A DNA stretch of 28,489 bases from an uncultured Bacteroidales bacterium (GTDB lineage Bacteria > Bacteroidota > Bacteroidia > Bacteroidales > P3), in NCBI GenBank assembly GCA_937906975.1, contig CALCUN010000018.1, forward strand, positions 1 through 28,489, in the 5' to 3' direction. Of this stretch, positions 1 through 28,489 are shown in pieces. The notes under the pieces were generated by a model. That model ran no database searches, was not told where the DNA came from, and was given only the letters and a program-made list of their open reading frames with translations. Made by a program: the position numbers and the translations under genes. Every line of letters starts with the position of its first letter. Positions within the stretch are counted from its first letter, which is position 1.

Positions 1-874
1 TCATTTCATCGTCTTTCCCTTCTATGTCCAAGTAATTTAATAAAGGTTTTGAAACAAGAAATTGATCAAAATTACAATAATCTCCACTGTAAACATAGGA
101 GCCTCGTTTGTTTTTATTGTTTCGCATAAGGTTTACAAGAAATGGGTCGGGGTTATTGCGATGTGCAACTGTTTGAAAGGCGTCTTTTATTGAAGAATCC
201 CAAGGGTTGTCGTTCATATCTCCCATGATAATAAAATTCTCCTCGCCTTCTTTTCTCAATTGTTCTATATGGCTATTGACCATTGTAAATATTTTGGTGC
301 GAAGTGTTTTCTTTATGTTGTGTTCTCGGCGAGAGGGTGCGTGAATGACGTAAATGTTTAGTTTCATTTCTTGCATCATTCCTTGTACATAAAGTACGTC
401 TCTTGTTTTTTCTTCATTAGGGTCGGTTTCTGCCTCTAATTTACAATGCGAAATAGGAGAAAATTGCTCGTTGTAAAGCAAGGCAACGTCTATTCCTCTT
501 ACATCTTGTGAGGGATAATGAATGTATTTGTAATTTCCTTTTCTTAATGGACTGTCTTTACAAAGGTCGTAAAGTACTTTGTCGTTTTCTACCTCGCATA
601 GGCCTATTATTGCTGGCATATTGCCTTTTCCTGCTGCTATATAGGTCTTTGCAAGTAGGTTTTTCTTGGTATTGTAACGCGAAAAGGTCCAACGTTTTTT
701 TCCCTCTGCAGTAAAGTCATCATCAAGTGCGATTGTGTCTTTGGTAGGATAGAAAAAATTTTCGCAATTGTGAAATACAATCACTCCTTGCTGAGCCAAC
801 ACCATATTAGGTATTAGACTTAGAATCATCGCAAGCTGTTTGGTGCGTTTCGATGGCGTAGATTTGTATTTCAT
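1..874 (-). CDS. Endonuclease/exonuclease/phosphatase family secreted protein, 3' end cut by the window edge
   Basis: I translated this frame by hand: it is open from ATG at 874 to the left edge (291 codons visible, no stop), so the C-terminus is missing. The N-terminus has a basic start and a hydrophobic segment ending MVLAQQ, a probable signal peptide, which places the protein in the periplasm or outside. Motifs of the EEP (DNase I-like) metallo-phosphoesterase fold follow in order: IIGLCEVEN (metal-binding Glu), DVRGIDVALLY, IHAPSRRE and IMGDMNDNPWDSS (metal/catalytic Asp-x-Asn). Such Bacteroidales proteins are usually annotated as endonucleases, but the substrate (nucleic acid, phospholipid or sugar phosphate) cannot be told from sequence. 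It lies downstream of gcvT, 73 bp away and behind a strong terminator. No clear promoter is visible in that gap, so it may depend on read-through. Confidence 0.88.
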   Translation of the reverse strand, partial: MKYKSTPSKRTKQLAMILSLIPNMVLAQQGVIVFHNCENFFYPTKDTIALDDDFTAEGKKRWTFSRYNTKKNLLAKTYIAAGKGNMPAIIGLCEVENDKVLYDLCKDSPLRKGNYKYIHYPSQDVRGIDVALLYNEQFSPISHCKLEAETDPNEEKTRDVLYVQGMMQEMKLNIYVIHAPSRREHNIKKTLRTKIFTMVNSHIEQLRKEGEENFIIMGDMNDNPWDSSIKDAFQTVAHRNNPDPFLVNLMRNNKNKRGSYVYSGDYCNFDQFLVSKPLLNYLDIEGKDDEM

Positions 875-890
875 TGTTTGACTTTACTTT

Positions 891-928
891 GAAAAAAAGC
901 CCACAAAACTTTTTTTTGTCTTGTGGGC
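891..928 (-). terminator. Rho-independent terminator of gcvT
   Basis: Read on the minus strand, GCCCACAA (928-921) pairs with TTGTGGGC (906-899), extended by an A/T pairing in the loop, and is followed directly by a run of seven T (898-892). It sits 20 bp past the gcvT stop codon and just before the downstream EEP gene. Confidence 0.85.
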
Positions 929-947
929 ATTGTGCTTTATCTTAGAA

Positions 948-2051
948 TTAACCTTTGTAGAAAGGCATTTTTACTACTATTGCTTTAAGAAGTTTTTCTC
1001 TTACTTTGATAAAGATTTCTGTGTCTTTTTTGCTGAATGCTGTTGCAACGTGTGCTGTTCCGATTGCTACTCCACAAGATGGAGATTGTGTTCCTGAACA
1101 AACTTTTCCTATTACATTGCCTTCGCTATCGCATACTTGGTAACCTTGACGTGGAATACCTTTATCTATCATTTGGAATCCAACTAATTTTTTGCTAACT
1201 CCGTTTGCTTTTTGTTCTTCAAGTCTTGCTCTGTCTATGAAATCGTTTCCATCAACAAACTTTGTAAGCCAATTTAATCCAGCTTCGATTGGAGATGTTT
1301 CGTCATCGATTTCGTGTCCGTAAAGACAGAATCCCATTTCCAAACGAAGTGTATCACGACAACCTAAACCAGCAGGCATTATTCCGAATTCTTTTCCTGC
1401 TTCAAACACTGCGTCCCAAATTTTGTCAGCATATTGTTTGTCAAAGTATATTTCGCATCCACCAGCTCCTGTATATCCTGTTGTAGATAAAAGAACGTTT
1501 TCAATTCCTGCGAAAGTCAAGAATTTGAATGTGTAGTATTCCATATCTTCAATAGGAGTATCAGTTAATTTTTGCATAGCTTTTAATGCTAAAGGACCTT
1601 GTACTGCTAATTGTCCATAGTGTTCGCTTTCGTTTGTAAAGTCTTGTCCTAATACTAAGCCCATTTCTTCTGCTATCTTGCTCATCCAAGCCCAGTCTTT
1701 GTCAATGTTAGCAGCGTTAGGTACCATAAAATATTCTTCTTTTGATACTTGGTAAACTAACATATCGTCAACGATACCGCCTTGTCCGTTTGGAAGAACT
1801 GTATATAATACTTTACCATCAAAAAGTGTTGCTATGTCGTTTGAAGTGCAACGTTGTACAAATTCAAATGCTTTTGGGCCTTTTGCTCTGAACTCTCCCA
1901 TGTGTGAAACGTCGAATACTCCAACTGCATTTCTTACATTGTTGTGCTCAACTACCAATCCTTCGTATGAAATTGGCATATTGTAACCAGCGAATTCAGC
2001 CATTTTGGCTCCTAATTCGATGTGCTTTTGTGTAAATGGTGTGTTTTTCAT
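948..2051 (-). CDS. gcvT: Glycine cleavage system T protein (aminomethyltransferase)
   Basis: T protein moves the aminomethyl carbon from the lipoylated H protein to tetrahydrofolate, giving 5,10-methylene-THF and ammonia. The 367 residues match the normal family length. Visible signatures are the N-terminal HIELGAKMAEFAGYNMPISY, VFDVSHMGEF, the folate-site region GGIVDDMLVY with Asp95/Asp96, LLSTTGYTGAGGCEIYFD, GLGCRDTLRLEMGF and the C-terminal barrel segment with PRQGYQV. The GAGGCE stretch departs slightly from the commoner GEDGFE. Other glycine cleavage genes (gcvH, gcvP) are not in the window, but glyA, which shares the one-carbon pool, is about 20 kb away. The gene has its own promoter inside the end of lpxH, a leader of about 40 nt and a strong terminator, so it is probably monocistronic. 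Confidence 0.97.
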   Translation of the reverse strand: MKNTPFTQKHIELGAKMAEFAGYNMPISYEGLVVEHNNVRNAVGVFDVSHMGEFRAKGPKAFEFVQRCTSNDIATLFDGKVLYTVLPNGQGGIVDDMLVYQVSKEEYFMVPNAANIDKDWAWMSKIAEEMGLVLGQDFTNESEHYGQLAVQGPLALKAMQKLTDTPIEDMEYYTFKFLTFAGIENVLLSTTGYTGAGGCEIYFDKQYADKIWDAVFEAGKEFGIMPAGLGCRDTLRLEMGFCLYGHEIDDETSPIEAGLNWLTKFVDGNDFIDRARLEEQKANGVSKKLVGFQMIDKGIPRQGYQVCDSEGNVIGKVCSGTQSPSCGVAIGTAHVATAFSKKDTEIFIKVREKLLKAIVVKMPFYKG

Positions 2052-2098
2052 CTCTATATTTTATTTAATTATGAATTATCTCTAAGAAAAATTTGCGT

Positions 2099-2131
2099 GC
2101 AAAGGTAAAAAATAGTTTTTTCTTAATCAAA
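2099..2131 (-). promoter_or_regulatory. Bacteroidota-type promoter of gcvT
   Basis: On the minus strand TTTG (2131-2128), a 20-nt spacer and TACCTTTGC (2107-2099) match the Bacteroidota sigma consensus TTTG-N19/20-TAnnTTTG. It overlaps the last codons of lpxH and predicts a leader of about 40 nt before the gcvT ATG at 2051. Confidence 0.8.
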
Positions 2132-2872
2132 TTTTTTTAAACTCAAGTTTTCTCCGTCCCATATCGCATAGTGTCCATTGCTTTGCCAATGTCCAAGATT
2201 TATGTAGCGAATATTGTCTTTTAATTCTTTGTCGCAAACCAAATGCCTGTGTCCAAATACAAAGTAATCAATGTTTTCTTTCTCTAATGTTTTAAGACAA
2301 AATTGATATATCGGTTCTTTTTCTCCTAAGTCTTTTTTGTCGTCTTCGGAATGTGAGGCGCGGGAGCTTTTACTCCAAGATTGTGCTAAGGAAATAGCCC
2401 ATCGTGGGTGCAAACTCGCAAAAAGTGAAATGCAAATCTTATTTTTAAAAATGGTGTTTATGATTTTGTATTTCTTATCCTTTGAATCTAATCCATCACC
2501 ATGGCCTATCATGAAAGTTTTTCCGTAAAGTGAAAGGGTTTCTTTTTGATGGTGAACTATAATTCCTAATTCTTTTTGAAAATAGTCTTTTATCCAAATA
2601 TCGTGATTGCCACAAAAGAAATGTATCTTTACTCCCAAATCGGCTAAATGTGCAAGTGTTCCAAGAAATCTAACAAATCCTTTTGGCACAACGTTTTTGT
2701 ATTCAAACCAAAAGTCAAATATATCTCCTAAAAGGTAGATTTCTTCTGCGTCTTTGGAGATATGATTTAACCATTCTACAATTTTCTTTTCTCTTTCGTG
2801 GGTTTGTTTTTGCGAACTACTGCCTAAGTGAAAGTCTGAGGCAAAATATATTTTATTCCTTTGGACTTGCAT
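2123..2872 (-). CDS. lpxH: UDP-2,3-diacylglucosamine diphosphatase (LpxH-type)
   Basis: LpxH hydrolyses UDP-2,3-diacylglucosamine to lipid X and UMP, the fourth step of lipid A synthesis, at the inner face of the cytoplasmic membrane. The 249-residue protein carries the calcineurin-like metallophosphoesterase motifs in order: FASDFHLG (residues 10-17, Asp13 and His15), LLGDIFDFWFEY, FFCGNHDIW, MIGHGDGLD and FVFGHRHLVCD. The GHGDGLD and FDFWFEY forms are typical of LpxH rather than of generic phosphoesterases. The start at 2872 overlaps the preceding lipoprotein gene by 20 bp, implying translational coupling in the operon aroC, lipoprotein, lpxH. Confidence 0.93.
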   Translation of the reverse strand: MQVQRNKIYFASDFHLGSSSQKQTHEREKKIVEWLNHISKDAEEIYLLGDIFDFWFEYKNVVPKGFVRFLGTLAHLADLGVKIHFFCGNHDIWIKDYFQKELGIIVHHQKETLSLYGKTFMIGHGDGLDSKDKKYKIINTIFKNKICISLFASLHPRWAISLAQSWSKSSRASHSEDDKKDLGEKEPIYQFCLKTLEKENIDYFVFGHRHLVCDKELKDNIRYINLGHWQSNGHYAIWDGENLSLKKFD

Positions 2873-3614
2873 TGTTGTTTAGCGTTTTTTCTTTTTCTAT
2901 TATAAAGTTTTTGAGTATTAATGTGTGTTGATTTTCTGGCAAGCTACGTTCTAAGCCCGCTAATACTCGTTTGTGCATTTCTAAGTCTTTACGATAATCA
3001 AATAATGGTATGCCATCAAAGGTGCGGTGTAAGGCTATTAGGGTTGTTAGTGAGCCTTGATGTTTTTCTATGTAGTCTGCTGAGAGTTTTTCTTGATATT
3101 GTTTCATCTGCATAAACTTTTCAAATATAGAAGTCCTTATTGAATCAAGTTTTGCTGTGTCTGCTTTTGATAGTTCTTCGCTCATGCTTTTTAAAGAAAG
3201 ACGTATGTTATAGTTTTCTTTGTTTAGTTCTTTTAATAGTTCAGATTCTGGTGAGCCTTCTATGTTATAGGTTCCTGAAAAGTTGTTTTCTGCTGCTTTT
3301 ATTGTGATTTTCTCTCCTATTTGTGGACATATAATAATGTATTCATTGCCTAAGGAAAGTGAATAAAGGGTTGGTTCTTTCATTTCTATGTTCTTAGAAA
3401 ATCTGCCTTTATTGTCAATGTTGATTGTGTCGTTTTGAGAAAATCCGCTTTTACCTACTTCGCTCAATATCAGGTATGGTAGAGAGGAGTTGGTGATTGC
3501 TCCAGATAACTCAAAGAAATCGTTTTTTATTTCTTTGCTTTCTTTGCACGAAGCTAAGAAAAAAATAATTAAAGCTAAGGAAAAAATTTTGCTTATTTTG
3601 TTCATGATTTTCAT
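2853..3614 (-). CDS. DUF4369-like lipoprotein without a thioredoxin domain
   Basis: The 253-residue product starts with a signal peptide ending in the lipobox FLASC, so it should be a lipoprotein (mature N-terminus at that Cys). Residues of about 35-130 (FELSGAITNSSLPYLILSE, GRFSKNIEMKEPTLYSLSLG, EKITIKAAENNFSGTYNIEG) resemble the beta-rich DUF4369 domain that in Bacteroidota normally precedes an AhpC/TSA-thioredoxin domain. A helical, charged segment follows (QYQEKLSADYIEKHQGSL, the usual linker), but the protein ends before any thioredoxin fold or CxxC. It lies 4 bp after aroC and overlaps lpxH by 20 bp. A second ATG three codons in (3605) could be the true start. A periplasmic or outer-membrane-anchored binding role is possible, but the function is unknown. 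The family assignment is from memory of the pattern. Confidence 0.8.
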   Translation of the reverse strand: MKIMNKISKIFSLALIIFFLASCKESKEIKNDFFELSGAITNSSLPYLILSEVGKSGFSQNDTINIDNKGRFSKNIEMKEPTLYSLSLGNEYIIICPQIGEKITIKAAENNFSGTYNIEGSPESELLKELNKENYNIRLSLKSMSEELSKADTAKLDSIRTSIFEKFMQMKQYQEKLSADYIEKHQGSLTTLIALHRTFDGIPLFDYRKDLEMHKRVLAGLERSLPENQHTLILKNFIIEKEKTLNNNASPKE

Positions 3615-3618
3615 TCTT

Positions 3619-4608
3619 TTATTTTGCTCTTTTAATTAGGTCTGCTACCACAAGGGCTGCCATTGATTCTACTATAACTCTTGCTCTAAAAAGATTGCAA
3701 CAGTCATGTCTTCCATTGTTTTCTACTTCTGCGATTTCGCCTTGCGGGTTTATTGCTCTTATTCTTTGGATTGATGCAATGGGTTTAAAGCCTACACTGA
3801 AAATTACGTCCATGCCGTTGGAAATTCCCCCTTGCACTCCTCCACAGTGGTTGGTTTGTGTTGTAAAATCACTGTTCCAATGGTCAATATCTTCACTACC
3901 AAAACGTTTACATGATTCTAATCCATCGCCTATTTCAAAACTTTTTGCAGATGGAATACTCATCATTGCTTGTGCAAGAAGGGCTGAAAGTTTGTCAAAG
4001 ATTGGCTCTCCAAGTCCTTTTGGCATATTTTTTATTGTGCATTTTATCACTCCGCCTACGCTATCGCCTGTTTCGTAGACTTGTTTCAATGTTTTTTCTG
4101 CGTCTTCTCTTTGAGTAAGATAGTTATATCTTCCAATTTTTTCTATTTCCGATTCTATGTTTACACCAAATTGAGAAATAAATTGCTTTGCAAAACTTCC
4201 GCCTACAACTCTGCAAACAGTTTCTCTTGCAGAGGCTCTTCCGCCTCCCGAAGAGGAATTGATACCATACTTACAAAAATATGTATAATCGGCATGTGAG
4301 GGACGGAAAAGTGTTTTTAGATTATCGTAATCTTGTTTTTTTATATTTTTATTTTCAATTACAAAAGAAATTGGTGTACCTAAGGAAATATCGTTTTCAA
4401 TTCCAGAAAGAAATCTTACTTTGTCTTCTTCTACTCTTGGAGTGGAGTAAGGAGATGAGGATTTTCTTCTTTCTAACTCACTTTCCAACAGAGCGTAATC
4501 TATTTTTACATTTGCAGGAAAGCCTTCTATTATTCCACCAAGGCAAGTGCTATGGCTCTCTCCAAAAGTTGTTAAACGAAAGCTTTTTCCAAAGGTATTA
4601 TTGCTCAT
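3619..4608 (-). CDS. aroC: Chorismate synthase, divergent
   Basis: This enzyme converts 5-enolpyruvylshikimate-3-phosphate to chorismate, using reduced FMN, as the last common step to aromatic amino acids. Recognisable motifs are FRLTTFGESHSTCLGG near the N-terminus (catalytic His), FRPSHADYTYFCKYG (second catalytic His), SSGGGRASARETVCRVVGG, QTNHCGGVQGGISNGMDV, GFKPIASI and GRHDCCNLFRARVIVESMA. At 329 residues it is shorter than the usual 350-360. Two normally fixed positions are changed: GESHG is GESHS, and RHDPC is RHDCC with the following PRAVP altered. Both His residues and the flavin/phosphate Arg-rich motifs remain, so it is probably active. It is the first gene of an operon with the lipoprotein and lpxH and has its own promoter, divergent from korA. 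Confidence 0.93.
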   Translation of the reverse strand: MSNNTFGKSFRLTTFGESHSTCLGGIIEGFPANVKIDYALLESELERRKSSSPYSTPRVEEDKVRFLSGIENDISLGTPISFVIENKNIKKQDYDNLKTLFRPSHADYTYFCKYGINSSSGGGRASARETVCRVVGGSFAKQFISQFGVNIESEIEKIGRYNYLTQREDAEKTLKQVYETGDSVGGVIKCTIKNMPKGLGEPIFDKLSALLAQAMMSIPSAKSFEIGDGLESCKRFGSEDIDHWNSDFTTQTNHCGGVQGGISNGMDVIFSVGFKPIASIQRIRAINPQGEIAEVENNGRHDCCNLFRARVIVESMAALVVADLIKRAK

Positions 4609-4636
4609 TATTTGTAATTTTATCCTTGTTTCGAGT

Positions 4637-4670
4637 GCAAAGTTATCGATAAATACGTAGAATAACCGAA
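4637..4670 (-). promoter_or_regulatory. Predicted promoter of the aroC operon
   Basis: TAACTTTGC on the minus strand (4645-4637) fits TAnnTTTGC. TTCG (4670-4667) lies 21 nt upstream as a weak -33 element. The predicted leader to the ATG at 4608 is about 25 nt. Confidence 0.6.
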
Positions 4671-4710
4671 TAAAACAGCGTTTTTTTTTCTTTAAATGGA
4701 ATAAACTTAG

Positions 4711-4719
4711 TAAATTTGC
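4711..4719 (+). promoter_or_regulatory. -7 element of the korAB promoter
   Basis: TAAATTTGC at 4711-4719 matches TAnnTTTGC. The -33 region is a T run rather than a clear TTTG. The leader to the korA ATG would be about 43 nt. It is back to back with the aroC promoter. Confidence 0.6.
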
Positions 4720-4766
4720 AGATTATTTAGTGAAAAAAATAGAAAAATAATATAAAACTCAAAGTA

Positions 4767-6605
4767 ATGACAGCAAAAGAAGTTATTAAAAGAGAAGACG
4801 TTGTAATTAAATTTGTCGGAGATTCTGGCGATGGAATGCAACTTACAGGTACACTTTTCTCTGATACTTCTGCGTTAGACGGTAATGACATTGCGACATT
4901 CCCAGACTATCCAGCAGAAATTAGAGCTCCACATAACACAGTGGCAGGTGTATCAGGATTTCAAGTACACATTGGTAAAAAAATCTATAGTTCAGGGGAT
5001 AAAGCTGACGTTTTAGTAGCGATGAACCCTGCTTCATTGAAAGCAAACTTAAAATGGGCTAAAATTGGTGGCATTATAATTGTTGATGCTGATACTTTTG
5101 AAGATGAAGCCATAGAAAAAGCAGGCTATACTTCTAACCCACTTGAAGATGATTCGCTTTCAAATTACAGATTGATAAAAGCACCTATCACAAGTTTCAC
5201 AATGGAAACTGTGAAAGACATTTTCGCTGATAGAAAATCTGCTTTGAAATGTAGAAATATGTTTGCATTAGGTATGATTTTCTTCATTTTCGGAAAAGGT
5301 CTTGAACATACAGATTCTTATTTGGAAAAGAAATTCGCTAAAAAACCAGAATTGGTTCAAGCAAACAAAGCGGTAGTAAGAGCAGGCTACAACTTCTGTG
5401 AAAATACAGACATTTTGGAAAGCCAAATGATAGTTGAGCAAGCTGTTATGCCAAAAGGAAAATATAGAAACATAACAGGAAACATTGCAACTGCATGGGG
5501 ATTACTTGCAGCTGCTGAAAAAGCTGGTCTTCCTTTATTCTTAGGTTCTTATCCTATCACACCAGCAACTGATATCTTAATAGAATTAGCAAAACACAAA
5601 TCATTAGGAGCAAGAGTATTTCAAGCAGAAGACGAAATCGCAGGTATCTGTTCTGCAATAGGAGCTTCATTTGCAGGAACTATGGCTTGTACTTCTACTT
5701 CTGGTCCAGGACTTTCTTTAAAGAGTGAAGCAATTGGTCTTGCTGTTATGACAGAATTACCACTTGTGATTGTAGATGTTCAAAGAGGCGGTCCTTCAAC
5801 AGGTTTACCTACAAAAACAGAACAATCTGACCTTACACAAGCTTTATTTGGAAGAAACGGAGAAGCACCTTGTATAGTAGTTGCTGCATCTTCATCTGCT
5901 AACTGTTTCTATTGGGCATTTGAAGCAGCAAGATTGTCATTAGAAACAATGACTCCAACAATTCTTTTAACAGATGGTTATCTTGGAAACGGTTCTCAAT
6001 TATTTAGAATACCAAAAATGGCAGATCTTCCAAAAATCAACCCTCCTTTCGCAACACCTAACGATCCTAACTACGCACCTTACAACAGAGATGAAGAAAC
6101 TCTTGTAAGACAATGGGCAGTTCCAGGAATGGACGGATTACGTCATAGAATTGGAGGTTTGGAAAAACTATCTGGAAAAGGAAGTGTTTCAACTGACAGT
6201 GCTAACCACGAACAAATGGTTAAGTACAGAAAAGAAAAAGTGGAAAGAGTAGCAAATCGTATCCCTAATCAAGAAGTAGAAGGAGCAGAAAATGCAGACT
6301 TATTAGTAGTAGGTTGGGGAGGAACAGAAGGAGCCTTACGTTGCGCAGTACAAGAACTACAAGCAGAAGGCAAGAGCATAGCATTTACTCAATTTAACTA
6401 CATAATGCCTCTACCAAAGAATACAGAAGAATTGTTGAAACGCTACAAAAAAGTGGTAGTTTGCGAATTAAATATGGGACAATTTGTAAACTATTTAAGA
6501 ATGAACTTCCAAGGTATGATGTTCCACCAATATAATAAGGTACAAGGCCTTCCTTTTGAAGTAAGTGAATTAAAAGAAGTGTTTAATCAAATTTTAGGAG
6601 AATAG
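4767..6605 (+). CDS. korA: 2-oxoacid (probably 2-oxoglutarate):ferredoxin oxidoreductase, fused gamma-alpha subunit
   Basis: With KorB this forms a thiamine-diphosphate enzyme that interconverts a 2-oxoacid plus CoA with an acyl-CoA, CO2 and reduced ferredoxin in the cytoplasm. The 612 residues hold an N-terminal gamma domain (about 10-190, starting VVIKFVGDSGDGMQLTG, with the FPDYPAEIRAP segment). Then comes the alpha pyrimidine-binding domain (about 225-430, with LFLGSYPITPATDIL, FQAEDEIAGICSAIGASFAG, CTSTSGPGLSLKSEAIGLA and GGPSTGLPTKTEQSDL), then a C-terminal transketolase-like domain (NADLLVVGWGGTEGALRCAV). This fused order is typical of the Bacteroidota KorA. The substrate is inferred from family resemblance; pyruvate or branched-chain oxoacids cannot be ruled out. 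korB follows after a 2-bp gap. Confidence 0.95.
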   Translation: MTAKEVIKREDVVIKFVGDSGDGMQLTGTLFSDTSALDGNDIATFPDYPAEIRAPHNTVAGVSGFQVHIGKKIYSSGDKADVLVAMNPASLKANLKWAKIGGIIIVDADTFEDEAIEKAGYTSNPLEDDSLSNYRLIKAPITSFTMETVKDIFADRKSALKCRNMFALGMIFFIFGKGLEHTDSYLEKKFAKKPELVQANKAVVRAGYNFCENTDILESQMIVEQAVMPKGKYRNITGNIATAWGLLAAAEKAGLPLFLGSYPITPATDILIELAKHKSLGARVFQAEDEIAGICSAIGASFAGTMACTSTSGPGLSLKSEAIGLAVMTELPLVIVDVQRGGPSTGLPTKTEQSDLTQALFGRNGEAPCIVVAASSSANCFYWAFEAARLSLETMTPTILLTDGYLGNGSQLFRIPKMADLPKINPPFATPNDPNYAPYNRDEETLVRQWAVPGMDGLRHRIGGLEKLSGKGSVSTDSANHEQMVKYRKEKVERVANRIPNQEVEGAENADLLVVGWGGTEGALRCAVQELQAEGKSIAFTQFNYIMPLPKNTEELLKRYKKVVVCELNMGQFVNYLRMNFQGMMFHQYNKVQGLPFEVSELKEVFNQILGE

Positions 6606-6607
6606 AA

Positions 6608-7633
6608 ATGGCAATAGAACATTCAGCTGTCGAATTAACAAAAGCGGATTTCGCCAGTGATCAAATGGTAAAATGGTGTCCTGGTTGTGGAGACCACGGA
6701 ATATTAGCATCAGTTTTGAACGTATTTCCTAAAATAGGATATAAAAAAGAAAGTTTCTGTATGGTATCGGGTATAGGTTGTTCAAGCCGTTTCCCATATT
6801 ACGTTAATACATACGGATTCCACTCTATCCACGGTAGAGCAGCAGCAATTGCAACTGGAGTTAAGATTGCAAATCCTAAGTTATCAGTTTGGATAAACTC
6901 AGGAGACGGAGACGCAACTGCAATCGGAGGAAATCACTTCATACACTTTGTTAGAAGAAACATGGACGTAAACTACATATTGTTTAACAACCGTATCTAT
7001 GGTCTAACAAAAGGACAATATTCTCCAACAACAAAACAAGGACAAATAACAAAAACATCTCCATTTGGAGTAATAGACTATCCTTTCAATCCAGGAGAAT
7101 TAGTAATTGGAGCAAGAGGAACATTCTTTGCAAGAGCGATAGACAACCAACCTCAACAATTACAAAAAGTTTGTCTTCACATGGCAGAGCATGACGGAGC
7201 AGCAGTAGTTGAAGTATTACAAAACTGCGTAATCTTTAACGATGGTGCACACAAAGAAGTAACAGACAAAGAAGTAAGAGACGACCGTCAATTATGGTTA
7301 GAACACGGAAAACCTATGATTTTTGGTAAAAACAAAGACAAAGGTATTGTGTTAAGAGGCACAACTCTTGAAGTAGTAACCATAGGCGAAAACGGAATAA
7401 CAGAAGCTGACATTTTGGTTCACGATGAAACAACAGAAAACACAGGAATCCACATGATGTTAGCACAAATGCGTCCACCACAATTCCCAATGGCGTTCGG
7501 AGTTATCAGAGCTTACAAACAACCAACATACAACCAATTGTTTGAAAAACAAATGCAAGAAGCACAAGAAAATCCAAAGATTAAATGTGTAGATGATTTG
7601 TTAAACAGTGGTGAAACTTGGGAAATAGAATAG
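6608..7633 (+). CDS. korB: 2-oxoacid (probably 2-oxoglutarate):ferredoxin oxidoreductase, beta subunit
   Basis: The beta subunit binds thiamine diphosphate and one [4Fe-4S] cluster. The 341-residue protein shows WCPGCG with Cys24 and Cys27, GIGCS with Cys58, and QNC at Cys207. These are the four cysteines expected for the cluster in this subfamily. The thiamine-diphosphate motif runs from GDGDA (99-103) to NN (127-128) in ILFNNRIYGLTKGQYSPT. This set points to the KorB/OFOR type, without its own ferredoxin domain, so an external ferredoxin is needed. It is co-transcribed with korA and followed by a strong terminator. Confidence 0.95.
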   Translation: MAIEHSAVELTKADFASDQMVKWCPGCGDHGILASVLNVFPKIGYKKESFCMVSGIGCSSRFPYYVNTYGFHSIHGRAAAIATGVKIANPKLSVWINSGDGDATAIGGNHFIHFVRRNMDVNYILFNNRIYGLTKGQYSPTTKQGQITKTSPFGVIDYPFNPGELVIGARGTFFARAIDNQPQQLQKVCLHMAEHDGAAVVEVLQNCVIFNDGAHKEVTDKEVRDDRQLWLEHGKPMIFGKNKDKGIVLRGTTLEVVTIGENGITEADILVHDETTENTGIHMMLAQMRPPQFPMAFGVIRAYKQPTYNQLFEKQMQEAQENPKIKCVDDLLNSGETWEIE

Positions 7634-7664
7634 TTTGAGCGTTTTTTGCTTAAGCCCACGAGTG

Positions 7665-7697
7665 CATGCAGGTTTTTAAAAGCCTGCATGTTTTTTT
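7665..7697 (+). terminator. Rho-independent terminator of korAB
   Basis: CATGCAGG (7665-7672) pairs with CCTGCATG (7683-7690), with further T/A pairing inside the 10-nt loop. Seven T follow at 7691-7697. It lies 31 bp after the korB stop. Confidence 0.9.
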
Positions 7698-7737
7698 ATT
7701 TATAGAATTTGCTATCTTGAAACGCCATTTTCATTCC

Positions 7738-7777
7738 ATTTTTTCTTAGAGAAAATCCATTTTCTCTAAGAAAAAAT
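7738..7777. repeat. Perfect 19-bp inverted repeat with 2-bp spacer
   Basis: ATTTTTTCTTAGAGAAAAT (7738-7756) is the exact reverse complement of the stretch at 7759-7777, separated by CC. A third, degenerate copy of the right arm follows at 7780-7798 (about two mismatches). It lies between the korAB terminator and the stop codon of the minus-strand gene at 7815. It may end that transcript, or it may be a small palindromic repeat. Related CTTAGAAAA/CTAAGAAAA words occur in other gaps of the window. Confidence 0.85.
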
Positions 7778-7814
7778 CTATTTTCTCAAAGAAATAATAA
7801 TTTGAAACTAAGAC

Positions 7815-8246
7815 TTAGTCTTTCCAAAACGTTGTTTCAATAATTTCATCAAAGGTTATCGTGTAACCAAACTTCGCAAATATGTTCTCAATCTGCACTT
7901 GTTCCTCAGGGGATAGCGGTTTTTTAGCATTTCTTCTGCGGTAAAATCCCGTTTGACCAAAGAGTTGGATTAACTCATTCCTTATTTTCTCTACATCACT
8001 CACGAGAATATTTTCAAAAGCCTTCTTCATGCCGTATGCAATGCGAACTTTCTTGCAATCAACAAAGTATTTGCAATTTTTATCATTAAACTTTGCATGA
8101 TTAACCACTTGCAATAAATCACTACATTCCTCTAATTTCGCAACTGCAATATGCCTTAAACACTTCTCTACAAACGAACAATTATCGTTAAAGCACAATT
8201 TATAAGCCTTAGGCTTAGTAGAAAAATCAATATCCTTTACTTCCAT
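7815..8246 (-). CDS. Small cysteine-rich hypothetical protein (possibly DUF6078)
   Basis: The 143-residue protein has no signal peptide or membrane segment. It contains six cysteines, all in the first 64 residues (18, 23, 29, 41, 58, 64); KLCFNDNCSFVEKCLRHIAV and NDKNCKYFVDCKKVRIAYGM suggest a metal-binding or redox-active N-terminal part. The second half is charged and helical, with GQTGFYRRRNAKKPLSPEEQ, resembling a small nucleic-acid-associated module. From memory the pattern resembles the Bacteroidales DUF6078 family, whose function I do not know. The gene is isolated: a palindrome lies beyond its stop and a 12-bp inverted repeat lies upstream of its start. ATG at 8246 is the only sensible start. 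Confidence 0.75.
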   Translation of the reverse strand: MEVKDIDFSTKPKAYKLCFNDNCSFVEKCLRHIAVAKLEECSDLLQVVNHAKFNDKNCKYFVDCKKVRIAYGMKKAFENILVSDVEKIRNELIQLFGQTGFYRRRNAKKPLSPEEQVQIENIFAKFGYTITFDEIIETTFWKD

Positions 8247-8286
8247 ATAATAATTATTTGTTTAATATTTCCATTTACTCAATGAC

Positions 8287-8330
8287 ACTAAAAAAAGCAA
8301 AAATGTTACAACAGAGAGGCTTTTTTTAGT
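8287..8330. repeat. 12-bp inverted repeat, terminator-like on both strands
   Basis: ACTAAAAAAAGC (8287-8298) and GCTTTTTTTAGT (8319-8330) are perfect reverse complements around a 20-nt loop. Seven A and seven T form the outer part of the stem, as in A/U-type bidirectional terminators. On the minus strand it could end the ATPase transcript (stop at 8520) before the gene that starts at 8246. Confidence 0.55.
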
Positions 8331-8359
8331 TTCTTTATTATAGCCAAATACTTACTGAT

Positions 8360-8484
8360 ATGAAGAAAATTTATTCCTATCATTGATTTTATTTTTTCTT
8401 TTGGCTTTTGTAGAATATGAAAAGCATACTCTAACAAATGAAAATGGCGTAGTTGTTCCTCTTAATGAGGGATTGCACTGCTAA
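8360..8484 (+). pseudogene. Possible decayed small secreted-peptide gene
   Basis: ATG at 8360 gives MKKIYSYH and then a stop. After a one-base shift near 8366-8371 a second frame stays open to TAA at 8482-8484. It reads LFLSLILFFLLAFVEYEKH, then TLTNENGVVVPLNEGLHC. MKK joined to a strongly hydrophobic segment looks like a signal peptide, so a frameshifted remnant of a peptide of about 42 residues is possible. It ends inside the 22-bp direct repeat described for 8475. There is no homology evidence, and short open frames with Leu/Phe-rich translation are common by chance in AT-rich DNA. Confidence 0.2.
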
Positions 8485-8505
8485 GATTTAGCAATTATTA
8501 GAGTA
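8475..8505. repeat. Direct repeat copy 1 flanking the ATPase gene
   Basis: Starting at GCACTGCTAAG, 22 bp here (8475-8496) are identical to 10100-10121, and 28 of 31 bp match when extended to the GAGTA at each end. The core TGCTAA-GAT-TTAGCA is itself a perfect 6-bp inverted repeat. It lies 15 bp from the ATPase stop codon at 8520. Confidence 0.85.
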
Positions 8506-8519
8506 ATCAAAGAGGTAAT

Positions 8520-9941
8520 TTAAAATAAAGCGTCCATATCAAGTTTTGCTATGATTTGGTCGCTATACATGCCTGCTTTCATTCCAAAAGTCGTTATCAT
8601 CGTAGGAATTATACTGCTTTTTGTTTCTGTGGCTTCTTTGAAAGCTCTAATGCGATTTTGAATTTTAAGAAATTCTTCTTTGTCAAGACTATATAAGTCT
8701 TCGCTATACTTAACCTCACATAGGTTTATAATATTGTCTGCTCTATCAATTATAATATCAATCTGAGCTCCATTTTCAATTTTCTTTGTTTTCCATGAAT
8801 AAAACTCTGTTGACACGCTTGCAATTCCTAAGGCAGTCTTAATTTGTGGAATATGAGCTTTGCAAATACGTTCAAATGCAATTCCATACCAAGCAATAAC
8901 TTCGGAAGTATTGATATTTCGAGTCCAAAAATGCTCCTCTACGATGTTTTTTAAAGCAAAGGTATTGTAAAAAATAGTATAAAAATCTACTAATTGGTAA
9001 ATCGCAGAGTTTGTTTTTATTTTTTTTTCTCTTGTGTTGTACTTTCGTAAAAAATCACAATATAAAAGATCAGTAAGCATGTCGCCCAATTTACCATTGT
9101 TTGAAACGTCTAATTTTTTACACATTTCTTCTCTTGTTAATCCTTTTGGGTTCTTAGCAAGTAAAGATATAATCTCTATATATGGCTGAGGGTTTTTAAA
9201 GAGTGAAGAAAATAATCTGCGATATTCTTTTTTGAGTTCAGCATTTTCCCTAAAAAATAATCTATCTATACCTGTTGCGGGACTATCTGTTTTCTCAAAT
9301 AAACTCATATAATAAGGTACTCCGCCAATCGCCATATATGCTTGAATAATACTAAGACGATTCCATGCAAAACCATTACTTAGAAAATAATCTTCCGTTT
9401 CTTTAAGGGTAAATGGATGTAAATGTATTTCATGAGTAATACGATCGTGAAGCCCTCCATGGTTATCAATTATATTTCTAACCATCCACGATGTCGCAGA
9501 GCCACAAACAATCAACATAATCTCAGATTGCCAATTTGCCCAACTGTTCCAAAAATGTCCAAGTGCGTTTACAAATCCTGCTTTCGGTGTATCAAGACAA
9601 GGTAGCTCGTCAATAAAAATAACACATCGCTTACCTGATTTGATTTTTGTTTCAAGCAATTGACGAAGTGCGAAAAAGGCATCAATCCATGTTTGATTTT
9701 TCTTTCCTTTGTAGCCATAAGTTTTTAAGGCTATATGAAATGTTGCTATTTGTTCGGACTTGCTTCCTTCAATAACCCCTGTCATATCAAAAGTGAACTG
9801 ATTTTTGAAATATTGTCTAATAAGATAAGTTTTCCCTACGCGTCTTCTGCCATATACTGCTATAAATTCAGCCTTGCCAGAGTTGTAATATTGTTCAATC
9901 TGCGCAAGTTCTTTTTTTCTGCCGATAATTAGATGTCCCAT
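8520..9941 (-). CDS. ATPase_2/DUF234-type AAA ATPase with C-terminal PD-(D/E)xK-like domain
   Basis: The 473-residue protein opens with the P-loop domain typical of the 'archaeal-type' ATPase family: IGRKKELAQI, Walker A GRRRVGKT (31-38), Walker B VIFIDELPCLD (about 107-117) and VCGSATSWM as a probable sensor. A winged-helix-like stretch follows (KNPKGLTREEMCKKLDVSNN), then a C-terminal region with IDIIID (Asp395) and CEVKYS (Glu409, Lys411), the pattern of a DUF234/PD-(D/E)xK nuclease-like fold. Family members occur in many copies in Bacteroidota and archaea and have no settled role; links to mobile elements or defence are speculation. The gene stands alone, has its own promoter, and is bracketed by 22-bp direct repeats 1.6 kb apart. 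Confidence 0.88.
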   Translation of the reverse strand: MGHLIIGRKKELAQIEQYYNSGKAEFIAVYGRRRVGKTYLIRQYFKNQFTFDMTGVIEGSKSEQIATFHIALKTYGYKGKKNQTWIDAFFALRQLLETKIKSGKRCVIFIDELPCLDTPKAGFVNALGHFWNSWANWQSEIMLIVCGSATSWMVRNIIDNHGGLHDRITHEIHLHPFTLKETEDYFLSNGFAWNRLSIIQAYMAIGGVPYYMSLFEKTDSPATGIDRLFFRENAELKKEYRRLFSSLFKNPQPYIEIISLLAKNPKGLTREEMCKKLDVSNNGKLGDMLTDLLYCDFLRKYNTREKKIKTNSAIYQLVDFYTIFYNTFALKNIVEEHFWTRNINTSEVIAWYGIAFERICKAHIPQIKTALGIASVSTEFYSWKTKKIENGAQIDIIIDRADNIINLCEVKYSEDLYSLDKEEFLKIQNRIRAFKEATETKSSIIPTMITTFGMKAGMYSDQIIAKLDMDALF

Positions 9942-9966
9942 TTGATTATGTCGCTATATTCACAGT

Positions 9967-9975
9967 GCAAATATA
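9967..9975 (-). promoter_or_regulatory. -7 element of the ATPase gene promoter
   Basis: On the minus strand TATATTTGC (9975-9967) matches TAnnTTTGC, 25 bp upstream of the ATG at 9941. No good -33 TTTG is seen. Confidence 0.55.
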
Positions 9976-10099
9976 GTAATTCTTTTTAGAAAAAAGTGGC
10001 GATAATCTGCGAAAGTTAAAAAAAAAGCGTAACTTTCTCAGGTTATAATAATGCTTTTTATTTTTTTCTTTCTCAAAATACTCTCTGCATCATGGGACG

Positions 10100-10130
10100 G
10101 CACTGCTAAGATTTAGCAATTAAATGAGTA
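10100..10130. repeat. Direct repeat copy 2 flanking the ATPase gene
   Basis: This copy begins GCACTGCTAAG and carries the same TGCTAA-GAT-TTAGCA palindrome as 8475-8505. With the preceding GGGAC it reads in one frame as GTALLRFSN and a stop. I recall such short tails on small spurious ORFs in Bacteroidota genomes (unverified), which would suggest a dispersed repeat. Confidence 0.85.
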
Positions 10131-10152
10131 GGTAAAAGAATAAATTAGAGAT

Positions 10153-11376
10153 TTATTCAAATTTTATATTTTCCATTGGGTTGATTTTACTAATATTTCG
10201 TGCTGGAATTATTAGTGTTAGCATACATATTGCTATGCTTGAAAGGTTTACTATGATTAGGGCAGTTGGGGAAAATTCTATTGAAACGCTATCAAGATAG
10301 TAGCTTTCTTGGTCAAGTTTTATGAATTTATATTTTTGTTGTAGGTACATTAGTGTTAGTGCAAAGGCGTTTCCTATTAACATTGCTTTGGTTAGTATGT
10401 ATAGGGATTTGTATAGGTAGATTTTTGTAATGGATTTTGTGGTTGCTCCAAGGCTTTTGAATATTCCTATGTGCTTTGTTTGTTCAAATATCATTATTAG
10501 TAGTGTTGAACACGAGGTTATGATTGCGATAAAAGTCATTACAACTAATATTAGAATGACATTGGAATCTAAGAGGTTGAGCCATGCAAAGAGGCTCGGT
10601 TCCATTTCTTCTATGGTTTGAATGTCTTTGTCTTGTGATATGGAATGATAGATGTTTTGTGAGGATTGGTCAAGGTTTGTAAAGTCTTTTAGTTTTACTT
10701 CGTAGCCACTGTATTGGTTTTGTTGCCAAGAGAGTAGTTTTTGTAATACATTGGCGTTGCAAACTATGAATTTGTTGTCGTAATCTCCTAATCCTGTTTC
10801 GTATATTCCTTCTACGGTGAATGGTCTCACTTTGTAGTTTTGATTGATGTAAAAGTATATTTTTATTTTGTCGCCAATTTTTATGTTTAGTTTATTGGCT
10901 ATTGTTTGCGATATTAGGATTTGATTTTTATTTTCGGCTTTTGTGTAGTCGGGAATATTGCCTGATTTGAGGTTTTGTTTGAAAAAATCAAAATTGAATT
11001 TACTGTCTATTCCTTTTAGTGCTACTCCGTGAAAGTCTGTTTTGGTTTTGATTGCTCCTCCCATTAAAACGTATGGGCTTATTGTTTCTATGTTGTTTTC
11101 TTCTTTGTTTAGGTTTGCTATTTCTTGTTCTGAGAGATGGAAAACATTGTCGGAGGAGGTTGGATTTATGGTAAATGGTATTATGTGTAGGTGTGAGGTA
11201 AAGCCTGTTATTTTTTCTTTTATTTCATTTTTGAATCCTTGTAGTACTCCTATCGATACCAACATCACTGCTATCGATAGGGCTATGCCTGCTGTTGCTA
11301 TTCCTACTATTGGTTTAGAAAAGGATTTGCTTTTTTGTTTTAATAGTTTTTTTGCTACAAAGTATTCAAAATTCAT
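10153..11376 (-). CDS. LolE/FtsX-family ABC transporter permease
   Basis: The 407-residue membrane protein has the MacB/LolE layout. One N-terminal TM helix (about 25-45, IVGIATAGIALSIAVMLVSI) follows the cytoplasmic MNFEYFVAKKLLKQKSK. A large periplasmic domain of about 220 residues comes next, then three TM helices near the C-terminus (NVILILVVMTFIAIITSC, the segment around ILTKAMLIGNAFALTLMYL, and LIIVNLSSIAICMLTLIIP). It ends in ARNISKINPMENIKFE, the usual FtsX tail. Such permeases work with a LolD-type ATPase in lipoprotein export or envelope stress, but no ATPase gene lies nearby. The gene is divergent from manA. The best -7 element ends 3 bp before the ATG, which predicts an almost leaderless transcript. 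Confidence 0.9.
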   Translation of the reverse strand: MNFEYFVAKKLLKQKSKSFSKPIVGIATAGIALSIAVMLVSIGVLQGFKNEIKEKITGFTSHLHIIPFTINPTSSDNVFHLSEQEIANLNKEENNIETISPYVLMGGAIKTKTDFHGVALKGIDSKFNFDFFKQNLKSGNIPDYTKAENKNQILISQTIANKLNIKIGDKIKIYFYINQNYKVRPFTVEGIYETGLGDYDNKFIVCNANVLQKLLSWQQNQYSGYEVKLKDFTNLDQSSQNIYHSISQDKDIQTIEEMEPSLFAWLNLLDSNVILILVVMTFIAIITSCSTLLIMIFEQTKHIGIFKSLGATTKSITKIYLYKSLYILTKAMLIGNAFALTLMYLQQKYKFIKLDQESYYLDSVSIEFSPTALIIVNLSSIAICMLTLIIPARNISKINPMENIKFE

Positions 11377-11379
11377 ATT

Positions 11380-11388
11380 GCAAAGGTA
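11380..11388 (-). promoter_or_regulatory. -7 element abutting the permease start codon
   Basis: On the minus strand TACCTTTGC occupies 11388-11380 and the ATG begins at 11376. With transcription normally starting about 5 nt after the element, the mRNA would begin at or next to the A of the ATG. Confidence 0.55.
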
Positions 11389-11408
11389 ATACTTTTAAAT
11401 AGAATACG

Positions 11409-11417
11409 TATATTTGC
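11409..11417 (+). promoter_or_regulatory. -7 element of the manA promoter
   Basis: TATATTTGC at 11409-11417 matches TAnnTTTGC and predicts a leader of only about 11 nt before ATG at 11433. It lies 20 bp from the divergent permease -7 element, so the two promoters overlap. Confidence 0.6.
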
Positions 11418-11432
11418 ACAAATTTTAAATGT

Positions 11433-12416
11433 ATGGAACAAGGTTTATATCCACTAAAATTCCTTCCTTTATTTAAGAATAAGCCTTGGGGAGGAAATAA
11501 AATAAGAGATTTGTTGGGCGTTGATTATTCTCCGCTTCCTAATTGTGGGGAATTGTGGGTGCTTTCCTCTATTGAGGGTCAGGAAACTGTTGTTGAGAAT
11601 GGTTTTTTGACAGAATGCACTTTGCCTGAACTTATAGAAATGTATGCTGATGAGCTTTTGGGCGAGGAAAACTACAAGGAGTTTGGTGATTACTTTCCTT
11701 TGCTTTTTAAAATCATAGATGCTCAAGATAATCTTTCGGTTCAGGTGCACCCAGATGATGATTTTGCTCAAAATAATGGTTATCCTAACGGAAAAACTGA
11801 GATGTGGTATGTTATGGATAATGATAGCGAGGCGGTAATTTACAGCGGTTGGAATCGAAAGATGACAAAGGCTGATGTAATCAACAAGACAAAGGACGGA
11901 ACTATTGCCGAGTGTTTGAATTGTGATAAGGCTGAAAAGGGTGATTTGTTTTTTATTCCTGCTGGTAGAGTTCACGCTATTGGTAAGAACTCTTTGGTTG
12001 CAGAAATTCAACAAAGTTCTGATACTACTTATCGTTTATTTGATTGGAATAAGGTTGATGAAAATGGAAAGGGTAGAAAACTTCATATTGAAGAGGCTTT
12101 GAATGTTTTGGACTTAGGTAGGACTCCTCATGCTAAGTCGGGCTATGATTATTCCTTGAATAAAACTTCTAATTTGCTTACAACTCCTTTCTTCACTACT
12201 AATCTTATTAGTATTAATGTGGGACTTAAAAAGGATTATTCGGCTTTGGATAGTTTTGTTGTTTTGTTTTGTACAAGCGGTGAGGGATATGTGGAGGCTT
12301 TAGGACATAAAGTGCCAATAAAGGCCGCAGAAGTAATTCTTCTTCCTGCTATTTGTCAAGAGGCAAACATCATTCCAAAAGGTTTAATGGAAATTTTAGA
12401 AGTGTTTATTGTATAA
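11433..12416 (+). CDS. manA: Mannose-6-phosphate isomerase, class I
   Basis: This cytoplasmic zinc enzyme interconverts mannose-6-phosphate and fructose-6-phosphate, feeding GDP-sugar and glycan synthesis. The 327-residue protein is the short form common in Bacteroidota and Firmicutes. Zinc ligands fit QVHPDD (Gln104, His106), TEMWYV (Glu123) and PAGRVHAIG (His181). KPWGGNKI near the N-terminus, SSDTTYRLFDW and the cupin-like C-terminal half also match. The gamma-carbonic anhydrase-like gene follows 15 bp later, so the two are probably one transcript. Confidence 0.95.
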   Translation: MEQGLYPLKFLPLFKNKPWGGNKIRDLLGVDYSPLPNCGELWVLSSIEGQETVVENGFLTECTLPELIEMYADELLGEENYKEFGDYFPLLFKIIDAQDNLSVQVHPDDDFAQNNGYPNGKTEMWYVMDNDSEAVIYSGWNRKMTKADVINKTKDGTIAECLNCDKAEKGDLFFIPAGRVHAIGKNSLVAEIQQSSDTTYRLFDWNKVDENGKGRKLHIEEALNVLDLGRTPHAKSGYDYSLNKTSNLLTTPFFTTNLISINVGLKKDYSALDSFVVLFCTSGEGYVEALGHKVPIKAAEVILLPAICQEANIIPKGLMEILEVFIV

Positions 12417-12431
12417 AAAAATTATAAAGAA

Positions 12432-12950
12432 ATGGCTTTAATTAAGAAAGTAAATGGAATAGGCCCTCAGTTTGGAGAAAATATTTTTCTTGCCGACAAT
12501 GCAACTGTTGTTGGCGATGTTGTGATGGGAAAAGACTGCTCTGTGTGGTTTAATGCTGTGATTAGAGGCGATGTTCACTCAATTAGAATTGGAGATAGGG
12601 TGAATGTGCAAGATGGTGCAATTGTTCATTGTACTTATAAGACAGATCCTACTGTGATTGGAAACGATGTGAGTATTGCTCATAATGCTATTGTTCACGG
12701 TTGTACGATAAAGGATAATGTTCTTATTGGAATGGGTGCAATTGTCATGGATTCTTGTGTTGTGGAAAGCAATTGTATCATTGCAGCAGGTGCTGTCGTT
12801 TTGGAAGGTACACATTGCGAAAGTGGTTCTATTTATGCTGGTTGCCCTGCTAAAAAGGTAAAAGAAATAGATGCAGAACGATTAGAAGGAACAGTAAAAA
12901 GAATCTCAAGTTCTTATCCAATGTATGCAAGTTGGATTGATAATGAATAG
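12432..12950 (+). CDS. Gamma-carbonic anhydrase-like hexapeptide-repeat protein
   Basis: The 172 residues form a left-handed beta-helix of hexapeptide repeats (IRIGDRVNVQDGAIVHC, TVIGNDVSIAHNAIVHGC, DNVLIGMGAIVMDSCVV) and a C-terminal helix (ERLEGTVKRISSSYPMYASW). Three histidines at 66, 84 and 89 match the zinc-ligand pattern of gamma-class carbonic anhydrases. Arg45 and Asp47 in VIRGDVHS and Gln60 near the site are also kept. Many relatives (YrdA/PaaY-like) have weak or no carbonic anhydrase activity, so hydration of CO2 is possible but unproven. It sits 15 bp after manA. Confidence 0.9.
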   Translation: MALIKKVNGIGPQFGENIFLADNATVVGDVVMGKDCSVWFNAVIRGDVHSIRIGDRVNVQDGAIVHCTYKTDPTVIGNDVSIAHNAIVHGCTIKDNVLIGMGAIVMDSCVVESNCIIAAGAVVLEGTHCESGSIYAGCPAKKVKEIDAERLEGTVKRISSSYPMYASWIDNE

Positions 12951-13011
12951 TATCTCTTAGAAAAAATGCAAAAAAAAATTGCTCCATATAAAAAAAAACT
13001 GTACCTTTGCA

Positions 13012-13020
13012 GAACTTTTT
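13012..13020 (+). promoter_or_regulatory. -7 element of the ompA-like gene promoter
   Basis: TACCTTTGC at 13012-13020 matches the consensus exactly. The -33 region is an A-rich run without a clear TTTG. The predicted leader to ATG 13068 is about 42 nt and AT-rich. Confidence 0.7.
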
Positions 13021-13067
13021 TATAGCATCTTAGTATAAATTAGAAGAATAAGTAAATTTTAACGTTA

Positions 13068-14276
13068 ATGAAAAAAGTATTATTATGTTTAGCAGTTTTT
13101 GTGATGTCATTTACTGCTATCGGACAAGAAAAAGAAGAGAAAGTAGTTAGACACAGCGGTTTCGAAACAAACGCTCTTGTTGACAACTGGGAATTTTCTG
13201 TTCTTGGTGGTGTACAAGGATTCCACGTAGACCACACTGCACGTTTAGGTGAATCTATATCATTGTTTGAAAACATTGGAAACGAAATCATGCCTGCATT
13301 CCAAGTTTCTATTGGAAAATGGGTAACTCCTGTTTTCGGAGCAAGACTTGCTTTCCAAGGTTTTGGATTAAATGATGGTACAGAAGGAAACGAGTTTTCA
13401 AACAGTACTTATCACTACTTACACACTGACGTTATGGTAAACCTTACAAACTGGTTCTGTGGTTACAAACCAGCAAGATTCTATAACGCAGTTTTGATAG
13501 GAGGTTTTGGTTGGGCTGAATCTCAAGTACAAAATCGTCCTGATGATATAGAAAGTGATGACAACTGGAATGACGAATTTGCAGCAACAATTGGTTTGTC
13601 AAACAGATTTAGAATTTGCGATGCATTGTATGCACACGTAGATTTAAGCAGCTTTATCACAAAAGACGAGTTTAACAACGTTAACCAAAATGAAGGTAAC
13701 TTTGGTATAAACTACGAATTGATGGCTGGTCTTTCTTACCGTATCCCAACAGAAAGAGAATTTAAAGTTGTAGATTACACTCCTTACAAAAAGAAAATCT
13801 CTTCTTTGGAACAAGACTTAGCTGCATCACGTAAAGATGCTGAAGCAAGAAACAACGACAACAACAACTTGAAAAACCAAGTTGAAAAAGAAAGAAAAGC
13901 AAAAGAACAAGCATTAGCAGAAGCTAAAAGAATAAAAGAAACATTCACACTTACTTCTGGTCAATCATTATCTATCTACTTCACAATCGAAAGTAGCAAG
14001 GTTACAGACAGAAATATGGAAAACATTAAGTTCTTAGCTGAAGCAATAAAAACATCTGCAAAGAACAGAGTATTCACAATCACTGGTTATGCTGATGAAC
14101 AAACTGGTAGCGCTGAATACAACATGGAATTATCTAAGAGAAGAGCAGAAGCTGTTTACAATGCTTTAATCGACTTAGGAGTTGATTCTAACAAATTAAA
14201 AGTTGAATATAAGGGAGACACTGAACAACCATTCAAAGGACGTCCTTATATGAACAGAGTTGCAGTTGTTAGATAA
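13068..14276 (+). CDS. OmpA-family outer-membrane protein
   Basis: The 402-residue protein has a signal peptide (MKKVLLCLAVFVMSFTAIGQ) and an N-terminal beta-barrel-like region of about 210 residues rich in aromatic strand ends. A charged coiled-coil linker follows (about 240-295, KKKISSLEQDLAASRKDAEA onward), then an OmpA C-terminal peptidoglycan-binding domain (about 300-402). In the last domain FTITGYADEQTGSAEYNMEL and SKRRAEAVYNALIDLGV are the diaminopimelate-binding signature. It should anchor the outer membrane to the cell wall, like the Omp40/41 type of Porphyromonas. It has its own promoter and a strong terminator, and its translation-friendly codon choice suggests high expression. 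Confidence 0.93.
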   Translation: MKKVLLCLAVFVMSFTAIGQEKEEKVVRHSGFETNALVDNWEFSVLGGVQGFHVDHTARLGESISLFENIGNEIMPAFQVSIGKWVTPVFGARLAFQGFGLNDGTEGNEFSNSTYHYLHTDVMVNLTNWFCGYKPARFYNAVLIGGFGWAESQVQNRPDDIESDDNWNDEFAATIGLSNRFRICDALYAHVDLSSFITKDEFNNVNQNEGNFGINYELMAGLSYRIPTEREFKVVDYTPYKKKISSLEQDLAASRKDAEARNNDNNNLKNQVEKERKAKEQALAEAKRIKETFTLTSGQSLSIYFTIESSKVTDRNMENIKFLAEAIKTSAKNRVFTITGYADEQTGSAEYNMELSKRRAEAVYNALIDLGVDSNKLKVEYKGDTEQPFKGRPYMNRVAVVR

Positions 14277-14279
14277 TAA

Positions 14280-14310
14280 TTGTAGAAAAAATAGATAAAA
14301 TCTATATTTC
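14280..14310 (+). promoter_or_regulatory. Possible promoter of the LRR gene overlapping the ompA-like terminator
   Basis: TTG (14280-14282), a 20-nt spacer and TATATTTC (14303-14310, one base off TAnnTTTG) lie just before the terminator hairpin. The predicted start, near 14315, falls inside the left arm of that hairpin. Transcripts made here would lack part of it and escape termination. Confidence 0.35.
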
Positions 14311-14345
14311 AATCCCAAAAGTTTTTGAAACTTTTGGGATTTTTT
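14311..14345 (+). terminator. Rho-independent terminator of the ompA-like gene
   Basis: AATCCCAAAAG (14311-14321) pairs perfectly with CTTTTGGGATT (14331-14341) around a 9-nt loop, and the T run continues to 14345. It lies 34 bp past the stop and only 17 bp before the next ATG. Confidence 0.9.
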
Positions 14346-14362
14346 ATTTAAAATTAATAATT

Positions 14363-16534
14363 ATGAAAAGAATATTTTTGGTATTGTTTACATTTCTACT
14401 ATCAACTGTAAGCGCACAAACAACCTTTACAAAAGATGGATTGACATATCAAACAATTTCAGAAAGCGAAGTAAAGATTATTTCTTGTCAAGCAAATGTA
14501 GATTCAATATCTATCCCACAAAGCGTATTAGAAGAAAGCACCAATACAAATTATATAGTTAGTCAAATCAATATATATGCTTTTAAAGATCACAGCAATT
14601 TAGAAAAAATCATTATTCCAAATAGTGTGATTACAATTGGCAATCGTGCTTTTCAAAATTGCAGTGCTTTAAAATCTGTTACTCTACCCGAAAATGCCTC
14701 AATAGTGATGAATGCTTTTGAAAACGCAGGAATACAATATAATATTAACGATATTATTTACGGAGGCGAGGACACAATAAATATAGAGAATTATAGATTT
14801 AATGGCATTGGTTTTATAACATTTCATTTAGGAGACAACTCTTATCAATCAAACTATGCAACTGTTATCACTTGCGACAATAACAAGATAGGCAACGTTA
14901 CCATTCCTGACTCCATACAACACAACAACATCTCATACCCTGTAAATCGCATTAAAGACAAAGCCTTTGACGATTGCAAGAAAATGACCTCCATAACCAT
15001 ACCCTCAACAATAAAATACATAGGGCAAAATGCTTTTTGGAATTGTACAAAATTAAATTCCATAACCTTTCTTTCTCCTGTCCCTCCTACCTTTGGTACT
15101 GACGTATTTAACGGAACACCTTACACTAAAAAACTTAATATTCCTTTTGGAAGCGATTATAGTTTTTTGACAGGCGAATACATTTTTGCAAAAACAAATT
15201 ATTTAATACAAGAAAACGAAACAAAAACCTTAGAAACAGATTTCACAATTACCAATAAAATAGGACTAATCAATAAAGGAGTATTAATAATCCCTTACGG
15301 AAAACAACTAATCGATACAACACAAGAAAACATTGAAGGAATTGTAGAGGTACAAACAGACATACTATCCGATTCCCTATGGCATTTTGTAGGAGCGCCC
15401 TTTTCGCCTTACAAATTAGAAGCAATCAAACCCGGCTCACGAGACGTATCTGTTTCAACCTTTGATTACACAACAGGAAATTGGGATACAAATTGGGCAA
15501 GCATTGAAACACCAATAGCGAGCGCAGAAGGCTTTCTCTTATGGTCGTTTACACAAGAAGCAACCACCTTTACAAACAAAAAAGAAAACGAATCAGAAAA
15601 TTACAATATAAACAACTCCGATGTAATCATAACAAAAAACCTTTCAACACATCAAGAAGGAGGAAATTGGTTTGCACTCTCAAATCCTTTTACCTTTAAA
15701 TTAGATGTAGGCAAGTTTATTTTAGAAAATAAAGACAAAATACAAGGACAAGACGGCATATATAAAATGGATTCCAATGGAGAATTTCAATATCTCACAC
15801 AAGGAGAAATCAATGTAACTGAAGGATTTTTTGTAAACTACCTCTCACAAGGAGAAGCGGAAGCAATATTCAAAAAAGACCAAAGGCTAACCTCTACAAA
15901 ATCACAAAATGAAAAACAATACATAAGAATAAAAATAAAAGACGAAGACAAAGAATCAGAACTTTTCTTTGCACTAAATCAAAATGCCAATCAAGGATAT
16001 GATATTTATGATGCAAACAAACTTTTTTCGCCAAATCAAACCACAGAGCCTTATTTCCTATTAGATAAAACAGCCTTAGTAAAACAAGAAGTAAATATTT
16101 TGCCATATACAGCCACAATTAACATACGAAACAATCAAAGTAAAGAAATAACACTAAGTGTAGAAAACATACCAGAAGGCATATCAGTATTTTTGCTTGA
16201 TAACGGATATGATGTGAAAATGAATAATGGAGAAAAATACACAACCCGAATAACAGAAGGCGAAAACGCAAATAGATTTCAACTATTAATAAAAAAAGCC
16301 CATAGAATAGAGAGCATAGACTCAGAAGAAATAACAATTGAAAATAAGAATAGAGAAATCACAATACACTCTCCAAACAATAACTTCATAGTAAAAATAT
16401 ACAATACCATAGGGCAAGAAATTTTTTCAACAAAAGAAAGAAACTTCACCTTAGATAAAGCCCTTTCAGGAGCATATTTGATAAAACTACAAAGCAATCG
16501 CAACAGCAAATCAAAGAAAATAATTATTTATTAA
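14363..16534 (+). CDS. BspA-like leucine-rich-repeat protein with type IX secretion sorting domain
   Basis: The 723-residue product has a signal peptide (MKRIFLVLFTFLLSTVSAQ). BspA-type leucine-rich repeats (LRR_5) follow in two groups at about 60-120 and 190-245, with units such as LEKIIIPNSVITIGNRAFQN and MTSITIPSTIKYIGQNAFWN. A long region without a recognised domain (about 270-640) follows. Residues of about 655-723 (ITIHSPNNNFIVKIYNTIGQ, SGAYLIKLQSNRNSKSKKII) match the type A C-terminal sorting domain of T9SS cargo. The protein is therefore expected to be carried across the outer membrane and exposed or released, perhaps for adhesion. The T9SS machinery itself is not in the window. The gene starts 17 bp after the ompA-like terminator, so its promoter must overlap that terminator or it depends on read-through. 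Confidence 0.9.
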   Translation: MKRIFLVLFTFLLSTVSAQTTFTKDGLTYQTISESEVKIISCQANVDSISIPQSVLEESTNTNYIVSQINIYAFKDHSNLEKIIIPNSVITIGNRAFQNCSALKSVTLPENASIVMNAFENAGIQYNINDIIYGGEDTINIENYRFNGIGFITFHLGDNSYQSNYATVITCDNNKIGNVTIPDSIQHNNISYPVNRIKDKAFDDCKKMTSITIPSTIKYIGQNAFWNCTKLNSITFLSPVPPTFGTDVFNGTPYTKKLNIPFGSDYSFLTGEYIFAKTNYLIQENETKTLETDFTITNKIGLINKGVLIIPYGKQLIDTTQENIEGIVEVQTDILSDSLWHFVGAPFSPYKLEAIKPGSRDVSVSTFDYTTGNWDTNWASIETPIASAEGFLLWSFTQEATTFTNKKENESENYNINNSDVIITKNLSTHQEGGNWFALSNPFTFKLDVGKFILENKDKIQGQDGIYKMDSNGEFQYLTQGEINVTEGFFVNYLSQGEAEAIFKKDQRLTSTKSQNEKQYIRIKIKDEDKESELFFALNQNANQGYDIYDANKLFSPNQTTEPYFLLDKTALVKQEVNILPYTATINIRNNQSKEITLSVENIPEGISVFLLDNGYDVKMNNGEKYTTRITEGENANRFQLLIKKAHRIESIDSEEITIENKNREITIHSPNNNFIVKIYNTIGQEIFSTKERNFTLDKALSGAYLIKLQSNRNSKSKKIIIY

Positions 16535-16544
16535 TGCTTTTTTT

Positions 16545-16611
16545 AAATTACTTCTTTGAAGTAGAAGCTCTACTTCTTTAAGGTAATGCTTCTACCTTAA
16601 AGAAGTAATTT
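16545..16611. repeat. Three-way-junction palindrome after the LRR gene
   Basis: An outer stem AAATTACTTC (16545-16554) / GAAGTAATTT (16602-16611) encloses two hairpins. The first is GAAGTAG / CTACTTC (16558-16564 / 16570-16576); the second is TTTAAGGTA / TACCTTAAA (16577-16585 / 16593-16601). The element begins 11 bp after the LRR stop, and a T-rich stretch follows, so it may act as a terminator or mRNA 3'-end stabiliser. Confidence 0.75.
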
Positions 16612-16635
16612 ATTTTCTTTTTTAACAAATAAAAT

Positions 16636-16667
16636 TTTGTACTTAGATAAAGATTACATACCTTTGC
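16636..16667 (+). promoter_or_regulatory. Consensus Bacteroidota promoter
   Basis: TTTG (16636-16639), a 19-nt spacer and TACCTTTGC (16659-16667) form a perfect match to the family consensus, the best in the window. Transcription should start near 16672, about 335 nt before the next gene. Confidence 0.85.
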
Positions 16668-16782
16668 AATCAAGAATTTAACAAAGTAACAAAATGGTTT
16701 AATCCTTAGAAAAGGAGGACAAAAAACAGAAAAAGAATAATTACTATTTAGACTTAGTAAATTTTTTACGACATATAAAAGC

Positions 16783-16946
16783 GTTTTTGCTTATACTTAA
16801 TCGTTTGAAACCTCGAAAATTTCAAATAATCCGTTAAAAGTAAGGCAGTAAACGCTCACGAATAATATCGTGGGCTTTACTTATTTGACGGATTAGGTAG
16901 TTCGAGGACCTCAAACGATGATAAGAAAAAAAGTCCCACGTTTTTT
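16783..16946 (+). ncRNA. Rod-shaped structured RNA, 6S-like ncRNA or regulatory leader
   Basis: The fold is seen by hand pairing. ATCGTTTGA (16800-16808) / TCAAACGAT (16911-16919) is extended outward by CTTA/TAAG and a T/A run. CCTCGAA (16811-16817) / TTCGAGG (16901-16907) comes next, then a bubble of about 10 nt (16818-16827) facing 6 nt (16895-16900). An 11-bp stem follows (16828-16838 / 16884-16894), then an asymmetric loop (8/2 nt). The terminal hairpin has 6 + 8 bp (16847-16861 / 16868-16881, one bulged C) and loop ATAATA. CCCACG and six T end the element. A long rod with a central bubble recalls 6S RNA, including the 6S-Flavo type of Bacteroidota. I cannot confirm this from memory, and a cis-acting leader is equally possible. 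Confidence 0.5.
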
Positions 16947-17007
16947 ATACCTTTAAGTCAAAGAAAGAAAAAACAAATTTAAATTAATAATTAAAAACTT
17001 AAAAATC

Positions 17008-17451
17008 ATGGAAAAAAAATCAAACTTAGGATTGGAAATAATCTATTGGGGATTATTACTTATGACGCTTTATGTATTTCACGGTGCTTTGCATTGGTAT
17101 GGAATGGGAATAGTTGCACTTTGTTTAGTTCCGGTTGGAATTGCCTTAGGAATATGGCAAATAATCAGAGAAAAGAAAGCAGGTGAAAAAATGGCTGTTA
17201 TTATTTTAAACTTTTTAACAAAATTATGCTTATTTACAGGCTTAGTTTTTGTTCAAGAACGTTGGCCAGGAGGTGGAGCATTTATGCTTTTTGCTTTTCT
17301 TCTTTATTTTGTTTCAGTTGCTGTTTCATCTTGCATTGCAGTTTATAAAGAAAGAAATGAAAAGTTGTACATATTATTATTAATAGCAATATTATCGTAT
17401 AGTTTTGGTGCTTTATTTTATAACGTATACGAATTACAAGGATTACAATAA
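17008..17451 (+). CDS. Small hypothetical membrane protein with four predicted TM helices
   Basis: The 147 residues contain four hydrophobic segments. They are roughly 8-28 (LEIIYWGLLLMTLYVFHGAL), 33-50 (IVALCLVPVGIALGIW), 62-105 (two helices around WPGGGAF, probably FLTKLCLFTGLVF and LFAFLLYFVSVAV) and 120-140 (ILLLIAILSYSFGALFY). Short charged loops separate them (REKKAGEK, YKERNEK). No family is recognised. It is the first gene after the structured leader, and its stop shares a base with the next ATG (17451), so the two are translationally coupled. Confidence 0.8.
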   Translation: MEKKSNLGLEIIYWGLLLMTLYVFHGALHWYGMGIVALCLVPVGIALGIWQIIREKKAGEKMAVIILNFLTKLCLFTGLVFVQERWPGGGAFMLFAFLLYFVSVAVSSCIAVYKERNEKLYILLLIAILSYSFGALFYNVYELQGLQ

Positions 17452-17726
17452 TGGATAAAGAAGTAAAAGAACAAAGACCACCTTATACAAGGGCGGTCTT
17501 TATTTTAGGATCCCTTTCTGTTACGATAGGAATTGTGCTTTTCGGTTTATTAGGAATAATAGGCGTAATTTTAGCACGTAAAGGAATTAAGGCTTTTGAA
17601 GAAAATCCAGGATTATATTCTATGAAAGGCTATAAAACTCTAACAAGAGGCTTCTATATGTCTGTAATCGGAAGTACTTGGGTGCTTATGTTAATTATAT
17701 TGCCTTTAATCAATTTATTTGATTAA
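17451..17726 (+). CDS. Small hypothetical membrane protein with two TM helices
   Basis: The 91-residue product has a charged N-terminus (MDKEVKEQRPPYTRAV) and two hydrophobic hairpin helices (about 17-42, VFILGSLSVTIGIVLFGLLG onward, and 70-88, MSVIGSTWVLMLIILPLI). Between them ARKGIKAFEENPGLYSMKGY resembles the linker of Bacteroidota 'CCC motif' or DUF4190-type membrane proteins. The cysteine triplet itself is absent, so this assignment is weak. It overlaps the previous gene by one base, and the next gene starts 18 bp later. Confidence 0.75.
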   Translation: MDKEVKEQRPPYTRAVFILGSLSVTIGIVLFGLLGIIGVILARKGIKAFEENPGLYSMKGYKTLTRGFYMSVIGSTWVLMLIILPLINLFD

Positions 17727-17744
17727 CGAATAAAGCATAAACTT

Positions 17745-18146
17745 ATGCATGGAAAAACAAAAAGGGTTGGTTACATCTTTTTATCGCTCGCAATAGTAGT
17801 GGTGTCTTTGATAATATTTCAAATAGTTGCTCAAATAGATGCTCTTGATGAATATGAAAGTTATATTTCAATGCTTTTAGCCTTAGGTACGGGCTTATTG
17901 TTGAGATATGTATTTAAAAGATACTGTAAACGACTTAATAGAAAAGATGAAACATACGAAATTATTTCAAAAGAAGAGAGAAAGGCTCTCTTAACATTGA
18001 TAATTTTATTTGTAACCCTTGCAATAGCGATGTTTTCAATTATAAATTTTCAAAATGATATGTTTTTGACTTTTGTAGTTTTGATTTTCATCTTGGTTAT
18101 TGCTGGGGGACTTATTTTTAGATTATGGATTAAAGACCAAAAATAA
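17745..18146 (+). CDS. Small hypothetical membrane protein with four TM helices
   Basis: The 133 residues show two pairs of hydrophobic helices, at about 8-27 and 41-56 and then at 84-102 and 108-127. The pairs are separated by a charged loop (RYCKRLNRKDETYEIISKEE). No domain is recognised. The gene continues the run of tiny membrane proteins. The M16 protease gene follows after 35 bp with no visible promoter in the gap, so all four may share one transcript. Confidence 0.78.
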   Translation: MHGKTKRVGYIFLSLAIVVVSLIIFQIVAQIDALDEYESYISMLLALGTGLLLRYVFKRYCKRLNRKDETYEIISKEERKALLTLIILFVTLAIAMFSIINFQNDMFLTFVVLIFILVIAGGLIFRLWIKDQK

Positions 18147-18181
18147 TTAAATATATTTATTAACAAACAAATTTAAAGAGT

Positions 18182-21001
18182 ATGAAGAGAAAAATATTCT
18201 CATTATTGTTGTTGTGCTTGATGTTTAGCACGACTATGTTTGCTCAAAATAAAGAGATTCAACTTAATCTTAATGAGCAAATAGAATTAAACGAAACAGT
18301 ACGTACAGGAAAGTTGGAAAACGGATTGACGTATTTTGTAAAATCAAACAAAAAGCCTGAAAATCTTATTGAATTTCGTCTTGCAGTGAATGCAGGCTCT
18401 GTTTTAGAAGAAGATAATCAAGTTGGATTGGCTCACTTCTTGGAACACATGGGCTTTAATGGTTCAAAACATTTTCCAGGTAACACAATGGACGATGAAA
18501 CTAAAAAGGCGGGTTCGTGGAATAATGCTTATACAAGTTTTGATGAGACTGTGTATATGATAAACTTGCCAAAAGAACATCTTGACTTAGGTTTGAAAGT
18601 TTTAGACTCGTGGGCGTACGGAATGTTGCTTACAGGAGAAGAAATTGACAAAGAAAGAGGTGTGATTATTGAGGAATGGAGACGTAGTCAAGGTGGAGAA
18701 GAAAGAATGTGGAATGAAATAAAGAAGAAAATGTTGCAAGGTTCAAAATATGCTGATAGAATGCCTATTGGAACTTTGGAAAATCTTCAAAATTTTAAAT
18801 ATTCTGACATTAGAAGTTTCTATGAAAAATGGTATAATTCCGATAATATGGCTGTGATTATTGTTGGAGATTTCAATATTGACTCAATGGAGCAAAAGGT
18901 TGTTGATTATTTTAGAATGTCTCCAAAGACTTGCACTCAAACACAAAGACCATACATTGCTGTACCTGATAATAAAGAACCTATTATAGCTATTGCAAGT
19001 GATAAAGAGGCAACAAGCACAAGTATAGAATTGTATTACAAACACCCTTCTAAGGATGTTAAAACAATTGCTGATTTTCGTGAACAACATTTAGTACATG
19101 GTTTGTTTGAAGTAATGTTTAATGATCGTCTTCAAGAAATTTCTGAAAAGAAATCTTGTCCTTATATGTATTCATACGCATACTATGGCGGTTTTTATGC
19201 TCGTAATCATTCTGCTTATACAACACGGATTTCTGCAAAAGAAGGAAAATTAATGGAATCCTTAGAATTGGTAATGTTAGAAAATAGAAGATTGCAACAA
19301 CACGGCTTTTTACAATCGGAGCTTGATAGAGCAAAAGATGAATTGTTGGAATCATACGATAGAAGTGCAAAAGAGGAATCAAAAACCAATAGTAGCAGTT
19401 TCGCAGATAGGTTAGTGTATTATTTTCTTGAAAACGAACCAATGCCAAGTGCAGATAAGAAAAACGAATGGGCAAAAGCGTTAATGGAAGATATTACTTT
19501 GGAAGAAGTAAATGCTCTTATTTCAAAATGGATTACAGAAGAAAATTTCGTTTGCACTATCACAATGCCAGAAAAGAAAGGTATTAAAGTGCCAACAGAA
19601 GAAAATGTGTTGAAACTTATTGAAAAATGTAAGAAAGCAAGTACAAAACCTTGGATTGATAATGTTAAAACAGAGCCTTTCCTTGCACAAGAGCCAAAAG
19701 GTGGTAAGGTTGTAAGTCAAAATAAGAATGAAAAATTCGATTACACAGAATATACTCTTTCAAATGGTGCAAAAGTAATCTTAAAGAAAACAAACCACCA
19801 AAATGATCAAATCTTAACTCGTGCAGAATCAAAAGGAGGAAACTCATTGTATGAAGATAAAGATATGATGAATGTTGATTTCGCTTCAAGTATAGTAAAT
19901 TCGAGTGGAATCGGTACATACGACAACACTCAATTAATGAAATTTATGAAGGGTAAGTCTTTTGGTTTATATTCTTATATTTCTAATATTAAAGAAGTAA
20001 TAGAGGGAGGTTGTGCACCAAAAGATTTTGAAACTCAATTGCAATATTTTTATTTAGTCTTTACTGCTCCAAGAATAGATAAAGAGGTTTTAGCAAGCGA
20101 AGTAGATAAATTGAAAAGTCAAATCAGTATGATGAAAAATGATCCTGAGTCTATTTTGTATGAAAAGCAATATAAGGCTATGTATCCAAATGATAAGCGT
20201 AATATATACATACCTACTGAGGCTCAAATAAAGGAATTGAATACTGATAAGATGTTGAAAATATTCAAAGAACGTTTCTCTGATGCTTCTGACTTTACTT
20301 TCACTTTCGTAGGTAATATTGATGAAAAAACAATGTTGCCTTTGATTGAAAAATATATTGGTGGACTTCCTTCTTCTAATGGTAAAAATGCAGAAATGTG
20401 GAAAGATCGTTCGCCTGATTTTGCAAAGGGTGTTGTAGATGAAACAGTTTATGTGGGAGAAGCTGAAAAAGGTATAACAACTATCGAATTTGAACATGAG
20501 TTTGATTATAACAATGATCGTTTGGCAACAGATGCTTTGAGCGAAGTTTGTTATAATAAATTATTTGAAACAATTCGTGAAGAATTAAGTGGAACGTATT
20601 CGCCTTCATTCTATTTGAGTTATTCTAAATATCCAAAATCAGAATTATATGCTTCATATAATCTTGATTGCAACCCAAATACAATAGATCAACTTACACA
20701 AGCTACTTTTAAAGTTTTTGATAAAATTATTTCAGAAGGTATTTCTGAGGAAGATTTAATTAAAGCAAAAGAAACTTTGATATTAAATAGAAAGAAAAGT
20801 GTAGAAAACAATTATTTTTGGTTAAATCAAATTTTAGGAAGTAGGTTTAATGGATATGAAATGCAAACTTTGGAAGAATATACTGCTGCGGTAAATGCTT
20901 TGACAGTAGAAGATATTAAAAAGGTTGCAGAAAAATATCTAAAACACGATGAGTATGTAAGAGTATCTCTTAAACCTGCTGCTATGAAACCTGCAAAATA
21001 G
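18182..21001 (+). CDS. Secreted M16-family zinc metalloprotease (insulinase/pitrilysin type)
   Basis: The 939-residue protein has a signal peptide (MKRKIFSLLLLCLMFSTTMF, then AQ) and is expected in the periplasm. The inverted zinc motif HFLEH is at 85-89 (catalytic Glu88), and the third ligand is probably Glu165 in ERGVIIEEW, about 76 residues on as expected. YTSFDETVYMINLP fits the active half. The C-terminal half (about 520-939) repeats the M16 fold without the zinc motif, as is normal for the long form. Such proteases degrade peptides; the substrate here is unknown. A bidirectional terminator follows. Confidence 0.93.
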   Translation: MKRKIFSLLLLCLMFSTTMFAQNKEIQLNLNEQIELNETVRTGKLENGLTYFVKSNKKPENLIEFRLAVNAGSVLEEDNQVGLAHFLEHMGFNGSKHFPGNTMDDETKKAGSWNNAYTSFDETVYMINLPKEHLDLGLKVLDSWAYGMLLTGEEIDKERGVIIEEWRRSQGGEERMWNEIKKKMLQGSKYADRMPIGTLENLQNFKYSDIRSFYEKWYNSDNMAVIIVGDFNIDSMEQKVVDYFRMSPKTCTQTQRPYIAVPDNKEPIIAIASDKEATSTSIELYYKHPSKDVKTIADFREQHLVHGLFEVMFNDRLQEISEKKSCPYMYSYAYYGGFYARNHSAYTTRISAKEGKLMESLELVMLENRRLQQHGFLQSELDRAKDELLESYDRSAKEESKTNSSSFADRLVYYFLENEPMPSADKKNEWAKALMEDITLEEVNALISKWITEENFVCTITMPEKKGIKVPTEENVLKLIEKCKKASTKPWIDNVKTEPFLAQEPKGGKVVSQNKNEKFDYTEYTLSNGAKVILKKTNHQNDQILTRAESKGGNSLYEDKDMMNVDFASSIVNSSGIGTYDNTQLMKFMKGKSFGLYSYISNIKEVIEGGCAPKDFETQLQYFYLVFTAPRIDKEVLASEVDKLKSQISMMKNDPESILYEKQYKAMYPNDKRNIYIPTEAQIKELNTDKMLKIFKERFSDASDFTFTFVGNIDEKTMLPLIEKYIGGLPSSNGKNAEMWKDRSPDFAKGVVDETVYVGEAEKGITTIEFEHEFDYNNDRLATDALSEVCYNKLFETIREELSGTYSPSFYLSYSKYPKSELYASYNLDCNPNTIDQLTQATFKVFDKIISEGISEEDLIKAKETLILNRKKSVENNYFWLNQILGSRFNGYEMQTLEEYTAAVNALTVEDIKKVAEKYLKHDEYVRVSLKPAAMKPAK

Positions 21002-21017
21002 TTTTCTAAATCAACAA

Positions 21018-21049
21018 AAAAAGGAGAAACCATTTGGCTTCTCCTTTTT
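21018..21049. terminator. Bidirectional terminator between the M16 protease gene and glyA
   Basis: AAAAAGGAGAA (21018-21028) pairs with TTCTCCTTTTT (21039-21049) around a 10-nt loop. The T run serves the plus strand, and the A run gives T on the minus strand. It lies 17 bp after the protease stop and 20 bp beyond the glyA stop. Confidence 0.88.
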
Positions 21050-21068
21050 ATTTGAATTATAGACTCGA

Positions 21069-22349
21069 CTACCAAGCGAATAATGGTCTGTTTTCCATCA
21101 TTGCGTTTACTTTCTTACGAGTTTCAGCTATCAATTCTTCGTTATTAACGTCAGAAAGAACAGCGTCAATCATTTCAACGATAGCTTCCATTTCGTTTTC
21201 TTTCAAACCTCTTGTAGTAATTGCAGGAGTACCTACACGGATACCAGAAGTTTGGAATGGAGAACGTGAATCAAATGGAACCATATTTTTGTTGATTGTG
21301 ATGTCTGCTTTAACCAATGTGTTTTCTGCAACTTTTCCTGTAAGTTCAGGGAATTTTGTTCTAAGGTCTATAAGCATTAAGTGGTTATCTGTTCCATTAG
21401 AAATAACTTTGTAACCTCTTTTTACGAAAGCCTCTGCCATAGCAGCAGCGTTTTTCTTAACTTGTTTGATGTATTGAGCGTAATCTTCTGTTAATGCTTC
21501 GCCAAATGCAACAGCCTTAGCAGCGATAACGTGTTCCAATGGACCACCTTGGCAACCTGGGAAAACAGCTGAGTCTAAAACAGCACTCATCATTTTGATT
21601 TCTCCTTTTGGAGTTGTTTTTCCCATTGGGTTTTCAAAATCTTTACCCATTAAAATCAAACCACCTCTTGGTCCTCTTAAAGTTTTGTGAGTTGTAGTTG
21701 TAACAATGTGGCAATATTCAACAGCATTGTTCAATTCTCCCTTAGCGATAAGACCACTTGGGTGAGAAATATCTCCCATTAAGATAGCACCAATTTCGTC
21801 AGCTAAAGCTCTCATTCTTTTCCAATCGAAATCTCTTGAATAAGCAGAAGCTCCACCGATGATTAATTTTGGTTTGTGTTCTCTTGCTACTTGTTCCATC
21901 ATATCATAATCGATAGTACCTGTTTCTTCTTTAACTCCGTAAGAAACTTGGTTGAAATAAGTACCAGAAATGTTTACAGGAGAACCGTGAGAAAGGTGTC
22001 CACCGTGGTTAAGGTCTAATCCCATGAAAGTATCACCAGGATTCAAGCAAGCAAAGAAAACTGCCATGTTTGCTTGTGCGCCAGAGTGAGGTTGAACGTT
22101 AGCCCACTCAGCACCGAACAATTGTTTTGCTCTGTCAATAGCAAGTTGCTCAGATTGATCCACGATTTGGCAACCACCATAATATCTTTTTCCAGGATAG
22201 CCTTCAGCATATTTGTTTGTCATTACGCTACCCATTGCTTCCATTACTTGATCTGAAACAAAGTTTTCAGAAGCAATTAATTCTATTCCTTTTGTTTGTC
22301 TTTCTCTTTCCTTTTGAATAAGGTCAAAGATTTGTGTATCTCTTGTCAT
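21069..22349 (-). CDS. glyA: Serine hydroxymethyltransferase
   Basis: GlyA is a cytoplasmic PLP enzyme converting serine and THF to glycine and 5,10-methylene-THF. I chose ATG at 22349 (426 residues, [20 protein letters not shown]), because this is the usual N-terminus in Bacteroidota. The longer in-frame start at 22388 lies inside the promoter -7 element and cannot be transcribed from it. Signatures are [26 protein letters not shown], the PLP-lysine motif [14 protein letters not shown] (Lys222) and GTPAITTRG. It is probably monocistronic, with a bidirectional terminator after the stop. Together with gcvT it supplies the one-carbon pool. Confidence 0.97.
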
Positions 22350-22384
22350 AATTATATAAAAATTTGATTTTACAAAATTAGACT

Positions 22385-22393
22385 GCAAAGATA
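22385..22393 (-). promoter_or_regulatory. -7 element of the glyA promoter
   Basis: TATCTTTGC on the minus strand (22393-22385) matches TAnnTTTGC. Transcription would start near 22380, giving a leader of about 30 nt, and this rules out the upstream ATG at 22388. Confidence 0.7.
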
Positions 22394-22410
22394 TGAAATA
22401 ATTTCGGATT

Positions 22411-22505
22411 CTTTCTTTTTCTTAGAAAATTCTTTCTTAGCTTTAGAAAATTTTCTCTTAGCTTTAAAAAATTATTTCTTTAAAAAAATTTATTTTTTCT
22501 TAGGA
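22411..22505. repeat. Degenerate AT-rich tandem repeat between glyA and the SIMPL gene
   Basis: Units of about 21-23 bp built on TTCTTTCTTAGCTTTAGAAA recur three to four times with decay (CTTAGAAAA, CTTAGCTTTAGAAAA, CTTAGCTTTAAAAAA, CTTAGGAAT). The array sits between the divergent glyA and SIMPL promoters. Confidence 0.6.
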
Positions 22506-22512
22506 ATATTTG

Positions 22513-22520
22513 TACCTTTG
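22513..22520 (+). promoter_or_regulatory. -7 element of the SIMPL gene promoter
   Basis: TACCTTTG at 22513-22520 matches the consensus; the -33 region is a T run at 22492-22498. The leader to ATG 22548 is about 23 nt. Confidence 0.65.
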
Positions 22521-22547
22521 AAACGTTAATCAAAAAACAACTTAATT

Positions 22548-23255
22548 ATGGAAAAAGAAAACAAACAAAAAAGATGTTCAACTTGGGTTGTGTCTTTGTC
22601 AGTCATTGTTGCAGCCGCTTTAATCGGTTTATTTGTCTATCAAGGCTTGAAGGCAGTGTCTATGGGCCAAAGAGTAGTAACGGTAAAAGGTGCAGCAGAG
22701 CTTGAAGTCAAAGCAGACGTAGCTTCAATGTCTATTAGATTTGCTATTCTTCAAAATACGCTTCAAGATGCTTTGAAAGTGTCAAAGGAAAAAGAAAAGA
22801 TAGTAATTGATTTCTTGAAAGAAATTGGCTTTACCGATGAAGAAATTTTCGTAGGCAAAGTTAGTTATGATGAATATGAAAATAATAAAACAAAATACGT
22901 AAGAGGTAGTGTACGCCTTTTTGTAAAGAGTAAAGCAATTGAAAAAGTGCAAACTTTGGAAAAAAGAGTTACCGAGTTATATGAAAGAGGCGTTGTGATA
23001 GATCAAGACTATTGGGACGATGGAGCAAGTTATGAAATATCAGATGTTAATGTCTTTAAGCCAAAACTAATAACTGAAAGTCTGGCTAATGCGAAAAAAG
23101 CAGGAGAACAATTCGCAAAAGATGCCGAAAGCAAGTTGGGAAAAATGAAAACTGCTTGGCAAGGACAGATTTCAATAGAGGATTTAGACGAAACAACCCC
23201 ACATATTAAGAAATGCAGGGTTGTCAGTACAATAACTTATTATTTGGAAGATTAA
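22548..23255 (+). CDS. SIMPL (DUF541) domain protein, membrane-anchored
   Basis: The 235-residue protein has one N-terminal TM helix (about 13-32, VVSLSVIVAAALIGLFVYQG) after a charged cytosolic start, which should leave the rest in the periplasm. Residues of about 40-235 form a SIMPL/DUF541 domain, opening with VVTVKGAAELEVKADVASMS and containing KVQTLEKRVTELYERGVVID and the terminal RVVSTITYYLED. SIMPL proteins are periplasmic or outer-membrane beta-rich proteins without a settled function. The stop TAA abuts, with no gap, the stop of the convergent kinase gene. Confidence 0.88.
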   Translation: MEKENKQKRCSTWVVSLSVIVAAALIGLFVYQGLKAVSMGQRVVTVKGAAELEVKADVASMSIRFAILQNTLQDALKVSKEKEKIVIDFLKEIGFTDEEIFVGKVSYDEYENNKTKYVRGSVRLFVKSKAIEKVQTLEKRVTELYERGVVIDQDYWDDGASYEISDVNVFKPKLITESLANAKKAGEQFAKDAESKLGKMKTAWQGQISIEDLDETTPHIKKCRVVSTITYYLED

Positions 23256-24233
23256 TTAAGATTTTGCGATTTCTTCTTTAATCTTACTCCAACGTTCTGG
23301 GCACATTTTTGTGCCCATTATTTCTATTACGTTTCCAGCAAGCACACTTCCCATTTTTCCACATTGATTTAAAGGTAGGTCTTGGCATAAGCCTGCAAGG
23401 AATCCGCTTGCGTAAAGATCGCCAGCGCCTGTTGTGTCAATCTTTTCGCGTTTTACTTCTTGTATTGAGGTTATTTCACCGTTGTGTTTTATGATAGAGC
23501 CTTTCGCTCCAAGTTTTACAACTGCAATATTGGCGTATTGTGCAATTATATGTACGGCTTCTTCGGCTGAGGTTTTAGTAAATGCTTCTGCTTCTTGTTC
23601 GTTTGCAAATATTACTTCAACTCCTTTGCATACTTCTTGTAAAAATTCTAAGTTGTCTTCAACAACATTGTATGAAGCAAGGTCTATGCTGATTTTACAA
23701 CCAGATGCTTTTCCGCATTCTATGATTTTTTGGAATAAATCTCTGTTTGAAATCAAGTAACCTTCAATATGCAAATAGTCGTAGCCTTCAAAAAGTTCTT
23801 TTGTAATAAGAGAAGCGTTCAACTCTATGGCTGCTCCAAGGTGAGTGGCGAATGTTCTTTCTCCGTCTTTGGAAACAAGAGCTAAGGCTAAGCCTGTTTG
23901 AGTTGTTTCGCTTTTAAAGAAGTTTGTCTTTATGTTATTTTTTTGCATATCTTCAATATAGAAATCTCCAAATTGGTCTTTTCCAACCATTCCTATATAT
24001 GCAGTTTCTATATTAAGGTTTGCAAGTCCGTTTGCTGTGTTTGCAGCCGAGCCTCCTGTGGAAATCTCGCTTTTTAAGTTAGAAGTAGCATTTTGTAAAC
24101 GGATTGACTCGTCTTGACTTATGATTTGCATACTTCCTTTTGGTAAATTCTCTGTTGCAAGCATAGTATCGTTTTCAAGCAGACATATCTTATCAACAAG
24201 AGCGTTACCTATACATATTGTTTTCTTACTCAT
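23256..24233 (-). CDS. PfkB-family sugar or adenosine kinase
   Basis: PfkB (ribokinase)-fold kinases phosphorylate sugars or nucleosides with ATP. I chose ATG at 24233 (325 residues, MSKKTICIGNALVDKICLLE), which overlaps rsmD by 8 bp. The alternative ATG at 24260 adds nine polar residues and deepens the overlap. Visible signatures are STGGSAANTANGLANL (PfkB signature 1), GMVGKDQFGDFYIEDM, VKLGAKGSII and DTTGAGDLYASGFLAGL (signature 2, with the catalytic Asp in GAGD). LPKGSMQII near the start is typical of the Bacteroidota group often annotated as adenosine kinase, but the substrate is not settled by sequence. It is the last gene of the rsmD operon. Confidence 0.92.
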   Translation of the reverse strand: MSKKTICIGNALVDKICLLENDTMLATENLPKGSMQIISQDESIRLQNATSNLKSEISTGGSAANTANGLANLNIETAYIGMVGKDQFGDFYIEDMQKNNIKTNFFKSETTQTGLALALVSKDGERTFATHLGAAIELNASLITKELFEGYDYLHIEGYLISNRDLFQKIIECGKASGCKISIDLASYNVVEDNLEFLQEVCKGVEVIFANEQEAEAFTKTSAEEAVHIIAQYANIAVVKLGAKGSIIKHNGEITSIQEVKREKIDTTGAGDLYASGFLAGLCQDLPLNQCGKMGSVLAGNVIEIMGTKMCPERWSKIKEEIAKS

Positions 24234-24786
24234 CGTTTTCTGTTGTTTGGTTTTGTTCAAATGTAAAGAAGCTAAAATTCACCTTTCCGTAGTTTCTTTG
24301 TTCTGTAAAGTAAGGATTGTCAGAGAAATTATGCTCTTTTGAGTGTTCAAGAATGAATAATCCTCCTGGTTTTACGAAAGATTTTAACACAAGCGAAGGA
24401 ATAAGGTCAAATTGTTTCAAATCGTATGGTGGGTCTGCAAATACTAAATCGAAACTTTGCTGACTTCTTCCCAAGAAGTTGAAAACATCTGCCCTTAGTG
24501 CGAATAGATTTTCTATTTCAAGTGTTGTGCAAGTCTTTTTAATGAAATCAATACATTTTGGGCTTTCATCTACTGAGGTAACATGCTTTGCTCCGCGTGA
24601 AATAAACTCCACGCTCACTGTACCTGTACCTGCAAAAAGGTCCAACACTCTTGTTTCTTCAAAGTCTATTCTATTGTTAAGGATATTAAACAATCCTTCT
24701 CTTGCCATATCGGTTGTAGGTCGTACGGGCAAGTTTAATGGTGGATTTAGTCGTCTTCCTTTTAAGTATCCTGAAATTATTCTCAT
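24226..24786 (-). CDS. rsmD: 16S rRNA (guanine-966-N2)-methyltransferase
   Basis: RsmD methylates G966 in the 30S subunit using S-adenosylmethionine. The 186 residues match the family length and pattern: MRIISGYLKGRRLNPP, RPTTDMAREGLFNIL, motif I LDLFAGTGTVSVEFISRGA (48-66) and the catalytic DPPY at 118-121. The start follows the stop of the DUF3822 gene with no gap, and the kinase gene overlaps the end by 8 bp, so translation is coupled across the operon. Confidence 0.95.
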   Translation of the reverse strand: MRIISGYLKGRRLNPPLNLPVRPTTDMAREGLFNILNNRIDFEETRVLDLFAGTGTVSVEFISRGAKHVTSVDESPKCIDFIKKTCTTLEIENLFALRADVFNFLGRSQQSFDLVFADPPYDLKQFDLIPSLVLKSFVKPGGLFILEHSKEHNFSDNPYFTEQRNYGKVNFSFFTFEQNQTTENDE

Positions 24787-25623
24787 CTATGCAATGACTA
24801 AGAAGTAGTTTTGTAAGTTTATTGAATCAAATTCACAGCCTACTTTTATGTTTTCCATAGGATTGGAGAAAGAAACGTCTTTTATGTATTTGCGAAGAAG
24901 GGTTAATTCTTCTTTGTCGTAGTTTTCTCCTGTCAAAAGTGCTTTTACTTCCGCTGTATCTACAGAAAGTTGTTGCAATGTAAATAAAACAAAATAAATT
25001 AAGTCTGCTGCATTTTGATATTCAAAGCTATTGCTCAACACAAATGAGTTTCCTTTGAATAAAACTATATCACAACCTGTTTCTCTTTTGTTAAGAAGAA
25101 GTGTGTTTTGTGCAAAACGTGTGATGTCGTATGTATATTCTGCCATTATTTGGTGTTGGCAACAATATTCCGCACTTGGCATAAGTATTTTTATACCGCT
25201 GTAAGTGTGCATAGGGTATGCGAAATTTGAAACCGCATCTAATTTTTCAGATGTGTTAGAAATCACTGTTTCATTGCTTAAAAGATTTGAAACAGTCTTA
25301 ACATAATCTTTATTTTTTGATTGGTCGTAAAGTTTATATGGCACCCAAACATTTTTTGTGCTTTGACAAATGATGCGTGTCTTAGCGAATTTAAACATTT
25401 TTATGCCAATAGAAGAAAAACATTCACGTATTCTATTCATTACTTGCGGAATGCTTCCTGTCAAATCTACTTCAAATTCTCCAATGCACAATAATCTTAA
25501 ACTTTTATTGTCAATCAACGAAAAAGAAAATCCATTTGCTTTAAGGCAAATGGACAATCTTGTCTCGTTGGAAACAATATTTTCTTCAACCTTTGCAAGT
25601 TGTTTTACTTTATATGTCTCCAT
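24787..25623 (-). CDS. DUF3822 family protein
   Basis: I chose ATG at 25623 (278 residues, METYKVKQLAKVEENIVSNE). The longer frame from 25689 would overlap the preceding gene by about 50 bp with an unrelated arginine-rich start. The protein has the Bacteroidota DUF3822 look, with LSICLKANGFSFSLIDN near the start and CDIVLFKGNSFVLSNSFEYQ further on; from memory the family is thought to have an actin-like ATPase fold. The family commonly precedes rsmD in Bacteroidales, as here, but its function is unknown. Confidence 0.88.
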   Translation of the reverse strand: METYKVKQLAKVEENIVSNETRLSICLKANGFSFSLIDNKSLRLLCIGEFEVDLTGSIPQVMNRIRECFSSIGIKMFKFAKTRIICQSTKNVWVPYKLYDQSKNKDYVKTVSNLLSNETVISNTSEKLDAVSNFAYPMHTYSGIKILMPSAEYCCQHQIMAEYTYDITRFAQNTLLLNKRETGCDIVLFKGNSFVLSNSFEYQNAADLIYFVLFTLQQLSVDTAEVKALLTGENYDKEELTLLRKYIKDVSFSNPMENIKVGCEFDSINLQNYFLVIA

Positions 25624-25637
25624 TTCTATGTATTTCT

Positions 25638-26291
25638 TTATTCCCAGTTTCCGTCTGTGATAGGTTGTTCCAAATCTCCTACTTTCCAACCTGGATATTT
25701 GTTCTTGTCTTCTAATTCTGCCTTTCTGTTGATAACATCTTGTCTATCCATTCCGAATGTGTATGTTTCAATAGAAGCAGTTATTTGAAATACTGGAACT
25801 TCCAAACCTCCCTTGTTTACTTTCTTTGCACTCATTGCAAATACTTCTTTTCCATTATCTTTTGAATAAGGGATATATTTCAAATCGTTTACTTTTTCAA
25901 CTGAAGTTAAAAGTTTCTTTTCTTCAACAAGTTTCTTGATAGGTTCAACCCAAGTTGTATCTCTTTTTAACAAGCCTTTCTTTTGTGCTTCAAACTCTGT
26001 CATAGCGTCAGGGTCGTATCCTGGCAAGAAAGACTTTTGAACCATAGGCACTTTTCCTGTTTCCAAGAACAATAACAAAGAGTCAATATCATTACAAAAC
26101 TCTCCGTGAGCAGATTTGTAAAGCTCTTGAATCGCTCTTAAGTCTTTCATCTTTGTAATTACTTGTTCTGAACGTTTGTTGTACTCGTTTTCAAATTTCA
26201 CAGGGCGCATAATTGAGTTGTAAAGCACAACTATCAATACAACTGCCACTACTATGAGCACGGCTGAAATAATTGTATTTCTTTTTTTCAT
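25638..26291 (-). CDS. Hypothetical protein with a single N-terminal membrane anchor
   Basis: The 217-residue product begins with MKKRNTIISAVLIVVAVVLI, one TM helix or uncleaved signal, followed by a basic and helical stretch (YNKRSEQVITKMKDLRAIQE, then LYKSAHGEFCNDIDSLLLFL) and a mixed C-terminal part (YIPYSKDNGKEVFAMSAKKV). The region RAIQELYKSAHGEFCNDIDS is conserved in Bacteroidales proteins found upstream of DUF3822 and recalls pilin-like or DUF-type periplasmic proteins. No function is known. It opens the operon with DUF3822, rsmD and the kinase and has a clear promoter. Confidence 0.85.
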   Translation of the reverse strand: MKKRNTIISAVLIVVAVVLIVVLYNSIMRPVKFENEYNKRSEQVITKMKDLRAIQELYKSAHGEFCNDIDSLLLFLETGKVPMVQKSFLPGYDPDAMTEFEAQKKGLLKRDTTWVEPIKKLVEEKKLLTSVEKVNDLKYIPYSKDNGKEVFAMSAKKVNKGGLEVPVFQITASIETYTFGMDRQDVINRKAELEDKNKYPGWKVGDLEQPITDGNWE

Positions 26292-26342
26292 CGTTGTTTA
26301 TGTTTTTTTGTTATTTACTCTATTTTACTTTTATTTTAAGTT

Positions 26343-26373
26343 GCAAAGTTAGTGGATTTACTTGAAAAATCAA
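26343..26373 (-). promoter_or_regulatory. Promoter of the DUF3822-rsmD-kinase operon
   Basis: On the minus strand TTG (26373-26371), a 19-nt spacer and TAACTTTGC (26351-26343) fit the Bacteroidota consensus. The leader to the ATG at 26291 is about 47 nt. Confidence 0.7.
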
Positions 26374-26390
26374 TATTCTTTGCAATTTTT

Positions 26391-27794
26391 TTATAGATTT
26401 TGTTCAATATGTTGCACAATTACCTTGATATTTTCTTTGTTTTCCAAGTGATTTGCTAATTTTTGAGCTAAGAAAACACTTCTATGTTGTCCGCCTGTAC
26501 AGCCAAAATAAACCGAAAGATTAGAAAATCCTCTTTTTTGATATTCTCTGCAACTTTGTTCTATTAAAGAACATACATTTTCAAAGAAAAATTTCACTTC
26601 TTCTTTTGATTCTAAAAACTCTATCACCTCTTTATCCAATCCATTCAAAGCCTTATACTGCTCATATCGTCCCGGATTTGGCAAAGCTCTACAATCAAAA
26701 ATAAATCCTCCACCATTGCCCGATGTATCGTGTGGATAACCTTTCTTAAATGAAAAACTCTTGATATTAACATTAAGAATAGTTTTATTTTTGCTAATAG
26801 AAAGCAATTTTTCGTTAGTGATTATTTGTTGAAAGATATTGTGCAGAGCAGGCAACTCAATAGGAAGTTTTATATTTTCTTCCAAAAATCTTATATTCTC
26901 AATAGCAAAAGGAATGCTTTTCAAGAAATGCTCCTTTTTTTGAAAGTAACCTCTATATCCATACGAGCCCATTGCTTGCATAATACGAATATAAACGTAT
27001 GCGTAGTAGTGAGAAATAAAATCTTGTTGGTCTATGTCAATGTATTTCTTAACTTCTTCAACATAAATGTCCAATAATTTTTCTCTCATCTGAGGACTTA
27101 GATTTGCTTTCGCATCATAGAGAAGCGATGCTATGTCATATTGCAACGCACCTTTTCTTGCACCTTGAAAATCTATGAAAAAGATTTCAAAGTTATCTTT
27201 TAACATAATATTTCTTGACTGAAAATCTCTATAAAGCAAATAATCACAATTACAATCCAAAAGATAGGTTTGCAAAACCTTAAAATCATTTTCCAATTCC
27301 TGCTCATTGAAAGGAATCTCTGCAAGTTTCAGAAAATAATACTTAAAATAATTCAAATCCCATTGCAAAGACTGCAAATCAAAAGCCTTTCTTGGATAAG
27401 CATTTGTAAAGTCAAAATTTCTTCCTGCTTCAATTTGTATTTTAGGAAGCATTCTTACAATTTTGCTATATATATCCAACATATCATTTTCCGAAGCTGA
27501 AGAAATAAAGTCAAACAATGTAGTATTTCCCAAGTCTTCTAAAAGATATATATCATTCTGCTCATCTACCGCAATAATAGCCGGAACATTTATACCTTTA
27601 TGTTTTAACTGTCTTGCAAAATCCACAAAAGCAATATTCTCTTTTTTATCACTATTATAGGCAGCAAGCACCTTTACAACCTCAGTTTGACATCTAAAAT
27701 ATTTACGAGAAGAGCCATGAGCTGCAATCTCGCAAATGCTATTAGGCTCCACACCAAATGTTTTCTTAAATAAAAGTTTAATATTCTCCTTCAT
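26391..27794 (-). CDS. Fusion of an aminoglycoside-phosphotransferase-like kinase and a RapZ C-terminal domain
   Basis: The 467-residue protein has two parts. Residues 1 to about 330 have the APH fold: GSSRKYFRC (nucleotide-binding turn), LLEDLGNTTLFDF (hinge), LLYRDFQSRNIML with catalytic Asp190 and Asn195, and FFIDFQGARKG with the metal-binding Asp208. Residues of about 343-467 match the RapZ C-terminal domain: FDCRALPNPGRYEQY and YFGCTGGQHRSVFLAQKLA. In E. coli that domain senses glucosamine-6-phosphate and guides RNase E. APH-fold relatives such as AmgK phosphorylate amino sugars, so amino-sugar or cell-wall-recycling control is a reasonable inference. It overlaps ispD by 17 bp. Confidence 0.9.
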   Translation of the reverse strand: MKENIKLLFKKTFGVEPNSICEIAAHGSSRKYFRCQTEVVKVLAAYNSDKKENIAFVDFARQLKHKGINVPAIIAVDEQNDIYLLEDLGNTTLFDFISSASENDMLDIYSKIVRMLPKIQIEAGRNFDFTNAYPRKAFDLQSLQWDLNYFKYYFLKLAEIPFNEQELENDFKVLQTYLLDCNCDYLLYRDFQSRNIMLKDNFEIFFIDFQGARKGALQYDIASLLYDAKANLSPQMREKLLDIYVEEVKKYIDIDQQDFISHYYAYVYIRIMQAMGSYGYRGYFQKKEHFLKSIPFAIENIRFLEENIKLPIELPALHNIFQQIITNEKLLSISKNKTILNVNIKSFSFKKGYPHDTSGNGGGFIFDCRALPNPGRYEQYKALNGLDKEVIEFLESKEEVKFFFENVCSLIEQSCREYQKRGFSNLSVYFGCTGGQHRSVFLAQKLANHLENKENIKVIVQHIEQNL

Positions 27795-28458
27795 CTATAA
27801 AGCATTCTGCTATTTTAAAATCCAAGGGCGTAGTTATCTTAATATTTTTTCTACTTCCCTCAACTATATGCACTCTCTCCCCCATCGCCTCCACAACAGA
27901 AGCATCGTCAGTAAAGCAATCTTTATATTGAGTTTCGTATGCTTTTTTTATAATCTCGTATCTAAAACACTGAGGCGTTTGCACAAGATAAACCTCATTA
28001 CGATTCACAGCCACATCCCTATACCTAACAGACTCAATGCTTGGACAAGCACAAATTGCTGCACCAAACTCCTGAGCCTTCAAAAAACAATTCTCAAAAA
28101 TCTCTTTATTGACAAAACACCTCACTCCATCGTGAATAGCAACCAAAGAAACATTCTTGCCTTCTAAGGCTTTAAGTCCCGAATGCACCGAAAAAAATCT
28201 CTCCTTTCCAGCCTCAGCCAAAATATGCTCAACCTTGCAAGAATATTCCTTGCACATATTTTTCCAAAACTCAAACATCTCTTTGGCAATCACAAGGACT
28301 ATTGTCGCATTTGGCACAGCTTTGCTAACAGCTTCAAGCGTTCTTATAAGAATAGGCCTATCTTTTAAGAGAAGATATTGTTTTGGCAAATCTCCTCCAA
28401 GTCTTTTTCCAACACCTCCTGCAACAATAATTATTGCCTTAGATGATGAGCATTGCAT
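27778..28458 (-). CDS. ispD: 2-C-methyl-D-erythritol 4-phosphate cytidylyltransferase
   Basis: IspD makes CDP-methylerythritol in the MEP isoprenoid pathway. The 226-residue protein has the nucleotidyltransferase motif IIIVAGGVGKRLGGDLPKQY near the start, VAIHDGVRCFV in the middle, LVQTPQCFRYEII, TDDASVVEAMG and the C-terminal NIKITTPLDFKIAE. All are typical of IspD rather than of MurNAc- or GlcNAc-phosphate uridylyltransferases. It overlaps the end of queA by 20 bp and the APH-RapZ gene by 17 bp, so the three are translationally coupled. ATG at 28458 is the first in frame. Confidence 0.94.
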   Translation of the reverse strand: MQCSSSKAIIIVAGGVGKRLGGDLPKQYLLLKDRPILIRTLEAVSKAVPNATIVLVIAKEMFEFWKNMCKEYSCKVEHILAEAGKERFFSVHSGLKALEGKNVSLVAIHDGVRCFVNKEIFENCFLKAQEFGAAICACPSIESVRYRDVAVNRNEVYLVQTPQCFRYEIIKKAYETQYKDCFTDDASVVEAMGERVHIVEGSRKNIKITTPLDFKIAECFIDEGEY

Positions 28459-28489
28459 CTCCGTAAGTCAAGAATTTATATTCCTTTTC
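28439..28489 (-). CDS. queA: S-adenosylmethionine:tRNA ribosyltransferase-isomerase, C-terminal end only
   Basis: Reading the minus strand from the right edge gives 16 residues, EKEYKFLTYGDAMLII, and TAA at 28441-28439. This resembles the C-terminus of Bacteroidota QueA (FLSYGDSMLI-type tail), the enzyme that makes epoxyqueuosine in tRNA. The rest lies beyond the window, so the call depends on a short match. The ispD start lies 17 bp inside this frame. Confidence 0.7.
   Translation of the reverse strand, partial: EKEYKFLTYGDAMLII

Follow-up and report, generated by a model that had tools for sequence, protein, structure and literature searches.

We describe a leader RNA that occurs widely and whose double fold is like that of an attenuator, an identification that sequence comparison supports well. 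It was noticed in a 28,489-nucleotide stretch of DNA from an uncultured Bacteroidales bacterium (the window), where it would form a long rod-shaped hairpin upstream of a gene for a small membrane protein. We lean towards reading the rod as a 5' leader RNA acting in cis, with the following gene controlled through transcription attenuation, and the candidate attenuator may possibly also be riboswitch-like. A broader model, which we put forward tentatively, is that switching leader RNAs of this class occur throughout the phylum, in some species with tens of copies in each genome. Strand exchange between the rod's tip and its foot would let one signal reach a wide accessory regulon (surface proteins, SusC-type receptors, restriction and other defence), and the stems would be replaced as complementary blocks from copy to copy. 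Should the switch prove real, surface and defence genes in much of the Bacteroidota would be under a single class of RNA, and one could look directly for its signal in a phylum that is prominent in the gut.

Structure and extent of the rod

The preliminary description, made from the sequence alone, had placed a rod with five nested stems, and with pairing far beyond chance, at positions 16783-16946. The five in-register stems (about 9, 7, 11, 6 and 8 bp) and the hexaloop are present, and this part folds at -50.5 kcal/mol against -28.7 +/- 4.0 kcal/mol for shuffled sequences (z -5.4; none of 200 as good). The complementary strand folds almost as well (z -5.1), so that the strand is not fixed by folding alone; the plus strand is the conserved one, scoring 174.1 bits against 21.5 bits for its complement when the relatives' model was run on the window. 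An outer stem, in which GACAUAUAAAAGCGU pairs with ACGUUUUUUAUACC, had been missed, and the element is for that reason longer than was described, a single hairpin spanning about 16770-16952 (Table 1).

In an alignment of 100 relatives, the outer helices 1-4 are paired in 64 to 81%, stem 1 (helix 8) in 97.2% with double changes at 8 of its 9 pairs, stem 2 (helix 9, 7 bp) in 99.7% with double changes at 7 of 7, and stem 3 (helix 11) in 92.5% with double changes at 10 of 10. The reported 10/6 bubble, which lies between the second and third stems, is for the most part a bulge on the 5' side, with a conserved patch, AUUU:AGGU (helix 10), that is paired in 91.4% of cells. What had been taken for an 8/2 loop turned out to be the lower, weakly paired part of the apical hairpin.

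Table 1. Features of the rod and its surroundings, in window coordinates
Feature	Position	Strand	Partner or opposite side	Basis or remark
Putative promoter, TTTG-N19-TACCTTTG	16636..16666	+		Pattern match
Minimal upstream ORF, ATG GTT TAA (predicted)	16694..16702	+		Sequence reading
Whole structured element (rod)	16770..16952	+		Models R1 and R2 (174.1 and 164.7 bits); covariation
Outer stem, 5' strand	16770..16784	+	16938-16951, U-run included	
Stem 1, 5' strand	16800..16808	+	16911-16919	Sequence variable, length kept
Internal loop AA/ACC, conserved AA	16809..16810	+	16908-16910	Alignments
Stem 2, 5' strand	16811..16817	+	16901-16907	
Conserved 5' bulge, AATTTCA..	16818..16826	+	Faces GGTAG, 16896-16900	Alignments
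Stem 3, 5' strand	16827..16837	+	16885-16895	
Strand A of apical hairpin, ACGCTCACGA	16852..16861	+		A:B duplex energies
Strand B, CGTGGGCTTT	16869..16878	+	A or, exclusively, C	
Segment C, AAAGTCCCACG	16930..16940	+	Rival partner of B	B:C duplex energies
U-run 3' of C, intrinsic-terminator-like	16941..16946	+		Abuts C in relatives
First downstream gene, 147-aa membrane protein, no family assigned	17008..17451	+		

Covariation and turnover of the stems

Compensatory changes, which the preliminary description had proposed as a check, were abundant in both alignments of relatives. Pairing was kept in 480 double-change cells among 44 relatives, compared with 136 after shuffling and at most 90 with partners slid by 1 to 3 columns, and in 1405 among 100 relatives, compared with 440 and at most 264, in alignments that were fitted to the model's structure and so favour it, the shuffle tests here and the permutation test below ignoring relatedness. 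In spite of this fitting and kinship, so many double changes, and so few after sliding, make the structure hard to doubt. The rod has a conserved structured core with covarying helices, as is looked for in a riboswitch; its stems vary in sequence while hardly varying in length, and its internal loops are constant.

Between copies that precede like genes, stem changes numbered 166 double, 14 single and 25 broken (25 pairs of copies, which share members), and all pairs of 16 copies from one genome gave 1142 double, 45 single and 200 broken. Two copies in a related metagenome-assembled genome (MAG), G001, are identical in 164 of 165 bases downstream and in 70 of 79 just upstream; in the 26 core pairs of these rods (L006, L007), 12 are the same, 10 are doubly changed, 1 is singly changed and 3 are broken. 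The pattern resembles that of blocks being exchanged, entire rods at a time, between copies, and such exchange would explain it. Stems that change almost only in complementary steps within one genome offer a testable case of paralogous RNA diversification.

Relatives and copy number

A search with the 147-aa protein led to four contigs of a buffalo caecum MAG, Bacteroidales bacterium isolate RGIG7394. Two of these contigs end, and two begin, inside a near-identical start of the 17008-type gene, which is the mark of a repeat, and copies of this gene family follow different rods: upstream of the two contig ends lies a rod with the same loops and different stems. A DNA search of the RGIG7394 genome returned 22 matches; 17 of them were used as full copies, and unlike genes follow these. 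Covariance models were built from 18 rows (R1) and 44 rows (R2). R1 found 19 matches in the RGIG7394 genome, two of them apparently contig-end pieces of one copy, and had matches in the MAG's family (160 of 190 genomes) and in its order (131 of 393 drawn); R2 had matches in 44 of 395 genomes drawn from the phylum. These counts are lower bounds, since 6 to 14 candidates were scored per genome in the family, order and phylum scans. R2 further matched 13 of 60 genomes from the class of one phylum-scan genome, including that genome and three already seen, and none of 199 genomes from the phylum to which a Ruminococcus bromii genome belongs. Fuller searches of six genomes yielded 13, 13, 14, 15, 25 and 66 matches.

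The element is also found on plasmid pB3-10 of Rhizosphaericola mali (Chitinophagaceae), upstream of a hypothetical protein (L234, 3488-3657); in the plasmid DNA search, one query element had no match and another matched one record. A further copy, on viral contig IMGVR_UViG_3300001686_000010 (L130, 852-1025), precedes a small protein that looks secreted. This was the only match in an exact pattern search of viral contigs, no phage record held the window's element, and no relative of the 17008 protein was confirmed in viral contigs; the view of the rod as a phage feature in general was rejected on the single viral-contig match and the empty result for phage records.

A mobile repeat (MITE-like or a hairpin element) landing near promoters would account for as many as 66 matches in a genome, a multiplicity in keeping with such elements, for contigs that end in the element, and for the viral and plasmid copies. 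Its context, however, is fixed between promoter and gene, its loops are constant while its stems are compensated, and similar genes retain it in different genomes, and we regard this origin as very doubtful.

Genomic position and downstream genes

The rod had been held to explain a gene-free gap of 473 bp. It does so in part, but the gap also contains the promoter of Table 1 and a second, near-perfect hairpin (16543-16615). This hairpin lies directly 3' of a BspA-type LRR gene (14363-16534), is terminator-like by prediction, and is likely to be the terminator of that gene. The promoter pattern fits what we take to be the consensus of the Bacteroidota type, and its position would put the transcription start near 16673. 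At 16712-16719 there is a Shine-Dalgarno-like sequence, AAGGAGGA, with no start codon closely behind it, and several type-1 copies in G001 are alike in this. The first downstream gene is followed, up to 21001, by more ORFs of unassigned family and an M16 peptidase.

The promoter motif was counted in 110 records, comprising one copy from each of 108 genomes, the window and one viral contig; 107 have enough upstream sequence. In 84 of the 107, the -7 motif TAnnTTTG occurs in the 150 nt that precede the rod (control, 0.11 per 150 bp), and 86 of 93 such places are 51-120 nt upstream. With 19 records from the phylum scan added, a same-strand ORF (at least 50 aa, or shorter where a contig end cuts it) starts within 400 nt 3' of the rod in 124 of 129 records, at a median of 47 nt, and a divergent ORF lies on the other side in 68. 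A promoter motif upstream and a same-strand ORF downstream point to a 5' leader, a position that is supported as far as sequence tells.

The same promoter motif, together with the U-run, could delimit an independent sRNA that acts in trans, the gene being a neighbour or reached by leaky read-through, and multi-copy paralogous sRNAs such as FopS are known in Bacteroides from the accessible part of PMC11697453. We consider this unlikely, given the imbalance between 124 records with a same-strand ORF and 68 with a divergent one, and given that no second TAnnTTTG-type promoter was seen between rod and gene in the window. The preliminary description had offered, as an alternative to 6S RNA, a leader RNA for the operon at 17008-21001. 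Covariation, promoter and gene support a leader RNA, but one that belongs to this operon in particular was rejected, as relatives precede many unlike genes.

Among 120 downstream ORFs, which were chosen by length and some of which may be wrong, Pfam gave ResIII (9), SNF2 (6), PLD-like (6), BspA-type LRR (6), TonB plug (5), carboxypeptidase-regulatory (5), N6 methylases (4), Spi inhibitor (4), C10 peptidase (3) and sigma-70 regions (2), counts that are among the 25 families listed of 83. PADLOC and NCBIfam concur, with HKD plus Snf2 in 6 (proteins that are alike and not independent), type IIG in 3, SusC/RagA in 5 and sigma factors in 2. No common pathway is evident among the 120. A single family of large secreted proteins follows 14 copies in one genome (G186), where 21 of 66 copies were read.

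Rival pairings of strand B

Strand B can pair with A at the tip of the rod or, equally well, with C at its foot, which lies immediately beyond stems 1-3 and is followed by a U-run. In 100 relatives, the energy of the B:C duplex is -15.9 kcal/mol when C comes from the same copy, -12.3 when it comes from another copy and -6.1 when it is shuffled; the corresponding A:B values are -15.2 with a copy's own strands and -13.0 with those of other copies, and A:C, a negative control, has -4.4 kcal/mol. None of 2000 permutations was as good as the own B:C energy, that is, C covaries with B, although just 43 of 100 copies have an own C that ranks in the best tenth for their B. Every one of the 100 relatives can form eight B:C pairs or more, and in 89 of them C is directly followed by a U-run of 4 or longer. 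A T-run of at least 6 was found in 98 of 129 records (control, 6.4%), leaving 31 without.

Two mutually exclusive pairings, one of them running into a U-run, within what is judged a 5' leader from its sequence, are the features of a transcription attenuator. A:B pairing at the tip would leave C free and transcription would continue, B:C pairing beside the U-run would form a terminator, and a binder of the conserved loops (small molecule, protein or RNA) would decide between the two folds. In the window, the energy of the whole fold is -55.6 and that of B:C -13.3; the full rod is far stabler, so a switch would need kinetics or a factor. The U-run takes part in the outer stem too, and the idea that B:C is its sole use was dropped on that account. 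The A:B hairpin of the window is itself flagged as terminator-like, with the tail TTTACTTATT. A pseudoknot that keeps stems 1-3 was weighed, for which the linkers look short (median sum 14 nt). Several of the G001 copies L006-L015 carry an extra 3' segment like TTTGGGACTTGGGC, possibly a third partner, for C, which is missing in the window.

A leader rod that stabilises or processes the mRNA, or that binds an antitermination factor, would do without termination by B:C. It would suit the leader position, the great stability of the rod and the diversity of the accessory genes, and leave the covariation of B with C beside the U-run unexplained; we hold it to be improbable, and prefer attenuation.

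Short upstream ORFs like that of the window are frequent. Of the 89 leaders in which a promoter could be recognised, 51 contain an ATG closed within 6 codons (29.6 +/- 4.0 in shuffled leaders), most commonly as ATG-NNN-stop (37 of 64 such starts). Starts as such are not enriched (ATG 54, shuffled 58, in the 89 leaders); only their quick closure is. Control triplets closed as quickly gave 38 for TAG against 28.0 shuffled, and 19, 51 and 11 for ATC, AAG and ACG against 16.2, 47.0 and 17.2. These mini-ORFs were not accepted as a universal sensor, because 38 of the 89 leaders are without one and the TAG control also exceeds its shuffles; quick closure could reflect the neutralising of stray starts.

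Comparison with known RNAs

Transcription attenuators and riboswitches with terminator platforms are the general kind to which such a leader would belong. The rod resembles them in its leader position, its conserved unpaired core and its two exclusive pairings, one beside a U-run, and differs in that it has no Rfam match and no recognised ligand or aptamer, that its downstream genes share no pathway, and that the exchanged strand is at the far tip of the rod.

The preliminary description had likened the overall shape to 6S RNA and suggested a search of Rfam. No Rfam 15 family, 6S or other, matches the rod or the window at cut-off; looser thresholds gave weak matches far below it, most of them on the hairpin at 16543-16615, with SpF11 on the rod. 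6S-Flavo (RF01685) is likewise a rod-like RNA of Bacteroidota, but does not match at the rods; G001 (a single weak match, away from the rods), G142, G673 and G784 have sub-threshold matches in other places. In place of the large, open-promoter-like bubble of 6S RNA there is the 5'-sided bulge with its paired patch. The likeness therefore comes down to the general shape, a rod with a bulge, against which stand the Rfam result, the multiple copies in each genome and the position in leaders of unlike genes, and we give the 6S identity almost no credence.

The accessible part of PMC11697453 describes the FopS and GibS sRNAs as trans-acting, with a single-stranded 5' stretch and a terminator hairpin. 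They too are a paralogous RNA family in one genome, with sigma-ABfr promoters, and differ from the rod in that architecture and in acting in trans.

The survey deposited as PMC8040213 is presumably Fremin and Bhatt 2021. Two palindromic candidates in its accessible part, HMP2_4205 and HMP2_1032 (132 and 106 bp; PMC8040213), are mostly or entirely from Bacteroidetes and have predicted terminators, like the rod, one of them being near TonB genes; compared by description only, they differ from it in length, and could be parts of the rod family. The element is not described in the accessible parts of that survey, of Weinberg 2010 (PMC2864571), of a Flavobacterium psychrophilum transcriptome (PMC9723704), of a 50-genome ncRNA survey (PMC11109978) or of the RbpB/FopS work (PMC11697453). 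Our literature search, with supplements, preprints and most subscription papers outside its coverage, returned no paper plainly describing it, and the word undescribed holds for Rfam 15 and the literature searched only.

Flavo-1 (RF01705) is likewise multi-copy and structured, and shares some of its host genomes with the rod. It was found in 6 of 10 genomes searched, with up to 106 matches (106 in G907, 42 in G590, 41 in G784), and was absent from the searched genomes G001, G101, G186 and G1008. Its 76 positions are unlike the rod in sequence; eight Flavo-1 places had no R2 match, three weak R2 matches lying elsewhere. With no RF01705 match at the rods and a different sequence, its identity with the rod family was rejected. 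At the Flavo-1 places inspected (L239-L242, L245), a variable stem lies between constant ends. At one rod locus (L038), a DUF805b RNA match, at 35.9 bits against a cut-off of 35.6, lies between the rod and the downstream ORF (1449-1484).
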